A DNA stretch of 64,000 nucleotides from Mumia quercus. GTDB taxonomy: Bacteria; Actinomycetota; Actinomycetes; Propionibacteriales; Nocardioidaceae. Numbering within the stretch: the first letter of the stretch is position 1; every line of letters starts with the position of its first letter. The notes beneath the pieces were generated by a model. It ran no database searches and had not been told where the DNA came from. It was given only the letters and a program-made list of their open reading frames with translations. The position numbers and the translations under genes were made by a program. The stretch covers positions 342,074-406,073 of the forward strand of contig NZ_JANZYO010000001.1 in assembly GCF_025506335.1 (NCBI RefSeq), read 5' to 3'. This document shows, piece by piece, positions 1 through 64,000 of the stretch.

Positions 1-363
1 CGCATCGCTGTGCTCGGGGCGGCGTTCAAGCCCAACAGCGACGACGTCCGCGACTCCCCGGCCCTCGACGTCGCCGCGCGGCTGCACGTCCAGGGCGCCG
101 AGGTGCGCGTCACCGACCCGCACGCGATCGAGAACGCGCGCCGGACCCACCCCGGGCTCACGTATCTCGCTGGCCTCGACGAGGCCGTCGAGGGCGCGGA
201 CCTCGTGCTCCTGCTGACCGAGTGGCGTGAGTACGTGTCTCTCGACCCTGCGGAACTTGCCAAGCTGGTGCGCACGCCGATCGTCATCGACGGTCGCAAC
301 GTCCTCAACCCGCGGGCCTGGCGCGACGCCGGCTGGACGTACCGGGGCCTCGGCCGGCCGTAG
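1..363 (+). CDS. UDP-glucose 6-dehydrogenase, C-terminal part (5' end outside window)
   Basis: The reading frame is open from the first base and ends at TAG 361-363; the N-terminal NAD-binding part lies outside. The visible 120 residues match the C-terminal UDP-binding domain of the UDP-glucose/GDP-mannose dehydrogenase family: VLGAAFKPNSDDVRDSPAL near the window edge is the family signature, and VIDGRNVLNP near the end is the usual closing motif. Such enzymes oxidise UDP-glucose (or a UDP-HexNAc) to the uronic acid in the cytosol, supplying a precursor for acidic polysaccharides. It sits tail-to-tail with the BY-kinase gene, 3 nt apart, at the edge of the polysaccharide cluster. The exact sugar substrate cannot be told from this half. 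Confidence 0.9.
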   Translation, partial: RIAVLGAAFKPNSDDVRDSPALDVAARLHVQGAEVRVTDPHAIENARRTHPGLTYLAGLDEAVEGADLVLLLTEWREYVSLDPAELAKLVRTPIVIDGRNVLNPRAWRDAGWTYRGLGRP

Positions 364-366
364 CCG

Positions 367-1779
367 TCAGGCTCGGTGCCGGACGCTCTCGGAATCCTCG
401 CGCGGGTGCGCCTTCGGCGGTGGGTCGGTGTGCCCGTAGCCGTATCCGTACCCGGTCCACCCGCCCTCGCGGGACCGCGTCGACGTCATCGTGAGCACCG
501 TCCCGAGCAGTCGCCCGCCGCCGCTGGTGAGGCGTTCGACAGCCTGCCGGACCTGATCACGCGTGGCCTTCTTGGCGCGGACGACCAGGATGGCGCCGTC
601 TGCCTGCGAGGCGAGCACCGCGGCGTCGGTGATCGGGAGCAGCGGCGGGGCGTCGACGATGACGATGTCGTACGCGCCGGCGAGCGCCGTCAGCGTGTCG
701 GCCATCGCCTGGCTCTGGAGCAGCTCGGCCGGGTTCGGCGGGACCGGCCCGCTGGTCAGGACGTCGAGGCACTTGTTCGTCGTGTGCTGCACCGCCTCGG
801 AGAGGCTGGCGCGTCCGATCATCACCGAGGTGAGACCGACGTCAGACGGCAGCCCCATGTACTCCGCGACCCGAGGGCGGCGCAGGTCTCCCTCGACCAG
901 CACCACGCGGTGCTGGGCGATGGCGAGCGTGAGCGCGAGGTTCGTCGCGGTGGTCGTCTTGCCCTCCTCGGGCACCGCGCTGGTGATGACGAGGACCTTG
1001 CGGCTGGCGTCGACGTCGACGAACTGCAGGTTGGTGCGCAGCACGCGGAACGCCTCCGTGCGCGGCGCGAGCAACCCGATCTGCGTGACGAGCGGGCTCT
1101 TGCCGGCAGAGGAGTCGTACGGGATCGCTCCCAGGACGGGAGCGTCCGACACGTCCTGGAGGTCGTCGCTGCTGCGCACCGAGGTGTCGAGCGTCTCGCG
1201 GAGGATGGCGGCGCCGACGCCGACCAGCAGCCCGATCACCAGCGCGAGGCCGAGGATGCGGACGATGTCGGGGCTGGTGGGTGACTCAGGCTCGAAGGCC
1301 TTGTCGACGATGCTGGCCTTGATCGGCGCGCGCTCGCTGGTGCCCGCGGTCTCGAGCTCACGGACGTAGCGGGTGAACTCGGTAGCGGTCGCGTCCGCGA
1401 TCGCCTGCGCCTGCTCGGGGTCGGGGTCGGTCGCGCTCACCTCGAGGATGACTGTCTCGGGGACGACGGACGCGCTGAGGTGATCGGCGAGCTCGCTGGG
1501 TGCGACGTCGAGCCCGAGGCGCCCGGCGACACGTTCGGCGATCTCCTGTCCCGTGATCAACGTGGCGTACGAGGCCACACGCTGCTGGGAGAACAGACCG
1601 CCCTGGTAGGCGTCGCTGCCCTCCGCCTGCGGCGTCGAGACGAACAGGCGGGTCGTGGACGTGTACTCGGGGTCTGCGCGCGCGATCACCACGCCGCCGA
1701 GCGCGAGAGCCAGCGCGACGCAGCCGACGACGATGAGCCAGCGTCGCCGCAGCACCTGAAGGAACTCGTGAACTCCCAC
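367..1779 (-). CDS. Wzz/BY-kinase: polysaccharide chain-length regulator and tyrosine autokinase
   Basis: A membrane protein that controls export and length of the polymer and autophosphorylates on tyrosine. It has two membrane segments (about residues 14-34 and 174-194) flanking a Wzz-type extracellular domain, then a cytosolic P-loop kinase: Walker A SAVPEEGKTTT near 267, A' VVLVEGDLRRP near 293, Walker B IVIVDAPP near 373. The C-terminal tail carries the expected tyrosine cluster, GYGYGYGH. Kinase and Wzz parts are one polypeptide, as in proteobacterial Wzc. The GTG at 1779 is preferred because AAGGAGG lies 5 nt upstream of it; a GTG at 1794 would add 5 residues. A TAGGGT -10-like box is at 1809-1814. 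Divergent from the dehydratase gene. No cognate phosphatase is seen in the window. Confidence 0.9.
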   Translation of the reverse strand: MGVHEFLQVLRRRWLIVVGCVALALALGGVVIARADPEYTSTTRLFVSTPQAEGSDAYQGGLFSQQRVASYATLITGQEIAERVAGRLGLDVAPSELADHLSASVVPETVILEVSATDPDPEQAQAIADATATEFTRYVRELETAGTSERAPIKASIVDKAFEPESPTSPDIVRILGLALVIGLLVGVGAAILRETLDTSVRSSDDLQDVSDAPVLGAIPYDSSAGKSPLVTQIGLLAPRTEAFRVLRTNLQFVDVDASRKVLVITSAVPEEGKTTTATNLALTLAIAQHRVVLVEGDLRRPRVAEYMGLPSDVGLTSVMIGRASLSEAVQHTTNKCLDVLTSGPVPPNPAELLQSQAMADTLTALAGAYDIVIVDAPPLLPITDAAVLASQADGAILVVRAKKATRDQVRQAVERLTSGGGRLLGTVLTMTSTRSREGGWTGYGYGYGHTDPPPKAHPREDSESVRHRA

Positions 1780-1919
1780 GGGGGCCTCCTTCACGGGGAT
1801 CCTCGTTCACCCTAGGGCAGCGTCGCGGGGTCGGCGACCGGCGCGCGTACGACATGCCGATGTCGAAAAGCGTCGCTAATGTCCACCCTCAAGGCGGTCC
1901 CTCGCAGCGAAAGGAACCT

Positions 1920-3746
1920 GTGGCACCTTTGCGACAGCTGCTTCGCCGACGCCGATCGATGGTGCTCGCGGCCTATGACAGCCTCGCCTGGATCCTGGCG
2001 ACGGCTGCGGTCCTGGTCGCGCGCTTCGACGGAAACCTCGAGCCCGTCAGCGGTGCGGGGCTCGCGCTGCTCTGCGCGGTCCTGGTGGTCAGCTTCCTCG
2101 CCTTCGGTCGGGTGTTCCGGCTCCACAGCGGCCGCGCGGTCACGGGCAGCCTCGAAGAGGTGGTCCTGGTCACGGGCGTGGGGGTGACCGCGGGCCTCGT
2201 CGGCTTCTCGCTGAACTTCGTCAGCGACCCGCTCTGGACGCCTCGCGCCGTACCGGTGGGCGCCACTGTCGGCGCGGTCGCGTTGATGGCGTGGGGTCGT
2301 GTGGCGTGGCGCCGGTGGAAGGAGCACGACGCGCGGTTCGAGAATCCCAGTGCGACACCGGTGCTCATTGTGGGCGCGGGCGAGGGTGCCCGGCAGCTGA
2401 TCCACGCGATCCACCGCGATCCTGGTGCGGGATGGCGCCCGGTGGCGCTCGTCGACGACGATCCGCTCAAGCGGCACCTGCGCATCGAGGGAGTGCCGGT
2501 CGTCGGAGGGCGCGACGCGATCGCGGACACGGTGCGCGAGCGGGGCGTCGAGGCCATCATCGTCGCTATCCCCTCGGCCCGTCGCCACGTCGTCCGCGCC
2601 GTCGCCGACGTCGCCCAGGAGGTCGGCGTCGACGTCAAGGTGCTCCCGCCGGTCGCCCAGATTCTTCACAGCCGGGTCGGCCTCGACGACGTCCGCGACC
2701 TCGACATGAGCGACCTGCTCGGACGTGCGCAGGTGGAGACGGACCTGCGCGCGATCTCGGCTTGCCTGACCGGCCGGCGCATCCTTGTCACCGGCGCAGG
2801 TGGCTCGATCGGCGGCGAGCTGTGCCGCCAGGTGCACCAGCTCGGGCCGAGCGCGCTGATCATGCTCGATCGAGACGAGTCGGCGCTGCACTCGGTCCAG
2901 ATGGACGTGTACGGGCGGGCGCCGATGGACGGCGACGACGTCGTGCTGGCCGACATCCGCGACGCGCAGACCATCGGCGCGACCATGGAGGCCTACCGCC
3001 CCGACGTCGTCTTCCACGCCGCGGCGCTCAAGCATCTCCCGGTGCTCGAGCGCTTCCCCGGTGAGGCGGTGAAGACGAACGTCTGGGGGACGCGCAACGT
3101 GCTCGCGGCAGCGCGCGCGGCAGGCGTCCAGCGGTTCGTGAACATCTCGACCGACAAGGCGGCGAACCCGGTCAGCGTCCTCGGATACTCCAAGCGGGTG
3201 GCCGAGGGTCTCACGGCCGCGTGCGACCGCGAGGCCGACGGGACGTACTTGAGCGTGCGGTTCGGGAACGTGCTCGGCAGCCGCGGTTCGGTGCTCACGT
3301 CTTTCGTCCAGCAGATCGCCCAGGGCCGGGCGGTGACGGTGACCCACCCGGACGCGACGCGCTACTTCATGACGATCGAAGAAGCGGTGGGGCTCGTGAT
3401 CCAGGCGACGGCGATCGGCGCGGGCGGCGAGGTCCTCGTGCTCGACATGGGAGACCCCGTGAGCATCCATGCGGTCGCTCGCCGGCTCATCGCGTTGTCG
3501 CACGCCTCGGTCGGCATCGAGTTCATCGGTCTGCGGCACGGGGAGAAGGTTCACGAGGAGCTGTTCGGGCAGGGTGAGGTGGACACGCGGCCCGCGCATC
3601 CCTCGGTCTCGCACGTGCCGGTTGCTCCGCTGCCGTTCACGGCGGTGCAGTCGCTCGATCCGTGGGCTCCCCCTCCGGTCCTGATCCGCGGGCTCGAGCG
3701 CCTGGCTGGCACGCTGCGTCCGTCGGTGTTCGAGGAGGCCGGATGA
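1920..3746 (+). CDS. FlaA1/CapD/PglF-type nucleotide-sugar 4,6-dehydratase (membrane-anchored)
   Basis: Converts a UDP-HexNAc to the 4-keto-6-deoxy sugar at the inner face of the membrane, the first step of bacillosamine-type or FucNAc-type sugar synthesis. The N-terminus has about four hydrophobic segments (residues 12-130), then a Rossmann-like domain (VGAGEGA) and an SDR domain with VTGAGGSIGGELCR near residue 289. The catalytic stretch is STDKA followed by LGYSKR, where PglF/FlaA1 proteins have MGATKR, so the classic SDR tyrosine position is Leu here. Start: GTG 1920 has AAGGA 4 nt upstream; an ATG at 1854 in frame would add 22 residues without a clear ribosome site. First gene of an eight-gene overlapping run. 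The precise stereochemistry of the product is not readable from sequence. Confidence 0.88.
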   Translation: MAPLRQLLRRRRSMVLAAYDSLAWILATAAVLVARFDGNLEPVSGAGLALLCAVLVVSFLAFGRVFRLHSGRAVTGSLEEVVLVTGVGVTAGLVGFSLNFVSDPLWTPRAVPVGATVGAVALMAWGRVAWRRWKEHDARFENPSATPVLIVGAGEGARQLIHAIHRDPGAGWRPVALVDDDPLKRHLRIEGVPVVGGRDAIADTVRERGVEAIIVAIPSARRHVVRAVADVAQEVGVDVKVLPPVAQILHSRVGLDDVRDLDMSDLLGRAQVETDLRAISACLTGRRILVTGAGGSIGGELCRQVHQLGPSALIMLDRDESALHSVQMDVYGRAPMDGDDVVLADIRDAQTIGATMEAYRPDVVFHAAALKHLPVLERFPGEAVKTNVWGTRNVLAAARAAGVQRFVNISTDKAANPVSVLGYSKRVAEGLTAACDREADGTYLSVRFGNVLGSRGSVLTSFVQQIAQGRAVTVTHPDATRYFMTIEEAVGLVIQATAIGAGGEVLVLDMGDPVSIHAVARRLIALSHASVGIEFIGLRHGEKVHEELFGQGEVDTRPAHPSVSHVPVAPLPFTAVQSLDPWAPPPVLIRGLERLAGTLRPSVFEEAG

Positions 3747-4927
3747 CGACACGTCCGGCGCGCGCGGTCTCCGCACCCCCGATCCCCTTCTCGCGACCCG
3801 ACATCACCGAGGAGGAGATCGACGCGGTGACCCGGACCCTGCGCGGAGGCTGGGTGACCACCGGTCCGGCGGCGGCAGGATTCGAGGTCGAGCTCGCCGC
3901 CCTGGTCGGCGGCGGGGTGGAGGCCGTGGCGGTGAGCTCGGCGACGGCTGGGCTCCACCTGGCGCTGGAGGCGTGCGGGATCGGCCCGGGGGACGAGGTG
4001 ATCGTGCCGACGTGGACGTTCACCGCGACCGCCGAGGTCGTGCGCTACCTGGGTGCCGACCCGGTCGTCGTCGACGTGGACCCGGTGACGCTGAACCTCG
4101 AGCCCGCCGCCGTCGAGGCCGCGATCGGTCCTCGGACCCGCGCCGTCCTCGTGGTGCACTTCGGGGGGCTGGCCGCCGACACCGCCGGGATCGCCGCTGT
4201 CGCGCAGGCGCACGGTGTCCGGGTCGTCGAGGACGCGGCCCACGCCCTCCCCGCCTCGCGGGACGGGGCGGCGGTCGGGTCGGCGCCGCACTCCGACGCC
4301 GTCGTCTTCAGCTTCTACGCCACCAAGCCGGTGACGACGGGGGAGGGCGGCATGCTGACGACGCGTGACCCGGCCATCGCCGACCGTGCCCGCGTCATGC
4401 GGCTCCACGGCATCGACCGCGACGCGTTCGACCGCTACCGCACGGCCTCCGCCGGGTGGGCGTACGACGTGGTCGCGCCCGGCTTCAAGAACAACCTGCC
4501 CGACCCCGCCGCCGCGATGGGCCGGGTGCAGCTGCGACGCGCGCACGCGATGCGGACGCGCAGGGCCGCGATCGCGGCGACGTACGCCGCGGAGTGGGCG
4601 CACCTACCGCTCGACCTCCCTGCGTCGGGCCGCCCCGACGACCTCCATGCCTGGCACCTGTTCACCGTGCGGTTGGGCGACGACGCTCCCGTCAGGCGCG
4701 ATGTGTTCGTCGAGGCGCTCGCGCGACGGGGGATCGCGACCAGCGTCCACTTCATCCCGCTGCACCGGCTGACCTACTGGCGTGACTCGCTGGGCTTGCA
4801 GCCGGACGCCTTCCCGGTCGCCGAAGACGCGTACGGGCGGGTCGTCAGCGTGCCGCTGTTCAGCGCGATGACCGATGACGAGGTCACACGCGTCGTCAGC
4901 GCCGTGAGGGAGGTGCTGGAGGCATGA
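3743..4927 (+). CDS. DegT/DnrJ/EryC1/StrS-family sugar aminotransferase (PglE-like)
   Basis: PLP enzyme of 394 residues that transfers an amino group, usually from glutamate, to a 4-keto nucleotide sugar. The start ATG overlaps the upstream stop as ATGA, so it is translationally coupled to the dehydratase whose product it would use. Family marks: GGWVTTGPAAAGFE near the N-terminus, SSATAGLHLAL, VEDAAHA (cofactor ring stacking region), and FSFYATKPVTTGEGG, whose Lys should form the internal aldimine. The C-terminal HFIPLHRL and PLF motifs are also typical. Together with the upstream dehydratase and downstream initiating transferase the order resembles PglF-PglE-PglC of bacillosamine glycosylation clusters. 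The exact substrate remains inferred. Confidence 0.88.
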   Translation: MTTRPARAVSAPPIPFSRPDITEEEIDAVTRTLRGGWVTTGPAAAGFEVELAALVGGGVEAVAVSSATAGLHLALEACGIGPGDEVIVPTWTFTATAEVVRYLGADPVVVDVDPVTLNLEPAAVEAAIGPRTRAVLVVHFGGLAADTAGIAAVAQAHGVRVVEDAAHALPASRDGAAVGSAPHSDAVVFSFYATKPVTTGEGGMLTTRDPAIADRARVMRLHGIDRDAFDRYRTASAGWAYDVVAPGFKNNLPDPAAAMGRVQLRRAHAMRTRRAAIAATYAAEWAHLPLDLPASGRPDDLHAWHLFTVRLGDDAPVRRDVFVEALARRGIATSVHFIPLHRLTYWRDSLGLQPDAFPVAEDAYGRVVSVPLFSAMTDDEVTRVVSAVREVLEA

Positions 4928-5520
4928 GGCGCGTCGTGGAGGCGGTGCTCGCTGCGGCGGCCCTCGTGGTGTTGGCCCCCTTCCTCGCCGTGCTCGCGCT
5001 GGCAGTGCGTCTCGACTCGGGCGGGCCGGCGCTGTTCCGTCAGTGGCGCGTCGGACGAGACGGTGTCCCCTTCCAGATCGTCAAGCTCCGGACCATGTCC
5101 GACGAGAGACTCCGGGCAGGTGCCCCGCTGGTCACGACGGCAGGCGACCCGCGGGTGACCCGGGTCGGGCGCTGGCTGCGGCGGACGAAGCTCGACGAGC
5201 TCCCGCAGCTGGTCAACGTCGTGCGTGGCGAGATGGCGTTCGTCGGGCCACGTCCCGAGGTCGCCCGCTACGTCGCCCTCTGGCCCGACGAGCTGCGCGA
5301 CGAGATCCTCTCCGTACGCCCCGGGCTGACCGATCCGGCGGCCGTCGCGTTGCGGCACGAGGAGGAGGTGCTGGCGGCGCAGCCGGACCCCGAGCGCTAC
5401 TACCGCGAGGTGCTGCTGCCGCAGAAGGCGGCGATGTACCGCGACTACGTCCGTACGCGTGGGGTGGGGCGCGACGTCACGATCGCCGCCCGGACGCTGC
5501 GCGCGGTGGTGAGCGGCTGA
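4924..5520 (+). CDS. initiating sugar-phosphate transferase (PglC/WcaJ-type bacterial sugar transferase)
   Basis: Transfers a sugar-1-phosphate from its nucleotide carrier to undecaprenyl phosphate, starting assembly of the repeat unit on the inner face of the membrane. At 198 residues it is the short PglC-like form without the N-terminal membrane bundle. A single N-terminal hydrophobic segment (about residues 6-24) probably forms the re-entrant anchor. The conserved core is present: FRQWRVGRDG, VKLRTM, LRRTKLDELPQL with its acidic residue, and the GPRPE motif. Overlaps the aminotransferase gene by ATGA and the next gene by one base. Sugar specificity cannot be assigned; a diacetamido-trideoxyhexose or FucNAc would fit the neighbours. 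Confidence 0.9.
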   Translation: MRRVVEAVLAAAALVVLAPFLAVLALAVRLDSGGPALFRQWRVGRDGVPFQIVKLRTMSDERLRAGAPLVTTAGDPRVTRVGRWLRRTKLDELPQLVNVVRGEMAFVGPRPEVARYVALWPDELRDEILSVRPGLTDPAAVALRHEEEVLAAQPDPERYYREVLLPQKAAMYRDYVRTRGVGRDVTIAARTLRAVVSG

Positions 5521-6776
5521 TGCGGATCGGGATCCTCTCGCAGTGGTTCGACCCGGAGCCCGGGCCGGCCCGGCTGCCGGGTGCGCTCGCCCGTGCGCTG
5601 GACGGGCGCGGACACGAGGTGCGGGTGCTGACCGGTTTCCCGAACTACCCGGACGGCGTCGTGAAGGACGGCTACTCCGTACGGTGGCGTGCCGACGAGG
5701 AGGTCGACGGGGTCCGGATCCGGCGCGTGGCGCTCTACCCCAGCCACGACGCCTCGGTCGTGAGGCGGGCCGCGAACTACGCGTCGTTCGGACTCTCCGC
5801 GGCGACGGTCGGCACCTCGTTCTTCCGCGGCCTCGACGTGGTGTGGGTGTCGAACTCACCGGTGACCGTCGGGCTCCCGGTGTGGCGTCTCACGCGGGCG
5901 ATGCGGCTGCCGGTGCTGCTGCACGTGCTCGACCTGTGGCCAGACAACGTCGTCTCGTCAGCGCTCGTCCGCTCGCGGCGCGGGACGGCCGCGATCGCGT
6001 CGGCGGTGCACGGATGGAACCGCTGGATGTACGGCAACGCCTCCCACGTCGCCGGCATCTCCCCGAGCATCGTCGGGCTGCTTGAGGGCCGTGCGGTGCC
6101 GCCAGAGAAGCTCTCGTACGTCCCGCTGTGGGCGGACGAGGAGTCGTTCCGTCCGTGCGAGGGCGATCGTGTCCGGCGTGACCGCGGCGTCCCCGACGAC
6201 CGGGTGGTGGTCCTGTACGGCGGGACGCTCGGTCGAGCGCAGGCGATCGACCACCTCATCGAGGCGTGCGGACGCTACCCGGCCGACGCGCCGCCGGTCG
6301 ACGTGTGGATCGCGGGCAGCGGGGTCGAGGAGGAGGCGCTGCGCGGGCTGGCTCGGCGACGGGCGCACCCCCACGTGCGGGTGAGCTTCCTGGGCCGGGT
6401 GCCGACGGCAGAGATGGCGGAGGTGATGGCTGCCGCCGACCTGCACTACGTCGGCCTGCGGGACGACGCCAACAGCACCGTGACGATGCCGAGCAAGCTC
6501 CAGGCCACGATGGCGTGCGCGCGGCCGATCCTGCTCGCGATCGGCGGCGACGCAGCCGACGTCGTGGAGCGCTCCCGCGCCGGTTTCAGCGTCGCGCCGG
6601 GTGACACGGAGGCATTGGCGGCCGCGCTGGCGAACGCCGCGCGGCTCGGACGGGACGGGCTGCGAGCGAAGGGTCGCGCGGCCCGTGCCGCATACGACCG
6701 CGAGTTCTCCCTGGCGGCCGGCACCACGCGTATCGAGGGGATCCTCGCCGACCTGCATGCGGGGCGGGCGGCATGA
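5520..6776 (+). CDS. glycosyltransferase family 4 (WbuB-like)
   Basis: A 418-residue GT-B transferase that probably adds a sugar to the lipid-linked intermediate on the cytosolic face. It opens with MRIGILSQWFDPEPG, the WbuB-like start in which the loop binds the acceptor, followed by GHEVRVLTGFPNYPDG. The C-terminal half carries the nucleotide-sugar binding region with LYGGTLGRAQ and SFLGRVP, and a MPSKLQATMA stretch in place of the common E(X7)E. The start ATG at 5520 shares its A with the previous TGA stop. WbuB-type enzymes often transfer L-FucNAc, which would fit the CapE-F-G genes downstream, but donor identity is inference. Confidence 0.88.
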   Translation: MRIGILSQWFDPEPGPARLPGALARALDGRGHEVRVLTGFPNYPDGVVKDGYSVRWRADEEVDGVRIRRVALYPSHDASVVRRAANYASFGLSAATVGTSFFRGLDVVWVSNSPVTVGLPVWRLTRAMRLPVLLHVLDLWPDNVVSSALVRSRRGTAAIASAVHGWNRWMYGNASHVAGISPSIVGLLEGRAVPPEKLSYVPLWADEESFRPCEGDRVRRDRGVPDDRVVVLYGGTLGRAQAIDHLIEACGRYPADAPPVDVWIAGSGVEEEALRGLARRRAHPHVRVSFLGRVPTAEMAEVMAAADLHYVGLRDDANSTVTMPSKLQATMACARPILLAIGGDAADVVERSRAGFSVAPGDTEALAAALANAARLGRDGLRAKGRAARAAYDREFSLAAGTTRIEGILADLHAGRAA

Positions 6777-7393
6777 GCATCGAGGTCCGTCCTGCCCGCC
6801 TCTGCGACGTCGCCGAGGTCGTGCGCGTCCACCGGGCAGGCTTTCCGGGGTTCTTCCTCACCTCGCTCGGGCCACGGTTCCTTGTCGCCTTCTACTCCGG
6901 CCTGGTACGGCTCGACCTGGGCATCCTCTTTGTCGCGCTGCGCGGGACGGCGGTGGTCGGCTTCGTCGGCGGATCGCCCGACCAAGCGAGCTTCTACCGT
7001 GCCCTGCTGCGACGACGCGGCCCGCAGCTCGCGCTCGCCGCGTTGCCCGCGCTGCTGCGCCGACCGGCGAGCACCGCGCGCCTCCTGCGCGGGCGCGAGC
7101 GGTTGCACGACGACGAGGCCGCCGCCGTCCCCGCCTGCCTGATGTCGCTCGCGGTCGACCCCGCACTGCACGCGCACGGGTACGGGCGGGCGCTGGTGCA
7201 GGCATTCGAGCACGAGCTCCGCAGTCGCGGGAGTGCGGGGTACGTCCTGACCACCGATGCGGACGGCAACGACGCGACCAACGCGTTCTACCGCAGCCTC
7301 GGACTGGTCCGGACCCGGACCGTCGTCACACGCGAGGGCAGACGGCTCCACGAGTACGCGAGGCAGTGGACGGACCAGGAGGCCATCTCGTGA
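6773..7393 (+). CDS. GNAT-family N-acetyltransferase
   Basis: Acetyl-CoA dependent transferase of 206 residues. The N-terminal IEVRPARLCDVAEVVRVH and the acetyl-CoA loop LAVDPALHAHGYGRALVQA around residues 123-141 are classic GNAT elements, and NAFYRSLGLVRT follows near the C-terminus. It overlaps the GT4 gene by ATGA and the next gene by GTGA. Its place inside a nucleotide-sugar cluster that has a dehydratase and an aminotransferase suggests acetylation of a 4-amino sugar, the job done by GNAT enzymes WecD and PseH elsewhere. No left-handed beta-helix acetyltransferase of the PglD type is seen here. Acetylation of a glycan or a lipid-linked sugar remains possible. Confidence 0.8.
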   Translation: MSIEVRPARLCDVAEVVRVHRAGFPGFFLTSLGPRFLVAFYSGLVRLDLGILFVALRGTAVVGFVGGSPDQASFYRALLRRRGPQLALAALPALLRRPASTARLLRGRERLHDDEAAAVPACLMSLAVDPALHAHGYGRALVQAFEHELRSRGSAGYVLTTDADGNDATNAFYRSLGLVRTRTVVTREGRRLHEYARQWTDQEAIS

Positions 7394-8409
7394 GCGCGCG
7401 GTATCTGGTGACCGGAGGGACCGGCTCGTTCGGCTCGACCATGGTGCGGCGGCTGCTGGCTGGCGACGCGACCGAGGTGCGCGTGCTGAGCCGTGACGAG
7501 GCCAAGCAGGACGACCTGCGTCGGGTCGTCGGTGACGACCGCCTCCAGTTCTTCCTCGGCGACGTCCGCGACGCCTCCAGCGTGCGCGAGGCCGTCGACG
7601 GCGTCGACCACGTGTTCCACGCCGCCGCGCTCAAGCAGGTCCCCAGCTGCGAGTTCTTCCCCATGCAGGCGGTGCGGACCAACGTGGAGGGCAGCAGCAA
7701 CGTCGTCGAGGCCGCGAGCGCCGCGGGGGTGACCTCGGTCGTCTTCCTGAGCACCGACAAGGCCGTGTACCCGATCAACGCCATGGGCATGTCGAAAGCG
7801 TTGATGGAGCGGGTCGCCCAGGCGTACGCCCGCAGCCGTCCGTCGTCGTCGACGACGGTGAGCATCACGCGGTACGGCAACGTGATGTTCTCCCGGGGGT
7901 CGGTGATCCCGGTCTTCGTCCGACAGGTGCTTGCCGGTGAGCCGCTCACGATCACCGACCCGACGATGACCCGCTTCCTCATGTCGCTCGAGGAGTCGGT
8001 GGACCTCGTCGACTACGCCTTCGACCACGCACGCCCGGGTGACCTGTTCGTGAGGAAGGCACCGGCCTGCACGATCGAGGTGCTCGCGCGTGCTGTCGCG
8101 GCGGTGCTGGGCGTCGACGACCCACCGATCAAGGTGCTCGGGGCGCGGCACGGGGAGAAGCTCTTCGAGTCGCTCCTCGGGAGGGAGGAGCGCGCCCGGG
8201 CTGAGGACGCCGGTGACTACTTCCGTGTGCCGCTCGACGCGCGCGGCCTCGACTACGAGCTGTTCGCCGACACCGGCGGCGGCTCCGACCTCACGCTCGA
8301 CGAGGACGACTACAGCTCCCACAACACCACCCGCCTCGACGTCGACGGCGTCAGCGCTCTTCTCCTCGGGCTCCCCGAGATCCAGGCCGCTCGGGAGGCG
8401 GTCGGATGA
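7390..8409 (+). CDS. capE: UDP-N-acetylglucosamine 4,6-dehydratase/5-epimerase, CapE type
   Basis: First enzyme of UDP-N-acetyl-L-fucosamine synthesis: it dehydrates UDP-GlcNAc and inverts C5, giving a 4-keto sugar with L-talo-type configuration. The GTG start at 7390 overlaps the GNAT stop. Residues 5-18 hold the NAD-binding VTGGTGSFGSTMVR, followed by FHAAALKQVPSCEFFP and the catalytic STDKAVYPINAMGMSK, where Met replaces Tyr as in this family. At 339 residues it has the usual CapE/FnlA/WbjB length. The C-terminal part includes GARHGEKLFESLLGREE, also shared with CapE. The two following genes complete the pathway, which makes the assignment strong. Confidence 0.92.
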   Translation: MSARYLVTGGTGSFGSTMVRRLLAGDATEVRVLSRDEAKQDDLRRVVGDDRLQFFLGDVRDASSVREAVDGVDHVFHAAALKQVPSCEFFPMQAVRTNVEGSSNVVEAASAAGVTSVVFLSTDKAVYPINAMGMSKALMERVAQAYARSRPSSSTTVSITRYGNVMFSRGSVIPVFVRQVLAGEPLTITDPTMTRFLMSLEESVDLVDYAFDHARPGDLFVRKAPACTIEVLARAVAAVLGVDDPPIKVLGARHGEKLFESLLGREERARAEDAGDYFRVPLDARGLDYELFADTGGGSDLTLDEDDYSSHNTTRLDVDGVSALLLGLPEIQAAREAVG

Positions 8410-9527
8410 GGGTCGTCGTCACCGGGTCCGCGGGCTTCCTCGGCTGGCACCTGAGGTGTCGCCTCCAGGCGTCAGGCGGCGATGACGTGCTCGCGCTCGA
8501 CCGGGTGGGATTCGCCGACCTCGAGGAGGCCGTCGCCGACGCCGATGCCGTCGTGCACGTCGCTGGAGTGAACAGAGCGACGAACCACCAGGAGGTCGTC
8601 GAGGGCAACCTCGCTCTGGCTCGCGGCGTCGCGGCAGCGGTGGTGCGGTCGGGCCGTGCTCCGCGGCTCGTCTTCGCCAACAGTGTCCAGGCCGGCAACG
8701 GCACGCCGTACGGGGAGGCGAAGCTGCGGGCGTCGCACATCCTCGCGCAGGCCGCTGACGCGGTCGGCGCACCGTACGTCGACGTCCTTCTCCCCAACCT
8801 GTTCGGTGAGCACGGGCGGCCCGCGTACAACTCGTTCGTCGCCACCTTCTGTCACCAGGTCGTCGCGGGCGAGCAGCCCGTCGTGCAGGACCGCGACGTC
8901 GAGCTGCTCCACGCCCAGGACGCCGCGGCAGCCCTGCAGGAGGCGCTGGCGGGGCCGACGCGGGTCGAGCGTCCGGAGGGAGCGGTGACGCGGGTGAGCG
9001 ACGTGCTCGCGATGCTGCGCGACTTCGACGACCGCTACGTGCACGGCGAGGTTCCCGACGTCACCTCGCGACTCGGGCGCCGGCTCTTCAGCACCTACCG
9101 CACGGTCGCCTTCGAGCAGCGCGGGCCGTTCAGCCTCGACCCTCGCCGCGACGACCGCGGCTGCCTCGTCGAGACCGTACGCGCACACGGGCGGGGAGGG
9201 CAGTCGTTCCTGTCTCTGACCGTCCCCGGCGCGCTGCGCGGCGGGCACTTCCACCTGGAGAAGCTCGAGCGGTTCGTGGTCGTACGGGGCCGCGCGAGGA
9301 TCCGGTTGCGGCGGCTGTTCGCCGACGAGGTCCACGAGTACGACGTCACGGGTGACGAGCCGGTGGCGATCGACATGCCGGCCATGTGGGCCCACGACCT
9401 GATGAACGTGGGCGACGACGAGCTCGTGACGTCGTTCTGGACGGACGCCGTGTTCGACCCGGCCGCTCCCGACACCTATCCGGAAGCGGTCGAGCTCGCG
9501 CACGCCGGCGGGAGGCTCTTGCCGTGA
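8406..9527 (+). CDS. capF: CapF-type bifunctional UDP-sugar epimerase/reductase with C-terminal cupin
   Basis: Second step of UDP-FucNAc synthesis: C3 epimerisation by a cupin domain and NADPH reduction at C4 by an SDR domain. Residues 1-240 form the SDR part with VVVTGSAGFLGWHL and the YGEAK catalytic motif near residue 101. Residues 245-370 form the cupin, with RGGHFHLEKLERFVVVRG containing the metal-binding His-x-His. At 373 residues the length matches CapF/WbjC/FnlB. It overlaps capE (ATGA) and capG (GTGA). The domain order and flanking genes leave little doubt about the pathway. Confidence 0.92.
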   Translation: MRVVVTGSAGFLGWHLRCRLQASGGDDVLALDRVGFADLEEAVADADAVVHVAGVNRATNHQEVVEGNLALARGVAAAVVRSGRAPRLVFANSVQAGNGTPYGEAKLRASHILAQAADAVGAPYVDVLLPNLFGEHGRPAYNSFVATFCHQVVAGEQPVVQDRDVELLHAQDAAAALQEALAGPTRVERPEGAVTRVSDVLAMLRDFDDRYVHGEVPDVTSRLGRRLFSTYRTVAFEQRGPFSLDPRRDDRGCLVETVRAHGRGGQSFLSLTVPGALRGGHFHLEKLERFVVVRGRARIRLRRLFADEVHEYDVTGDEPVAIDMPAMWAHDLMNVGDDELVTSFWTDAVFDPAAPDTYPEAVELAHAGGRLLP

Positions 9528-10612
9528 AGGTGATGACGATTGTCGGGACGAGGCCGGAGATCATCCGGCTCTCGTGCACGCTCACCCGTCTCGACCGCAC
9601 CGTCGACCACGTCCTGGTGCACACCGGCCAGAACTACGACCACGGGCTCAGCCAGGTCTTCTTCGACGAGCTGGGGCTCCGCGAGCCCGACCACTACCTC
9701 GGGGTCGACACGTCCTCGCTCGGTCACGTCCTCGGAGAGACGCTGATCGGCACCGAGCGCGTGATCGCCGCTGAGCGGCCCGACGCGGTGCTGGTGCTGG
9801 GTGACACCAACAGTGCGATCGCCGCGGTGATGGCGCGACGGATGAGGGTCCCCGTCTACCACATGGAGGCCGGCAACCGCTGCTTCGACGACCGAGTGCC
9901 GGAGGAGACCAACCGTCGGCTCGTCGACCACGTGGCCGACTACAACCTCGTCTACACCGAGCACGCCCGCAGGAACCTGCTCGGCGAAGGGTTGCACCCG
10001 AGCCGCATCATGCTCACCGGGTCGCCCATGCGGGAGGTGCTCACCGAGTACCGCACCGCGATCGACGCCTCCGACGTGCTCGACCGGTGGGGGCTCTCGC
10101 CAGAGGGCTACTTCCTCGTGAGCGCGCACCGTGAGGAGAACGTCGACGACCCGGCGCGGCTGCGGGCGCTGCTCGCATGCCTCGAGGCGCTCGCGCGACG
10201 GTGGGACCTCCCGGTGCTCGTCTCGACCCATCCGCGGACGCGCGCCCGCCTCGACGCGCTCGGCGTCACGACCGACCCTCGCGTACGGTTCCTCGACCCG
10301 TTCGGGTTCCTCGACTACAACCGCCTCCAGCTCGGCGCGGCCTGCGTCGTGTCGGACTCCGGGACGATCTCGGAGGAGTCGGCGATCCTCGGCTTCCCGG
10401 CGGTCACGCTGCGGCCGGCTATCGAACGCCCCGAGGCGGTCGACGCGGGCACCATCGTGCTCACAGGGTTGGACCCGCAGAAGGTCGTCCAAGGGGTCTC
10501 CCTCGTGCGCGAGGACGTCGGGAAGGCAGCCCCGACGCTGCCTGCCGAGTACGAGATCGGCGACACCTCGCGCCGCGTCGTGCGGTTCCTGGTGTCGACC
10601 GCCGATGCGTAG
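9524..10612 (+). CDS. capG: UDP-N-acetyl-L-talosamine/GlcNAc 2-epimerase, CapG type
   Basis: Completes UDP-N-acetyl-L-fucosamine by inverting C2 of the CapF product; it belongs to the non-hydrolysing UDP-GlcNAc 2-epimerase (WecB) family. Visible marks are VGTRPEIIRL at the N-terminus, HTGQNYDHGLSQVFF, VLGDTNSAIAA, HMEAGNRCFDDRVPEETNRR, SAHREENVDD and the C-terminal SDSGTISEES. The GTG start at 9524 overlaps the capF stop. The EAGNRCFD variant, rather than EAGLRT, is typical of the FnlC/WbjD/CapG branch. Last gene of the tightly overlapping run; a 31-nt gap separates it from the flippase. Confidence 0.92.
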   Translation: MKVMTIVGTRPEIIRLSCTLTRLDRTVDHVLVHTGQNYDHGLSQVFFDELGLREPDHYLGVDTSSLGHVLGETLIGTERVIAAERPDAVLVLGDTNSAIAAVMARRMRVPVYHMEAGNRCFDDRVPEETNRRLVDHVADYNLVYTEHARRNLLGEGLHPSRIMLTGSPMREVLTEYRTAIDASDVLDRWGLSPEGYFLVSAHREENVDDPARLRALLACLEALARRWDLPVLVSTHPRTRARLDALGVTTDPRVRFLDPFGFLDYNRLQLGAACVVSDSGTISEESAILGFPAVTLRPAIERPEAVDAGTIVLTGLDPQKVVQGVSLVREDVGKAAPTLPAEYEIGDTSRRVVRFLVSTADA

Positions 10613-10643
10613 GCTGCGGGGACGTGCGAGTCCAGGAGCGCCG

Positions 10644-11936
10644 ATGCGTCTGCGTACGACCTCACCCTGGCGGCGCGGCGCCCTCGTGCTTCTCGCGGCG
10701 AACGTCGGCACCCAGCTGGTGGTGGCCGCATCTGCGCCGGTGCTGAGTCGTCTCTACGCCCCGTACGAGCTCGGTGCGCTGACGGTCGTCGTCACCATGG
10801 CGGCGCTGCTGGTCCCGGTGTCCACGCTGCGCCTCGACCTCGCCGTGGTCCAGCCGGAGGCGGAGGAGGACGCGTACGCCCTGGCGTACGCCGGCATCGT
10901 GTGCGCCTCGGTGGTGAGCGCCCTCACGATGCTGGGCCTCGTCTTCGCAGGGCGCGACCTCGCGCGCGCCCTCGACCAGCCTGCGCTGTGGCCCTCGGTC
11001 CTTCTCGTGCCCCCGGTCGTCCTGGCCGGAGGGGTGTTCCTCTCGCTCTCCCAATTGGCCGTCAGACAGAAGCGCTTCGGTGCGGTCGCGACCCGCAACG
11101 TGGCCAAGGACTCCGCAGCGGTCGGCACGCAGATCGGGCTGGGCCTCGCGGGCGGAGGCAGCGGCAGCCTGGTGCTGGGGCACCTCGTCGGTCAGACGGT
11201 CGGCGCAGGGGCGCTGCTGGTCAGCGCGGGGGTGCGCACCCCCGCGTCGCGAGCGGGTCTCGCGTGGTCGCGGATGAGGACGGCAGTGGGGCGCTACCGG
11301 TCCTTCGTCCTCCATCTCGGGCCTGCGGCACTGCTGAACGTCGCCGGCCTGCAGGTGCCGATCCTGCTGGTGGCCGTCTTCTACGGGCCGGAGGTGACGG
11401 GCTGGCTCGGGCTGACCATGAGGGTGCTCGTCGTTCCTGCGCTGGTCGTCGGGACGGCCGCGGCCCAGCTCTACCGCTCGCGGTTCTCCGAGATGGTGCG
11501 TCACGGGCACCGGGAGCAGGGACACGCGCTCTTCGTCCGGACCACCCTCCTCCTGCTTCCCGTCGGCCTGGTCCCTGCAGTGGTGCTCCTCGCGGCAGGA
11601 CCCGAGCTCTTCGCCGTGGTGTTCGGTGAGGAGTGGAGGACCAGCGGACAGTACGCGCAGGCGCTGGCGTTCGTGCTCGCGGCCCAGGCCGTCGTCGTGC
11701 CCGTGTCGACGACGTTGGTCCTGCTGGAGCGCACCCTCGCGCAGGTCGGTTGGGACGCGGTACGCCTGCTCGTGTGCTGCGCGGCCGTGCTCGTGCCAGC
11801 GGCCGCGGGCGCGACGGCCTCTGTCGCGGTGTGGGCCCTGGGAACGGCCTCCGCGCTCACGTACGCCTGGATGTGGTGGGCGTGCGAGCGGGCCGCGCGG
11901 AGCTACACCCCGCGCCAGCCGGAGAACAACCGGTAG
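10644..11936 (+). CDS. Wzx-like flippase of the MATE/PST superfamily
   Basis: A 430-residue protein with about 12 to 14 hydrophobic helices and little else, the pattern of polysaccharide-repeat flippases (MOP superfamily). It would move the undecaprenyl-linked unit across the membrane for polymerisation by the Wzy-like protein nearby. The N-terminus has RRGALVLLAANVGTQLVV and VLSRLYAPYELGAL, the usual PST opening. ATG 10644 is preferred because AGGAG lies 7 nt upstream; ATG 10605 in frame lacks a site. The 3' end overlaps the opposing GT2 gene by 34 nt. Confidence 0.85.
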   Translation: MRLRTTSPWRRGALVLLAANVGTQLVVAASAPVLSRLYAPYELGALTVVVTMAALLVPVSTLRLDLAVVQPEAEEDAYALAYAGIVCASVVSALTMLGLVFAGRDLARALDQPALWPSVLLVPPVVLAGGVFLSLSQLAVRQKRFGAVATRNVAKDSAAVGTQIGLGLAGGGSGSLVLGHLVGQTVGAGALLVSAGVRTPASRAGLAWSRMRTAVGRYRSFVLHLGPAALLNVAGLQVPILLVAVFYGPEVTGWLGLTMRVLVVPALVVGTAAAQLYRSRFSEMVRHGHREQGHALFVRTTLLLLPVGLVPAVVLLAAGPELFAVVFGEEWRTSGQYAQALAFVLAAQAVVVPVSTTLVLLERTLAQVGWDAVRLLVCCAAVLVPAAAGATASVAVWALGTASALTYAWMWWACERAARSYTPRQPENNR

Positions 11937-12793
11937 AACCGCGACCGGACCGCGTACAAGGCCCGCGACGCCATCGAGGCCATCGCGAGGCGTTCGACAA
12001 GACTCAACCCGGGGGAGGCGAGGACCCGGAGCAGGCGTCCGGCGTGACGATGCTCCTCGGCCGCCCACAGCGCGACCAGCTGGCGGCGCTGCGCATCGCT
12101 GAGGGGGAACTGGCGCTGCTCGAGCAGCTTCTGCCAGGCGAGGTGGCGGGCGTGCATCGCCTCGGACATCACCGGGAAGGGCCGCTTGCGGGGTGTCGAG
12201 TTGTCCTCGTGCACCCGGTACTCGACGACGACGTCGTGGCGCCTCACCACGCGCTCGGCGCAGTCGCGTGCGGCGGTCCCCAGCCACACGTCCTCGGCCA
12301 CGAGCGACTCGTCGATCGGGAAGACCTTCTCGGCCAGCGGGCGCGACAGGACGACGGCCGCCCCGCTGGCGTTGACCCGGTCGCCGCGCGGGACGACGAT
12401 CCCGTCCAGCGCAGGCGTCGTCGAGAACGTACGGAGCTTGTAGAAGCCTGCGGTCAGGGGAGACGAGGACGACGCCACGTCGTCGGCCCGCAGGCGTAGA
12501 GAACCCGGCGGCAGACGGTCGTCGCCGGCCAGGAGGACGACCGCGTCGCCCTTCGCATGGGCGAAAAGGAGGTTGAAGGCGCGGACCTTCCCGATCTTCT
12601 CGGTCTCGTGGACGATGCGGATCCTCTCGTCGCCCTCCGCATAGCGGCGAGCCACCGCCAAGGTCGCGTCGGTCGAGCCGTCGTCGGCGATGAGCAGCTC
12701 CCAGTCGTCGTGGTCCTGGGCGCGGACGCTCTCGATCATCTCCGGCAGGTAGCGCTCCTCGTCGTGGACCGGCGACAGGATGGAGACCTTCAC
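11903..12793 (-). CDS. glycosyltransferase family 2
   Basis: GT-A fold inverting transferase of 296 residues. The N-terminus, MKVSILSPVHDEERYLPEMI, and LLIADDGSTDAT near residue 35 bind the nucleotide, and LLAGDD near residue 89 supplies the metal-binding DXD-type motif. No membrane helix is obvious, so it likely works at the cytosolic membrane face on the lipid-linked unit. It starts with GTG overlapping the polymerase stop (GTGA), and the two form a minus-strand pair convergent with the flippase. The sugar transferred is unknown. Confidence 0.87.
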   Translation of the reverse strand: MKVSILSPVHDEERYLPEMIESVRAQDHDDWELLIADDGSTDATLAVARRYAEGDERIRIVHETEKIGKVRAFNLLFAHAKGDAVVLLAGDDRLPPGSLRLRADDVASSSSPLTAGFYKLRTFSTTPALDGIVVPRGDRVNASGAAVVLSRPLAEKVFPIDESLVAEDVWLGTAARDCAERVVRRHDVVVEYRVHEDNSTPRKRPFPVMSEAMHARHLAWQKLLEQRQFPLSDAQRRQLVALWAAEEHRHAGRLLRVLASPGLSLVERLAMASMASRALYAVRSRFYRLFSGWRGV

Positions 12794-14133
12794 CTCGCCC
12801 CTCTCGTCACACGTGCCGGGAGCGAGGGCTCGACCACCGCGCTGAGCTCCGCCTCCTCGCGCCGGTCGAGGCGAGCGCCGAGGAACCAGAGCGCGAGGTA
12901 GACGACGATGCCGGCGTTGAGGAGGAACACGGGGGGACCGGCGACCCAGAAACCGAACGTCGTCGTCACGCCCGCCATCCCCATGGTGGTCAGCGTGCTG
13001 CGTCGGTGCGCCGACCGGACGCGGTTGCTGATCGCGCCGGCGAGCAGGGCGAGGAGCACCGGAGCGAGGACGATCCCCACGTCACCGAAGTTGTGGTAGA
13101 CCGACGCCCACAACGACTCCGTCCCCGTCCCGCGGTCGGTGCCGTAGAACCGGTAGTAGATGCGGTTCGCGAGGTCGCTCCCCGGCTCGCCTGGGAGGAT
13201 GCCGACGAACGCGCGGCCCCACTCGGAGCCGTTCTGGACCGCCTGCTCTTCGTACACGTAGCGAAACGCGACGACCGACGACTCCTGGTTGGTCTGGAGG
13301 ATCCGGCCCTGGAACTCCGTCGCCGCGACCGCAGCCTTCCCGAGGACCCCGGCGTCAGCCGTGAGCTGGTCGGAGGAGCGACCCAGCGCCAGCGTCGCGA
13401 GGAGGACGACCGGCACGGCGATGATGGCGAGGCTGACCGCACGTCTGGGAAAGCGTCGCCGGTCGAGCATGTACACGTAGACGACCACGGTCATGACGAA
13501 GATGACGAACGCGCCCCGCTGCCCCGTCCCCACGAGGCCGACGAAGGCCGCGCCGACGAGAGGGATGGCGAGCAGGTACGGCACGTGCTGCCGGCGGATC
13601 CAGTACGTGACGGTGACCGCGACGAGGGCGGGCAGCAGGACGTTCTTGAACTGGTTCACGTATCCCGGGAAGAGGTAGTCCGAGCCGCTGTACGACTCCA
13701 GGCGCAGCGTCGCCACGTCGTTGTGCGTGCCGAAGAGGACGTTGGAGAGCCCGTCGAACAGCGCGACGTGGCCGACGGCGAGGTAGTAGGCGACAGTGAC
13801 GGCGAGGGACGCGGCCATGAATGCCACCGTCACGATCCCCGGTTTGAACGTGGTCACGGTGGGCGGCGTGGTGTCCGGTGGTCGGATCGCGTGGTAGCAG
13901 GCGCTCGCCAGCATGAAGGCGCACAGGGTGTAGGCGAGCACCGCGGCGTGGACCCGGTCGGCCTCTCGGGCGGGGTTCAGCACCGGCAGGGTCCCGAGGG
14001 CCATGACGAGCTGGAGGTACACGAAGATGCTGCTCGCACTGAGCAGCCCGATCTTTCGGATCGTGAGCGTGTAGTACCCCGCGAAGACGGCGACGAGCGG
14101 GAGAGCGACCCACGTCACGATCCACACCCCCAC
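12790..14133 (-). CDS. Wzy-like polysaccharide polymerase (multispan membrane protein)
   Basis: A 447-residue protein with about 10 to 12 hydrophobic segments and a large polar stretch around residues 275-330, the expected outer loop of O-antigen/oligosaccharide-repeat polymerases. Low sequence conservation is normal for Wzy, so the call rests on topology, length and context: it is the only polymerase candidate beside a Wzx flippase, an initiating transferase and a Wzz-kinase. GTG 14133 is taken as start, but several in-frame GTGs follow within 15 nt, so the exact start is uncertain. Transcribed with the GT2 gene. Confidence 0.8.
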   Translation of the reverse strand: MGVWIVTWVALPLVAVFAGYYTLTIRKIGLLSASSIFVYLQLVMALGTLPVLNPAREADRVHAAVLAYTLCAFMLASACYHAIRPPDTTPPTVTTFKPGIVTVAFMAASLAVTVAYYLAVGHVALFDGLSNVLFGTHNDVATLRLESYSGSDYLFPGYVNQFKNVLLPALVAVTVTYWIRRQHVPYLLAIPLVGAAFVGLVGTGQRGAFVIFVMTVVVYVYMLDRRRFPRRAVSLAIIAVPVVLLATLALGRSSDQLTADAGVLGKAAVAATEFQGRILQTNQESSVVAFRYVYEEQAVQNGSEWGRAFVGILPGEPGSDLANRIYYRFYGTDRGTGTESLWASVYHNFGDVGIVLAPVLLALLAGAISNRVRSAHRRSTLTTMGMAGVTTTFGFWVAGPPVFLLNAGIVVYLALWFLGARLDRREEAELSAVVEPSLPARVTRGAR

Positions 14134-14268
14134 GTCGCTGCCCTGGCGAGGACCGGTCTCCTCGTGCCGCCAGGATCGGTCGAGACCCCGGACGTCGCAA
14201 CTCGCCGCTCGACGTCACACTCGCTCGATTCGTGGTCTCGGGTTCCGCGCCCCTAGACTTGACCGGTT

Positions 14269-16047
14269 ATGACTGTTTCCGCGCCGCACGAAGCGCACCC
14301 CTCTTTTGCTGATCTTCTCGCCGACGAGCGGCTGGTCCGCGCCCTTGCCGACGTCGGCTACGAATCGCCGTCGCCCATCCAGGCGGAGGCGATCCCGCCC
14401 CTGCTCGACGGCCACGACATCATCGGGATGGCCCAGACAGGCACGGGCAAGACCGCCGCGTTCGCCCTGCCGATCCTGTCGGGCATCGACGTGACCAACC
14501 CCGCGACCCAGGCGCTCGTGCTCGCGCCCACCCGTGAGCTCGCGCTCCAGGTGGCCGAGGCGTTCGCCTCGTATGCCAAGCACCTGCCCGGCCTCAACGT
14601 GGTCCCCGTCTACGGCGGTGCGGGCTACACCGAGCAGCTCGCGGCGCTCCGCAAGGGCGCCCACGTCGTCGTCGGCACGCCCGGTCGCGTGATCGACCAC
14701 CTCGAGCGCGGACGCCTCGACCTGACGACGATCTCCTACCTGGTCCTCGACGAGGCCGACGAGATGCTCAAGATGGGCTTCGCCGACGACGTCGAGCGCA
14801 TCCTCCGCGACACCCCGACTACCAAGCAGGTGGCGCTGTTCTCGGCGACGATGCCGCCGACGATCCGCCGTCTCGCCAACCAGTACCTCACCGACCCGGT
14901 CGAGGTGAAGGTTGAGGCCAAGACGGTCACGGCGAAGAACGTCCGCCAGCGCTGGCTGCTGGTGCCGCACTTCCGCAAGCTCGACGCGCTCGCGCGGTTC
15001 CTCGAGGTCGAGCCACACGAAGGCGTCATCGTCTTCGTCCGGACCAAGCAGGCCACCGAGGAGCTCGCCGAGCAGCTGCGCGCCTACGGCCACACGGCCC
15101 AGGCGATCAACGGCGACCTGGTGCAGGCGCAGCGCGAGCGCGCCGTCAACGCGCTCAAGAACGGTTCGCTCGACATCCTCGTCGCGACCGACGTCGCCGC
15201 GCGCGGCCTCGACGTCGACCGTGTGAGCCACGTCGTGAACTACGACATCCCCCACGACCCGGAGGCGTACGTCCACCGCATCGGGCGTACGGGGCGTGCC
15301 GGGCGCAGCGGAGACGCTGTCCTCTTCGTCACGCCGCGCGAGCGCAGGCTCCTCGGTGTCATCGAGCGCACCACTGGCCAGCCGGTCACGCCGATGGACA
15401 TCCCGACTGCCGAGCAGGTCAACGCGCGCCGCGTGGAGCAGTTCGAGGAGGCGATCACCGCCGCGCTCGCCACGAAGGACGTCCACCTGTTCCGTGGTCT
15501 CGTGAGCAAGTACGCGGAGCAGACCGGGGTCGACCCGATCGACGTCGCGGCAGCGCTCGCGGTCCGTGTGCACGAGGGACGGTCGTTCCTGCTCGACGCC
15601 AAGGACGACATCGTCCTCACCGAGCGCGACCGTCGCGACCGCGACCGTGGCGAGCGGGGCGATCGTCCCGATCGGCCGCAGCGCCCGACACCGGACGGGA
15701 TGGCCGTCTACCGGCTCGCCGTGGGCAAGCGCCAGCGCGTGACTCCCAAGTCGATCATGGGCGCTCTCGCCAACGAGGGCGGTCTCGGCCGGGCGGACTT
15801 CGGCAACATCTCGATCCGCTTCGACCACTCGCTCGTCGAGCTGCCCGACCCGCTGCCCAGCGGCACGGAGGGCAAGCTGAGCCGTACCCGTATCGGCGGC
15901 GAGCTGATCCAGCTCGAGCGCGACCGCGGTGCGCGACGGGGTGGCAGCGCGTCCGGCCCGCGACGGTCGGGCGGCTCCCGCACCTGGGACAATGCGGGCA
16001 AAGGCCCCGTACGCTCTGCAAGGACACCGCGTCGACGAAAGGGGTAG
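14269..16047 (+). CDS. DEAD-box ATP-dependent RNA helicase with DbpA-type C-terminal domain
   Basis: ATP-driven RNA remodelling enzyme, probably for ribosome assembly or cold adaptation. All core motifs are present: Q motif YESPSPIQ, motif I AQTGTGKT near residue 61, motif Ia PTRELALQ, motif II DEAD near 162, motif III SAT, and motif VI HRIGRTGRAG. Residues about 480-550 resemble the DbpA/CsdA RNA-binding domain (GKRQRVTPKSIMGAL), and a basic Arg/Gly-rich tail follows. 592 residues is normal for DeaD/CsdA proteins. A TAGACT box at 14254-14259 precedes the ATG by 9 nt. It is separated from manA by only 3 nt, so the two are likely co-transcribed. Confidence 0.93.
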   Translation: MTVSAPHEAHPSFADLLADERLVRALADVGYESPSPIQAEAIPPLLDGHDIIGMAQTGTGKTAAFALPILSGIDVTNPATQALVLAPTRELALQVAEAFASYAKHLPGLNVVPVYGGAGYTEQLAALRKGAHVVVGTPGRVIDHLERGRLDLTTISYLVLDEADEMLKMGFADDVERILRDTPTTKQVALFSATMPPTIRRLANQYLTDPVEVKVEAKTVTAKNVRQRWLLVPHFRKLDALARFLEVEPHEGVIVFVRTKQATEELAEQLRAYGHTAQAINGDLVQAQRERAVNALKNGSLDILVATDVAARGLDVDRVSHVVNYDIPHDPEAYVHRIGRTGRAGRSGDAVLFVTPRERRLLGVIERTTGQPVTPMDIPTAEQVNARRVEQFEEAITAALATKDVHLFRGLVSKYAEQTGVDPIDVAAALAVRVHEGRSFLLDAKDDIVLTERDRRDRDRGERGDRPDRPQRPTPDGMAVYRLAVGKRQRVTPKSIMGALANEGGLGRADFGNISIRFDHSLVELPDPLPSGTEGKLSRTRIGGELIQLERDRGARRGGSASGPRRSGGSRTWDNAGKGPVRSARTPRRRKG

Positions 16048-16050
16048 CGG

Positions 16051-17202
16051 GTGCACGAGCTCCGTCCGGTCGTGAAGCACTACGACTGGGGTTCTGTCGA
16101 CGTCCTCCCCGACATGCTGGGGCGCGAGCGCGACGGGGCTCCGTGGGCGGAGCTCTGGATGGGCACCCACCCCCTCGGCACCTCGAGCGTCGTGGGCCCG
16201 GACGGCTCTCCGGTCCCGCTGAGCGAGGTCGCGGGGGAGCTCCTCCCGTACCTCCTCAAGATCCTCGCGATCGCCAAGCCGCTGTCGCTGCAGGTCCACC
16301 CTGACGCGACGATGGCGGCGCGCGGGTTCCTGCGCGAGACCGAGCGTGAGGTGCCGCTCGAGGCACCGACGCGGGTCTTCAAGGACCCGCACCACAAGCC
16401 CGAGATGGTCTACGCGCTGACGCCGTTCGAGGGCCTCATCGCCTTCCGGCCGACCGCGGAGGTCTGGCACGTCCTCGACGGCTTGGACTCGCCCCTCGCT
16501 CTGCGGCTGAACGAGGAGCTGCGCGCCGACCCCGGGTTCCCCGGTCTCGTCCGTATGGTCGGCCGCCTGCTGTCCCCCTGGATGGGTCCCACGCGCGCGG
16601 AGCTGCGCGCGTTCGTCCGCGACTGCGTCGACAAGTACGCCGCCGGCCTCGACCGTCGCCGCGCGTACGAGACGGTCGCGCAGCTGGCCGAGCACCACGT
16701 CGACGACCCCGGCGTCGTCGTTGCCGCGCTCCTCAACCGGATCCGCCTCGAGCCGGGCCAGGCGGCGTTCGTCGAGGTCGGGGTCCTGCACTCCTACCTC
16801 AGCGGCACGTGCGTGGAGGTGATGGCGGGCTCCGACAACGTCTTGCGTGCCGGCCTGACGACCAAGCATGTCGAGCCGCAGGCGCTGGTCGACTGCGTCC
16901 GCATGGGGATGGCCGAGGCGCACGTCGTCGCTCCGAAGGAAGAGGCAGGAGTACGGGTGTTCGCCCCCGCCGTCGACGAGTTCGCGCTCGCGGTGGCCAC
17001 AGTGACGGGCGCCGACGAGGCCACCCTGCCTGGCGCCGGCCCGCGGATCGCGCTCTGCGTCGACGGCGAGGTGACGGTCAGGGCGGCGAGCGGGCCAGTG
17101 ACGCTCACGGCCGGGCGGTCCGCGTTCGCCCGCCGCGGCACGGGCCCTGTGCTGGTCAGCGGTACCGGGACGGTCGTCCAGGCCTTCGCTCCCTCGCGCT
17201 GA
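16051..17202 (+). CDS. manA: mannose-6-phosphate isomerase, class I
   Basis: Interconverts fructose-6-phosphate and mannose-6-phosphate in the cytosol, feeding GDP-mannose for glycans. It is a type I zinc enzyme of 383 residues. Metal-site segments are visible: LSLQVHPDATMA, the Glu of HHKPEMVYAL, and GVLHSYLSGTCVEVMAGSDN. The N-terminal VVKHYDWGS is the family opening. The start is GTG 16051, preceded by AAAGGGG. It directly follows the helicase gene; mannose metabolism may serve the polysaccharide cluster upstream or mannosylated cell-wall lipids. Confidence 0.93.
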   Translation: MHELRPVVKHYDWGSVDVLPDMLGRERDGAPWAELWMGTHPLGTSSVVGPDGSPVPLSEVAGELLPYLLKILAIAKPLSLQVHPDATMAARGFLRETEREVPLEAPTRVFKDPHHKPEMVYALTPFEGLIAFRPTAEVWHVLDGLDSPLALRLNEELRADPGFPGLVRMVGRLLSPWMGPTRAELRAFVRDCVDKYAAGLDRRRAYETVAQLAEHHVDDPGVVVAALLNRIRLEPGQAAFVEVGVLHSYLSGTCVEVMAGSDNVLRAGLTTKHVEPQALVDCVRMGMAEAHVVAPKEEAGVRVFAPAVDEFALAVATVTGADEATLPGAGPRIALCVDGEVTVRAASGPVTLTAGRSAFARRGTGPVLVSGTGTVVQAFAPSR

Positions 17203-17249
17203 GCCGTCCCGCGTCTGCGTGGCCGGATGGCCGGATCAGGTCATTTCCG

Positions 17250-17279
17250 TTGACACTGACTTTCCCGGGCTCCTAGCGT
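17250..17279 (+). promoter_or_regulatory. sigma70-type promoter for the GH106-like gene
   Basis: TTGACA at 17250-17255 and TAGCGT at 17274-17279 with an 18-nt spacer, the best -35/-10 pair in the window. Transcription would start near 17285-17287, giving a leader of about 60 nt that contains the palindrome at 17294-17309. Confidence 0.75.
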
Positions 17280-17293
17280 CGTCGCTCCGTGAC

Positions 17294-17309
17294 TGTGAAA
17301 CGTTTCACA
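17294..17309. promoter_or_regulatory. LacI-family type operator (16-bp perfect palindrome)
   Basis: TGTGAAACGTTTCACA is a perfect palindrome with the central CG typical of LacI/GalR-family sites. It lies just downstream of the predicted start point, about +8 to +23, where a bound repressor would block the glycosidase gene. No LacI-type regulator is encoded in the window. Confidence 0.8.
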
Positions 17310-17346
17310 CCGACACGGTCGCCGTCTGCGAACCGAGGAGCCCCGC

Positions 17347-20300
17347 TTGCATCCCCGTCACACCCCTCGACGGTCTACCCTGCCCACCGTCCTCGCCGCC
17401 GTCGCCGCGCTCACCGCGGCGGTCCTCACCGTCCCCGCGAGCCCCCTCACCGAGAGCGCGGCCGCGGCACCGGCCCGGACCGAGGACGACCTCGCCCCGC
17501 GGCTGACCGCCCAGACCTTCACCGACCCACCGACGGCGGTACGCCCGAAGTACCGCTGGTGGGTCCCGCTCGCCTACACCGACGACGCCCAGCTCGAGAA
17601 CGAGCTCCAGCAGATGAAGGACGCCGGCGCCGGTGGCGCCGAGGTGGCCGCCTTCTCGGTCGAGGGCAGCGGGAACAACAAGAACCCGTTCCTGGAGACG
17701 TACGGCTGGGGAACGCCGCGCTGGGCCGAGAAGACGCGGGTGATGATGAAGGCCGCCCGCGACCGCGACCTGAGCCTCGACCTCGCGATCAGCCCCCGCT
17801 GGCCTGCCACCGCCCCGACCGTGGCCGACGTGAACCACCCGGCAGCCGCGCAGCAGATCGCGTTCGCCACCGAGTTCGCCAAGGGAGGAACGAGCCGCTC
17901 GGGGGACCTCCCGCGCAACCTCAACGTCACCGTCCCGACCGGAGCGCAGACGTCGCTGATCGCCGTCGTCGTCGCCCGATGCGCCGACAGCGCGTGCGCG
18001 ACCCAGTCGGCCAAGCCGCGTCTGCTCGACCGCGACAGCGTCGTCGACGTGACCGACAAGGTCGACGACGCCGGCCGCCTCGACCTCACCTTCGACGGCG
18101 ACGCCGACAGCACGTACGCGCTCCTCGCGTTCTACCAGCTGCCGACCGGGCAGTCGCTCTCCGGATACACCCCGACGGGGACCAACTACGTGCTCGACAC
18201 GCTGAGCGTCGAGGGCGCGAAGGCCACCACCGACTTCTACGACGAGGCCATCCTCACCCCGGACGTCCGCGAGCTGCTGTCGCAGCTGCGCTCGGACTTC
18301 TACGAGGACTCGCTCGAGATCGGGAGCACGCAGAAGTGGACGTCCGACTTCGTCACGGAGTGGACGAAGCGGCGCGGTTACTCGCCTGTCGAGGTGCTCC
18401 CGGCGCTCGCGGGCGCCGGCGACCAGGGGATGACGTCCCGGCCCGCCTTCGACTTCACCGACGGGTCCGGCGCGCGCGTACGGACCGACTACCGCCAGAC
18501 CTGGAGCGACCTCTACATCGACAACCGCCTCGAGGTCCTGCGGGAGTGGGCCAACCGCCACCACATGCAGACGCGCATCCAGCCGTACGGAGGCCCGATC
18601 GACATCACCGAGGCTGCTGGCCACATCGACGTCCCGGAGGGCGAGTCGCTCGCCTTCGGGATGAACCTCACCGCGTACAGCAACGTCGAGGACTACAAGG
18701 TGGTCGCCTCAGGAGCCCACCTCGCAGGCAAACCCGTCGTCTCCGACGAGTGCTGCGCGTTCGCCACGCACGTCTGGGGCTCGACCGTCGCCGACGCGAC
18801 GGAGCGCTCCAACCTGCAGGCCGTCTACCGCGGGTTCGCCGGTGGGGTGAACCAGGTCGTCTGGCACGGGTTCCCCTACCTCAGCCGCGGGCCCGCAGGC
18901 GCCGGCCAGCAGTCGACCTGGCCCGGGATGAGCTACGGCGGCAACACCTCGTACTCGGAGGCCTTCGGGAGCAAGGGCAACCCCAGCTGGTCGGACTACC
19001 GCGCGGTGAACGACCACCTGGCCCGCATGCAGCTCGTCCTCCGCCAGGGCGCGCCACGCTACGACCTCGCCGTGTACCGGCACGACTTCGGGCTCAGCGG
19101 CGCCGGCACGACTGGCGTCGGGTCGGACAAGCTCCTGCCGAGCTCATCGGCGACGGCCAAGGCCGGGTTCTCGTACGAGTACCTCAGCCCGGCGCAGCTG
19201 CGCAGCAAGGACGCGCGCTTCGAGAAGGGCGCGCTGTTCCCGGACACGTCCGCCTACCAGGCCGTCCTCCTGGACGAGCAAGACACGATGGCCGTCGACA
19301 CCGCCGAGAGGCTGCGCGCCCTCGCGCGCAAGGGTCTGCCGATCGTCGTCGTCGGCGAGCTGCCCACCCAGGTCCCCGGCTTCGACCACGATGGGACCGC
19401 CGACGCCGAGCTCCGGCGGGTCCTCGCCGACCTCGTCCGTGAACGTACGGTGGTGCGCGTCGACGACGAGCGCAAGGTCCCGACCGCGCTCGCACGCCTG
19501 CGGGTCGAGCCGTCGGCGGCGCCGGTCGGCGAGGCGTCCTCCGACATCCTCTCCGTACGACGCCACGAGACCGCGCGGGGGAAGTCCAGCGACTACTACT
19601 ACCTCTGGAACCAGACGGGGGCACGTGCGCACCAGTCGGTGACGCTCGTCGGTGACGGGCGCCCGTACCGCCTGGACACCTGGACCGGCACGATCACGCC
19701 GATCACCGACTTCGAGCGGCGAGGCGGTTCCGTCACGGTCGACGTCGACCTCGCCGCCCACGACGCGACGGCGATCGTGCTCACCGAGCGTCGCGACAGG
19801 ACCTTCCGTGGAGGGGTCGGCGACAAGCCCGAGGGGACGTCCAAGGCCGGGCGCGCCGCGGACCCGCTCGCGCTCGCCACGTGGGAGCTGTCGGTCGACA
19901 GCTGGACGCCCGGACCGTCGGGGCTCCCCGGGGACACCGCTCACACCCCGGTCGGCCCGGTCACCGTCCGTGCCGACGAGGACGGCAGGCTCCCCGCCTG
20001 GCGCGACATCACCACCGATCAGGGGGCTGAGGTCGACCTGCGCGACGTCTCCGGCGTCGGCACCTACACCACGACGTTCCGGCTGGGACGAGAGTGGCGA
20101 CGCGTACGGACGGCCGCCCTCGACCTCGGCTCCGCGATCGACACGGTCCGCGTCGCCGTCAACGGGACACCGCTGCCTCCGGTCAACCAGGCCGACCTCG
20201 CGCACGTCGAGGTCGGCAAGCACCTCCGCGAGGGTGACAACACGATCACCGTGACGGTCGCGTCGACGCTCCTCAACGCCGTCCGAGTCGCTCCGGGCAC

Positions 20301-21120
20301 GGGCGCGTCGAGCCGGACGCCGATGGACTACGGGCTGTTCGGCCCGGTCCGGTTGACGCCGACGTCGGGCACGGACCCGTACCTCCTTGTCGAGGCCATG
20401 GACCGCGCGGTGCCGCTTGCCGACGGCGCCTCCAACCGCGCACGCTTCCTGGTGACCAACCGGTCCTCGCGTCCGGTCCGCACCGAGGTCGCCGCGCAGC
20501 CGTCGGCCGGGATCGACGCCACCGCGCCGGCCCGGTCGGTGAAGGTCCCCGCAGGCGGGTCCCGCGTCGTCGAGGTCGTCGTCCGGCGGACCGACTCCAC
20601 CGAGGACGGCAGCCTCCAGGTCACCGTCACCGGTGACAACGGAGCCCATGGGAGCGCCGCGGTGGCGCTCGACCGTACGAGCAACCTCGCGGCGAACGTG
20701 AGCGGCGCCCCGTTCCCTGCCCTCGTCGTGGACGCCACCCAGGACCGCTACCCGGCGTTCCTGGCCCTCGACGACGACGAAGCGACCTTCACCGTCTCGT
20801 ACGGACGCACCGCGGGGCAGGGGCCGACCGCTGAACGCCCGTGGCACATCGGAGTCGACCTCGGCCTGCCGACGTCGGTCGGATCGGTCACCGTCGGCGG
20901 CCGGTCCCTGTACGGGGCTCGGGACTACACGCTCGAGGTGTCCGACGACGGCGTCGCCTGGCGTACGGTCGCCACCGTCGTCGAGGCACCGAAGGAGGGT
21001 GCCACGACCGCGGTCGGCGCCGTCGAGACGCGCTTCGTCCGGGCCCGCATCACGAAGGCCTGGGACAACGGGACGCCCTCGAACGTGCAGATGAGCGAGT
21101 TCAAGGTGCACGCGCCCTAG
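17347..21120 (+). CDS. secreted GH106-like glycoside hydrolase (alpha-L-rhamnosidase-like) with C-terminal F5/8C domain
   Basis: A 1257-residue extracellular enzyme. The start is TTG 17347 with GAGGAG 6 nt upstream; no ATG occurs nearby. The first 45 residues form a signal peptide (basic start, Leu/Ala core, AAAAP cleavage region). Residues about 55-720 resemble the GH106 family: RPKYRWWVPLAYTDD, LENELQQMKDAGAGGAEV, and WTSDFVTEWTKRRGYSPVE. A jelly-roll sugar-binding segment lies near 910-990 and an F5/8 type C (discoidin) domain near 1135-1257 (DLGLPTSVGSVTV, YTLEVSDDGVAWRTV). Known GH106 enzymes release rhamnose from plant or bacterial glycans; here the substrate is inferred. It is monocistronic, with its own promoter, operator and terminator. 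Confidence 0.82.
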   Translation: MHPRHTPRRSTLPTVLAAVAALTAAVLTVPASPLTESAAAAPARTEDDLAPRLTAQTFTDPPTAVRPKYRWWVPLAYTDDAQLENELQQMKDAGAGGAEVAAFSVEGSGNNKNPFLETYGWGTPRWAEKTRVMMKAARDRDLSLDLAISPRWPATAPTVADVNHPAAAQQIAFATEFAKGGTSRSGDLPRNLNVTVPTGAQTSLIAVVVARCADSACATQSAKPRLLDRDSVVDVTDKVDDAGRLDLTFDGDADSTYALLAFYQLPTGQSLSGYTPTGTNYVLDTLSVEGAKATTDFYDEAILTPDVRELLSQLRSDFYEDSLEIGSTQKWTSDFVTEWTKRRGYSPVEVLPALAGAGDQGMTSRPAFDFTDGSGARVRTDYRQTWSDLYIDNRLEVLREWANRHHMQTRIQPYGGPIDITEAAGHIDVPEGESLAFGMNLTAYSNVEDYKVVASGAHLAGKPVVSDECCAFATHVWGSTVADATERSNLQAVYRGFAGGVNQVVWHGFPYLSRGPAGAGQQSTWPGMSYGGNTSYSEAFGSKGNPSWSDYRAVNDHLARMQLVLRQGAPRYDLAVYRHDFGLSGAGTTGVGSDKLLPSSSATAKAGFSYEYLSPAQLRSKDARFEKGALFPDTSAYQAVLLDEQDTMAVDTAERLRALARKGLPIVVVGELPTQVPGFDHDGTADAELRRVLADLVRERTVVRVDDERKVPTALARLRVEPSAAPVGEASSDILSVRRHETARGKSSDYYYLWNQTGARAHQSVTLVGDGRPYRLDTWTGTITPITDFERRGGSVTVDVDLAAHDATAIVLTERRDRTFRGGVGDKPEGTSKAGRAADPLALATWELSVDSWTPGPSGLPGDTAHTPVGPVTVRADEDGRLPAWRDITTDQGAEVDLRDVSGVGTYTTTFRLGREWRRVRTAALDLGSAIDTVRVAVNGTPLPPVNQADLAHVEVGKHLREGDNTITVTVASTLLNAVRVAPGTGASSRTPMDYGLFGPVRLTPTSGTDPYLLVEAMDRAVPLADGASNRARFLVTNRSSRPVRTEVAAQPSAGIDATAPARSVKVPAGGSRVVEVVVRRTDSTEDGSLQVTVTGDNGAHGSAAVALDRTSNLAANVSGAPFPALVVDATQDRYPAFLALDDDEATFTVSYGRTAGQGPTAERPWHIGVDLGLPTSVGSVTVGGRSLYGARDYTLEVSDDGVAWRTVATVVEAPKEGATTAVGAVETRFVRARITKAWDNGTPSNVQMSEFKVHAP

Positions 21121-21130
21121 CGCCAGAACG

Positions 21131-21170
21131 ACGAAGGCCCGACCCGGAGCGCTCCGGGTCGGGCCTTCGT
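21131..21170. terminator. bidirectional intrinsic terminator, 20-bp perfect stem
   Basis: A 40-base perfect palindrome (arms 21131-21150 and 21151-21170) lies between the stop of the glycosidase gene and the stop of cysN on the other strand. It can serve both convergent transcripts. Confidence 0.85.
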
Positions 21171-21188
21171 CGTCGAAGGTGGCTGGCC

Positions 21189-22481
21189 TCAGCCGTTGAT
21201 CATGCCGGCGCCGACGGTGATGCCGGTGGCCTCGTCGATGAGGATGAACGAGCCCGTCGTGCGGTTCTTCTCGTACGGGTCGACGAAGAGCGGCGCCGTC
21301 GTCCTCAGCCGGACGCGGCCGATCTCGTTCAGCCCGAGCTCGCCCGTCTCCTGGTCGCGGTGCAGCGTGTTGATGTCCAGGCGGTACTGGATGTCCTTGA
21401 CCAGGGCACGCGCGTTGCGGGTCGTGTGCTTGATCGCGAGCTTCTGGCGCGGACGCAGCGGCTCATTGGTCATCCAGCAGATCATCGCGTCGATGTCCTG
21501 CGTGGGCGTCGGCGCGTTCTGCGGGCGGCAGATCATGTCGCCGCGCGAGACGTCGAGGTCGTCGGCGAGACGGACCGTCACCGACATCGGGGGGAACGCC
21601 TCGGTGACCGACTGGTCGAAGAGGTCGATGCCCTCGATCGTCGTGGTGAAGCCGCTCGGCAGGACCTGGACCTTGTCGCCGGGCTTCAGGACGCCGCCGG
21701 CGACCTGGCCCGCGTACCCGCGGTAGTCGTGGAACTCGTCCGACTTCGGGCGCACGACGTACTGGACGGGGAAACGGACGTCGACCAGGTCGCGGTCGGA
21801 GGAGACGTGCACGTTCTCGAGGTGGTGCAGCAGCGAGGTGCCTTGGTACCACGGCATGTTCGCGCTGCGCTCGACGACGTTGTCGCCCTGGAGGGCCGAG
21901 ATCGGGATGATCGTCAGGTCCGGGATCGTCAGCTTCGCGGCGAACGTGTCGAACTCGTCGCGGATCTTCTCGTAGACGGACTGGTCGTAGTCGACGAGGT
22001 CCATCTTGTTGACCGCGAGGACGAGGTGCGGCACCCGCAGCAGCGACAGGATGACGGCGTGGCGTCGGCTCTGCTCGGTCAGCCCCGTGCGGGCGTCGAC
22101 GAGCACGAGGCCGAGGTCGGCCGTGGAGGCGCCGGTGACCATGTTGCGCGTGTACTGCACGTGGCCAGGGGTGTCGGCGATGATGAACTTGCGCCGCGGG
22201 GTCGCGAAGTAGCGGTAGGCCACATCGATCGTGATGCCCTGCTCACGCTCCGACCGCAGCCCGTCGGTGAGGAGGGCGAGGTCGGTGTAGTCGTAGCCCT
22301 TGTCGGCAGACGTGCGCTCGACGGCCTCGAGCTGGTCCTCGAAGATCGCCTTCGAGTCGAGCAGGAGTCGGCCGATGAGGGTGGACTTGCCGTCGTCGAC
22401 GGAGCCGGCGGTCGCGAACCGCAGCAGGTCCATGCGCGGCGACGCCGGGGTCTCGGCGGTCTCGGTCGCGGGGGCGGCCAT
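21189..22481 (-). CDS. cysN: sulfate adenylyltransferase subunit 1 (GTPase)
   Basis: GTP-hydrolysing subunit that drives APS formation from sulfate and ATP by CysD. EF-Tu-like G domain at residues about 16-235: GSVDDGKSTLIGRLL (G1), DVAYRYF region (G2), DTPGH (G3), NKMDLV (G4). Beta-barrel domains follow to residue 430. The ATG at 22481 shares one base with the cysD stop. It is the last gene of the sulfate-activation operon. No CysC domain is fused to it; the kinase is encoded separately at the head of the operon. Confidence 0.95.
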   Translation of the reverse strand: MAAPATETAETPASPRMDLLRFATAGSVDDGKSTLIGRLLLDSKAIFEDQLEAVERTSADKGYDYTDLALLTDGLRSEREQGITIDVAYRYFATPRRKFIIADTPGHVQYTRNMVTGASTADLGLVLVDARTGLTEQSRRHAVILSLLRVPHLVLAVNKMDLVDYDQSVYEKIRDEFDTFAAKLTIPDLTIIPISALQGDNVVERSANMPWYQGTSLLHHLENVHVSSDRDLVDVRFPVQYVVRPKSDEFHDYRGYAGQVAGGVLKPGDKVQVLPSGFTTTIEGIDLFDQSVTEAFPPMSVTVRLADDLDVSRGDMICRPQNAPTPTQDIDAMICWMTNEPLRPRQKLAIKHTTRNARALVKDIQYRLDINTLHRDQETGELGLNEIGRVRLRTTAPLFVDPYEKNRTTGSFILIDEATGITVGAGMING

Positions 22482-23392
22482 CAGAAGTAGCCCTCCTTCT
22501 TGCGGTCTTCCATGGCCGCCTCGCTGAACCTGTCGTCGCCTCGGGTCGCGCCGCGCTCGGTGACGCGGGCGATGGCGATCTCGTCGATGATCTCGCCGGT
22601 GGTGGCGGCCGCGGACTCGACGCAACCGGTGAGGGTCATGTCGCCGACCGTGCGGAAGCGCACGAGGCGCTCCTCGGCCGACTCGCCGGACTTGAGGGTC
22701 AGGTGGTCGCCGGCCGACAGGAGCATGCCGTCGCGCGCGACGACCTCGCGCTTGTGGGCGAAGTAGATCGAGGGGATCTCGATCTTCTCGCGGTGGATGT
22801 AGTGCCAGACGTCGAGCTCGGTCCAGTTGGACAGCGGGAAGATCCGCATGTGCTCGCCCTCGGAGATGCGCCCGTTGTAGAGGCTCCAGAGCTCGGGGCG
22901 CTGGTTCTTGGGGTCCCACTGGCCGAAGTCGTCGCGGTGGGAGTAGACGCGCTCCTTGGCGCGTGCCTTCTCCTCGTCGCGGCGCCCGCCGCCGAAGGCC
23001 GCCGTGAAGCCGTTCTCCTCGATGGCGTTCAGCAGGGTGCCGATCTGGAGGCGGTTGCGGCTGGTCTTGCCGTCGTCGACGACGATGCCGTCGGCGATCG
23101 CCTGGTCGACCGACGCGACGATCATGCGCAGGCCCAGCCGCTCCACCCAGTTGTCACGGGTCTGGAGCACCTCGGGGAAGTCGAACCCGGTGTCGACCTG
23201 CATGACCGGGAAGGGGATCCGCGCCGGGTAGAAGGCCTTCTCGGCCAGCCGGAGCATCACGATGGAGTCCTTGCCGCCGGAGAACAGCAGCACCGGCTTC
23301 TCGAACTCTGCCGCCACCTCACGGAAGATGTGGATGGACTCGGCTTCCAGCTGGTCCAGCTGGCTGAGCCGGTAGTCGTGCATGGGCGTCAC
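22481..23392 (-). CDS. cysD: sulfate adenylyltransferase subunit 2
   Basis: Catalytic subunit that adenylylates sulfate to APS in the cytosol. The PP-loop LLFSGGKDSIVMLRLA is near residue 40, and PFPVMQVDTGFDFPEVL, FGGGRRDEEKARAKER and FPLSNWTELDVWHYI are all family-typical. I take GTG 23392 as start because GGGAG lies 8 nt upstream; an ATG three codons later (23383) is the alternative but has poor spacing. The stop overlaps cysN by one base. 50 nt separate it from the lysoplasmalogenase gene upstream in the same direction. Confidence 0.94.
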   Translation of the reverse strand: MTPMHDYRLSQLDQLEAESIHIFREVAAEFEKPVLLFSGGKDSIVMLRLAEKAFYPARIPFPVMQVDTGFDFPEVLQTRDNWVERLGLRMIVASVDQAIADGIVVDDGKTSRNRLQIGTLLNAIEENGFTAAFGGGRRDEEKARAKERVYSHRDDFGQWDPKNQRPELWSLYNGRISEGEHMRIFPLSNWTELDVWHYIHREKIEIPSIYFAHKREVVARDGMLLSAGDHLTLKSGESAEERLVRFRTVGDMTLTGCVESAAATTGEIIDEIAIARVTERGATRGDDRFSEAAMEDRKKEGYF

Positions 23393-23441
23393 CAGGGGTT
23401 CTCCCGTTCTTCCTGGGTTTTGTGCGACAGCGAGCGAAAGG

Positions 23442-24125
23442 TCATGGTATCGAGCCGCCGGTGGGGAGGGAATCGCCCGTCGCATCCTGGATGCTGCTGC
23501 GAGCCCGGTCCGTATGGACGATACCCACGGCGAGCAAGAGCTGGGCCACGAGGTAGGTCACCATCACCCACACGCCACCGGGCTCCGGACGCGACATCCC
23601 GGCGATGTCGAGGGCGATGAGGGTGTCGGAGAGCAGGAACAGCGCCCCGCCGACGCCCGCGACGACGCTCACACCGAAGGCCGTGACGGCGGTGGCGGTG
23701 AGCAGGAGCGAGTAGACGAGGATCGGTGCGCGCAGGCCGGGCTCCTCCTCGCCGAGCGGGCCCCACAGCGAGGCGATCGTCACGCCCCAGGCCGCCAGGC
23801 CGACCAGCACGACCCACCAGCGCCGACGCAGGCCTTCGAGCGCCCCGTTGCGGACGAACCAGGTCACGAAGCAGACGTGGGCGAGCGCGAAGCCGGCCAT
23901 CCCGAGCAGGAACAACCCGTCGATCTCGAGCGCGACGTCCCCGATCCACGAGAAGAACAGCGCGGCGACGAGGAGTCGCGGGCCACCGACGGCGACGACC
24001 CAGACGGCGAGCGCGGGGACCAGGAGCGCCTTGGTCACCGACTCGACGGGGCCGGCGTCGAGTCCGACCAGGGCGACGTGCACGACGCTCAGCGCGACGA
24101 AGACGTTCAGGAAGCGGGTCATCAT
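23442..24125 (-). CDS. YhhN/TMEM86-family lysoplasmalogenase-like membrane protein
   Basis: A 227-residue protein with about eight hydrophobic helices. Conserved acidic residues of the YhhN family are visible in FFSWIGDVALEIDG and LFLLSDTLIAL, which form the active site in characterised lysoplasmalogenases. Those enzymes hydrolyse the vinyl-ether bond of lysoplasmalogens; the natural substrate in actinobacteria is not known. It overlaps the TauE gene by ATGA and lies inside an otherwise sulfur-related operon, a placement with no obvious metabolic reason. Confidence 0.82.
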   Translation of the reverse strand: MMTRFLNVFVALSVVHVALVGLDAGPVESVTKALLVPALAVWVVAVGGPRLLVAALFFSWIGDVALEIDGLFLLGMAGFALAHVCFVTWFVRNGALEGLRRRWWVVLVGLAAWGVTIASLWGPLGEEEPGLRAPILVYSLLLTATAVTAFGVSVVAGVGGALFLLSDTLIALDIAGMSRPEPGGVWVMVTYLVAQLLLAVGIVHTDRARSSIQDATGDSLPTGGSIP

Positions 24126-25078
24126 CGGGGGTCCTCGTTCGGGTGGTGGGCACGTTCGAGATCACGCTTCTCGGCGAAAAGGTCGACACCCTCGGGGACG
24201 CCGATCCGGTCGCGCAACAGCGCCCACCCGACCGGGCCGAGGATGACCAGGCCGGCGGCGATGATGCCCACGGCGACCGGCGGGACGCCGAGCAGCGTGA
24301 GGCCGGTGATGCTGAGGACGACCACGATGCCGCGGCGCACGATGCCCTGCGGGACGCGGTTGGCGATGCGAGCCCCCAGGTAGGTCCCCGGCATGCCGCC
24401 GAGGACCAGCGGGATGAGCACGCCGAAGTCGACCCCGGTCACGATCACGTGCGTGATCGCCGCCGACAGGACGAGCGGCACGGCCTGGACGAGGTCGGTG
24501 CCGACGAGCCGTACGGCCGTCAGGGTGGGATAGAGCAGGAGCAACGACACCATGATCAGCGAGCCGGAGCCGACGGACGTGACGCCGACCAGCAGGCCGC
24601 CGACCGCACCCACCGCGAAGGTCGCCAGCGGCTTGATCGTCGGGTCGTCGGTCGAGGTCGGGCGGCCCAACCGCGCCGCACGGACGTTGAGGTACGACCG
24701 GAGGGTGTAGGTCGCCGCGGTGAGCAGCAGCGCGACGCCGATCGCCACCTTCACGAACGAGGTCTGGTCCTCCTCCGCGCCGATCGCGTCGATGATGAAC
24801 GCCCCCGCCGCCGCGGTCGGGACCGAGCCCAACATCAACCAGCCTGCCAGCCGCCAGTTCGGTGAGCCCTCGCGGGCGTGGACGGCTGCGCCCACGGACT
24901 TGTTCACCGAGGCCGCGACGAGGTCGTTGGCGACGGCGGCCGTCGGGTTGACCCCGAGGAAGATCAGGGCGGGGGTCATCAGGGCGCCACCGCCCATGCC
25001 GGTGAGTCCCACGACGATCCCGACGCCGAAGCTGACGACGAGGATCGACAGCGCGGAGTAGGTGAGGAGCTCGTTCAC
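24122..25078 (-). CDS. TauE/SafE-family anion transporter, probably sulfate/sulfite related
   Basis: A 318-residue membrane protein with about eight helices in two repeats. GVGIVVGLTGMGGGALMTPALI at the N-terminus and VGVTSVGSGSLIM in the second half are the duplicated TauE/SafE signatures. The start is GTG 25078, overlapping the cysC stop as GTGA. Members export sulfite or sulfoacetate or import sulfate-like anions. Its location between cysC and cysD/cysN makes sulfate uptake or sulfite efflux the most likely role, but direction is not predictable from sequence. Confidence 0.87.
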   Translation of the reverse strand: MNELLTYSALSILVVSFGVGIVVGLTGMGGGALMTPALIFLGVNPTAAVANDLVAASVNKSVGAAVHAREGSPNWRLAGWLMLGSVPTAAAGAFIIDAIGAEEDQTSFVKVAIGVALLLTAATYTLRSYLNVRAARLGRPTSTDDPTIKPLATFAVGAVGGLLVGVTSVGSGSLIMVSLLLLYPTLTAVRLVGTDLVQAVPLVLSAAITHVIVTGVDFGVLIPLVLGGMPGTYLGARIANRVPQGIVRRGIVVVLSITGLTLLGVPPVAVGIIAAGLVILGPVGWALLRDRIGVPEGVDLFAEKRDLERAHHPNEDPR

Positions 25079-26232
25079 GGGCGCCTCCAGAGCCCCGCGT
25101 CGACGAGGGCGTCGAGGACCTCGTCCAGCACGTCGTCGACCGTACGGTCGGTGGTGTCGACCGCGACCAGGGCGTCGTCGGGCGCCTCGTACGGGGAGGA
25201 GATCCCCGTGAACTCCGGGATCAGGCCGGCCCGCGCCTTGGCGTACAGGCCCTTGCGGTCACGCCGCTCGCACTCCTCGAGCGGGGTGGCGACGTGGACG
25301 AGGGCGAAGGAGCCGCCCGCCTCCTCGACCATGCTGCGGACCAGCTTGCGGGTCGAGTCGAAGGGGGCGATCGGCGAGCAGATCGCGAGACCGCGGTGCC
25401 GGGCGATCTCGGCGGCGACCCAGCCGATGCGCGCGATGTTGGTCTCGCGGTCCTCCTTGGAGAACCCGAGGCCCTTGCTGAGGTGGTGACGGACGACGTC
25501 GCCGTCGAGGCTGGTGACGGTCCGCCGGCCCTCCTCCAGCACCCGGTCGTACAGGGCGCGGGCGATCGTCGACTTCCCCGAGCCGGACAGGCCGGTGAAG
25601 AAGACGACGAGACCGCGCTCGTCGAGCGGCGGCTGGTCGGCGGCGACGATCTCCGCGACGGCCTCGGGAAGGTCGCCCGTCCGCGGGAGGGTGAGGCGCT
25701 CGTCGGCGTACGCGGCGACGACCGCGTCGGTGAACGTGCGGTCGTCCTCGGGGTCGGCGCGTCGGGCGAGCGCCACGGCCACGACGGGGTGGTCGGGCAG
25801 TGCTGCCGCCGTCGCTCGGACGAGCGCGGGCACCGTGACCGTACGACGGGGGTCGGGGCCGGAGCGGACCAGAAGGACGGCGCGGCGTCCCGTACGGGCC
25901 TCGGCGTCGAGGACCGCGGCGACGTCGTCGGTGGTGAGGGGCGCCTCGACGAGGACGGCGAGCGCGCCGGGGTGGGCGGAGCGGACCTCGGCCGGTGGCT
26001 GGTGCAGGCGCCGGAACGCCCCGTACGTGGGGGCGTCCAGCGGGCGTACCGCCCCCGAGGCGGGCTCGTACTCCGCGAGCGGGAGGCCTTCGGGATCGAG
26101 CAGCTCGACGGGGTCGGAGACGTCACCGGGCACGAAGACCTCGAGGCGGCGGCCCTGGGGCCAGGCCCCGAGGAGCACCAGCTCGAGATCGGCGAGCTCG
26201 CGTGCGTCGGGGGTCCACTGGGCATCGCTCAC
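25075..26232 (-). CDS. cysC: adenylylsulfate kinase with N-terminal accessory domain
   Basis: Phosphorylates APS to PAPS. The kinase domain covers residues about 205-385: P-loop FTGLSGSGKST near 212-222, DGDVVRHHLSKGLGFS, ICSPIAPFDSTR (the family serine region) and the GLYAKARAG lid. Ahead of it is a 200-residue domain that looks like a degenerate ATP-sulfurylase/PUA-like module (DPEGLPLAEYEP, FRRLHQPPAE), without obvious catalytic motifs. Start GTG 26232 is chosen because in-frame codons further upstream would run into the divergent XRE promoter. It heads the operon cysC-tauE-yhhN-cysD-cysN. Confidence 0.9.
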   Translation of the reverse strand: MSDAQWTPDARELADLELVLLGAWPQGRRLEVFVPGDVSDPVELLDPEGLPLAEYEPASGAVRPLDAPTYGAFRRLHQPPAEVRSAHPGALAVLVEAPLTTDDVAAVLDAEARTGRRAVLLVRSGPDPRRTVTVPALVRATAAALPDHPVVAVALARRADPEDDRTFTDAVVAAYADERLTLPRTGDLPEAVAEIVAADQPPLDERGLVVFFTGLSGSGKSTIARALYDRVLEEGRRTVTSLDGDVVRHHLSKGLGFSKEDRETNIARIGWVAAEIARHRGLAICSPIAPFDSTRKLVRSMVEEAGGSFALVHVATPLEECERRDRKGLYAKARAGLIPEFTGISSPYEAPDDALVAVDTTDRTVDDVLDEVLDALVDAGLWRRP

Positions 26233-26307
26233 GGACGGGATTGTTTCACGCGCGATCGAGAACGAAGGTCGTGTGCCGGGAACGGAGACCGACCGCATGC
26301 TCTGAGC

Positions 26308-26336
26308 TTGCATTTGCTTGCTCTTGCAAGCAGAAT
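26308..26336 (+). promoter_or_regulatory. promoter and palindromic operator of the XRE regulator
   Basis: TTGCAT (26308-26313) and CAGAAT (26331-26336) are spaced by 17 nt, and the GTG start follows 6 nt later, implying a leaderless message. The spacer contains TGCTTGC-TCTT-GCAAGCA (26315-26332), a perfect 7-bp inverted repeat touching the -10, with a further GCTTGCA half-site at 26306-26312. Autoregulation by the XRE protein is a reasonable inference. Confidence 0.6.
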
Positions 26337-26342
26337 GGAGGT

Positions 26343-26735
26343 GTGGCAAGGATCAGCGTCGGAAAGACCGTGGGCGACCTGGGGGGATACCTCCGGGACC
26401 AGCGCAAGCAGGCTCAGCTCTCGCTGCGTCAGCTCGCCGACCTGACGGGCGTCTCCAACCCTTACCTGAGCCAGATCGAGCGCGGCTTGCGCAAGCCCTC
26501 CGCCGAGGTGCTGCAGCAGATCGCGAAGGCCCTGCGGATCTCGGCCGAGTCCGTCTACGTCCAGGCCGGCCTCCTCGATCCCGACGACTCCGGCGAAGGC
26601 GGCGGGGTCGAGGCAGCGATCGCGGTCGACCCGCGACTGGACGAGGGTCAGCGCCGCGCGCTTCTCGAGATCTACCGCTCGTTCGTCGGCGCGGCCGACG
26701 TCACCGACAACCCAGAAGAGGACACTCTCACATGA
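26343..26735 (+). CDS. XRE-family transcriptional regulator (Rv0474-like)
   Basis: A 130-residue DNA-binding protein. The helix-turn-helix at residues about 15-70 contains LSLRQLADLTGVSNPYLSQIERG and is followed by KPSAEVLQQIAKALRISAE, nearly the same as in mycobacterial Rv0474. The C-terminal third is acidic and binds no recognisable ligand. GTG 26343 is supported by the -10-like box 6 nt upstream, since GGAGG is too close to work as a ribosome site. The stop overlaps the HbhA-like gene (ATGA). The same regulator-HbhA-DUF2516 order occurs in mycobacteria, so the block is ancestral. Confidence 0.9.
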   Translation: MARISVGKTVGDLGGYLRDQRKQAQLSLRQLADLTGVSNPYLSQIERGLRKPSAEVLQQIAKALRISAESVYVQAGLLDPDDSGEGGGVEAAIAVDPRLDEGQRRALLEIYRSFVGAADVTDNPEEDTLT

Positions 26736-27460
26736 GCATCCAGGACAGCATCACCAACACCGTCAAGGGCCTCCCCGGCCAGGCCGCCGCGTTCGTCGGA
26801 CAGGCGCAGGCCACGGCGGCCTCGCTGGTCTCGCAGCTCGCCGAGATCGACCTCGACGAGCTCCAGAAGAAGGTCGAGTCCGACGCCAAGGCGCTCCCCG
26901 GGCAGGCGGGCGCGCTGTACGCCGACGTCGTGAAGCGCCTCAAGGACGTCGACGTCGAGGAGGTCTTCGACGGCCTCGAGGACAAGATCGAGGACAAGCT
27001 CGACGACATCGCCGAGGACGTCAAGGAGCTCGTCGTCATGCTCGCCGCCGTGGCGCGCAAGGCAGCCGCCGACGTGGCTGCCGGGTCGCCGCTGGCCAAG
27101 AAGCCGGCTCCGAAGGCGAAGCCGACCGCCCCCACGACGGCGTCGGCGACCGCGCCCACGAAGGCGTCGACGGCGACCAAGAAGACCGCCAAGAAGACGG
27201 CGACCACCTCCGCTGCCAAGGCCCAGTCGGCACCGGCCGGCGACGCTCCGGTCGCCAAGAAGGCGGCGGCCGCGAAGAAGGCGCCGGCCAAGAAGGCCAC
27301 GCCGGCCAAGAAGGCTCCGGCTCCCGCCAAGAAGGCCGCGCCTGCCACGGCCAAGAAGGCTCCGGCTCCCGCCAAGAAGGCGCCGGCGGCGAAGAAGGCG
27401 ACGCCCGCCAAGAAGGCCACGGCTGCCAAGAAGGCCACTCCTCCGGCCGACGCGAGCTGA
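26732..27460 (+). CDS. HbhA-like protein with Lys/Ala/Pro-rich tail
   Basis: A 242-residue protein. Residues 1-115 are predicted to be helical and coiled-coil (IDLDELQKKVESDAKAL, FDGLEDKIEDKLDDIAED) and are acidic overall; residues about 125-240 are built from PAKKA, AAKKA and TPAKKAT repeats. This matches mycobacterial heparin-binding haemagglutinin HbhA (Rv0475) in domain order and context. In mycobacteria HbhA is surface-exposed and is also linked to intracellular lipid inclusions; no signal peptide is visible here. The repetitive tail also resembles histone-H1-like domains, so nucleic-acid binding is an alternative. It is translationally coupled to the XRE regulator and followed by a terminator. 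Confidence 0.85.
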   Translation: MSIQDSITNTVKGLPGQAAAFVGQAQATAASLVSQLAEIDLDELQKKVESDAKALPGQAGALYADVVKRLKDVDVEEVFDGLEDKIEDKLDDIAEDVKELVVMLAAVARKAAADVAAGSPLAKKPAPKAKPTAPTTASATAPTKASTATKKTAKKTATTSAAKAQSAPAGDAPVAKKAAAAKKAPAKKATPAKKAPAPAKKAAPATAKKAPAPAKKAPAAKKATPAKKATAAKKATPPADAS

Positions 27461-27469
27461 CGCCGTACC

Positions 27470-27508
27470 GGCAGCCTTCGACCCGTCACGGGCGGGTCGA
27501 AGGCTGCC
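27470..27508 (+). terminator. intrinsic terminator after the HbhA-like gene
   Basis: A 16-bp perfect stem (27470-27485 with 27493-27508) and a 7-nt loop, starting 10 nt past the stop codon. No T-run follows, as is common in GC-rich actinobacteria. Confidence 0.8.
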
Positions 27509-27528
27509 GCGTCGCGGGCCGCTCGGGA

Positions 27529-27540
27529 TAGGCTCGGACG
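27529..27540 (+). promoter_or_regulatory. leaderless-type promoter of the DUF2516 gene
   Basis: TAGGCT at 27529-27534 lies exactly 6 nt before the GTG start at 27541. No ribosome-binding sequence is present, which fits a leaderless transcript. Confidence 0.6.
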
Positions 27541-27828
27541 GTGTTCGATCTCTTCGCCGTCCAGAATCTCGTCGAGCTGCTCATCACGCTCGTGATGATC
27601 GCCGTCAAGGCGTTCGCCGCCATCGACGCCGTCTCGCGCTCGCCGCAGGCGTTCGTGGCGGCCGACAAGCAGACGAAGCCGTTCTGGCTGATCGTGCTCG
27701 GGCTCTCCCTCGTCGCCAACCTCTTGATCTGGCAGCCGATCAGCCTGCTCAACCTCGCCGGCATCGTCGCCGCGCTCGTCTACCTCGCCGACGCGCGTCC
27801 CGCGCTCCAGCAGGTCGGCGGGCGTTGA
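27541..27828 (+). CDS. DUF2516-family small membrane protein (Rv0476-like)
   Basis: A 95-residue protein with hydrophobic segments at about residues 8-30 and 48-85. The conserved pattern AFAAIDAVSRSPQAFVAADKQTK is typical of DUF2516 proteins found after hbhA in mycobacteria (Rv0476). The function is unknown. The GTG start follows a -10-like box by 6 nt. The stop overlaps the next gene (TTGA), so both are probably made together. Confidence 0.85.
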   Translation: MFDLFAVQNLVELLITLVMIAVKAFAAIDAVSRSPQAFVAADKQTKPFWLIVLGLSLVANLLIWQPISLLNLAGIVAALVYLADARPALQQVGGR

Positions 27829-28178
27829 GCCAGGCCCCGCAAGGGCCCGACGCGCAGCGGATCGGGCCCCTCGACGTCCTCGCATTCGCGTGCGAGCTCG
27901 CGGCGCTGGTCCTGCTGGCGCTCGCCGGCTGGGCGCTCGGTGACGGGTGGTGGCGCGGTCTGGTCCTGGCTGTTGCCCTCGTGGCCGTCGCCGTCTGGTT
28001 CTGGGGGCGCTGGCTGGCTCCGAACTCTCCGCACCGCGTCGCGCTCCCGCAGCGCCTCTGGGTCAAGAGGGCGTTCTACGTCGTCGTCGGGGTGGTCGGC
28101 GCGCTCGCCGGCTATCCGCTCTGGGCGCTGGTCCTCGTCTTCGTCGCCGGAGCCCTCACGGGATGGCGCCGGGACTGA
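27825..28178 (+). CDS. YrdB/DUF2568-like membrane protein
   Basis: A 117-residue protein with about four hydrophobic helices: LAFACELAALVLLALAGWAL near the N-terminus, then WRGLVLAVALVAVAVWFWG and two more towards the C-terminus. The FACELAALVLLA opening and the charged middle PNSPHRVALPQ resemble DUF2568/YrdB proteins, whose role is unknown. The TTG start overlaps the DUF2516 stop. No clear ribosome site exists, so coupling to the upstream gene is the likely route to translation. Confidence 0.75.
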   Translation: MSQAPQGPDAQRIGPLDVLAFACELAALVLLALAGWALGDGWWRGLVLAVALVAVAVWFWGRWLAPNSPHRVALPQRLWVKRAFYVVVGVVGALAGYPLWALVLVFVAGALTGWRRD

Positions 28179-28181
28179 TCC

Positions 28182-28197
28182 TCGAACACATGTTCGA
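28182..28197. promoter_or_regulatory. LexA-binding SOS box upstream of alkB
   Basis: TCGAACACATGTTCGA is TCGAACA-CA-TGTTCGA, a perfect 7-bp inverted repeat that fits the actinobacterial/Gram-positive LexA box (GAAC-N4-GTTC). It ends 21 nt before the alkB start and 9 nt before its -10-like box, so bound LexA would cover the promoter. Confidence 0.85.
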
Positions 28198-28206
28198 TCA
28201 TGGGCG

Positions 28207-28218
28207 TACTCTGGTCGT
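28207..28218 (+). promoter_or_regulatory. leaderless-type promoter of alkB
   Basis: TACTCT at 28207-28212 precedes the ATG at 28219 by 6 nt, with no ribosome-binding sequence. The SOS box lies immediately upstream. Confidence 0.6.
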
Positions 28219-28848
28219 ATGCCCGTGCAGTTCCAAGCCTCACTCTTCGACTCCGCCGACGAGCCGACCCTCGGGCCGGTTGCGGCCGGCCTCGAACGCC
28301 ACGAGCTGCCGCGCGGGGCGTGGGTCGACCTGCGGCCGCGCTGGGTCGACGGCGCGGACGACCTGTTCGCCCATCTCCACGACAACGTCGCGTGGCGTGC
28401 CGACGAGCGCGAGATGTACGAGCGTGTCGTCGCGGTGCCGCGGCTCCTCGCATGGTTCGGCGAGCGCTCGATCTGGCCCCACCCGCTGCTCGAACGCGCG
28501 CGCGAGGACCTTGGTGACCACTACGAGGGCGAGCTGGGGGAGCGGTTCTCCACGGCGGGCCTGTGCCTCTATCGCGACGGGCGCGACTCCGTCGCCTGGC
28601 ACGGTGACCGGATCGGCCGCAGCCGTACGCAGGACACGATGGTCGCGATCTTGTCCCTCGGATCTCCCCGCCGCCTCGCGCTGCGTCCTCGCGGCGGCGG
28701 CGAGTCACTGTCGTTCGCGCTCGGCTCCGGCGACCTCCTGGTGATGGGCGGCAGCTGCCAGCGCACGTGGGAGCACGCGATCCCGAAGACCGCCAAGCCT
28801 GTCGGGCCCCGTATCAGCGTCCAGTTCCGCCCCCGCGGCGTCCTCTGA
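28219..28848 (+). CDS. alkB: AlkB-family alpha-ketoglutarate-dependent dioxygenase
   Basis: Fe(II)/2-oxoglutarate enzyme that oxidatively removes alkyl groups from DNA or RNA bases. 209 residues, normal length. The iron ligands are His128 and Asp130 (WHGDRIG) and His186 (WEHAIPK); RISVQFR near 198-204 supplies the 2-oxoglutarate-binding arginines. LCLYRDGRDSVAWHGD and GDLLVMGGSCQRTWEH are typical of the bacterial branch. Controlled, on sequence grounds, by the SOS box at 28182-28197. The stop codon is followed at once by the first unit of the 83-bp repeat. Monocistronic as far as can be seen. Confidence 0.93.
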   Translation: MPVQFQASLFDSADEPTLGPVAAGLERHELPRGAWVDLRPRWVDGADDLFAHLHDNVAWRADEREMYERVVAVPRLLAWFGERSIWPHPLLERAREDLGDHYEGELGERFSTAGLCLYRDGRDSVAWHGDRIGRSRTQDTMVAILSLGSPRRLALRPRGGGESLSFALGSGDLLVMGGSCQRTWEHAIPKTAKPVGPRISVQFRPRGVL

Positions 28849-29079
28849 CGGCGCGTTGGTCGGTCTGTGGTCACCGCGGCGGCGGGCGTGACCACGGAGG
28901 CACCAACGCGTCCTGGCTCACCGGCGACTGACGGCGCGTTGGTCGGTCTGTGGTCACCGCGGCGGCGGGCGTGACCACGGAGGCACCAACGCGTCCTGGC
29001 TCACCGGCGTCTGACGGCGCGTTGGTCGGTCGGTGGTCACCGTGGCGGCGGGCGTGACCACGGAGGCACCAACGCGTCC
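28845..29079. repeat. 83-bp tandem repeat, three copies, each a nested palindrome
   Basis: Units start at 28845, 28928 and 29011 (period 83; the third is cut to 69 bases). Copies 1 and 2 are nearly identical; copy 3 differs at about two positions in the shared part. Each unit has a 59-base core (28852-28910, 28935-28993, 29018-29076): CGCGTTGGT, 6 nt, GTGGTCAC, 13 nt, GTGACCAC, 6 nt, ACCAACGCG. This fills the 302-nt gap between alkB (stop 28848) and the nuclease-like gene (start 29151); the rest of the gap shows no other feature. Confidence 0.95.
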
Positions 29080-29150
29080 ACAGCGTGGTCTGGTCCACAG
29101 GTCGTACGACGCCCCTGCCGTGGACGAGCGCGATCGGATGGGATGGCGGC

Positions 29151-30086
29151 ATGCCCGCGCCGCGCCCCATCCCGTACGAGCTGCGGCGCGGGCCGTTCAC
29201 GTCAGCGCAGGCGTACGCACTCGGGGTCACCCCGACGATGCTCGCCGGGAGCCGGTTCATCCGGCTGTTCCCCAGGGTCTGGGCAGCGCGCTCGTACGTG
29301 ATGTCCGAGCACGACCGGGTCCGCGCGGCGCAGCTCAGTCTCCCCGAGGGAGCCCTGCCGAGCCACACCACTCGACTACGGCTCCTGGGGTACGAGGACG
29401 CCCCCGCGACGCCGTACCACTTCGTGATCGACCGCGACCAGAAGATCGTCAGCAACGACATCCGACTCCACCGCACGCTCCTGATGCCGCCCACCGACGC
29501 GCACGGAGTGACCCCGGCGGCGGCCTTCGTGCAGTGCTGCGAGGTGATGCGGCTGATCGACCTGGTCAAGCTCGGGGACTGGCTCCTGCACCACGAGCAC
29601 GCCTCCCTCGAGGAGATCGGGCAACTGCTGGCCGACCAGCCGTGGCGGCCGGGCGTGCCGCAGTGCCAGACGGTCCTCCCCCTGCTCGACGCGCGCTCGC
29701 GCTCGCCCAAGGAGAGCGAGGTGCGCGTGATCCTGTGCGTGGTCGGGCTGCCGCTCCCGGAGGTGAACGTGGACCTGGTCGTGGACGGGCGCTGGCTCGG
29801 CTGCGTCGACCTGCTCTACCGCGCGTGGCTCTACGTCGTCGAGTACGAGGGACGCCAGCACGCGTTCGACACTGCCCAGTTCAACGGCGACATCGGACGG
29901 TACGGCCGATTCCGGCGCCGCGGCGTCACCTACCTGCAGGTCACGCAGGAGAGGCTGGCGCACCCGCGGACGCTCGCGGACGAGGTGTACGCCGACCTCG
30001 TCGGTCTCGGGTACGACGGCCCGCCGCCGGTGTTCGGGCGCGACTATCGCGCGCTGTTCCAGAAGATCCGCTCCCGCCGTCCGTAG
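29151..30086 (+). CDS. nuclease-like protein with DUF559/Vsr-type C-terminal domain
   Basis: A 311-residue protein. The C-terminal residues 180-280 resemble the PD-(D/E)XK fold of DUF559/very-short-patch-repair endonucleases: [11 protein letters not shown] (Glu188/190), GCVDLLY (Asp220), VVEYEGRQH (Glu231/233, His237) and [19 protein letters not shown]. The N-terminal 60 residues ([18 protein letters not shown]) look like the winged-helix AbiEi-type domain often found at this position in actinobacterial paralogues. Function is unknown: nuclease, toxin-antitoxin-like or defence roles are all possible. It is flanked by nested palindromic repeats on both sides (copy 3 ends 75 nt before it; copy 4 follows the next gene). 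Confidence 0.72.
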
Positions 30087-30091
30087 CGGCG

Positions 30092-30103
30092 TACGCTCGG
30101 CCC
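30092..30103 (+). promoter_or_regulatory. leaderless-type promoter of the DUF2200 gene
   Basis: TACGCT at 30092-30097 precedes the ATG at 30104 by 6 nt, with no ribosome-binding sequence between them. Confidence 0.55.
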
Positions 30104-30448
30104 ATGAGCCGGATCTTCACCGCCACCGTGGCGTCGGTCTACCCGCTGTACATCGCGAAGCTCGAGCGCAAGGGCCATACGAAGGCGGAGCTCGACCGGG
30201 TGATCGAGTGGCTCACCGGGTTCGACGAGGCGGCGCTCGAGAAGCACCTCGAGGCGGGGACCACGTTCGAGGACTTCTTTGCCGCAGCCCGCCTCAACCC
30301 CAAGGCCAAGCTGATCAAGGGCGTGGTGTGCGGGGTCCGCGTGGAAGACGTCGAGGATCCCTTGATGCAGAAGATCCGCTACCTCGACAAGCTCGTCGAC
30401 GAGCTCGCCAAGGGCAAAGCCGATCCCTGTGCACGCGTCGGTGCGTGA
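30104..30448 (+). CDS. DUF2200-family protein
   Basis: A small soluble protein of 114 residues. The stretches [33 protein letters not shown] and the patch [20 protein letters not shown] are conserved in DUF2200 proteins, found widely in bacteria, with no experimentally established role that I can name. It lacks signal peptide and membrane helices. A hairpin-forming repeat overlaps its stop codon, probably ending its transcript. Confidence 0.85.
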
Positions 30449-30492
30449 GTGGTCACCCGCCGCGCGCGGGTGACCACTCAGCGACCAACGCG
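30434..30492. repeat. fourth copy of the nested palindrome, also a bidirectional terminator
   Basis: CGCGTCGGT, 6 nt, GTGGTCAC, 13 nt, GTGACCAC, 6 nt, ACCAACGCG: the same 9-6-8-13-8-6-9 layout as the tandem copies 1.4 kb upstream, with one outer-arm mismatch. Pairing extends to a 15-bp perfect stem (30446-30460 with 30466-30480, 5-nt loop). It sits between the stops of the DUF2200 gene and typA and so can terminate both. Confidence 0.9.
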
Positions 30493-30500
30493 TGAGGGCG

Positions 30501-32375
30501 TCAGCCCTTCGGGCCGCGGCGCTTCGACCGGGCGCGCTCGCCGGCGTCCAGGATCACCTTGCGGATCCGGACGGCCGTCGGCGTCACCTCGACGCACTCG
30601 TCCTCGCGGCAGAACTCCAGGCTCTGCTCGAGCGAGAGCTTCTTCGGCGGGATCAGCTTCTCGAAGTTGTCGGCCGTGGAGGAGCGGACGTTCGTCTGCT
30701 TCTTCTCCTTGGTGATGTTGACGTCCATGTCGTCGTCGCGGCTGTTCTCGCCGACGATCATGCCCTCGTACACCTCGGTCGTCGGCTCCACGAACATCAC
30801 GCCGCGCTCCTGGAGGCTCGTCATCGCGTACGACGACGCGGCGCCCGCGCGGTCGGCGACGAGCGAGCCGGTCGGGCGGGTCGAGATCTCGCCCAGCCAC
30901 GGCTCGTACCCCTCGAACACGTGGTGCGCGATGCCGGTGCCGCGGGTGTCGGTGAGGAACTCCGTACGGAAGCCGATCAGGCCGCGCGCCGGGACCAGGA
31001 ACTCCATGCGGACCCAGCCGGTGCCGTGGTTCGTCATCTGCTCCATGCGGCCCTTGCGGACCGCGAGCAGCTGCGTGACGGTGCCGAGGTACTCCTCGGG
31101 GCAGTCGATCGTCAGGCGCTCGACCGGCTCGTGGACCTTGCCGTCGACGAGACGCGTGACGACCTCGGGCTTGCCGACGGTCAGCTCGTAGCCCTCGCGG
31201 CGCATCTGCTCGACGAGAATCGCGAGCGCGAGCTCGCCACGGCCCTGGACCTCCCACGCGTCGGGACGCTCGGTCGGCAGCACCTTGATCGACACGTTGC
31301 CGATCAGCTCGCGCTCGAGACGGTCCTTGACGAGACGGGCGGTGACCTTCGTGCCCTTCTCGCGCCCGGCCAGCGGCGAGGTGTTGGTGCCGATCGTCAT
31401 CGAGATCGCGGGCTCGTCGACCTGGATGAGGGGGAGCGGCTGCGGGTTCTCGGGGTCGGCGAGCGTCTCGCCGATCATGATCTCCGGGATGCCGGCGACC
31501 GCGACGATGTCGCCCGGGTTCGCCTCCTCCGCGGGGACCCGCTCGAGCTCCACCGTGCGGAGCAGCTCGGTGATCTTGACGCGCTCGACCGAGCCGTCGC
31601 GCTTGCACCACGCGACCTGGGCGCCCTTGCGCAGCGTGCCCTCGTGGACCCGGATCAGCGCGAGGCGGCCGAGGAACGGCGAGGCGTCGAGGTTGGTGAC
31701 GTGGGCCTGGAGCGGCGCGTCCTCGGTGTAGGTCGGTGCGGGCACCGTGTCGAGGATCGTCTGGAACAGCGGGACCAGGTCCTCGCTGTCCGGGAGGCCG
31801 CCGTCGGCAGGCTGCTCCAGCGACGCGCGTCCGGCCTTCGCGGAGGCGTACACGACAGGGAAGTCCAACCCCGTGGCGTCGGTCGAGTCGTCGAGCAGGT
31901 CCATGAAGAGCTCGTACGTCTCCTCGACGACCTCGCTGATGCGGGCGTCGGGACGGTCGACCTTGTTGACGACGAGGACGACCGGCATCTTCGCGTGGAG
32001 CGCCTTGCGGAGCACGAACCGCGTCTGCGGCAGGGGACCCTCGGAGGCGTCGACGAGCAGCACGACGCCGTCGACCATGGAGAGCCCGCGCTCGACCTCG
32101 CCACCGAAGTCGGCGTGGCCGGGGGTGTCGATGATGTTGATGGTGACGCCGCCGTCAGGGGCGCCGGGGCCGGCGTACGAGACCGCGGTGTTCTTCGCGA
32201 GGATCGTGATGCCCTTCTCGCGCTCGAGGTCGCCGGAGTCCATCACGCGCTCGGCGAGCTGGTGGTGCTCGTCGAACGTGCCCTGCTGCTGCAGCATGGC
32301 GTCGACGAGGGTGGTCTTGCCGTGGTCGACGTGCGCGACGATTGCGACGTTGCGGAGGTCGGAACGAGTGGGCAT
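30501..32375 (-). CDS. typA: translational GTPase TypA/BipA
   Basis: Ribosome-associated GTPase involved in assembly and stress adaptation. 624 residues, the usual size. G domain motifs: NVAIVAHVDHGKTTLVDAML (G1, residues 9-28), GITILAKNT (G2), DTPGHADFGGE (G3), NKVDRPDAR (G4), ASAKAG (G5). Elongation-factor-like domains follow, then the TypA-specific C-terminus with its basic end. ATG 32375 is chosen; the open frame continues upstream but loses all similarity. A TAGGAT box at 32441-32446 on this strand would give a leader of about 60 nt. Convergent with the DUF2200 gene. Confidence 0.95.
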   Translation of the reverse strand: MPTRSDLRNVAIVAHVDHGKTTLVDAMLQQQGTFDEHHQLAERVMDSGDLEREKGITILAKNTAVSYAGPGAPDGGVTINIIDTPGHADFGGEVERGLSMVDGVVLLVDASEGPLPQTRFVLRKALHAKMPVVLVVNKVDRPDARISEVVEETYELFMDLLDDSTDATGLDFPVVYASAKAGRASLEQPADGGLPDSEDLVPLFQTILDTVPAPTYTEDAPLQAHVTNLDASPFLGRLALIRVHEGTLRKGAQVAWCKRDGSVERVKITELLRTVELERVPAEEANPGDIVAVAGIPEIMIGETLADPENPQPLPLIQVDEPAISMTIGTNTSPLAGREKGTKVTARLVKDRLERELIGNVSIKVLPTERPDAWEVQGRGELALAILVEQMRREGYELTVGKPEVVTRLVDGKVHEPVERLTIDCPEEYLGTVTQLLAVRKGRMEQMTNHGTGWVRMEFLVPARGLIGFRTEFLTDTRGTGIAHHVFEGYEPWLGEISTRPTGSLVADRAGAASSYAMTSLQERGVMFVEPTTEVYEGMIVGENSRDDDMDVNITKEKKQTNVRSSTADNFEKLIPPKKLSLEQSLEFCREDECVEVTPTAVRIRKVILDAGERARSKRRGPKG

Positions 32376-32606
32376 GCGCGTGCGGCGGTCCTTGCGTGGG
32401 AGAAGGCGCCGGACGGTACGCACGGCGCAGAGCGTCGTCCATCCTAGCGACCCGCCCCAGGTACGGCGGTCCGCAAGGGCGTTGTGACCGGAATCTCCTC
32501 TGTCCGCCCAGCGCAAAATCCGATGACATTGCCCCCGCCGGAGGCGCACTGTGGAACCGACGACACCAGGGGGTGCCGACTCCGTCACGGAAAGGCGACG
32601 TCGCAC

Positions 32607-34190
32607 ATGGCCGACACGCAGCACACGGCGCAGCAGCAGCCGGAGTACCCGGAGAACATCGACGCAGCGGTCCTGAAGATCGCGGGAGTGGTCATCCTCG
32701 GCGTGATCATGTCGATCCTCGACATCACGGTCGTGAACGTCGCGCTCCCGACGTTCCAGGAGGAGTTCGGGTCGGCTCGCGACCCGCTGGCGTACTCCCA
32801 CGTGGCCTGGACGGTCACGGCCTACACGCTCGCGCTGGCCACGGTGATCCCGTTGACCGGCTGGGCGGCCGACCGGTTCGGCACCAAACGCCTCTTCATC
32901 GTCGCGATCACGCTGTTCACCGCCGGCTCCGTCCTGTGCGCGGCCGCGCAGGAGATCAACCAGCTGATCGCGTTCCGGGTCCTGCAGGGCCTCGGCGGCG
33001 GCATGATCATGCCTCTCGGCATGACGATCATGACCCGCGCCGCCGGGCCGAACCGGATGGGCCGGCTGATGGCCGTCCTCGGCATCCCGATGCTGCTCGG
33101 ACCGATCCTCGGCCCCATCATCGGTGGCTGGCTGATCGAGAACGCCAGCTGGCACTGGATCTTCCTGATCAACCTCCCGATCGGGCTCGCGACCATCGTG
33201 TACGCGTGGCTGGCCCTGCCGGGAGACCGGCCCGAGCCCTCGGAGTCGTTCGACTTCCTCGGGATGCTCCTGTTGTCGCCGGGTCTCGCGCTGTTCCTCT
33301 TCGGTGTCTCGTCGATCCCTGAGAAGGGCACGGTCGCCGATCCGCGGGTGTGGGTCTCGATGCTGGTCGGTGCGCTGCTGATGCTCGCGTTCGTCTGGCA
33401 CTCGTTCCGCCCGGCGCACCCGCTGCTGGACCTCCGGCTGTTCCGCAACCGCAACCTCACGCTCTCGGTGATCGTGATGTTCCTCTTCGTCGCGGCGTTC
33501 TTCGGGAGCCTGCTGCTCGTCCCGACCTACTTCCAGCAGGTCCGCGGCGAGTCGACGCTGAGCGCCGGGCTGCTCGTCGCCCCGCAGGGTGTCGGAGCCA
33601 TGCTCACGATGCCGATCGCCGGGCGGTTGGTGGACCGGATCCCGGTCGGACGGATCGTGCCGTTCGGGTTCCTCGGGATCCTCGTCGGGATGTTCCCGCT
33701 GACCCAGATCACGTCCGAGACGGACTACTGGAAGATCGTGCTCGCGCTCTTCGTGATGGGCCTGGGGATGGGCGCCACGATGATGCCGATGTTCACCGCG
33801 GCCCTGAAGACGCTGAGCCACCAGGAGGTCGCGCGCGGCACGACGCTCATCAACATCAACCAGCAGATCGGCAGCTCGGTCGGCGTCGCGGTGATGTCGG
33901 TGCTGCTGACGAACTGGCTGCCGCCCCAGCGGATCTGGTACGCCGTGGTCGGCTCGTGGGACAACCCCGAGATCGTGCCGCAGCTCGGTGGCCAGCGGGC
34001 GGTCGACGCGCTGCTGGCCGACGCCGGCGACGCGTTCGCCAGCACGTTCTGGGTCGCGTGGGCGCTCCTCGTGGTGGCGCTGATCCCGGTCGCGATGCTG
34101 CCCCGCCGCCGGCCCGCAGCGGTGGTCGCCGCGGGCCCGACGGAGGCGGAGGTCAGCGAGGAGCCATCCGAAGCGCGCCGTCCATCCTGA
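32607..34190 (+). CDS. DHA2-family drug:H+ antiporter (MFS, EmrB/QacA type)
   Basis: A 527-residue transporter with about 14 hydrophobic helices. Motif D1, LDITVVNVALPTFQEEF, lies in helix 1; motif A, GWAADRFGTKRLF, joins helices 2 and 3; motif C-like GIPMLLGPILGPIIGGWLIE is in helix 5. These place it with proton-driven multidrug exporters. ATG 32607 begins a hydrophilic N-terminus; the frame is open further upstream without similarity. Divergent from typA across 231 nt, in which I recognise no specific operator. Its 3' end overlaps the opposing SDR gene by 38 nt. The substrate is unknown. Confidence 0.9.
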   Translation: MADTQHTAQQQPEYPENIDAAVLKIAGVVILGVIMSILDITVVNVALPTFQEEFGSARDPLAYSHVAWTVTAYTLALATVIPLTGWAADRFGTKRLFIVAITLFTAGSVLCAAAQEINQLIAFRVLQGLGGGMIMPLGMTIMTRAAGPNRMGRLMAVLGIPMLLGPILGPIIGGWLIENASWHWIFLINLPIGLATIVYAWLALPGDRPEPSESFDFLGMLLLSPGLALFLFGVSSIPEKGTVADPRVWVSMLVGALLMLAFVWHSFRPAHPLLDLRLFRNRNLTLSVIVMFLFVAAFFGSLLLVPTYFQQVRGESTLSAGLLVAPQGVGAMLTMPIAGRLVDRIPVGRIVPFGFLGILVGMFPLTQITSETDYWKIVLALFVMGLGMGATMMPMFTAALKTLSHQEVARGTTLININQQIGSSVGVAVMSVLLTNWLPPQRIWYAVVGSWDNPEIVPQLGGQRAVDALLADAGDAFASTFWVAWALLVVALIPVAMLPRRRPAAVVAAGPTEAEVSEEPSEARRPS

Positions 34191-34911
34191 TGACCTCGCC
34201 GTTGAGGTAGTCGTGGTCGACGATCATCGTCACGAGGTCGGCGAACTCCGACGGCCGGGCGAGCCGCTGCGGGAACGGGATGCCCGCGGCGAGCCCGGCA
34301 CGGAACTCCTCGGAGACCGTGGCGAGCATCGGGGTGTCGACGATGCCCGGAGCGATGGTGCACACCCGGATGCCGTACTGAGCGAGATCGCGCGCCGCCG
34401 GGAGCGTGAGGCCGACGATGCCGCCCTTGGACGCCGAGTACGCCGCCTGCCCGACCTGGCCGTCGTACGCGGCGATGGACGCGGTGTTGACGATGACGCC
34501 GCGCTGCCCGTCCGCGTCGGCCTGGGTCTGGGCGATCGCCTCGGCGGCGACGGTCATCACGTTGAAGGAGCCGACGAGGTTGACCTGGACGACCTTGGCG
34601 AACAGGTCGAGGTCGTGGGGGCCGCGCTTGGAGAGGATGCGCGACGAGGGCCCGATGCCGGCGCAGCTGACCACCGTACGCAGCGGGGCGCCGCCCGAAG
34701 CCGCCGCCGTGACCGCGTTGCGGACGGAGGCGCCGTCCGTCACGTCGGTCTCCACGTACGTCACGCCGTCGACGGTGTCGGCCTTCTCGATCGAGGGCGC
34801 GAGGTCGAGCGCGTACACGCTGGCGCCGCGTGCGGCCAGGGCCGCGGCGGTCGCGGCTCCGAGGCCGGAGGCCCCTCCGGTGACGATCGCGGCGGTGTTG
34901 GCGAGGTCCAT
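34153..34911 (-). CDS. SDR oxidoreductase, 3-hydroxyacyl-CoA dehydrogenase type II-like
   Basis: NAD-dependent dehydrogenase of 252 residues. The cofactor loop TGGASGLGAAT is near residue 11, DLAP follows strand 2 (acidic, so NAD preferred), CAGIG near 88, and the catalytic Ser-Tyr-Lys are in NTASIAAYDG and YSASKGG. The overall pattern resembles human HSD17B10/actinobacterial FadB-like SDRs acting on 3-hydroxyacyl-CoA. The partner gene upstream encodes an acyl-CoA dehydrogenase 7 nt away, supporting a fatty- or branched-acyl-CoA oxidation role. The end overlaps the MFS gene. Confidence 0.87.
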   Translation of the reverse strand: MDLANTAAIVTGGASGLGAATAAALAARGASVYALDLAPSIEKADTVDGVTYVETDVTDGASVRNAVTAAASGGAPLRTVVSCAGIGPSSRILSKRGPHDLDLFAKVVQVNLVGSFNVMTVAAEAIAQTQADADGQRGVIVNTASIAAYDGQVGQAAYSASKGGIVGLTLPAARDLAQYGIRVCTIAPGIVDTPMLATVSEEFRAGLAAGIPFPQRLARPSEFADLVTMIVDHDYLNGEVIRMDGALRMAPR

Positions 34912-34918
34912 GGTGCTC

Positions 34919-36061
34919 CTATCGGGCGAGGTCGCGGCTGATGACGAGCCGCTGGATCTGGTTGGTCCCCTCGAAGATCTGCATGACCTTCACCTCGCGC
35001 ATGTAGCGCTCGACGGGGAAGTCCTTGGTGTAGCCGGCGCCGCCGAGCACCTGGACGGCGTCGGTGGTCACCTTCATGGCGTTGTCGGTCGCCACGAGCT
35101 TGGCGATCGACGCCTGGCGGCCGAACGGGCGGCCGGCGTCCTTGAGCCGTGCGGCGGCGAGATACGTCGCGCGGGCCGACTCGACCGCTGCCGCCATGTC
35201 GGCGAGCACGAAGGCGAGCCCCTGGTGGTCGATGATCGCCTTGCCGAAGGTCTCGCGCTCCTTGGCGTACCGCACCGCGACGTCGAGGGCCCCCTGCGCG
35301 ACGCCGGTGGCGACCGCGGCGATCCCGAGGCGACCGGAGTCGAGCCCCGCGAGCGCGATCGACAGGCCCTGGCCCTCCTCGCCGAGCCGTCGCTCGACCG
35401 GCACGCGCACCCCGTCGAACAGCATCGTCGCCGTCGTCGAGCCCATCAGGCCCATCTTGTCCTCGGGGTTGTCGGCGACGAGGCCGGGCGTGTCCGCGGG
35501 GACGAGGAAGCACGAGATGCCGCGGCCGCCGTCGTCGGAGGTCCGTGCCATCACCTTGTAGAAGTCGGCTTGGCCTCCGTGGGTCGTCCACGCCTTCGCG
35601 CCGTCGATGACGTACTCGTCGCCGTGGCGGACCGCGCGGGTGCGCATCGCCGCCGGGTCGGAGCCGGCGTGCGCCTCGGACAGGCAGTAGGCGCCGAGCA
35701 GCTCGCCGCCGAGCATGTCGGGCAGCCACTCGTGCTTCTGCTCGGCGGTCCCGGCGGTGAACAGGCCGAAGCACGAGAGCGCGTGGACGCTGGTGCCGAC
35801 GCCGACCGACGCCCAGGCCGACGCGATCTCCTCGACGACCTGGAGGTAGACCTCGTACGGCTGGCCGCCGCCGCCGAAGGACTCGGGATAGGGGAGCCCC
35901 AGCAGGCCGGCCCTCCCGAGGGTGCGGAAGACCTCCCGGGGGAACGTCGCGGACCTCTCCGCCTCGTCGACGCGGGGCCGCAGCTCACGGTCGACGATGT
36001 CGCGGGTCAGCGCGATCAGGTCGGCTGACTCCTCGGTCGGCATCAGGCGCTCGACGGGCAT
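34919..36061 (-). CDS. acyl-CoA dehydrogenase
   Basis: FAD enzyme of 380 residues catalysing alpha,beta-desaturation of an acyl-CoA. Family marks include YCLSEAHAGSDPAAM (FAD/substrate site), FYKVMARTSDD, the RETFGKAIIDHQGLAF helix, DAVQVLGGAGYTKDFPVER and the C-terminal IFEGTNQIQRLVISR. The catalytic base in this subfamily is the Glu of EGTN. The start ATG 36061 follows GAGAGGGG. Divergent from a TetR regulator that probably controls it. Substrate chain length is not predictable. Confidence 0.92.
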   Translation of the reverse strand: MPVERLMPTEESADLIALTRDIVDRELRPRVDEAERSATFPREVFRTLGRAGLLGLPYPESFGGGGQPYEVYLQVVEEIASAWASVGVGTSVHALSCFGLFTAGTAEQKHEWLPDMLGGELLGAYCLSEAHAGSDPAAMRTRAVRHGDEYVIDGAKAWTTHGGQADFYKVMARTSDDGGRGISCFLVPADTPGLVADNPEDKMGLMGSTTATMLFDGVRVPVERRLGEEGQGLSIALAGLDSGRLGIAAVATGVAQGALDVAVRYAKERETFGKAIIDHQGLAFVLADMAAAVESARATYLAAARLKDAGRPFGRQASIAKLVATDNAMKVTTDAVQVLGGAGYTKDFPVERYMREVKVMQIFEGTNQIQRLVISRDLAR

Positions 36062-36092
36062 GGCACCCCTCTCGTAGACGTGTCATGAGCAG

Positions 36093-36118
36093 AGTACTCC
36101 AGAGCCCATCCTGGTACT
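36093..36118. promoter_or_regulatory. candidate TetR operator with AGTAC/GTACT half-sites
   Basis: AGTAC (36093-36097) and GTACT (36114-36118) are inverted half-sites with inner CCAG/CTGG arms that are slightly out of register. The element lies between the acyl-CoA dehydrogenase and tetR starts and overlaps the tetR -10-like box TACTGT (36115-36120). Binding by the TetR protein is inference. Confidence 0.45.
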
Positions 36119-36126
36119 GTCCCCGT
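36115..36126 (+). promoter_or_regulatory. leaderless-type promoter of the tetR gene
   Basis: TACTGT at 36115-36120 precedes ATG 36127 by 6 nt; no ribosome-binding sequence is present. Confidence 0.55.
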
Positions 36127-36738
36127 ATGCCGGCCCGCCGCGACGCGCTCATGGACGAGCTGATCTCGCTCTACCTCGACGAGGGGTTCCTCTCGTTCGC
36201 CATCGGCGACCTGGCCGCCCGGCTGCGCTGCTCCCGCAGCACCCTGTACGGGATCGCGCCGAGCAAGGAGCAGATCATCGCGGCGGCGGTCCGCGACTTC
36301 TTCCGCGCCGCGACCGAGCGGGTGGAGGCGAGCCTCGCGGAGCAGTCCGACCCGGTCGCACGGCTACGGGCGTACCTGGAGGCGATCTCGCGCGAGCTGG
36401 CCCCGGCCTCGCCGGCGTTCTTCGCCGACCTCGACGCCTTCGCGCCTGCTCGCGAGGTCTACCGGCGCAACACCGAGTGGGCGGCGCGCCGGGTGCGTCA
36501 GCTCGTCGAGGACCTCGGGGCGCAGGGGAGCGAGGTCGACCCCGCGTTCGCGGGTGTCGTCGCCGCCCAGGTCATGCTGTCGATCCAGAGCGGGGAGCTC
36601 GAGGCGCAGACCGGACTCGACGACGCCGCGGCCTACCACCAGCTCGCGAGCCTGCTCGTCGGCGGCGTCGGCGGGGACGCGGGCGTACGGGTCAGCCGCG
36701 CGCGACCTTCCACGGAGCGGCCTGGGCGATCGGCTTGA
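36127..36738 (+). CDS. TetR/AcrR-family transcriptional regulator
   Basis: A 203-residue repressor. The N-terminal HTH is in LISLYLDEGFLSFAIGDLAARLRCSRSTLYGIAPSKEQI, split here as helices around residues 10-50. The remainder is the helical ligand/dimer domain. ATG 36127 fits the -10-like box 6 nt upstream; an in-frame ATG at 36085 exists but lies within the promoter. Divergent from the acyl-CoA dehydrogenase-SDR pair, which it likely represses in response to an acyl-CoA or fatty acid. The 3' end overlaps the opposing SDR gene by 47 nt. Confidence 0.85.
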   Translation: MPARRDALMDELISLYLDEGFLSFAIGDLAARLRCSRSTLYGIAPSKEQIIAAAVRDFFRAATERVEASLAEQSDPVARLRAYLEAISRELAPASPAFFADLDAFAPAREVYRRNTEWAARRVRQLVEDLGAQGSEVDPAFAGVVAAQVMLSIQSGELEAQTGLDDAAAYHQLASLLVGGVGGDAGVRVSRARPSTERPGRSA

Positions 36739-37450
36739 TCACCATGAGGTCGATGTTGACGTGCTGGGGCCGGGTGACCATCCAGGCGATCGCGTCGGCG
36801 ACGTCGTCGGCGGTCAAGGGCTCGGCGACCCCGGCGTAGACGGCCTCGGCCTTCTCCTTGTCGCCGCCGAAGCGGACGAGCGAGAACTCCTCCGTGTGCA
36901 CCATCCCCGGGGCGATCTCGGTGACCCGGACGGGCTCGCCGTTGAGCTCGAGCCGCAGCGTCTCGGTGATCATCGCGACCCCGTGCTTGGCGGCCGTGTA
37001 GCCGGCGCCGCCCTCGTACGTGAGGTGGCCGGCGATCGAGCCGACGTTGAGGACCGTGCCCGCCCCGCTCGCCCGCAGCGCGGGGAGCAGCGCCTTCGTG
37101 ACGCGCAGCGTGCCGAGGACGTTGGAGTCGTACATCTCCCGCCACGCCTCGGGGTCCGTCCGCTCGATCGGCTCCTGGCCGACGGCGCCGCCCGCGTTGT
37201 TGACGAGGACGGCGAGCTCCGGCCCGACCGCGGCCGCGAGCGCGTCGACGGAGGCCTGGTCGGTCACGTCGCACACGACGGCGACCCCGTCGATCTCCGC
37301 GGCCAGCGCCTCGATCCGGTCGGCCCGGCGGGCCGCGCACACGACGCGGAACCCGTCGGCGGCCAGCCGGCGGGCGGTCGCGGCACCGATGCCGCTGCTG
37401 GCGCCCGTGACGACGGCGGTACGGCGGGAGGTCTCTGGGGTGTCCGGCAT
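36692..37450 (-). CDS. SDR oxidoreductase (YdfG-like, classical)
   Basis: A 252-residue dehydrogenase/reductase. TGASSGIGAATARRL near residue 15 is the cofactor loop, CAARR follows strand 2 (basic, so NADP preferred), NNAGG near 89, NVGSIAGHLTYEGGAGYTAAKHG gives the catalytic Ser-Tyr-Lys in two short motifs, and IAPGMVHTEEF follows. It resembles the YdfG/serine 3-dehydrogenase group, with broad 3-hydroxy acid or aldehyde substrates. Divergent from mshA, with which it shares an 82-nt promoter gap. No functional link to the neighbours is evident. Confidence 0.85.
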   Translation of the reverse strand: MPDTPETSRRTAVVTGASSGIGAATARRLAADGFRVVCAARRADRIEALAAEIDGVAVVCDVTDQASVDALAAAVGPELAVLVNNAGGAVGQEPIERTDPEAWREMYDSNVLGTLRVTKALLPALRASGAGTVLNVGSIAGHLTYEGGAGYTAAKHGVAMITETLRLELNGEPVRVTEIAPGMVHTEEFSLVRFGGDKEKAEAVYAGVAEPLTADDVADAIAWMVTRPQHVNIDLMVIKPIAQAAPWKVARG

Positions 37451-37520
37451 GCTGCTGATGCTGCCACGACGCCTGCGCGGGCGTGCGGACGGTCACGCCG
37501 TCGGGCCCCGGACGCCTGCC

Positions 37521-37532
37521 TAGGATGGAGGC
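37521..37532 (+). promoter_or_regulatory. leaderless-type promoter of mshA
   Basis: TAGGAT at 37521-37526 lies 6 nt before GTG 37533. The intervening GGAGGC is too close to act as a ribosome site. Confidence 0.6.
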
Positions 37533-38807
37533 GTGAGGATGTCCGCCGAGGTGCGCCGCGTCGCGATGCTCTCGGCGCACACGTCGCCCCTCGCGCAGCC
37601 GGGTGACGGTGATGCCGGGGGCATGAACGTCTACGTGCTCGAGCTGGCCCGCCGCCTCGCCGCGCGGTCGGTCGAGGTCGAGATCTTCACCCGCGCCACC
37701 TCCTCCGAGCAGCCTCCCGTCGTCGAGGCGTTGCCTGGCGTACGCGTCCGGCACGTGGCGGCGGGCCCGTTCGAGGGCCTCGACAAGGAGGACCTCCCCG
37801 CTCAGATGTGCACGTTCGTCCGCGACGTGCTCCGTGCGGAGGCGACGCACCCGGTCGGCTGGTTCGACCTGATCCACAGCCACTACTGGCTCTCCGGCCA
37901 GGTCGGCGTGGTCGCCCGCGACCGGTGGGGCGTGCCCCTCGTCCACTCGATGCACACGATGGCCAAGGTCAAGAACGCCAGCCTGGCCGCCGGCGACCGT
38001 CGCGAGCCGGCGGGCCGTGTGGCGGGGGAGCAGGAGCTGGTCGACACGGCCGACCGGCTGATCGCCAACACGGCCGACGAGGCGTCGCAGATGGTGAACC
38101 TGTACGGGGCCGACCCGGCGCGTGTCGAGGTCGTGCACCCCGGCGTCGACCTCGAGCGCTTCCGGCCTCTCGACCGCACGACGGCTCGCGCCGCGCTCGG
38201 CCTGCCGCACGACGGCGACGTCATCCTCTTCGCCGGCCGCATCCAGCCGCTGAAAGCACCCGACGTGGTCCTCGAGGCGGCTGCGCGTCTGATGCGGTCC
38301 GGGCGTCGCGACCGAACGACGGTCGTGGTCGTCGGAGGCCCCTCCGGCAGCGGGCGGGAGCACCCGACCGCCCTCGTCGACCTCGCTCACCGCCTCGGGA
38401 TCGCCGACCGCACCCGCTTCGTGCCGCCGGTGGCTCAAGACCGCCTCGCGCTCTGGTACGCCGCCGCCTCGCTGGTGTGCGTGCCCTCGTACAACGAGTC
38501 GTTCGGGCTGGTCGCGGTCGAGGCGCAGGCGTGCGGCACGCCGATCGTCGCTGCGAAGGTCGGCGGTCTCGTCACGGCGGTCCGCGACGGCCGTACCGGT
38601 CTGCTCGTCGACGGCCACGACCCCGACGACTATGCGGCGGCGTTCGCGCGCGTGCTCGACGAGCCAGGGCTGCACGCGTCGATGTCGCGTGCCGCGCTGC
38701 GTCACGCCTCGCGGTTCGGGTGGGACGCGACGGCCGAGCGTACGCTCGCCGTGTACGCCGACGCCGTCGCCGAGCGGCGCGCGCTGGCGACCGCGGTCGG
38801 GCACTAG
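37533..38807 (+). CDS. mshA: D-inositol-3-phosphate glycosyltransferase (mycothiol synthesis)
   Basis: First enzyme of mycothiol synthesis: transfers GlcNAc from UDP-GlcNAc to 1-L-myo-inositol-1-phosphate. 424 residues, GT4/GT-B fold. Near the N-terminus, [20 protein letters not shown] is the diagnostic MshA stretch; [22 protein letters not shown] and [13 protein letters not shown] follow; the donor site has [13 protein letters not shown] and [16 protein letters not shown] (E-X7-E). GTG 37533 fits the promoter spacing. Followed 9 nt later by a YbjN gene and then gpm, phoU, senX3 and regX3, as in mycobacteria. Confidence 0.95.
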
Positions 38808-38816
38808 GAAGGGGAC

Positions 38817-39338
38817 GTGGTGGAGGACACGAGGGACGCACCCTGGGCGGCTGCCGCGGCGATCCGCAGCGCGCTGGCAGCAGCCGAGCTCGAGCACGTG
38901 GAGTTCCGGCCGGGCGTCTTCGAGGTCACGCTCCCCGGCGTCCGCAAGCTGCAGACCACCTGCCGGCTCGAGGTCGGCGACCACTCCCTCGGCATCCACG
39001 CGTTCGTGGCGCGCCGGCCCGACGAGAACCACCAGGCGGTCTACCGCTGGCTGCTCGAGCGCAACCTGCGGATGTACGCCGTGGCGTTCGCCGTGGACAG
39101 CGCCGGAGACATCTACCTGGACGGCCGCTTGCCGCTGCACGCGATCACCGAGGACGAGATCGACCGGATCCTCGGGTCGGTGCTGACGTACGCCGACGAG
39201 TCGTTCAACACGATCCTGGAGCTCGGGTTCGCCTCCTCGATCCGCAAGGAGTGGGAGTGGCGCCTCTCGCGCGGCGAGTCGACGCGCAATCTCGAGGCGT
39301 TTCGCCACCTGCTCGACAAGGAGCCGGCGGGGGACTGA
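38817..39338 (+). CDS. YbjN-domain protein (Rv0487-like)
   Basis: A 173-residue soluble protein with the YbjN/type III secretion chaperone-like fold pattern: AAIRSALAAAELEHVEFRPG, TTCRLEVGDHSLGIHAFVAR, YRWLLERNLRMYAVAFAVD and DIYLDGRLPLHAITEDEIDR. Homologues sit directly after mshA in mycobacteria. Molecular role unknown; a link to envelope or mycothiol metabolism is only positional. GTG 38817 follows AGGAAGGGGAC, a good ribosome site. The downstream epimerase gene is convergent, 9 nt away. Confidence 0.85.
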   Translation: MVEDTRDAPWAAAAAIRSALAAAELEHVEFRPGVFEVTLPGVRKLQTTCRLEVGDHSLGIHAFVARRPDENHQAVYRWLLERNLRMYAVAFAVDSAGDIYLDGRLPLHAITEDEIDRILGSVLTYADESFNTILELGFASSIRKEWEWRLSRGESTRNLEAFRHLLDKEPAGD

Positions 39339-39347
39339 CCGGGCCCC

Positions 39348-40349
39348 TCAGCCACGTGCGCGGGCGAGGATCCGTTGCTCGGTCGCGGCGTCGAGGCCGC
39401 CCGGCTGCCGTTCCGGAAACGCCGACGTCGGCTGTCCCTCCGCCTGCAGCCAGGCCCAGGTGTCCGCGACGGTCTCCTCGACCGGGCGGCACCGCAGACC
39501 GGCCTCGTACGCGGCGCGGGTGTCGCTCTCGTGCAGTCCGGCGAGGTCGCCCGTCGGGGGGACCCAGATCGGCAGGTCCACCCATCCGGTGACACCCTCG
39601 TCGGCGAGCGCCTCCGGCGGCACCCAGACGAGGGACGCGTCGGCGCCGGTCGCGGCGACGCAGGCGCGCAGCAGCGCCTCCGTGGTCGTGTGGCCCGGCA
39701 GGCTGACCGCGTCGAAGACGCCTCCCGTGGCCGACCGCGCGCAGTCGAGCATCCAGGCGGCGAGGTCGCGCCCGTCGACGTACTGCAACGGCCGGTCCGG
39801 CGGCCCCGGAGCGACGACCTCCCCGCCGCGGGCGATCCGCTCCAGCCACCACGGCAGCCGCCCGACCTGCTCGTAGGGGCCGATGACAAGTCCGGCGCGG
39901 GCGAGGAGCACGCGGTCGCCGAAGCTGTCGAGGAGCGCAAGCTCGGCGCCCCGCTTGGCCGCCGCGTAGTCGCCGGCGTCCTCGCTGTCCGGATCACCGT
40001 CGACGACGGCCGCGGACTCGTCGGCGCCCGGGACCAACGGCCATGCGTACACCGACCGGCTCGACACGTACCCGTAGTGCCCCACACGGTCGGCGAGCAG
40101 CCGCGCCCCCGCCCGTACGACCGCGGGCTCCTGGGACCACGTGTCGAGGACTGCGTCCCAGGTGTCGTCCCCGAGCGCGGCCTCGAGGGCGCCAGGGTCG
40201 CGGCGGTCGGCGTACCGGGCCTCCACCCCGCCGGCCGGCGGCCCGCTCTTCCCGCGGGTCAGCGTGGTCACTTCGTCGCCGCGCGCGAGCGCCGCCTCGA
40301 CCGCGGCACGACCGACGTGATGGGTCCCTCCGAGCACCAGAAGCCTCAT
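39348..40349 (-). CDS. NAD-dependent epimerase/dehydratase-family reductase
   Basis: A 333-residue extended/atypical [24 protein letters not shown] is split here as the N-terminal cofactor motif (GGTHHVGR), followed by [18 protein letters not shown] and [11 protein letters not shown] with the Tyr and Lys in [22 protein letters not shown] is typical of the 'epimerase/reductase' group found in many actinobacteria, whose substrates are unknown. The start is ATG 40349, preceded by GAGGGTGGG. Divergent from gpm. The open frame continues a further 20 codons upstream but without similarity. Confidence 0.83.
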
Positions 40350-40416
40350 GCACCCACCCTCGGCGTACGGCCGTCTCGCCTGCAAGGTCTTCTGCTGTGC
40401 GCAGAGCAACCGTCGC

Positions 40417-40429
40417 TAGGCTGAGGCGC
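40417..40429 (+). promoter_or_regulatory. leaderless-type promoter of gpm
   Basis: TAGGCT at 40417-40422 precedes ATG 40430 by 7 nt. GAGGCGC between them is too near the start to be a normal ribosome site. Confidence 0.55.
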
Positions 40430-41179
40430 ATGAGCCCGTACTCCTTGATCCTGCTGCGCCACGGCGAGAGCGAGTGGAACCAGAAGAACCTCTTCACCGG
40501 CTGGGTCGACGTCGACCTGACCGAGAAGGGTGAGGCCGAGGCGCGGGCCGCTGCGCCGCTGCTCGCCGAGGCAGGGCTGCTGCCGGACGTGGTCCACACC
40601 TCGCTGCTGCGCCGGGCGATCCGTACGGCACAGATCGCGCTGGACGGCATCGACCGTCACTGGATCCCCGTCCGCCGCTCGTGGCGCCTCAACGAGCGCC
40701 ACTACGGCGCGCTCCAGGGCAAGGACAAGAAGGCGACCCTCGAGGAGTTCGGCGAGGAGCAGTTCATGCAGTGGCGTCGCTCGTACGACGTCCCGCCGCC
40801 GCCGCTGCCCGCCGACGCCGAGTACAGCCAGTTCTACGACGTCCGGTACGCCGACCTGCCGCCGGAGGTGCGGCCCCGTACGGAGGCGCTCGCGAACGTA
40901 CTCGACCGCGCGCTGCCGTACTGGTACGACGCGATCGTCCCCGACCTGCGTCTCGGCCGTACGGTGCTGGTGGCCGCGCACGGCAACTCCCTGCGGGCGC
41001 TCGTGAAGCACCTCGACGGGATGTCCGAGGAGGCTGTCGTGGGGCTCAACATTCCCACGGGCATGCCGCTTCTGTACGAGCTCGACGAGGACATGCGTCC
41101 GCTGTCACCCGGCGGGCGCTACCTCGACCCCGAGGCCGCTCGGGCCGCTGCGGAGGCCGTCGCGAACCAGGGGCGCTGA
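40430..41179 (+). CDS. gpmA: 2,3-bisphosphoglycerate-dependent phosphoglycerate mutase
   Basis: Glycolytic enzyme interconverting 3- and 2-phosphoglycerate. 249 residues. [18 protein letters not shown] places the phosphorylated His near residue 10; [27 protein letters not shown] (catalytic Glu) and [15 protein letters not shown] (second His) complete the active site. The C-terminal tail, [17 protein letters not shown], is the usual lid. Context mshA-YbjN-gpm-phoU-senX3-regX3 matches the mycobacterial gpm1 locus. Confidence 0.96.
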
Positions 41180-41197
41180 CTCCTGTCCGTCGTCGAG

Positions 41198-41992
41198 ATG
41201 GCGCTGGTCCTCCTGGCGGGGGTCGGCGCCGGCGTCATCAACACCGTCGTCGGGTCGGGAACGCTGATCACGTTCCCGACCCTCGTCGCGTTCGGTGTGC
41301 CGCCGGTGACGGCGACGATGAGCAACGCGGTCGGGCTGGTGCCCGGCAACGTCACCGGCTCTTTCGGCTACCGACGTGAGCTCGCCGGCCAGGGGTTCCT
41401 CCTCACGAGGCTGCTCCCCGCCTCGCTGCTCGGGTCGCTCGTCGGCGCGTACCTGCTGCTGCACCTGCCGGAGGACGCCTTCATCGCCGTCGTCCCCGTG
41501 CTGCTGGTCCTCGCGCTGGTGCTCGTCGTGGTGCAGCCGCCGCTGCAGAGGTGGCTCCAGACACGCAGGGAGGCCGCCGGTGCGGACGCCGTCACCCTCG
41601 ACACGATGAGCGCGGGCCGCATGGTGGTGGCGATGGCGACGGTGTTCCTGTGCGGGATCTACGGCGGCTACTTCGCGGCGGCACAGGGGATCTTGCTGAT
41701 CGGAGCGCTGGGTCTGCTGGTGCCTCTCGCGCTCCAGCGGATGAACGCCCTGAAGAACGTGCTCGTCCTCGGCGTCAACGTCGTGTCGGCCACGACGTAC
41801 ATCGTCGTCGCGACGTGGGGAGGCGGGACGCACCCGCTCGACTGGACCGCCATCGCGCTCGTCGCCGCCGGGTCGCTCGTCGGTGGCGTGATCGGCGCTG
41901 GGGTGGGGCGACGGCTCCCGCCCCTGCTCCTGCGGGCGTGCATCGTGGCGCTCGGCATCGTCGCCCTCGTCAACATCCTCGGCATGCGCTGA
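41198..41992 (+). CDS. TauE/SafE-family transporter
   Basis: A 264-residue membrane protein with about eight helices. AGVGAGVINTVVGSGTLITF at the N-terminus and GIYGGYFAAAQGILLIGALG in the second half are the paired TauE/SafE signatures. It starts 18 nt after gpm and may be read from the same message. A second member of this family lies in the cys operon at 24122-25078; the two are distant in sequence. Transported ion unknown. Confidence 0.85.
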   Translation: MALVLLAGVGAGVINTVVGSGTLITFPTLVAFGVPPVTATMSNAVGLVPGNVTGSFGYRRELAGQGFLLTRLLPASLLGSLVGAYLLLHLPEDAFIAVVPVLLVLALVLVVVQPPLQRWLQTRREAAGADAVTLDTMSAGRMVVAMATVFLCGIYGGYFAAAQGILLIGALGLLVPLALQRMNALKNVLVLGVNVVSATTYIVVATWGGGTHPLDWTAIALVAAGSLVGGVIGAGVGRRLPPLLLRACIVALGIVALVNILGMR

Positions 41993-42017
41993 CCCCCTCC
42001 CCGACGGACGGGCCGGG

Positions 42018-42665
42018 TCAGGCCTGCGGGACCTCGCCAGTGACCTGGTAGACGACGCGGCGCGCGATCGAGACGGCGTGGTCGCCGGTGCGCTCGTAGT
42101 AGCGCGCCAGCAGCGCGACGTCGACCGCCGCCTCGACCCCGCCGTCCCACTCGCCGTCGAGGAGGTCGCGGAACATCCGGCGATAGAGCCCGTCCATTTC
42201 GTCGTCGGCCGACAGCAGCGCCGCGGCCGCGTCGAGGTCGTGGGTGCCCAGGACGATCGCGACCGACTCCAGCATGCCTTCGGCCACGCGGCCCATCTCG
42301 GTGATGATCGGGCGGGCCGACGGCGGGACGGCGACCTCCGGCATCCGCATCCGGGCGAGCTTGGCGACGTGCACGGCGAGGTCGCCGATGCGCTCGAGGT
42401 CGCCGGCGATACGCAGGCCCGCGACGACTCGGCGGAGGTCCGTCGCGACCGGCTGCTGGGTCGCGAGCAGCGAGATCGCGTCGTTCTCGCAGGACTCCCG
42501 GGCCGCGTCGATGACCGCGTCGCCGCTGATGACGGTCTCGGCAGCACCGAGGTCTCCGTCCAGGAGCGCCGTCGACGCCCGGGCGAGGGACACCCGCACC
42601 GCGGTCGTCATCGCCACCAGGTCGGCGTCCAGGGCATCGAGCCGGTCATCGTAGAAGTCGCGCAT
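42018..42665 (-). CDS. phoU: phosphate-signalling protein PhoU
   Basis: A 215-residue all-helical protein of two three-helix repeats that couples the Pst transporter to the phosphate sensor kinase. Metal-site motifs E(D)xxxD are visible as AGDLERIGDLAVHVAK near residue 88 and LLARYYERTGDHAVSIARR near 185. The start ATG 42665 is preceded by TAGGTT exactly 6 nt upstream on its strand and, further out, by PHO-box-like repeats. Divergent from senX3-regX3, an arrangement common in actinobacteria. The pst genes are not in the window. Confidence 0.94.
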   Translation of the reverse strand: MRDFYDDRLDALDADLVAMTTAVRVSLARASTALLDGDLGAAETVISGDAVIDAARESCENDAISLLATQQPVATDLRRVVAGLRIAGDLERIGDLAVHVAKLARMRMPEVAVPPSARPIITEMGRVAEGMLESVAIVLGTHDLDAAAALLSADDEMDGLYRRMFRDLLDGEWDGGVEAAVDVALLARYYERTGDHAVSIARRVVYQVTGEVPQA

Positions 42666-42671
42666 GCCCCG

Positions 42672-42677
42672 AACCTA
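42672..42677 (-). promoter_or_regulatory. leaderless-type -10 of phoU
   Basis: TAGGTT on the minus strand, 6 nt before the phoU ATG. The PHO-box repeats begin 9 nt further upstream, where they would replace the -35 region. Confidence 0.6.
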
Positions 42678-42686
42678 GAACCGCCG

Positions 42687-42736
42687 GGTGAACCCCTCCC
42701 GACCTGCGGTGAACGGGGGATGAACTCTCGCCGAAC
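42687..42736 (-). promoter_or_regulatory. PHO/RegX3-box-like direct repeats
   Basis: On the plus strand GGTGAAC (42687), CCCGACC (42698), GGTGAAC (42708), GATGAAC (42719) and GCCGAAC (42730) recur at steps of 11, 10, 11 and 11. Read towards phoU they are GTTCACC-type units, the direct-repeat pattern bound by PhoP/RegX3 response regulators in Streptomyces and mycobacteria. The array overlaps the phoU -35 region and lies 61 to 111 nt upstream of the senX3 start. Confidence 0.75.
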
Positions 42737-42785
42737 CCCGCTCGCCCCGGCGTCCGCGAAGGCGGCTCCGCCGGGGCCAGGTGCG

Positions 42786-42797
42786 TACGATCGAGAC
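42786..42797 (+). promoter_or_regulatory. leaderless-type promoter of senX3
   Basis: TACGAT at 42786-42791 precedes GTG 42798 by 6 nt, with no ribosome-binding sequence. Confidence 0.6.
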
Positions 42798-43979
42798 GTG
42801 GATCCGAACATCGCGTTCGCGTTCGGCACCGCGGTCGGCCTGCTGCTCGGGGTCGGGGTGGTGTGGGCGTGGCGCTACAGCGAGCGCCAGCACGAGGACG
42901 TCCCCGAGCGTCCGGAGCCCGAGGTGCCGCCCGGAGCCGACGACGTCCTCGCCGTGCTGCGCTCGTCGGTCGTCATCGTCGACGCCGCCGACCGGGTCGT
43001 GAAGGCGTCGGCTCCCGCGCACGCGATGGGCCTCCTCCAGGACACCCGCCTCGAGAGCGCGCTGCTGCGCGACCTGGTCCGCCTCGTCCGCCGGGACGGG
43101 CAGGTGCGCGAGGAGGAGCTCACCCTCGATCTGGGACGAGGAGGGCAGCGGCACGTGCTCGTACGGGTCGCCCCGTTGACGTCGCGGCTCGTCCTGGTGC
43201 TCGTCGAGGACCGGACCACCGAGCGTCGCGTCGAGATGATCCGTCGCGACTTCGTCGCCAACGTCAGCCACGAGCTCAAGACCCCGGTGGGCGCCCTCAA
43301 CCTGCTCGCCGAGGCGGTGGCCGAGGCACGTGACGACCCGGAGGCGGTCGTCCGCTTCAGCGGCCGCATGAAACGCGAGGGTGCACGCCTGACCCGCCTC
43401 GTCCAGCAGATCATCGAGCTCTCGCGGTTGCAGGGTGACGCCCTGGTCGACGACCCGTACGAGGTCGACGTCGCGGCGATGATCGAGACCGCGGCCGAGC
43501 GCAACGCCGTCGACGCCGAGGCGCGGGGGATCGAGGTGACGACACGCTGCGACGACGAGCTGTTCGTCCTGGGCGACGGCGAGCAGCTGCTCCAGGCCGT
43601 CAACAACCTCGTCGAGAACGCCGTCGCGTACTCCGAGAGCGGGACCCGCGTCACGATCGAAGCCGCCGCGGAGGGGGACGAGGTCAGGATCACCGTCCGG
43701 GACCAGGGCGTCGGCATCGCCGAGGCCGAGCTGGAGCGGATCTTCGAGCGCTTCTACCGGGTCGACCCCGCGCGGGCGCGCAGCACCGGCGGCACCGGCC
43801 TGGGTCTCTCGATCGTCAAGCACGTCGCCGCCAGCCATGCCGGGCAGGTCGAGGTCTGGAGCGAGCCCGGAGAGGGCTCGTCGTTCACCCTCGTGCTGCC
43901 TGCAGCCGCTCGTACCCGCGAGCACGACGAGCTCCGTGCTCGTCCCCAGACCGCCCCGATCCAGGAGGTCCGACCGTGA
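42798..43979 (+). CDS. senX3: phosphate-sensing histidine kinase SenX3-like
   Basis: A 393-residue sensor kinase for phosphate limitation, acting with RegX3 and PhoU. One N-terminal hydrophobic helix (about residues 4-21), a PAS-like region (about 45-125), then HisKA with FVANVSHELKTPVGALNLL (phosphorylated His near 158), N box NNLVENAVAYS, G1 DQGVGI and G2 GGTGLGLSIVKH. Mycobacterial SenX3 has two membrane helices; only one is obvious here. GTG 42798 is set by the promoter and the immediate start of the helix. The stop overlaps regX3 as GTGA. Confidence 0.93.
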   Translation: MDPNIAFAFGTAVGLLLGVGVVWAWRYSERQHEDVPERPEPEVPPGADDVLAVLRSSVVIVDAADRVVKASAPAHAMGLLQDTRLESALLRDLVRLVRRDGQVREEELTLDLGRGGQRHVLVRVAPLTSRLVLVLVEDRTTERRVEMIRRDFVANVSHELKTPVGALNLLAEAVAEARDDPEAVVRFSGRMKREGARLTRLVQQIIELSRLQGDALVDDPYEVDVAAMIETAAERNAVDAEARGIEVTTRCDDELFVLGDGEQLLQAVNNLVENAVAYSESGTRVTIEAAAEGDEVRITVRDQGVGIAEAELERIFERFYRVDPARARSTGGTGLGLSIVKHVAASHAGQVEVWSEPGEGSSFTLVLPAAARTREHDELRARPQTAPIQEVRP

Positions 43980-44656
43980 CCCGTGTGCTCGTCGTCGAGG
44001 ACGAGGAGAGCTACCTCGACGCCCTCTCGTACGTCTTGCGCAAGGAGGGCTTCGAGGTGGCGATCGCGACCGACGGCCACGCCGCGCTCGAGGAGTTCGA
44101 CCGCAGCGGCGCCGACATCGTGCTCCTCGACCTCATGCTTCCGGGGATCAGCGGGACGGAGGTCTGCCGCAAGCTCCGGGCCTCCTCCTCCGTGCCCGTG
44201 ATCATGGTGAGCGCGAAGGACTCGGAGGTCGACAAGGTCGTGGGCCTCGAGCTCGGTGCCGACGACTACGTCACCAAGCCGTACAGCCCGCGCGAGCTGG
44301 TCGCCCGGATCCGGGCGGTGCTGCGCCGCGGAGGCGACTCCGGCGTCGGGGACGACACGGCGCTCGAGGTCGGGCGGGTCCGCATGGACGTCGACCGGCA
44401 CGTGGTCACCGTCGACGGCGAGGAGGTGCGCCTGCCGCTGAAGGAGTTCGAGCTGCTGGAGCTCTTCTTGCGCAACGTCGGCCGGGTGCTGACCCGCGGC
44501 CAGCTCATCGACCGCGTGTGGGGCTCGGACTACGTGGGCGACACCAAGACCTTGGACGTTCACGTGAAGCGGCTTCGGGCCAAGGTCGAGCCCGACCCGT
44601 CGCGGCCTGCCACCTTGGTGACCGTACGAGGGCTCGGCTACAAGTACGAGGCCTAG
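43976..44656 (+). CDS. regX3: phosphate-response regulator RegX3-like (OmpR family)
   Basis: A 226-residue response regulator. The receiver domain has EDEE near residue 8, the phospho-acceptor Asp in IVLLDLMLPG near 51, and Lys in DDYVTKPYSP near 101. The C-terminal winged helix has LPLKEFELLELFLRN and DVHVKRLRAKVE. The GTG start follows AGGAGGT, a strong ribosome site, and overlaps the senX3 stop. It should bind the repeats at 42687-42736. The order phoU / senX3-regX3 is the phosphate-starvation module. Confidence 0.95.
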   Translation: MTRVLVVEDEESYLDALSYVLRKEGFEVAIATDGHAALEEFDRSGADIVLLDLMLPGISGTEVCRKLRASSSVPVIMVSAKDSEVDKVVGLELGADDYVTKPYSPRELVARIRAVLRRGGDSGVGDDTALEVGRVRMDVDRHVVTVDGEEVRLPLKEFELLELFLRNVGRVLTRGQLIDRVWGSDYVGDTKTLDVHVKRLRAKVEPDPSRPATLVTVRGLGYKYEA

Positions 44657-44673
44657 CTGTCCGCGCCAGGTCC

Positions 44674-44703
44674 TAGGCTGACCGTATGAGGTTGAGCGCA
44701 TGA
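44674..44703 (+). promoter_or_regulatory. promoter plus five-codon leader ORF before nfo
   Basis: TAGGCT (44674-44679) is followed 6 nt later by ATG 44686, which opens a five-codon frame (M-R-L-S-A) ending in TGA 44701-44703. That stop overlaps the endonuclease IV ATG at 44700 as ATGA. The layout suggests a leaderless mini-ORF coupled to nfo. Confidence 0.5.
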
Positions 44704-45494
44704 CGACCCGGATCGGGACCCACGTCGACCAGGAGCACCCCTTCGACGACGCCGCGCGCGTCGGCGCGGACGTGGTCCAGATGTTCCTGGGCAACCCACA
44801 GAGCTGGAAGTGGCCGAAGTACGAGTACGCCGGTGGTGCCGACGCGCTGCGTGCCGACTCCGAGACCAAGGACGTCCCGCTGTACGTCCACGCGCCCTAC
44901 CTGCTCAACGTGGCGAGCCTCAACAACCGTGTCCGCATCCCCAGCCGCAAGCTCGTCCAGAACGCCGTGGACGGTGCCGCCGCGATCGGTGCCAAGGGCG
45001 TGATCCTGCACGGCGGGTACGTCGACTCCGAGGCCGACCTCGACAAGGGGTTCGACAACTGGCGCAAGGCGGTAGAGGCGATCGACGCGAAGGTGCCGAT
45101 CCTCCTCGAGAACACCGCTGGCGGCGACTACTCGATGGCGCGGCGCTTCGACCGGATCGCCCGTACGTGGGAGGCGATCCAGGCCGGCGGCGCAGGTGAC
45201 TCCTGGGGGTTCTGCCTCGACACCTGCCACGCGTGGGCCGGCGGCATCGAGCTCGACGGGATCGTCGACCGGATCCGTTCTGTCACGGGCCGGATCGACC
45301 TCGTCCACTGCAACAACAGCAGGGACGCGTTCGACTCAGGGGCCGACCGTCACGCCCACCTCACCGAGGGGAAGATCCCGCCGGAGCTGCTCGTCGAGGT
45401 CGTCCGTCAGGCCGGTGCGCCGGTCATCATCGAGACGCACGCCGACGACAAGACCGGCGACGACATCAGCTGGCTGCGCGAGCAGCTCGGCTGA
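44700..45494 (+). CDS. nfo: deoxyribonuclease IV (AP endonuclease)
   Basis: Base-excision repair enzyme that cuts 5' to abasic sites, TIM-barrel with three metal ions. 264 residues. Metal ligands appear in order: His in YVHAPYLLN (about residue 63), His in [10 protein letters not shown], Glu in [21 protein letters not shown] (Asp and His), [17 protein letters not shown] and IIETHAD. The ATG overlaps a five-codon leader ORF. Its neighbour regX3 ends 43 nt upstream. The downstream lipoprotein gene is convergent. Confidence 0.93.
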
Positions 45495-45507
45495 GGGAGG
45501 GCCTGGC

Positions 45508-46098
45508 TCAGTTGCCCTCGGGCGCTTCGGTGGTCTCGGTGGGCTGCGGGAGGCCCTCCTCCTCCAGCTGCTCCTCGTCGGCCTGCTCCTCGGCGTCGGT
45601 CGCCTCGGCCGGCGCCGGGGTCGCGACGGAGTCGTACATCGACGTGCGGGTCACGATCGGGACCTGCATCTCGACGTCGCCGGCGTTGACGAAGCTCATC
45701 ACGATGTTGAGGAACTGCCCGGCGAAGAGCTCGTCACCCGCGATCACGACCTGCGGCTTGGTGCCGAGGTGGGCGAGGCGACGCGCGGGCGTGGAGAACG
45801 GGCCCTCGAAGGTGACCTCGACCGGCGTGCCGGCGAGCGTCGCAGCGTCGACGGTGACGAGGCGGTCGGTCTGCAGGGCCTGGTTGACGAGGCCTGCGGA
45901 GAGCGTCGCCGAGCCGTCCTCGTTCTTCACGAAGAGCGCGTTCAGCACCTCGACGTCCGTCGAACGGTTGTTGGTGCCGATCGCCGCCTGGTAGACGGCG
46001 CTGGTCTGGGCGTTGAATCCGGTGCCGCACCCGGCGAGGACGAGGGCGAGGCCCGCGGCGACGACGGCGACGAGAGCGCGGCGGGAGCGAGTGTGCAC
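45508..46098 (-). CDS. LpqE-like secreted lipoprotein
   Basis: A 196-residue protein with a lipoprotein signal: basic HTRSRR start, hydrophobic core and lipobox LVLAGC, the Cys near residue 23. The mature part (ALFVKNEDGSATLSAGLVNQ, ITRTSMYD-like end) suggests a beta-rich fold resembling copper-chaperone (PCuAC)-type domains, but the Met/His copper ligands are not evident. The C-terminus is a long acidic Glu/Ala/Thr tail. lpqE is divergent from carD in mycobacteria, as here. GTG 46098 places the signal peptide correctly. Function unknown. Confidence 0.8.
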   Translation of the reverse strand: MHTRSRRALVAVVAAGLALVLAGCGTGFNAQTSAVYQAAIGTNNRSTDVEVLNALFVKNEDGSATLSAGLVNQALQTDRLVTVDAATLAGTPVEVTFEGPFSTPARRLAHLGTKPQVVIAGDELFAGQFLNIVMSFVNAGDVEMQVPIVTRTSMYDSVATPAPAEATDAEEQADEEQLEEEGLPQPTETTEAPEGN

Positions 46099-46352
46099 AG
46101 ACCCGACCCTTTCGTGAGGGAGCACAGCGGTAGGAGCATGGCGCGTCGCATGCACGACACGGCCCTGCACAGCCTATCTTCGGGTGCTCCGAGGCGTGCG
46201 ACGAGGTCCGCGGAGGGTACGCCCACGCGCGTGCGCCTGCCACTGGAATCCTGCTTTGTCAAGTCACGATCCGGCCTCTGACCTGCATAAACGATCCTGG
46301 CGGCGTTGGGAGCCCGTGTTACCCTAGTCACCTAAGAAAGGGCTATGGACAT
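46099..46352. promoter_or_regulatory. 254-nt divergent regulatory region of the lipoprotein gene and carD
   Basis: This gap separates the two divergent genes. On the carD side TACCCT lies at 46320-46325 and AAAGGG about 12 nt before the ATG, so carD has a leader of roughly 20 nt with a ribosome site, unlike many neighbours. TTGTCA at 46256-46261 is an isolated -35-like hexamer. I see no RNA gene or clear operator. Confidence 0.4.
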
Positions 46353-46838
46353 ATGACTTTCACTGTTGGCGAAACGGTTGTCTACCCCAATCACGGTGCG
46401 GCGGTCATCGAGGACATCGAAGTCCGGACGATCAAGGGCGAGGAGCGCCAGTACCTCGTGCTCCGCATCGTCGCCCAGAACGATCTCGTCGTACGGGTGC
46501 CGGCGTGCAACCTCGACCTGGTCGGTGTGCGCGACGTGGTGGACAAGGACGGACTGGACCGGGTCTTCGGTGTGCTTCGGGCGGAGCACGCGGAGGAGCC
46601 GACCAACTGGTCCCGTCGCTACAAGGCAAACCTCGAGAAGCTCCACTCCGGCGACGTCATGAAGGTCGCCGAGGTTGTGCGCGACCTGTGGCGCCGCGAG
46701 CGTGACCGGGGGCTCTCTGCGGGCGAGAAGCGGATGCTGGCGAAGGCACGCCAGATCCTCGTCTCCGAGCTCGCGCTGGCTGAGAACACCAACGAGGACA
46801 AGGCCGAGACGCTGCTCGACGAGGTGCTCGCGTCCTGA
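46353..46838 (+). CDS. carD: CarD-family RNA-polymerase-binding transcription factor
   Basis: A 161-residue essential actinobacterial regulator that binds the beta subunit and stabilises open complexes at promoters such as rRNA. Residues 1-60 form the Tudor-like RNAP-interaction domain ([36 protein letters not shown]). Residues 65-161 are the helical DNA-binding domain with [14 protein letters not shown] and [20 protein letters not shown], which contains the conserved Trp-side helix (NWSRR). In mycobacteria carD is followed by ispD-ispF; here a nirD-like gene follows instead. Confidence 0.96.
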
Positions 46839-46872
46839 GCCCGGGGTGTGGGGCCACGCGCCACATCGTTAC

Positions 46873-46910
46873 GACGGAGCCGCTCCCGTTCCTGACGGGG
46901 CGGCTCCGTC
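46873..46910 (+). terminator. intrinsic terminator after carD
   Basis: A 10-bp perfect outer stem (46873-46882 with 46901-46910) continues inward for six more pairs around one bulged T, with a 5-nt loop TCCTG. It lies 35 nt past the carD stop. Confidence 0.75.
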
Positions 46911-46973
46911 GCGTGTACGGGGTTTGTTTTCCGCGGTGTTGCGTGACGTAATCCTCACGAAATCCGCAGTGCC

Positions 46974-46985
46974 TAGCGTCACGGC
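46974..46985 (+). promoter_or_regulatory. leaderless-type promoter of the nirD-like gene
   Basis: TAGCGT at 46974-46979 precedes ATG 46986 by 6 nt; no ribosome-binding sequence is present. Confidence 0.6.
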
Positions 46986-47339
46986 ATGGCGACGTCGAGC
47001 GGGGTGGCGACCTGGGTCAAGGTGTGTGACGCCGGGGAGCTGGTCGTCGGCATCGGCGTCTCCGCGCTGGTCCGGGGCAAGCAGGTGGCCCTGTTCAAGA
47101 CCGGGGAGCGGAGTCTCCACGCCATCGGCAACCGTGATCCGTACGCGGGCACCCAGACCATGGCGCGGGGGCTGGTGGTGCAGCGCGACGGGCAGACGCT
47201 GCTGGCCGCGCCGGCCGGGCGCGAGCTGTTCGACCTCGAGACCGGGCAGTGCGTCGACGACCCGATGACGCGCGTCCCGACCTATCCGGTCCGGGTCGTC
47301 AACGGGTTCGTCGAGGTCTGCGTCACGACGCGGGCATGA
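46986..47339 (+). CDS. nirD: NirD-like Rieske-fold protein (orphan nitrite reductase small subunit)
   Basis: A 117-residue protein with the NirD pattern: [51 protein letters not shown] and a closing [12 protein letters not shown]. The Rieske Cys-His pairs are absent, as in assimilatory nitrite reductase small subunits (Rieske_2 type), so it carries no iron-sulfur cluster. No nirB or nitrate transporter is nearby; its large-subunit partner must be elsewhere if it works in nitrite reduction. It has its own promoter and occupies the place where ispD lies in mycobacteria. Confidence 0.82.
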
Positions 47340-47802
47340 CCAGCGCGGTCGCGAGCGCGGCGGCGCCCTCGCCTCGGCCGGTCAGGCCGAGCCCGTCGGT
47401 GGTGGTGCCCGAGACGGTGACGGGAGCGCCGACCGCCTCGGACAGGACCTGCTCCGCCTCGGCACGTCGCGTGCCGACCTTCGGCCGGTTGCCGATCAGC
47501 TGCACAGCCACGTTCCCGATCTCGAAGCCCGCCTCGCGGACCCGGCGCGCGGTCTCGCGCAGGAACGCGACACCGGACGCGCCGGACCACTCGGGGTCGG
47601 CGGTGCCGTAGTTGCTGCCGAGGTCGCCGAGCCCGGCCGCGGACAGCAGGGCGTCGCAGGCGGCGTGGGCGACGACGTCGGCGTCGGAGTGGCCGGCCAG
47701 GCCGGCAGGCTCGTCGGGCCAGTGCAGGCCCGCGCACCACATCGGCCGCCCGGCCTCGTACGCGTGCACGTCGGTGCCGATTCCGGTACGCGGGATGCTC
47801 AC
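47323..47802 (-). CDS. ispF: 2-C-methyl-D-erythritol 2,4-cyclodiphosphate synthase
   Basis: MEP-pathway enzyme forming the cyclodiphosphate precursor of isoprenoids. 159 residues. Zinc ligands are in GTDVHAYE (Asp and His near residues 11-13) and [17 protein letters not shown] (His near 38); [13 protein letters not shown] and [17 protein letters not shown] are the remaining signatures. GTG 47802 is the start. It overlaps the convergent nirD-like gene by 17 nt. Its usual partner ispD is absent from the window. Confidence 0.95.
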
Positions 47803-47836
47803 CGGGCCATCATGCCGGACCCGCGCGGACGACCGG

Positions 47837-48055
47837 TCAGCTGCCGGAGAGCACCTCCGCGGCCGAGACGGTGCCGTGGCGGTCCTGGATGACGTCGGCG
47901 AGGCGGCGGACGTCGTCGTCGCCGAGCTCGACCCCGACCTCGTCGAGGCCTCGGCGCAGCTCCTCCTCGACCGTGCCCTCGGTGGCGCCGTCCTGCCAGG
48001 AGGTGACGCGGTCGACGACGGTCTGGATGGCGGTGAGCCTGTCGTTGTCAGTCAT
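47837..48055 (-). CDS. small acidic hypothetical protein
   Basis: A 72-residue soluble protein, strongly acidic and probably helical ([49 protein letters not shown]). No family is recognised. TAACCA lies 6 nt before the ATG at 48055, a weak match to the -10 spacing seen elsewhere. Codon usage is normal for the window. It sits between ispF and the secreted C39-like gene, all on the minus strand, with gaps of 34 and 50 nt. Confidence 0.6.
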
Positions 48056-48105
48056 GCCTGGTGGTTACCCAGCATCGCCGGTGACATGCCTAGGCGCTGG
48101 GCCGG

Positions 48106-49356
48106 TCACCAGGCGTGGCCCGGCAAGGACGGCAGCGCCTTGCCCGTACGGATCACGTACGCGGTGCCGCCGCTGCCGCGGATCCAGGCCCGTTCGAGCT
48201 GGTCGCGCCGGTAGACGCGCCGCACCGTGGACGGCCTGGCCGCTGCCGGGTCGTTGACGATCACGGCGCCGGTCGCGGTGAACCCCCGGATCACGACCAG
48301 GTGACCGGCGGTCGAGCTGATCGGTGCCCCCGTGAGGCCGCCGCGGCCGAAGCGGATCGACACCACGAGCGGGATCCCCGCTTTCACGATCGCCTCGGCG
48401 TCGCGCAGCGAGGTCAGCCGGGTGACGAACGCGTCGGTGCCTCGCGTGCCCGCGTACGCGGTGTTGAAGGCCCAGTTGCCGGTGCCGCGGTAGCGGTAGT
48501 CGTACGTCCTGCGGGCCCCGTGGACGACGTAGCGCTGCTTGAGGCCCTTGCGGACCCACGCGTACTGCGCCTTCGTCGGGCCCTTGCCGAGGCTGCGCAG
48601 TACCATCGTGGTCGCGGTCGGCGAGCACCAGGCGGCGCCGCCTCCGCCGTACTGGCGGTACTGGCCACGGTGCAGCATCTGCGAGTAGCGGCGTACCGGC
48701 AGCTCGACCGTGCGGGTCATCGTGGTCGCGGACACCGGGCGGCTGGCCTTCGCCGCGCGCGACGCCACGGCGCCGACCGACAGGACGCGCGGTGCGGAGC
48801 CTGCACCCTTTGCGCGCAGCAGGGTGACGCGCACCTGCCAGGCGCCGATCCGGTGACCGCCGTTGGCGCGGACGACGTCGGTGACGACCTTGGCGACGTC
48901 GTCGGTCTGGGCGGAGCCGGAGCGGCGCTTGTGGGTCGAGTCGCGCTCGGCCCACCGCGCGACGGTGTCCCAGCTGCCCGTACGGCCCGCGGTCGTACGG
49001 ACCCGGACCGCGACCACGACCGCCGAGCGGCCCGGCGTCCGCGCGTTCCAGGACGGGACGACCTCGTCGGCGCCGAAGCCGGTCGCGCGCCACGGCGACG
49101 TCCAGCGCGCGGTCTCGTACACCCGGCCACCGATCCGCGTGGCGCCGGTCGCCCGGCCGAACCGGATCGTTCCTGCGCTGACCGTCGTCCCTGCCTCCGC
49201 GCCGGCCTGAAGCTCAGCGGTCGACGACCACCGTGCCGACGCGACGCGTGCGGTCGCCGCGTGCGCGGGTGCGGTCAGCGTCGCCGCGGTGACCGCGCCA
49301 CCGGCGCACAGCAGAACCAGGCCCTTTCGGACGAATCCCCCCGATGTGATCAGCAT
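48106..49356 (-). CDS. secreted C39-like cysteine peptidase-fold protein
   Basis: A 416-residue exported protein: signal peptide in residues 1-33 (VRKGLVLLCAGGAVTAATLT, cleavage at AHA-A). Residues 35-220 are a beta-rich domain of unknown role. Residues about 225-416 resemble the peptidase C39-like/BtpA-type fold: GGGAAWCSPTATTMVL (Cys nucleophile), STAGHLVVIRGF (His) and AVIVNDPAA (Asn/Asp). Such actinobacterial proteins are annotated as C39-family but their substrates are unknown. TAGCAT is exactly 6 nt upstream of the ATG. Divergent from cysS. Confidence 0.82.
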   Translation of the reverse strand: MLITSGGFVRKGLVLLCAGGAVTAATLTAPAHAATARVASARWSSTAELQAGAEAGTTVSAGTIRFGRATGATRIGGRVYETARWTSPWRATGFGADEVVPSWNARTPGRSAVVVAVRVRTTAGRTGSWDTVARWAERDSTHKRRSGSAQTDDVAKVVTDVVRANGGHRIGAWQVRVTLLRAKGAGSAPRVLSVGAVASRAAKASRPVSATTMTRTVELPVRRYSQMLHRGQYRQYGGGGAAWCSPTATTMVLRSLGKGPTKAQYAWVRKGLKQRYVVHGARRTYDYRYRGTGNWAFNTAYAGTRGTDAFVTRLTSLRDAEAIVKAGIPLVVSIRFGRGGLTGAPISSTAGHLVVIRGFTATGAVIVNDPAAARPSTVRRVYRRDQLERAWIRGSGGTAYVIRTGKALPSLPGHAW

Positions 49357-49362
49357 CCGTCG

Positions 49363-49368
49363 ATGCTA
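49363..49368 (-). promoter_or_regulatory. leaderless-type -10 of the C39-like gene
   Basis: TAGCAT on the minus strand, 6 nt before ATG 49356. It lies 21 nt from the -10-like box of the divergent cysS gene. Confidence 0.6.
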
Positions 49369-49389
49369 AGCCGGTTCCGCGCCTGCCAC

Positions 49390-49402
49390 TACCCTTGTCA
49401 GC
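49390..49402 (+). promoter_or_regulatory. leaderless-type promoter of cysS
   Basis: TACCCT at 49390-49395 precedes GTG 49403 by 7 nt; no ribosome-binding sequence between them. Confidence 0.55.
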
Positions 49403-50851
49403 GTGACCCTGCGCCTCTACGACTCTGCGACGACGCAGACCCGCGACTTCGTGCCCCTCGTCGACGGACAGGTCGGCATCTACCACTGCGGGCTCACCGT
49501 CCAGGGTCCGCCGCACCTCGGCCACATCCGCAAGGAGGTGGTCTTCGACGTGCTGCGCCGCTGGCTGATGCACGAGGGCTACGAGGTGACGCTGGTCGCC
49601 AACGTCACCGACATCGAGGACAAGATCCTCGCCAAGGGCGCCGAGCAGGACCGGCCGTGGTGGTCGGTCGCGTACGAGAACGAGCGGGCGCTGCACGCCG
49701 CGTACGACGTGCTCGGCTGCCTCCCGCCGACGTACGAGCCGCGCGCCACCGGGCACGTCCCGGAGATCATCGAGCTCGTGGAGACGCTGATCGCCCGCGG
49801 CCACGCGTACGCGGCGCCGGACGGCTCCGGTGACGTCTACTTCGATGTGCGGTCGTGGCCGGACTACGGCGAGCTCTCGCGCCAGCGCATCGACGACATG
49901 CGCGACGCCGAGGACGCCGACCCGCGCGGCAAGCGCGACCCGCGCGACTTCGCCCTGTGGAAGGGGCACAAGGAGGGGGAGCCGGAGACGGCGTCGTGGC
50001 CCTCGCCATGGGGCCGTGGCCGCCCCGGCTGGCACATCGAGTGCTCGGCGATGGCCACGAAGTACCTCGGGTCGGAGTTCGACATCCACGGCGGCGGCAT
50101 CGACCTGCGCTTCCCGCACCACGAGAACGAGCTCGCGCAGGCCACCGCGGCGGGCATGCCGTTCGCGCGGCTGTGGATGCACAACCAGATGGTGCGCATC
50201 GGCGGCGAGAAGATGAGCAAGTCCGTCGGCAACTCGCTGCTCGTGAGCGAGGTCGTCAAGCGGTTCCGGCCCGTGGACGTGCGCTACTACCTCGTGGCGG
50301 CGCACTACCGCTCGGTCATCGACTACTCCGAAGAGGCGCTGACCGACGCCGCCACGACGTACCAGCGGATCGAGGGGTTCGTCCGCCGGGCGACCGAGGC
50401 CACGGGCGCCAGCACGGACCTCGCCGAGCTCGGTGGCGGGGTGACGCCGGGCTTCGCGGCGGCCATGGACGACGACCTCGCGATCCCGACAGCCCTGGCG
50501 CAGGTGCAGGAGCTCGTCCGCGACGGCAACAAGCAGCTCGCGGCCGGCGAGGAGCAGAAGTACGCCCTGGTGAGCACGCTCTCGGCCGTACGGCGCATGC
50601 TTGACGTGCTGGGGCTCGACCCGTACGCGCCGCACTGGGCCGGTGCCGGTGAGGGCGGCTCCGCCGAGCGCGCCGCGCTCGGCACGCTCGTGGACGCGCT
50701 GCTGGAGCAGCGTGCCCAGGCGCGGGCAGACAAGGACTTCGCGACCGCCGACCGGGTGCGTGACCAGCTCAAGGCAGCCGGCGTCGAGGTCGAGGACACA
50801 CCCGCGGGACCACGCTGGTCCGTCGGCGGGACTGAGAGGCAGGAGAGCTGA
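49403..50851 (+). CDS. cysS: cysteinyl-tRNA synthetase
   Basis: Class I synthetase of 482 residues charging tRNA-Cys. The HIGH signature appears as [15 protein letters not shown] near residue 35, the zinc ligands include Cys in [11 protein letters not shown] and [13 protein letters not shown] with HHENELAQ, and KMSKS is in [13 protein letters not shown] near 269. A helical anticodon domain closes the protein. GTG 49403 is the start. The final base of the stop is the first base of the rlmB ATG, as in mycobacterial cysS-Rv3579c. Confidence 0.96.
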
Positions 50852-51795
50852 TGGCCGGCAACAGCCAGCGCCGCGGCGCGATCAACAAGAGCAGGAAGGG
50901 ACCCGCCGTCGGCACGGGGGGTCACCGCAAGCGCGGGCTGGAGGGCAAGGGGCCGACCCCCAAGGCCGAGGAGCGCCCGAACCACAAGAAGTACAAGATG
51001 GCGAAGGCGGCCGAGAAGCGCCGCCCGCAGGCGCCCCGCAAGCGCGGCGACGAGTCCGAGTGGGCCGCCGGGCGCAACTCCGTCCTGGAGGTGCTGCGGG
51101 CCGACGTCCCCGTCTCGACGCTCTACATCGCCGAAGGCATCGATCGCGACGACCGCGTCCGCGAGATCCTCGCGATCGCCGTCGATCGCAGGCTCTCGAT
51201 CCTCGAGGCGACCAAGGCCGAGCTCGACCGCTTCACCGACCGGGCCGTCCACCAGGGGGTCGCGGCCAAGCTGCCGCCGTACGAGTACGCCCACCCGGAC
51301 GACCTGCTCGCCGCGGCACGAGAGGCGGGGGAGACCCCGCTGATCGTGGTCGTCGACAGCGTCACCGACCCGCGCAACCTTGGCGCCATCATCCGCAGCG
51401 CGTCGGGGTTCGGCGCCCACGGCGTCGTGATCCCCGAGCGCCGCGCCGCCGGGATGACCGCGTCGGCCTGGAAGACGTCGGCGGGTGCGGCCGCCCGCGT
51501 CCCTGTCGCCCGTGCGACGAACCTGACGCGCCAGCTCAAGGCGTACGCCGACGAGGGCCTGATGATCGCCGGCCTCGCCGCCGACGGAGAGGTCTCGCTC
51601 CCCGACCTGGACCTTGCGGACGGGCCGCTCGTGCTCGTCGTCGGGAGCGAGGGCAAGGGGCTGTCGCGCCTGGTCGCCGAGACCTGCGACGTGCTCGTCT
51701 CGATCCCGATGGCCTCGTCGCTGGAGTCGCTCAACGCGGGTGTCGCCGCCGGGATCGCGCTGTACGCGATCGACCAGAGGCGCACTGAGGCCTGA
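50851..51795 (+). CDS. rlmB: 23S rRNA (guanosine-2'-O-)-methyltransferase RlmB/TrmH-family SPOUT enzyme
   Basis: AdoMet-dependent 2'-O-methyltransferase of 314 residues. Residues 1-60 are a Lys/Arg-rich extension (KRGLEGKGPTPKAEERPNHK) common in actinobacterial members. The substrate-binding domain starts at WAAGRNSVLEVLR; the SPOUT knot contains DSVTDPRNLGAIIRSA, VLVVGSEGKGL and IPMASSLESLNAGVA (motifs 1-3). In E. coli RlmB modifies G2251 of 23S rRNA; the exact target here is inferred. Overlaps cysS by one base. Confidence 0.93.
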   Translation: MAGNSQRRGAINKSRKGPAVGTGGHRKRGLEGKGPTPKAEERPNHKKYKMAKAAEKRRPQAPRKRGDESEWAAGRNSVLEVLRADVPVSTLYIAEGIDRDDRVREILAIAVDRRLSILEATKAELDRFTDRAVHQGVAAKLPPYEYAHPDDLLAAAREAGETPLIVVVDSVTDPRNLGAIIRSASGFGAHGVVIPERRAAGMTASAWKTSAGAAARVPVARATNLTRQLKAYADEGLMIAGLAADGEVSLPDLDLADGPLVLVVGSEGKGLSRLVAETCDVLVSIPMASSLESLNAGVAAGIALYAIDQRRTEA

Positions 51796-51862
51796 AAGAC
51801 AGGTTTAAAACCCGAAAAGTGGTCCCGTAGAGGGTGACTTGGTCAACCCGTACGGTAACGGG

Positions 51863-54406
51863 ATGACTGCTGAGCTGACCCTGGGTGCAGAAGAAGAGCT
51901 TCACCTCGTCGACCGCGAGGGACGGACGCTGTCGGCGTCGGCGCCGCAGCTGCTGTCAAAGCTGCCGGAGGAGAGCTTCTCCGCCGAGCTCCAGCGCACG
52001 ACGGTGGAGACCAACACGAGCGTGGTGACCGGCTTGGCTGAGCTCCGCGAGGAGCTCGTCAGCCTCCGCAAGCAGCTGGTCACGGTCGCAGAGGCCGAGG
52101 GCATCGGGATCGCTGCCGTCGGCACCGCCCCGAACTCGTCGTACGACGAGGACTTCGAGCTGACCGCGACCGGCCGCTTCGGCCGGATGCAGCAGAAGTA
52201 TCGGCTCCTCGTCGACGAGCAGCTGATCTGCGGCACGCAGATCCACGTCGGCGTGTCCGACCGCGACCTGGCGATCGACATCGCGCAGCGCATCGGTCGC
52301 GACCTGCCCACGCTGCTCGCGCTCTCGGCGAGCTCGCCGTACTGGAACGGTCAGGACACCGGCTACGCCAGCATCCGGACCCTGCTCTGGCAGCGCTGGC
52401 CCACGACGGGCGCGCTCCCGCCGCTGGCGTCGGCCAAGGAGTACGACGCCATGATCCAGGACCTGGTCCAGAGCGGGGTCATCGCCGACGCGAAGATGGC
52501 GTACTTCGACGTCCGCCCCTCGTCGCACGCCCCCACGTTGGAGCTCCGCGTCGCGGACGCGTGCCCGGTGATCGACGACGCCATCCTCGTCGCGGGCCTC
52601 TTCCGCGCGATGGTGCGTTCCGCCGAGCTCGACATCGAGCGTGGTGTGCCGTTCACCCCCCTCGCCGCGCCCCTCCAGCGAGCTGCCACCTGGCAGGCCG
52701 CCCGTGCGGGACTCGCGGGCGCGCTGCTCGACCCGGAGACCCACGCGGAGCGCGTCCCGGCGCCGAAGGTGGTGCGCTCGCTCCTCGAGCGTCTGCGCCC
52801 GGCCCTCGAGGAGCTCGGCGACTACGACGAGGTGGCCGAGCTCGCCGAGCGGACCCTCGCGCACGGCACGTCCGCCGACCGTCAGCGCGCGGTGTTCGCC
52901 GAGAGCGGCTCGCTCGACGACGTGATGGACCAGGTCGTCGCCGAGACGGAGGGCCCGCCCGCCGGCCTTCCGCCCGAGGAGCGTGCCCTGCGGTCGTACC
53001 CGGCGCGTGCCGGCGACGAGGCGATCGGCCTCGCGTCGCGTCCCCGTCCGGTCTACAGCGACGTCATCTCGTACGTCCGCGAGCGCAGTCGCGACGAGCT
53101 GCGCGCGCTCGAGGAGAAGCGCGACACCTGGTCGGACGACGAGGGACTCACCGTCCTGCTCGACGGCGAGTCGCAGCGCTTCGAGGTGGACCTGCTCCCG
53201 CGCATCGTCAACGCGCACGAGTGGCAGATGCTCAGCGAGGGGCTCGAGCAGCGTGCCCGTGCCCTGGAGGCGTTCCTCGAAGACGTCTACGGCGAGGGCC
53301 GGGTCGTCGCGGACGGCGTGGTCTCCGAGCCTGACCTCGCCGCCTGCCCGGGGTGGCGCGAGGACGGGCGGCGGCTCCCGCGGTCGGCGGTGCGTGCCCC
53401 GATCATGGGGTTCGACCTCGTCCGCGACGAGCGCGGCGAGTGGCGTGTCCTGGAGGACAACCTGCGCAACCCCAGCGGTCTGGCGTACGCCACCGCGGCG
53501 CGCGAGATGCTCGACACGGTCGTCCCCGACATGGCGCGCCCCGACGGCCTGGTCGACCCGCACGAGTGGTTGCCGATGGTCGGGCAGACGCTGCGCGCGT
53601 GCGCGCAGCGTGCCGGTGTCGGCGTGGACGAGGAAGGCGCGCTCGTACTGCTCGCGGACGGGCCGTCGAGCATCGCGTGGTACGAGCACCAGCGCCTCGC
53701 CGCCGACGGCGGACTCGTCCTGGCGACGAGCGAGGACCTCGTGGTGCGTGACGGCCGCGTCCGCCTCGTTGACGGCGACCGGGTCGTCGACGGGATCTAC
53801 GTCCGTCTCGACGAGGAGCTCGAGGAGCTGCGCACCGAGGACGGACGTCCGCTCGGGCCGGAGATCATCGACGTGGCCGCCGAGGGGTGCGTGGTCCTCG
53901 CCAACGGCCCCGGCAACGGTGTCGGCGACGACAAGGCGATCTACCGGGTTGTCCCCGCGCTCATCAGCTACTACCTCGACGAGCGTCCGCTGCTCGAGCC
54001 CGTGCCGACGTACCGCACGGACGACGACACGGAGCGCAACATCGTCCTCGACCGTGTCGACGAGCTGGTCACCAAGCCGGTCGACGGGTACGGCGGCCAC
54101 GGCGTGCTCGTCGGACCGCTGGCCTCCGAGGGTGAGATCGCGCGGCGCCGCAAGGAGATCGCGAAGGACCAGGGCAACTGGGTCGCGCAGGAGACCGTCG
54201 CACTGAGCTCGCACCCGACCGTCTCCGACGGGCGTCTCGAGCCGCGGCACATCGACCTCCGCGTGTTCGTCCACGTGACGGGCACCGAGCCCGGTCAGAC
54301 CCGCGCGATCCCCGTCGGGCTCACGCGCGTCGCCGGACCCGGCAGCCTGATCGTCAACAGCTCTCAGGGCGGCGGGGCCAAGGACACCTGGATCATCACC
54401 GAGTGA
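51863..54406 (+). CDS. carboxylate-amine ligase (GCS2/YbdK) fused to circularly permuted type 2 ATP-grasp domain
   Basis: An 847-residue fusion of two ligase-like modules. Residues about 1-365 resemble YbdK/EgtA-type glutamate-cysteine ligases: LGAEEELHLVDREGRTLS, CGTQIHVGVSDRDLA, YFDVRPSSHAPTLELRVAD. Residues about 395-847 match circularly permuted ATP-grasp proteins: IMGFDLVRDERGEWRVLEDN, NPSGLAYA, GVGDDKAIYRVVP, VTKPVDGYGGHGVLVGP and RHIDLRVFVH. Such permuted ATP-grasp proteins usually sit beside alpha-E and transglutaminase genes, none of which is seen here. The predicted chemistry is ATP-dependent amide formation; the substrate is unknown. ATG 51863 is chosen; a TTG at 51839 in frame is less likely. 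Confidence 0.87.
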   Translation: MTAELTLGAEEELHLVDREGRTLSASAPQLLSKLPEESFSAELQRTTVETNTSVVTGLAELREELVSLRKQLVTVAEAEGIGIAAVGTAPNSSYDEDFELTATGRFGRMQQKYRLLVDEQLICGTQIHVGVSDRDLAIDIAQRIGRDLPTLLALSASSPYWNGQDTGYASIRTLLWQRWPTTGALPPLASAKEYDAMIQDLVQSGVIADAKMAYFDVRPSSHAPTLELRVADACPVIDDAILVAGLFRAMVRSAELDIERGVPFTPLAAPLQRAATWQAARAGLAGALLDPETHAERVPAPKVVRSLLERLRPALEELGDYDEVAELAERTLAHGTSADRQRAVFAESGSLDDVMDQVVAETEGPPAGLPPEERALRSYPARAGDEAIGLASRPRPVYSDVISYVRERSRDELRALEEKRDTWSDDEGLTVLLDGESQRFEVDLLPRIVNAHEWQMLSEGLEQRARALEAFLEDVYGEGRVVADGVVSEPDLAACPGWREDGRRLPRSAVRAPIMGFDLVRDERGEWRVLEDNLRNPSGLAYATAAREMLDTVVPDMARPDGLVDPHEWLPMVGQTLRACAQRAGVGVDEEGALVLLADGPSSIAWYEHQRLAADGGLVLATSEDLVVRDGRVRLVDGDRVVDGIYVRLDEELEELRTEDGRPLGPEIIDVAAEGCVVLANGPGNGVGDDKAIYRVVPALISYYLDERPLLEPVPTYRTDDDTERNIVLDRVDELVTKPVDGYGGHGVLVGPLASEGEIARRRKEIAKDQGNWVAQETVALSSHPTVSDGRLEPRHIDLRVFVHVTGTEPGQTRAIPVGLTRVAGPGSLIVNSSQGGGAKDTWIITE

Positions 54407-54413
54407 TGCTCGG

Positions 54414-54434
54414 CGCCGCTCAGCGTGAGCGGCG
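54414..54434. terminator. bidirectional terminator after the ligase fusion
   Basis: A 9-bp perfect stem (54414-54422 with 54426-54434) with a 3-nt loop, between convergent genes and overlapping the membrane protein's stop codon on the minus strand. Confidence 0.65.
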
Positions 54435-54965
54435 GCGGGCCGACGCGATCGCGGTCCCGAGGAGCAGGGCAGCGATCGTCGGGTACAGGAGGAACCCGTA
54501 GAACGGCGCATTGACGACCGCCTGGGCGTACAGGTTGTCGCGGAGCTCGGCGCCGGCCCTCAGCACCTCGTCCCGGGCGAGGACGATGGCGAGGGTCGGC
54601 GCGACTCCGTAGAGGAGGCCCGCCAGCGCGGGGCCGATCCACGACAGGCGCCCCGCGGCCGCGACGACGAGGAGCAGCGCGGCACCCAGGGCCACCACCC
54701 CGTACGGCCAGAGGGCGCTGTCGGAGACGGCATTGAGGCGCTGGACGTCGAACCAGTAGCGCGCCAGGCCCCAGTCGAACAGCACGAGCGCGACGGGTGG
54801 GAGCAGCAGGCCGAGAAGCAGGCTCGCGAAGTGCCGGCCGACGGACGAGCCGTTCGACGAGGCGACCGGGTACGGCGAGTACGAGGCCTCGTACGGGATG
54901 GCGGTGTCGCGTTCCTGGGTGGTGGTCGAGCGGGTCGTGTCGGGGGGATCGACCTGGTGAGTCAT
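54420..54965 (-). CDS. hypothetical membrane protein with four to five helices
   Basis: A 181-residue protein not assigned to a family. The first 50 residues are polar (Thr/Ser/Pro-rich, probably cytosolic and disordered); hydrophobic helices follow at about residues 48-67, 84-101, 105-125 and 150-172. The polar DEVLRAGAELRDNLYAQAVV stretch would lie in a loop. ATG 54965 is preferred to an in-frame ATG at 54995. Convergent with the ligase fusion and divergent from the ABC transporter, 53 nt apart; no functional link is evident. Confidence 0.7.
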   Translation of the reverse strand: MTHQVDPPDTTRSTTTQERDTAIPYEASYSPYPVASSNGSSVGRHFASLLLGLLLPPVALVLFDWGLARYWFDVQRLNAVSDSALWPYGVVALGAALLLVVAAAGRLSWIGPALAGLLYGVAPTLAIVLARDEVLRAGAELRDNLYAQAVVNAPFYGFLLYPTIAALLLGTAIASARRRSR

Positions 54966-55018
54966 GCGCGAAAGGCTAGTGACCGGCAGGCTCACGTCGT
55001 TCGATAGCGTGAGCCAGG

Positions 55019-55954
55019 ATGATCTCCGTCCAGAACCTCACCAAGACCTTCGGCTCGGTCCGTGCCGTCGACGACCTCAGCTTCGACGTACGCCCCGGTG
55101 TCGTCACCGGATTCCTCGGCCCCAACGGCGCAGGGAAGACGACGACGCTCCGGATGCTCCTCGGGCTCGTCTCCCCGACATCGGGGCAGGCGACGATCGG
55201 GGGCAAGGAGTACGCGGCGATCCCGCAGCCGGCTCGTGTCGTCGGCGCCGCGCTCGAGGCCGCGAGCTTCCACCCCGGCCGTACCGGGCTCGACCACCTG
55301 CGCGTGTTCGCGCCGCAGGTCGGAGTGTCCGACCAGCGCTGCCGCGAGCTGCTCGACATGGTCGGGCTGGCGGACGCCGCGAAGCGCCGTGTCGGCGGGT
55401 ACTCCCTCGGCATGCGTCAGCGCCTCGCGCTGGCGACCACGCTGCTCGGCGACCCGCCGGTGCTGATCCTCGATGAGCCGGCCAACGGCCTCGACCCCGG
55501 CGGCATCCGCTGGCTTCGCGAGCTGCTGCGCTTCTTCGCCGGCCAGGGCCGTACGGTGCTCGTCTCGAGCCACGTGCTGTCGGAGGTCCAGCAGACCGTC
55601 GACGACGTCGTCATCATCGCCCAGGGCCGCCTCGTCCACGCGTCACCGCTGGGCGACCTCGCGGCGCAGGCGAGCCGTCACGTGGAGGTCGTGTCCCCGA
55701 CCGGCGAGGCGCTGAAGGCGGTGCTCGACGCGCAGGGCTGGACGTACGAGGTGGCGTCGCGCGACGGCGTGCACGGGTTCCGTGTGTCGGACGTGGCGGC
55801 CGCCCAGGTGGGCGCGGCGGCGTTCGCCGCGGGCGTCGAGCTGCACGCGTTGACGCAGCAGGAGGTCGAGCTCGAGGACGTGTTCCTGCAGCTGACCGGC
55901 CAGACCCAGAACGTCGCGCACGTCGGCGACGCGACCCAGGAGGTGGCCGCGTGA
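55019..55954 (+). CDS. ABC transporter ATP-binding protein (ABC-2/DrrA-like)
   Basis: A 311-residue ATPase energising the adjacent permease. Walker A GPNGAGKTTTLRML near residue 38, Q-loop region GAALEAASFHPGRTG, signature YSLGMRQRLALATTLLGDPP near 128, Walker B VLILDEPANGLDPGG near 147, and SSHVLSEVQQTVDD with the switch His. The C-terminal 80 residues form the extension typical of drug/lipid exporters. TAGCGT at 55005-55010 is 8 nt before the ATG. It overlaps the permease gene by GTGA. Exported compound unknown; no drug-biosynthesis genes are nearby. Confidence 0.93.
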   Translation: MISVQNLTKTFGSVRAVDDLSFDVRPGVVTGFLGPNGAGKTTTLRMLLGLVSPTSGQATIGGKEYAAIPQPARVVGAALEAASFHPGRTGLDHLRVFAPQVGVSDQRCRELLDMVGLADAAKRRVGGYSLGMRQRLALATTLLGDPPVLILDEPANGLDPGGIRWLRELLRFFAGQGRTVLVSSHVLSEVQQTVDDVVIIAQGRLVHASPLGDLAAQASRHVEVVSPTGEALKAVLDAQGWTYEVASRDGVHGFRVSDVAAAQVGAAAFAAGVELHALTQQEVELEDVFLQLTGQTQNVAHVGDATQEVAA

Positions 55955-56742
55955 AGGCGGCGCTGATCTCGGAGTTCCGCAAGTGGACCTCCACCCGACT
56001 GTGGTGGATCCTGCTGATCGTCATGGCCGCCTACATGGCGTTCCTCGGCGTCGTCATGGCGTTCTCGATGACCTTGGAACCGGCAGGCGGCGGTCCCGCG
56101 GTCGGCGGCGTCGACGCCGCGCTGACCGTCTACACGCTCGGCAACGGGCTCGGTTACGTCTTCCCGCTGCTGGCCGGCGCGATGTCGATGACGGCGGAGT
56201 TCCGCTACCAGACGATCACGCCGTCGCTGCTCGCCGATCCGCGCCGCAACGTCTTCCTCGGCGCGAAGCTCGTGGCAGCCGTGGTCATCGGTCTCGCCTT
56301 CGGTGTCGTCGGCACGCTCGCCAGCGTCGCCGGCGGGGCGCCGATCCTCGCCTGGCGCGGCGAGGGAGCCTTCCTCTCCGACGGTGACGTGCTGGTCCCG
56401 GTGCTGCTCTCGGTGGTCGCGATCGCCCTGTGGGCGTTCGTCGGCGTGGGCGTCGGCTCGCTCATCCCGAACCAGGTTGCCGCGATCGTCGTGGTGCTCG
56501 CGTTCACGCAGTTCGTCGAGCCGATCCTGCGCCTCGCGCTGGTGAGCGTCGACGCCCTCGAGGGTGTCGCGCGGTTCCTCCCGATCGCGGCGTCGGAAGC
56601 GCTGGTCGGGGCGGGCACGTACGCCTCGCTGGGCATGGGCGAGCTGCTCGGACGGGTGCCGGGTGCGCTCGTGTTCCTCGCGTACGGGCTGCTCTTCGCT
56701 GTCATCGGCCGCTGGACCACGCTGCGTCGCGACATCACCTGA
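55951..56742 (+). CDS. ABC-2 type transporter permease
   Basis: A 263-residue membrane protein with six predicted helices (first at about residues 18-40), the standard partner of DrrA-like ATPases. MTAEFRYQTITPSLLADPRR between helices 2 and 3 is the coupling-helix region typical of ABC-2 permeases. The GTG start overlaps the ATPase stop, so the two are co-translated. Helices 5-6 are glycine-rich. Substrate is not predictable. Confidence 0.88.
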   Translation: MKAALISEFRKWTSTRLWWILLIVMAAYMAFLGVVMAFSMTLEPAGGGPAVGGVDAALTVYTLGNGLGYVFPLLAGAMSMTAEFRYQTITPSLLADPRRNVFLGAKLVAAVVIGLAFGVVGTLASVAGGAPILAWRGEGAFLSDGDVLVPVLLSVVAIALWAFVGVGVGSLIPNQVAAIVVVLAFTQFVEPILRLALVSVDALEGVARFLPIAASEALVGAGTYASLGMGELLGRVPGALVFLAYGLLFAVIGRWTTLRRDIT

Positions 56743-56824
56743 GCCGCTGCCGTACCGTCGGGAATGAGCGCGGGTCCACCGTCGTTGAGGGCGGTGAACC
56801 CAGCCACCGAGGAGGTGCGCCCGC

Positions 56825-57244
56825 ATGACCGAGGACTTCCGTCCCCTGATCCTGAAGCCGATCTTCAACGACGCGATGATCGCCGAGATGTCGCTGTACG
56901 ACCGCTTCCGGCGCGCGGAAGAGATGGTGGCGAACCGGCATCCGCGAGACGCCGTCCGCATGCTGACGGGCGTCGTCGAGGAGGAGCCGAACCACGCGGC
57001 GGCCTGGGAGCTCCTGGGCCGTGCGTACTTCGCCGCTGCGCTGCTCGAGCCCGCCGAGAAGGCGTTCCGTCGCCTGATCGAGCTGGAGCCGACGAGCGGG
57101 TGGGCGCACGTCGCGCTCGGCCTCACGCTCGACCGGCAGTCGCGGCACCGTGAGGGTGCGGTCTTCCACCGCATGGCCTCCGTCCTCGATCCCGACCAGG
57201 ACCGGCGCCCGCGCCTGCTCCCGGCCGAGGAGTCCCCGGCCTGA
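56825..57244 (+). CDS. tetratricopeptide-repeat protein
   Basis: A 139-residue soluble protein with about two and a half TPR units in residues 25-125: MVANRHPRDAVRMLTGVVEE, EPNHAAAWELLGRAYFAAAL, EPAEKAFRRLIELEPTSG and GWAHVALGLTLDRQSRHREG. TPRs mediate protein-protein contacts; the partner is unknown. ATG 56825 follows GGAGGTGCGCCCGC, a strong ribosome site. Its stop is followed by the nested palindrome at 57260-57330, which may act as its terminator. Confidence 0.87.
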   Translation: MTEDFRPLILKPIFNDAMIAEMSLYDRFRRAEEMVANRHPRDAVRMLTGVVEEEPNHAAAWELLGRAYFAAALLEPAEKAFRRLIELEPTSGWAHVALGLTLDRQSRHREGAVFHRMASVLDPDQDRRPRLLPAEESPA

Positions 57245-57259
57245 CCTGACGCCCCGTCC

Positions 57260-57330
57260 CGTCCCCGATTTGGGCACCAATCCACCGAATCGGGGCGGGA
57301 TTCGGTGGGGAACCGCCCGAATCGGGGACG
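57260..57330. repeat. nested palindrome (second type), probable terminator
   Basis: Outer arms of 16 nt (57260-57275 with 57315-57330, one mismatch), 6-nt gaps, inner arms of 10 nt (57282-57291 with 57299-57308, perfect) and a 7-nt loop. It lies 15 nt after the TPR gene and 42 nt before the flavin dehydrogenase. The remaining intergenic bases show nothing else. Confidence 0.85.
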
Positions 57331-57372
57331 GGGCGGCCCCCGCGTTGCCTCACCGGCACCCGTACGGGGAGC

Positions 57373-59034
57373 ATGGCCGCCATGGATGCTGATGTGATCG
57401 TCGTCGGAGCCGGGCTCGCCGGCCTGGTCGCCACCGCCGAGCTCGTGGACGCCGGCAAGAAGGTCGTGCTCGTCGACCAGGAGTCCGAGGCCAACCTCGG
57501 CGGGCAGGCGTTCTGGTCGTTCGGCGGGCTGTTCCTCGTCGACAGCCCCGAGCAGCGGCGCATGGGCATCAAGGACTCGTACGACCTCGCGCTGCAGGAC
57601 TGGATGGGCAACGCGGGGTTCGACCGGCCCGAGGACGCGTGGCCGCGCCGGTGGGCCGAGGCGTACGTGGAGTTCGCCGCGGGCGAGAAGCGCGCGTGGC
57701 TGCGCGAGCAGGGCCTGAAGATCTTCCCGATCGTGGGATGGGCCGAGCGCGGCGGGTACGGCGCGGTCGGCCCCGGCAACTCCGTGCCGCGCTTCCACAT
57801 CACGTGGGGGACCGGGCCCGGGGTGGTGGAACCGTTCGAGCGGCGGGTGCGCGAGGGCGTGGCCAAGGGGCTCGTCACCTTCAGGTTCCGTCACCGCGTC
57901 GACGGGCTCACGGTGACCGACGGCACCGTGACGGGCGTGACCGGCTCGGTGCTCGTGCCCGACCACGCCCCGCGGGGAGTGGCGTCGAACCGTGACGTCG
58001 ACGGCGACTTCGCCCTGTCCGCCCAGGCGGTGATCGTGACGTCCGGCGGCATCGGCGGCAACCACGACCTCGTCCGTCAGACGTGGCCGGCCGACCGGCT
58101 CGGCACGCCCCCGGAGGACATGCTCACGGGCGTCCCCGCGTACGTCGACGGGCGCATGCAGCAGATCGCGATCGAGTCCGGCGCGCACATGATCAACCCC
58201 GATCGCGGCTGGCACTACGTCGAGGGCATCAAGAACTGGGACCCGATCTGGCCCGGCCACGGCATCCGCATCCTCCCGGGGCCGTCGTCGCTGTGGTTCG
58301 ACGCACGCGGCAACCGGCTGCCGGGGCCGCTGTGGCCGGGTTTCGACACGCTCGGGACGCTGGAGCACCTGCGGACAACCGGGCACGACCACAGCTGGTT
58401 CGTGCTCACGCAGAAGATCATCGAGAAGGAGTTCGCGCTCTCCGGGTCGGAGCAGAACCCCGACCTCACCGGCAAGGACGTGCGCCAGCTGCTGTCGCGG
58501 GTGCGCCCGGGTGCACCGGGGCCGGTCGAGGCGTTCAAGCAGCACGGCGAGGACTTCGTCGTCGCGGACACGCTCGACGAGCTCGTCGAGGGGATGAACA
58601 AGCTGACTCCCGAGGCGCCGCTGGACGTCGACGCCCTGCGGACGCAGATCGAGGCGCGCGACCGGGAGATCGACAACCCCTTCAGCAAGGACATGCAGGT
58701 CGTCGCGCTGCGCGGCGCCCGGTCGTACCGAGGTGACAAGCTCATCCGTACGGCGTCGCCGCACCGCATCCTCGACCCCAAGGCCGGCCCGCTCATCGCG
58801 GTGCGCCTGCGGGTGATCACCCGCAAGACGCTCGGCGGGCTCGAGACGGACCTCGACGCGGCGGTGCTGAAGGCGGACGGGTCACGCTTCTCGGGCCTGT
58901 ACGCCGCGGGCGAGGTCGCGGGGTTCGGCGGCGGCGGCGTCCACGGCTACCGCGCGCTCGAGGGCACGTTCCTCGGCGGGTGCCTCTTCTCCGGACGCAC
59001 CGCCGGTCGAGCCGTCGCCCGCGACCTCGCCTGA
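57373..59034 (+). CDS. FAD-binding dehydrogenase (KstD/fumarate-reductase family, Rv0785-like)
   Basis: A flavoprotein of 553 residues. The N-terminal DADVIVVGAGLAGLVATAEL binds the ADP part of FAD, FSFGG-like FWSFGGLFLVDS follows, and the C-terminus has GLYAAGEVAGFGGGGVHGYR, EGTFLGGCLFSGRTAG, the second FAD segment. It resembles the 3-ketosteroid-delta-1-dehydrogenase-like proteins of unknown substrate such as mycobacterial Rv0785; steroid activity is not implied. ATG 57373 is used; an in-frame ATG at 57382 is possible. A short stem (59028-59035 with 59043-59050) overlaps its stop. Confidence 0.85.
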   Translation: MAAMDADVIVVGAGLAGLVATAELVDAGKKVVLVDQESEANLGGQAFWSFGGLFLVDSPEQRRMGIKDSYDLALQDWMGNAGFDRPEDAWPRRWAEAYVEFAAGEKRAWLREQGLKIFPIVGWAERGGYGAVGPGNSVPRFHITWGTGPGVVEPFERRVREGVAKGLVTFRFRHRVDGLTVTDGTVTGVTGSVLVPDHAPRGVASNRDVDGDFALSAQAVIVTSGGIGGNHDLVRQTWPADRLGTPPEDMLTGVPAYVDGRMQQIAIESGAHMINPDRGWHYVEGIKNWDPIWPGHGIRILPGPSSLWFDARGNRLPGPLWPGFDTLGTLEHLRTTGHDHSWFVLTQKIIEKEFALSGSEQNPDLTGKDVRQLLSRVRPGAPGPVEAFKQHGEDFVVADTLDELVEGMNKLTPEAPLDVDALRTQIEARDREIDNPFSKDMQVVALRGARSYRGDKLIRTASPHRILDPKAGPLIAVRLRVITRKTLGGLETDLDAAVLKADGSRFSGLYAAGEVAGFGGGGVHGYRALEGTFLGGCLFSGRTAGRAVARDLA

Positions 59035-59050
59035 CGAGCCGGGTCAGGCG
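59028..59050. terminator. short bidirectional hairpin between convergent stops
   Basis: CGCCTGAC (59028-59035) pairs with GTCAGGCG (59043-59050) around a 7-nt loop and contains both the dehydrogenase stop and the stop of the opposing small gene. Confidence 0.6.
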
Positions 59051-59256
59051 TCCGGCGACTCGGCGTCCTCGGGGATGTCGGTGACGGCGTCAGCAGGTCC
59101 GACGGCGCCGTCGCCCCGCTGCACGACCTCGGTCTCGTCGGGGTTGCCGTGCATCCGGACCTCGTCCGGAGTCGAGTTGACTGCGAGGACGGACGGATCG
59201 ACGTCCTCCACCGTCGGTCGGTGGCTCTCGCGGTCAGGGCTGTCAGGGCGTGCCAT
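59044..59256 (-). CDS. small acidic hypothetical protein
   Basis: A 70-residue hydrophilic protein rich in Asp, Glu and Pro (SPDRESHRPTVEDVDPSVLA, STPDEVRMHGNPDETEVVQR, GPADAVTDIPEDAESPDA), probably disordered. It is not assigned to a family. ATG 59256 is supported by AAGGAG 8 nt upstream; an in-frame ATG at 59289 has no such site. It lies between the convergent flavin dehydrogenase and the DUF4032 gene 75 nt upstream on the same strand. Confidence 0.65.
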   Translation of the reverse strand: MARPDSPDRESHRPTVEDVDPSVLAVNSTPDEVRMHGNPDETEVVQRGDGAVGPADAVTDIPEDAESPDA

Positions 59257-59331
59257 CGGCTTCTCCTTCGTCGGTGAGGGGACTCCCACGAGGTACCCGC
59301 TGGCGGGCGCTTCATAGCGCGGACGCGGCGG

Positions 59332-60543
59332 TCAGCTGCTGGTCGCGGCCCGCAGCGTGCTGACCTGGTGCGGCAGCCGCGTACGGACGTAGTCCTCCGC
59401 GGCGGCGAAGATGTCGACCTCCTGCCCGGCCTGCTCCGAAAGGTCGCGCCGGTGGATGAGCACGTCGTGGAAGAACTGCGCCGGCTCGACGACGTCGCGG
59501 TACTCCACGGGGATCATCCGCGTCAGCGGCTCCCACACCTGCGTGAGCCAGCGGTGCGCGACGACCATCGTGTCCTCGTTCTGCAGCTGGTGCGCACCTG
59601 TGAAGGCGTCGAGGTCGTTGAGGAGCCGCCGCGCCTGCGCCTCTTCGAGGTCGAGCCCGGTGAGCCCTTGCAGGCGACGCGCGTGGTGGTCGGGCTCGAC
59701 GACCTTCGGCTGGATCCGCACGCCGTCGCCGTCGAGGTCGGTCACGATGTCGAGCTCGTCCACGTCGAAGCCGAGGTCGTTGAGCTGCTCGATCCGCTGC
59801 TCGATCCGCCACATCTCGTCGACGCTGAACTCCTCGACACCGGTCAGCGCGTCCCACAGCTCGGTGTACCGCTCGACCACGCGGTCGACCAGAGAGAGGG
59901 GCTCGATGGCGGGGTCGAGCAGCCCGGCGCCCTGGAGGTCGAGGAGCTCGCCGAAGACGTTCGTACGGACGAGGTCGAGGTCTTCGCCGCGCTGGCCCTC
60001 GGACAGGGTGTCGTGCAGGGCCCCCGTCTCGGCGTCGACGAGGTAGGCGGCGAACTCGTCCGCGCTGCGCCGGAACAGCGTGTTCGAGAGCGAGCAGTCG
60101 CCCCAGAAGAACCCGTCGACGTGCAGCCGGACCAGGAGCACGACCATCGCGTCGATCACGCCCTCGAGCGTGTTGTCGGACAGCGGGTGCTCGAACAGCG
60201 ACCGGTACGGGAGCGAGCGCGGGAGGTGCGCGGTGACGAGCGCGGACGCCAGCTCGGTGCCGTCGCGCCCGCGGCGGCCGGTGACGACGGCGACCGGCTC
60301 CACCGCAGGCAGGTCGAGGCGTCGCAGCTGCCGCAGGAGCACGTACTCCCGGCGCGCGAAGCGCTCGTTGGTCTCCTTGACCACGAGCACCGCACCGTCG
60401 ACGCGGACGAACCGCACCACGTGCCGGTGGATGCCTCGCGGCAGCGACACGTCGAGCTCCTCGGGCCACTCCTCCAGGGGCAGGCTCCACGGCAGAGTGA
60501 CGAGCCCGCTGCGGGGCCGGGCCGACAGGATCTGGACGGGCAT
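59332..60543 (-). CDS. DUF4032-domain protein (kinase-like fold)
   Basis: A 403-residue protein. The N-terminal half looks like a lipopolysaccharide-kinase/RIO-like fold: VVKETNERFARREYVLLRQL (Lys and helix C), LLVRLHVDGFFWGDCSLSNTL (catalytic loop, Asp with Asn) and AAYLVDAETGALHD (metal-binding Asp). The C-terminal half is the conserved DUF4032 region (LGFDVDELDIVTDLDGDGVR, RIQPKVVEPDHHARRL). It occurs widely in actinobacteria without a defined role. ATG 60543 starts with the family's MPVQIL; a CACGCT box is 6 nt upstream. Phosphotransfer activity is inference. Confidence 0.82.
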   Translation of the reverse strand: MPVQILSARPRSGLVTLPWSLPLEEWPEELDVSLPRGIHRHVVRFVRVDGAVLVVKETNERFARREYVLLRQLRRLDLPAVEPVAVVTGRRGRDGTELASALVTAHLPRSLPYRSLFEHPLSDNTLEGVIDAMVVLLVRLHVDGFFWGDCSLSNTLFRRSADEFAAYLVDAETGALHDTLSEGQRGEDLDLVRTNVFGELLDLQGAGLLDPAIEPLSLVDRVVERYTELWDALTGVEEFSVDEMWRIEQRIEQLNDLGFDVDELDIVTDLDGDGVRIQPKVVEPDHHARRLQGLTGLDLEEAQARRLLNDLDAFTGAHQLQNEDTMVVAHRWLTQVWEPLTRMIPVEYRDVVEPAQFFHDVLIHRRDLSEQAGQEVDIFAAAEDYVRTRLPHQVSTLRAATSS

Positions 60544-60583
60544 GGGCCCAGCGTGGCACCTCCCGCGCAGAAATACCTGCGGG

Positions 60584-61909
60584 CTAGCCGAGGACGCGCT
60601 CGAGGTACGGGTTCGCGAACGTACGCTGCGGGTCGAGCCGGTCGCGCACGGCGCGGAAGTCGTCGAACTTCGGATAGCGCGTGCGCAGCACCTCGGCGTC
60701 GAGCGTGTGGATCTTGCCCCAGTGCGGACGGCCCTCGTGCTCCTGGAAGATCGCCTCGACGCCGTCGAAGTACGGGCGGTAGTCGATCTGGTGGTACTGG
60801 TGCACCGCCACGTACGCACTGGCGCGGTCGTATCCCGTCGACATCCAGATGTCGTCCGGCGCCGCGAAGCGCACCTCGATCGGGAACGACACCGTCTCGT
60901 CGGACCCGTCGACCCATGCCTGGATCGCCCGCAGTGCCTCCGGCAGCGCGGCGCGCGGGATCGCGTACTCCATCTCCCGGAACCGCACCCGGCGCGGCGA
61001 GACGAAGACCTCGTACGACCAGTTCGTGTACTCCCGTGAGGAGAGTGAGCGCCCGGCGATGTCGTTGATGCGGGGGATCCAGCTGCGCTGACGGGCGCCG
61101 ATGCGGCACACCAGCTCGAAGAGGCCGTTGGTCATGACCTCGTCCTCGAAGAGGAACTGCGCCTTCGAGAGCGGCTTGCGCGGCGTGCCCTCGGGGACCC
61201 GGTTGTTGCGCTTGAGCTGCGCGCGGTCGGTGTGGGGGAACCAGTAGAACTCGACGTGGTCGTTGTCCTCGACGAGCGAGTCGAGGTCCCCGAGGATGTC
61301 GCCGAGCGCCCACGGCTCCTCGCGGGCGTGGAGCAGGAACGACGGCACGCACGCGAACGTGAGGGCCGTGACGACGCCGAGTGCACCCAGCCCGACCCGC
61401 GCCGCGCCGAAGAGCTCGGGGTCGTCCGGAGTCACGGTGACGAGCGAGCCGTCGCCGGTGACGAGCTGGAGCCCGACGAGCGCGCCGGCGATGCCCGGAA
61501 GGCGGGCGCCGGTGCCGTGCGTCCCGGTGGAGGTGGCCCCCGACATCGTCTGCGGGTCGACGTCGCCCATGTTGGGGAGGGCCAGGCCGAGGGCGTGGAG
61601 GGCGCGGTTGAAGTCGTGCAGGCGCATGCCCGCCCCGACCGTGACGTGCCCGGTCTCGCGGTCGACGTGCTGGATGCCGGCGAGGTTCTCCATGCGGAGC
61701 TGGACGCCGTCGGTCACCGCGATCGGTGTGAACGAGTGGCCCGCGCCGACCGGCTTCACCCGCTGGCCGGACGCGGCCGCGCGGCGCACGATCTCAGAGA
61801 CCTCCTCGACCGTACGGGGGTGGGCGACGCGCTCAGGTGTCGCGGAGACGCAGCGGCCCCAGTTGCTCCACCGCTCGCTGCCAGCGGTCGACAGGGTGGA
61901 GGTGGTCAT
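60584..61909 (-). CDS. FAD-dependent aldonolactone oxidase (D-arabinono-1,4-lactone oxidase family)
   Basis: A 441-residue oxidase. The PCMH-type FAD domain covers residues about 20-190, with VKPVGAGHSFTPIAVTDGVQ, TVGAGMRLHDFNRAL and MSGATSTGTHGTGARLPGIA. The C-terminal ALO domain ends with the family's EGRPHWGKIHTL and RTFANPYLERVLG. Such enzymes oxidise sugar lactones or alditols; some actinobacterial members make ascorbate-like acids, so the substrate is open. ATG 61909 would overlap the stop of the upstream PLP gene (ATGA) if the homopolymer frameshift is corrected; as given, both genes form one continuous frame. Confidence 0.88.
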   Translation of the reverse strand: MTTSTLSTAGSERWSNWGRCVSATPERVAHPRTVEEVSEIVRRAAASGQRVKPVGAGHSFTPIAVTDGVQLRMENLAGIQHVDRETGHVTVGAGMRLHDFNRALHALGLALPNMGDVDPQTMSGATSTGTHGTGARLPGIAGALVGLQLVTGDGSLVTVTPDDPELFGAARVGLGALGVVTALTFACVPSFLLHAREEPWALGDILGDLDSLVEDNDHVEFYWFPHTDRAQLKRNNRVPEGTPRKPLSKAQFLFEDEVMTNGLFELVCRIGARQRSWIPRINDIAGRSLSSREYTNWSYEVFVSPRRVRFREMEYAIPRAALPEALRAIQAWVDGSDETVSFPIEVRFAAPDDIWMSTGYDRASAYVAVHQYHQIDYRPYFDGVEAIFQEHEGRPHWGKIHTLDAEVLRTRYPKFDDFRAVRDRLDPQRTFANPYLERVLG

Positions 61910-63103
61910 CCGAAGTTCTTCCCCTCGCCGCGGTAGGTCGGGATCGTCTCGACGGACGCGGTGGCGCCGTCGCCCCCCCTCGGTGGTCACGACGTGGACC
62001 GCGTCGAACCGCTCGCACATCTCGCCGGCCTTCGCGTGCCGCATGAACACCCGGTCGCCGACACGCAGGCTTCGCGCGACTCCGCCGCGTACGGGGGTCT
62101 GGACCTCGCCTGCCCCCTCGGTGCCGATCAGCGACAGACCCGGAGGCCAGGCCGGGCTGGGGGAGCGGCTCTTGCCCGCGGCGCCCGAGGCCGCGTACCC
62201 ACCGGAGAACAGCGTGGCGATATCCGGCGCCGGCTTGCGGACGACCGACAGCACATAGAACGCGGCCGGGTGGGAGGCGAAGGCGTCGTAGGAGTCGAAG
62301 AGCGTCGGCATGAAGAGCCCGGAGCCCGCGGTCAGCTCGGTCACGTACGGGTCCTCGCGCATGACCTCGAGGCTGCCGGTGCCGCCGGCGTTCACGAACT
62401 CGAGGTCCGTCACCTGCCGGACGGCCTCCACGATGCGCGCCCGTCGCGCCACGATGTCGGCGGCGGAGCGCGACTTCAGGAGGCGGACTGCGGGCGAGCT
62501 GTCCGGCATGCCCGCGATCTGCGCGTCGTAGAACATGAGGCCAGCCAACGTGAATCCGGGACGCGACGCGATCGCGCGGGCGAGGGCGATCGCGTCCTCC
62601 GGCGAGTGCACGGGGGAGCGGCGCGCGCCGAGGTGGAGACCCCGGAACGGCTCGAGCGACGAGTCGACGTCGATGCAGACTCGTACGGGCGGGTGGTCGG
62701 CGCCGATCACGGAGTCGATGAAGTCGAGCTGCGCAAGCGAGTCGACCATCACCGTGATGGAGGAGAGCCGGTGCTCCTTGGCGACGAGGTCGTGCAGCGC
62801 GGCGCGCGAGACCGTCGGGTAGGCCAGCAGGAGATCGGTGTGACCCTCGTCGGCGAGCCAGACGGACTCCGCGAGGCTGTAGGACATGATGCCGTGGAAG
62901 CCGGGTCGCGCCAGCGTCCGCTCGATGAGCGCGCGCACGCGTACGGACTTCGAGGCGACGCGGACGGGCAGACGGCCGGCCCGGCGTACGAGCTCGTCGG
63001 CGTTGTTCGTGAAGGTGTCGCCGTCGATGACGGCGTACGGCGTCTCGAGGTCACGCGTCACGCGTGCGAGCCGCTCCATGTTGGGCAGGTGTCCAATAGC
63101 CAC
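61906..63103 (-). CDS. PLP-dependent amino-acid deaminase/aldolase (alanine-racemase fold), frameshifted near 3' end
   Basis: A PLP enzyme of the D-threonine aldolase/alanine-racemase-like group, about 398 residues if repaired. YAVIDGDTFTNNADELVRRA opens the barrel, and the cofactor Lys is in VRVASKSVRVRAL near residue 52; HGIMSYSLAESVWLADEG, LAGLMFYDAQIAG and FVNAGGTGSLEVM follow. Near the end a run of seven C (61973-61979; G on the coding strand) shifts the frame. With six, the protein would finish VETIPTYRGEGKNFG and stop at 61906-61908, overlapping the oxidase ATG. As given the frame runs on into the oxidase. The start is GTG 63103. Confidence 0.82.
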
Positions 63104-63157
63104 GAAACTCAGTATGCGCCAGGAAGGTGAGTTTGGACACCCGGCGCGGGCCCCATT

Positions 63158-63418
63158 CTAGCCGCGCCTGCGCCGCCAGAACATCAAGACGACCAGCGCG
63201 ACCGTACCGACCACGATGATTGCGGGCAGCTGAGGGTTCTCCCGCGCGTTCTGCTTCGCGTACTCGAGCCTCTGCTGAGCCTCGTGCTTGGCCTCGTCCA
63301 CACGCTGCTGCGCCTGCTTCTTCACGTCGAGCCGGTCGGTCAGCTCCTCGACGGTGTGCCCGAGCTGTTCGCGGGTCCGCTCGATGTCGCGCTCGATCTC
63401 GTTCGGGTCAGTGCTCAC
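63158..63418 (-). CDS. DUF3618-domain small membrane protein
   Basis: An 86-residue protein: an amphipathic coiled-coil-prone segment (IERDIERTREQLGHTVEELT, then KKQAQQRVDEAKHEAQQRLE) and a C-terminal membrane helix (IIVVGTVALVVLMFWRRRR). This is the DUF3618 layout, with the cytosolic positive tail. The start overlaps the end of the upstream holin-X-like gene by 11 nt, so the two are co-translated. Such pairs are common in actinobacteria and linked to envelope/membrane stress by context only. Confidence 0.87.
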   Translation of the reverse strand: MSTDPNEIERDIERTREQLGHTVEELTDRLDVKKQAQQRVDEAKHEAQQRLEYAKQNARENPQLPAIIVVGTVALVVLMFWRRRRG

Positions 63419-63818
63419 GCTGGCGCGCCTCCTTCACCTCGGCGATGTCCGCCTTGACGCTCTCTACGGTGTGCTCGGGCATCGCCGGGGTGGCCTTCTG
63501 CAGCTGCTTCTTTCCCACGAGGGCGAGCACGGCGGCGATGATGAACAGGACGACGGCGACGATCAGCGCCGCCAGCCAGACGTCCATGACGAGCGCGAGA
63601 GCCGCGATGATCGCGGTGAACAGCGCACCCAGCCCGTACAGCGCGACGAGGCCCGCGGCTCCGAATCCGCCGATCCCTGCGCCAGCGCGGGCGCCCTTCT
63701 GCTTGAGCTCGGCCTGGGCGAGCCGCATCTCGTCGCGGACGAGACGTGAGGTCTGCTCGGACAGGTCGCGGACGAGGTCGGCGATCGACGCGTCCGAGCT
63801 CGCGTGTGGTTCGGCCAT
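63408..63818 (-). CDS. phage-holin-superfamily-type membrane protein (Holin-X/DUF1469-like)
   Basis: A 136-residue protein with an N-terminal helix IADLVRDLSEQTSRLVRDEM and two hydrophobic helices (about residues 48-72 and 78-104), the pattern of actinobacterial holin-X/DUF1469 proteins. Despite the name these are chromosomal envelope proteins; no phage genes are nearby. ATG 63818 is preceded by GGGGGAG, a strong ribosome site; the open frame continues 18 codons upstream without similarity. It forms an operon with the DUF3618 gene. Confidence 0.85.
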   Translation of the reverse strand: MAEPHASSDASIADLVRDLSEQTSRLVRDEMRLAQAELKQKGARAGAGIGGFGAAGLVALYGLGALFTAIIAALALVMDVWLAALIVAVVLFIIAAVLALVGKKQLQKATPAMPEHTVESVKADIAEVKEARQREH

Positions 63819-63925
63819 GGAAGCTCCCCCGATCGGTGTTGCCGCTCCGGTGCCCGGCAACGGCGCGACCATGCGCCACGGAGGCGTTCGGGGCGCGGGC
63901 GGTGCCGGGCGCTTAGGGTCATGGC

Positions 63926-64000
63926 ATGAACGACGCCGGTATGAACGACGTGGTCCTCGCGCTGATCCTCCTCGGCCTCGGGGCGGTGCTGGTCTTCTGG
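63926..64000 (+). CDS. start of a membrane protein, cut by the window end
   Basis: ATG 63926 opens a frame that runs to the window edge (25 codons): MNDAGMNDVVLALILLGLGA, then VLVFW, the beginning of a hydrophobic helix. TAGGGT at 63914-63919 lies 6 nt before it, the same -10 spacing as other genes here. Family not identifiable. Confidence 0.5.
   Translation, partial: MNDAGMNDVVLALILLGLGAVLVFW

Follow-up and report, generated by a model that had tools for sequence, protein, structure and literature searches.

The window analysed here is a 64,000-nt stretch of the Mumia quercus genome, in which a tandem array of palindromes begins directly after the stop codon of a plus-strand gene for an alkB-like 2OG-Fe(II) oxygenase (28219..28848). 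The array comprises three contiguous 83-nt units (28845-28927, 28928-29010, and 29011-29093), each holding a 59-nt core with two nested arm pairs, 6-nt gaps, and a 13-nt loop. Based on unit comparison and a covariance model, these cores, which we call type-A palindromes, lie without assigned strand at 28852..28910, 28935..28993, and 29018..29076, the first of them 3 nt from the alkB stop codon (28848). The spacing 9-6-8-13-8-6-9 is exact in all array cores, which confirms the description given by an earlier, sequence-only reading of this DNA (three 83-bp tandem units of that layout behind alkB), and the array stands above chance. The motif GTTGGTN6GTGGTCAC has 7 exact matches in the window, 6 of them within the array; when up to 3 mismatches are allowed, there are 14 matches against a shuffle mean of 5.75, and 0/100 shuffles reach 14. 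Across the genome, 7 places match the complete pattern of both arms, compared with 0 for the reversed control, and unit 1, folded as a single strand, beats its shuffles on both the plus (z -2.95) and the minus strand (z -2.05).

The same reading had noted the near-identity of copies 1 and 2, which measures 99% over the 83 nt; unit 3 is 82% identical to unit 1 over the same length. The core of unit 3 has only two differences (a gap position and a loop position), and its remaining differences lie in the linker 3′ of the core. The reading was also right that the array is not a CRISPR, since the 83-mers are contiguous, the linkers repeat as well, and no unique spacers lie between repeats, and that it is not a plain terminator, as a scan of 28700-30700 found 0 terminators of the U-tract type; a sigma-70 promoter scan of the same region likewise found nothing. 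Its view that the 6-nt gaps are inherently unpaired did not hold, because partial or full pairing is seen in other copies (e.g., GCCTGG/CCAGGC at G000:C6:49920, G000 being the M. quercus genome). At the orthologous locus of Mumia xiangluensis there is one unit, compared with three in M. quercus, i.e., the number of units varies between Mumia species. An assembly artefact may affect the count of three and would leave the dispersed family described below untouched.

This earlier account of the array is supported in part. It missed the partner gene directly downstream (29151..30086, plus strand), which encodes a 311-aa protein and leads to our main result. Profiles assign to it an AbiEi-like domain (aa 11-111) and a C-terminal Vsr/DUF559-like PD-(D/E)XK nuclease; the domain roles rest on these profiles, the structure model, with a pLDDT of 40, being unusable. 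The AbiEi profile matches the window protein over aa 11-111 with an E-value of 1.6e-9, and 31/39 family members match with the best model. The nuclease part of the window protein has no Pfam match up to an E-value of 10. Across the family, 21/39 members match REase_MTES_1575 and 18/39 match DUF559 at 1e-3, the window member matching neither; PMC3710099 places the MTES_1575 domain among the Vsr-type REases. When the PDB was searched with a profile of the family alignment, two weak matches were obtained, to 3hrl (E 0.0023) and 3r3p (E 0.0031), and a search with the window protein alone gave no PDB match. We take 3r3p to be the homing endonuclease entered as 'Mobile intron protein'. In the 39-sequence alignment, S185, E188, R192, D220, and D247 are invariant and E231 is nearly so; the catalytic residues among these six are assumed by analogy with PD-(D/E)XK nucleases. 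Judged from the alignment, the nuclease core appears intact across the 39 members.

A search of genome contigs with the protein neighbouring the array found one relative, in M. xiangluensis (79% identical). Homologs of the nuclease were present in 8/8 genomes searched. Within its own family, the Nocardioidaceae, 96/294 genomes hold homologs at E <= 1e-40, and a search of the phylum at E <= 1e-25 found them in 11/396 genomes, our own included. No AbiEii nucleotidyltransferase toxin adjoins the gene, both tested neighbours being other genes, the alkB-like 2OG-Fe(II) oxygenase and DUF2200 (30104..30448, plus strand). The stop codon of DUF2200 lies inside a further type-A palindrome (30434..30492, no assigned strand), which is located between the convergent DUF2200 and typA genes and has orthologous sites in two other genomes, G001 and G003.

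Dispersed copies and arm subtypes

A type-A covariance model built from 15 copies found 18 places in the M. quercus genome, both strands matching at every one of them (36 matches at E <= 2.1e-6), and one additional match at E 0.75; counting the array once gives 16 loci. Matches at E <= 0.01 were found in 7/30 genomes searched, five of them in the genus (our own included) and two, both weak, outside it. The sequence-only reading had listed a REP/MITE-like element among its candidate roles and had taken an absence of further copies as grounds against its view; the 18 places, with more in relatives, show the opposite and support a dispersed element. All 31 half-site matches with up to 1 mismatch in the M. 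quercus genome sit inside paired sites, with no lone half-sites, and the idea of an uptake sequence was rejected on that ground. Rfam gave 0 matches above the gathering cut-off in the window, and neither Rfam nor the open-access literature searched contradicts the reading's statement that no named actinobacterial family has this layout.

The 59-nt layout is kept in 17/18 type-A sites, the weakest site (C10:125350) being 58 nt long. In 16 sequences, from which array copy 2 and the C10:125350 site were left out, the information content per column is 1.3-1.6 bits in the arms, 0.6-0.7 in the gaps, and 0.24 in the loop, i.e., the 13-nt loop is fixed in length and nearly random in sequence. In six orthologous comparisons, which leave out the pairs of differing type described below, L084/L091, and the atypical L025/L090/L095 site, arms agree at 188/204 positions and loops at 30/78. 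It follows that the dispersed copies are old and that their arms are kept by selection or conversion. The expansion had been read as recent or maintained; this holds for the tandem copies, which alone look recent. Covariation is weak in types A and B, with most pairs hardly varying, and RNA structure was therefore rejected as the main constraint. The atypical site (L025:2451-2508, L090:2512-2570, and L095:2512-2570) matches the family weakly, has a loop that is partly conserved across species, and is perhaps a different element.

Among the subtypes the layout is invariant, and it is the inner arm that varies (GTGGTCAC, GCGTCCAC, GGTCCCAC, GCAACCAC, and GGCACCAC). A model of type B, with inner arm GCGTCCAC, enlarged the family, with matches in 5/78 genomes at E <= 0.001. 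Counting only sites found by the type-A and type-B models, G000 holds 18 A and 2 C; G001, 16 A and 14 B; G003, 2 A, 11 B, 1 C, and 5 other; G010, 6 D and 7 other; G030, 9 B, 2 E, and 2 other; and G002 and G004 each hold one A and one other, all weak. The type-B sites of G003 (n=11) and G030 (n=9) occur in genomes whose homologs were only partly fetched and among which a type-B gene was not found, so that sites and genes correspond imperfectly. Two orthologous sites differ in type (L016 A / L082 B and L062 A / L133 B), which calls for in-place replacement or for repeated insertion at one spot. Two type-B sites of G001, at C1:62803 (L079) and C8:23343 (L080), are exact reverse complements with like neighbours, and may be a duplication or one site assembled twice. 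Besides the 59-nt type, G010 contains 46-nt hairpins of the GTCGGTGCCTCAGCG... type with small loops (L118, L122-L125, and L099), which perhaps form a family derived from it.

Palindromes beside nuclease genes

By eye and by scan, most of the nuclease genes considered have palindromes of the same type on both sides; the type is common to close orthologs and differs between paralogs. The flanks were compared by the best ungapped 23-mer match between the 300 nt upstream and the 300 nt downstream of each gene, with a threshold of at least 19. In the exploratory set 47/60 loci reached 19, compared with 3/60 windows displaced by 700 nt and 8/240 swapped pairs. In a hold-out set, fetched later and scored by the same measure, 35/39 did so, compared with 8/38 windows displaced by 500 nt and 28/195 swapped pairs; thirteen of the 60 exploratory and four of the 39 hold-out loci thus fall below the threshold. 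The exploratory test, like the co-divergence comparison below, leaves out L167 and L182 (partial matches), L183, L197, and L214. The hold-out comprised 40 further loci down the homolog list, of which L296 was dropped; passed over were the second genes of G137, G146, G173, and G183, G035 (in the set already), G179:C300, and, for internal stops, G166:C35 and G252. Rows of the palindrome finder that were unused are L153 upstream (array linker), L162 upstream (a C/G run), L153 downstream, and L180 downstream (weak, score 6.8).

The exploratory set includes 10 loci from the phylum search, two of which (L208 and L218) belong to the window's own family. Seven of the eight loci from other families score at least 19 (L209 21, L210 21, L211 22, L212 22, L215 21, L216 22, and L217 19) and the eighth, L213, scores 17; at L209 and L211 the best single palindromes differ between the sides despite the flank scores. 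The window's own nuclease locus scores only 16, its gene having palindromes within 300 nt on one side only and the next one beyond DUF2200. Long runs of C and G, possibly an assembly artefact, precede the type-C nuclease gene of M. quercus by about 320 nt (L162, G000:C12) and may hide an upstream palindrome. We regard the association between gene and palindrome as real with very little doubt. It might have been a neutral by-product if tolerant intergenic spots collect nuclease genes and palindromes alike; both are indeed intergenic, and IS-like insertions use the same spots in G472, but own flanks match far more than displaced or swapped ones, and this explanation seems to us very improbable.

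Within Mumia, nuclease genes sit at orthologous loci. The alkB locus is occupied in G000, G001, and G004, and in G003 a remnant of the nuclease gene remains between alkB and DUF2200 (L087:1858-2060), in which, by eye, the outer arm and gap of the left palindrome are joined to the last part of the gene. A second orthologous locus is found in five genomes, with arms GGTCCCAC in four and GTTCCCAC in G004, and a third, also in five genomes, differs in its inner arms. When the upstream flank of one gene was matched with the downstream flank of another, the share of comparisons reaching at least 19 was 79% at 75%+ protein identity (n=24), 26% at 65-75% (n=86), 15% at 55-65% (n=128), 4% at 45-55% (n=814), 3.5% at 35-45% (n=460), and 2% below 35% (n=1716). 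The two flanks of one locus match at a mean of 20.15 of 23. Since cross-gene matches fall with identity and own flanks keep this mean, we conclude that the arms diverge rapidly from one nuclease to another but remain similar on the two sides of a given gene.

A second nuclease gene of the M. quercus genome (G000:C7:486254-487135), 34-35% identical to the window protein, carries its own palindrome, of the CCCGTCCCCGATTTGGGCAC... type, on both sides. A search for this second-family palindrome gave 21 matches in the genome; the places considered were 10 dispersed ones and two beside the gene, one weak match being left out, and of the 10 away from the gene, 9 fall between genes and one within a predicted gene. 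Within the window, a second-family palindrome (CGTCCCCGATTTGGGCAC... type, no assigned strand, ends set by eye) is located at 57260..57330, about 15 nt behind a plus-strand gene. In the same genome, type C is found next to the type-C nuclease gene and once elsewhere. A single genome can hold, as this one does, at least two nuclease/palindrome families.

In G472, from another actinobacterial family, half-sites GCAGACGCAAANGYCCCC with up to 1 mismatch number 60 and 52 on the two strands, and the control 0. Nineteen of 21 seemingly single half-sites have a partner at about the same spacing. The two partnerless ones (L300 and L304) may also be interrupted by an IS. At six places chosen for their spacing (L240-L245), IS-like DNA of 1.65-1.67 kb stands between the two half-sites, and its inner ends suggest two kinds of IS-like element. 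We recounted changes over 51 paired sites, namely 32 listed pairs and the 19/21 single half-sites with a readable partner, three single half-sites being left out. Thirty-six changes from the commonest half-site are common to both halves, compared with 4.6 on average and at most 14 in 1000 shuffles, which ignore relatedness; the halves of one site disagree at 57 positions. An earlier subset of 15 elements was biased, having been made up of elements with matching halves and having omitted 9 listed unequal pairs; it had given two-sided changes in 15/28 pairs (0/500 shuffles) and no one-sided change in the outer 25 pairs. The argument from a lack of one-sided changes is withdrawn in view of the 57 disagreeing positions over 51 sites. 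The large excess of shared changes over shuffles persists in the recount, from which we conclude that the halves of a site evolve jointly, either because selection acts on the palindrome or because one arm converts the other.

Position relative to genes

The palindromes are concentrated behind genes. In G000, G001, and G003, 47/67 sites lie within 25 nt of a facing stop codon (15/18, 19/30, and 13/19, respectively), compared with 12.4% of random intergenic placements. This test used a simple codon-usage gene caller and counted the array once; the null placements are not independent, and a p-value would be indicative only. Divergent gaps hold 2/18 of the G000 sites, compared with 47% of random intergenic placements.

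Such a distribution would be expected if the palindromes were bidirectional terminators or mRNA 3′-end hairpins conserved as such, with the nuclease association secondary. The sites behind stops and in convergent gaps agree with this, as do the folding of both strands beyond shuffles and the changes common to both halves in G472. However, a terminator needs neither shared sequence among sites nor a free loop of fixed length, nor would it need arm types that differ between nucleases and a matched pair around nuclease genes, and the locus lacks a terminator of the U-tract type. We consider this explanation unlikely.

The AbiEi domain could alternatively be that of a repressor that autoregulates via the palindromes and controls a dispersed regulon, the nuclease being used elsewhere. 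AbiEi antitoxins bind two 23-bp inverted repeats and autoregulate through them, according to the available part of PMC7319586, and one of the two matched palindromes does lie upstream of the gene. The second flanking copy, however, lies downstream of it, and the dispersed sites are mainly downstream of genes, with the deficit in divergent gaps given above, so that an operator role of this kind is improbable.

A proposed mechanism and its relation to known systems

In our preferred interpretation, the units are probably REPIN-like copies of a palindrome that belongs to the adjoining nuclease, which would most likely act as a dimer over the spacer, its sites being spread by repair. The palindrome would be read as two 23-nt half-sites in inverted orientation, separated by a 13-nt spacer that is constant in length and unconstrained in sequence. 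This layout, together with the DNA-binding and nuclease domains of the protein, suggests a dimer that acts in the spacer; two monomers would bind the two half-sites and their nuclease domains would, most likely, meet over it. We infer this geometry, and cutting as such, from that combination. Breaks in the spacer would be repaired from other copies, whereby the site would spread and copies would stay alike, and the same repair would keep both flanking palindromes in step as the specificity of the protein drifts. The sites that persist would be chiefly those directly after a stop codon, a position in which a symmetric hairpin may be harmless, or useful as a two-way transcript end.

These steps differ in how far we trust them. 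The protein very probably recognises the palindrome, the host likely uses it as a transcript end, and we incline, with some hesitation, to the view that the protein spreads or homogenises it. That the duplex is cut within the spacer we suggest tentatively. A chromosomal nuclease that cut 18 of its own sites would be costly, and it must therefore be restrained, or nick, or only bind. With similar reserve we put forward the fuller version, in which an AbiEi-Vsr-type dimer, selfish or domesticated, would recognise its own palindrome as duplex, cut the spacer, and keep its sites in concerted evolution. Within that same version, inner-arm specificity could conceivably have been reprogrammed repeatedly at fixed loci, which would provide a natural series of protein-DNA specificities. 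If the interpretation is true, actinobacterial AbiEi-DUF559-like genes of unknown function acquire a proposed role, and a collection of proteins that co-vary with their target sites is already available.

In the open-access literature, a scope that leaves preprints and most subscription papers outside, we found no description of such a pairing of nuclease and palindrome; open-access papers on DUF559 with palindromes, or on MTES_1575, include none about such palindromes, judged by their listings. We propose that this is an undescribed kind of nuclease-and-repeat system, a new class of palindrome plus nuclease. The putative cutting within a fixed-length spacer between two half-sites is shared with engineered zinc-finger and TALE nuclease pairs. 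Integron attC sites have two nested arm pairs, unpaired spacers, and a variable end loop, the same layout as here, but the present copies are scattered, with none seen in cassette arrays. Vsr-like nucleases and 3r3p show weak profile similarity in the nuclease domain; they differ in that ours is a solitary gene among ordinary neighbours, occupies the same loci in several Mumia species, and has many intact target-like sites in its own genome. The operators of AbiE type IV toxin-antitoxin systems share the N-terminal AbiEi domain and, in the accessible portion of their description, the 23-bp inverted half-sites. In our case, however, a C-terminal nuclease replaces the antitoxin domain, the neighbours are alkB-like and DUF2200 rather than an AbiEii toxin, and the sites are dispersed, mostly behind genes, with a spacer of 13 compared with the 3 given there for AbiE.

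One enzyme family, RAYT, is the usual partner of REP-type repeats, and REPIN/RAYT systems, treated in PMC3733652, PMC8049555, and PMC8266576 (each available in part), are nearest to ours in behaviour. Their repeats are extragenic and end in conserved, inverted sequences, and the spacer between these, though less conserved, retains its length and its hairpin (PMC3116915); this layout is found here too, with a variable spacer of set length, extragenic sites, and a link to an enzyme gene that has repeats beside it. REPs are also known IS targets, in what is accessible of PMC1525189, as are the G472 palindromes. The likeness would permit the palindromes to be ordinary REPs or REPINs moved by a RAYT-type HUH transposase. 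Against this, no RAYT (Y1_Tnp, PF01797) was found at E <= 0.001 in 6 genus genomes (0/6), the control search being positive in 5/14 genomes, and the flanked enzyme, AbiEi plus PD-(D/E)XK, is non-homologous to the HUH/Y1 enzyme of RAYT. The GTAG tag is absent from the A1 arms (CGTC stands at columns 3-6 in 3/15 only), the half-sites in the M. quercus genome are symmetric and 23 nt long, and the system is found in actinobacteria. We regard an origin through RAYT as extremely improbable and, because that enzyme was not found in the genus, do not file the present system as a REPIN/RAYT member. Stem-loop families have been catalogued in mycobacteria (PMC2267715, in the part available). A system of the proposed kind may explain dispersed actinobacterial palindromes that resemble terminators. 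If our interpretation is true, a second nuclease family, unrelated to RAYT, has repeats of its own, and partnerships of palindrome and enzyme arose more than once.
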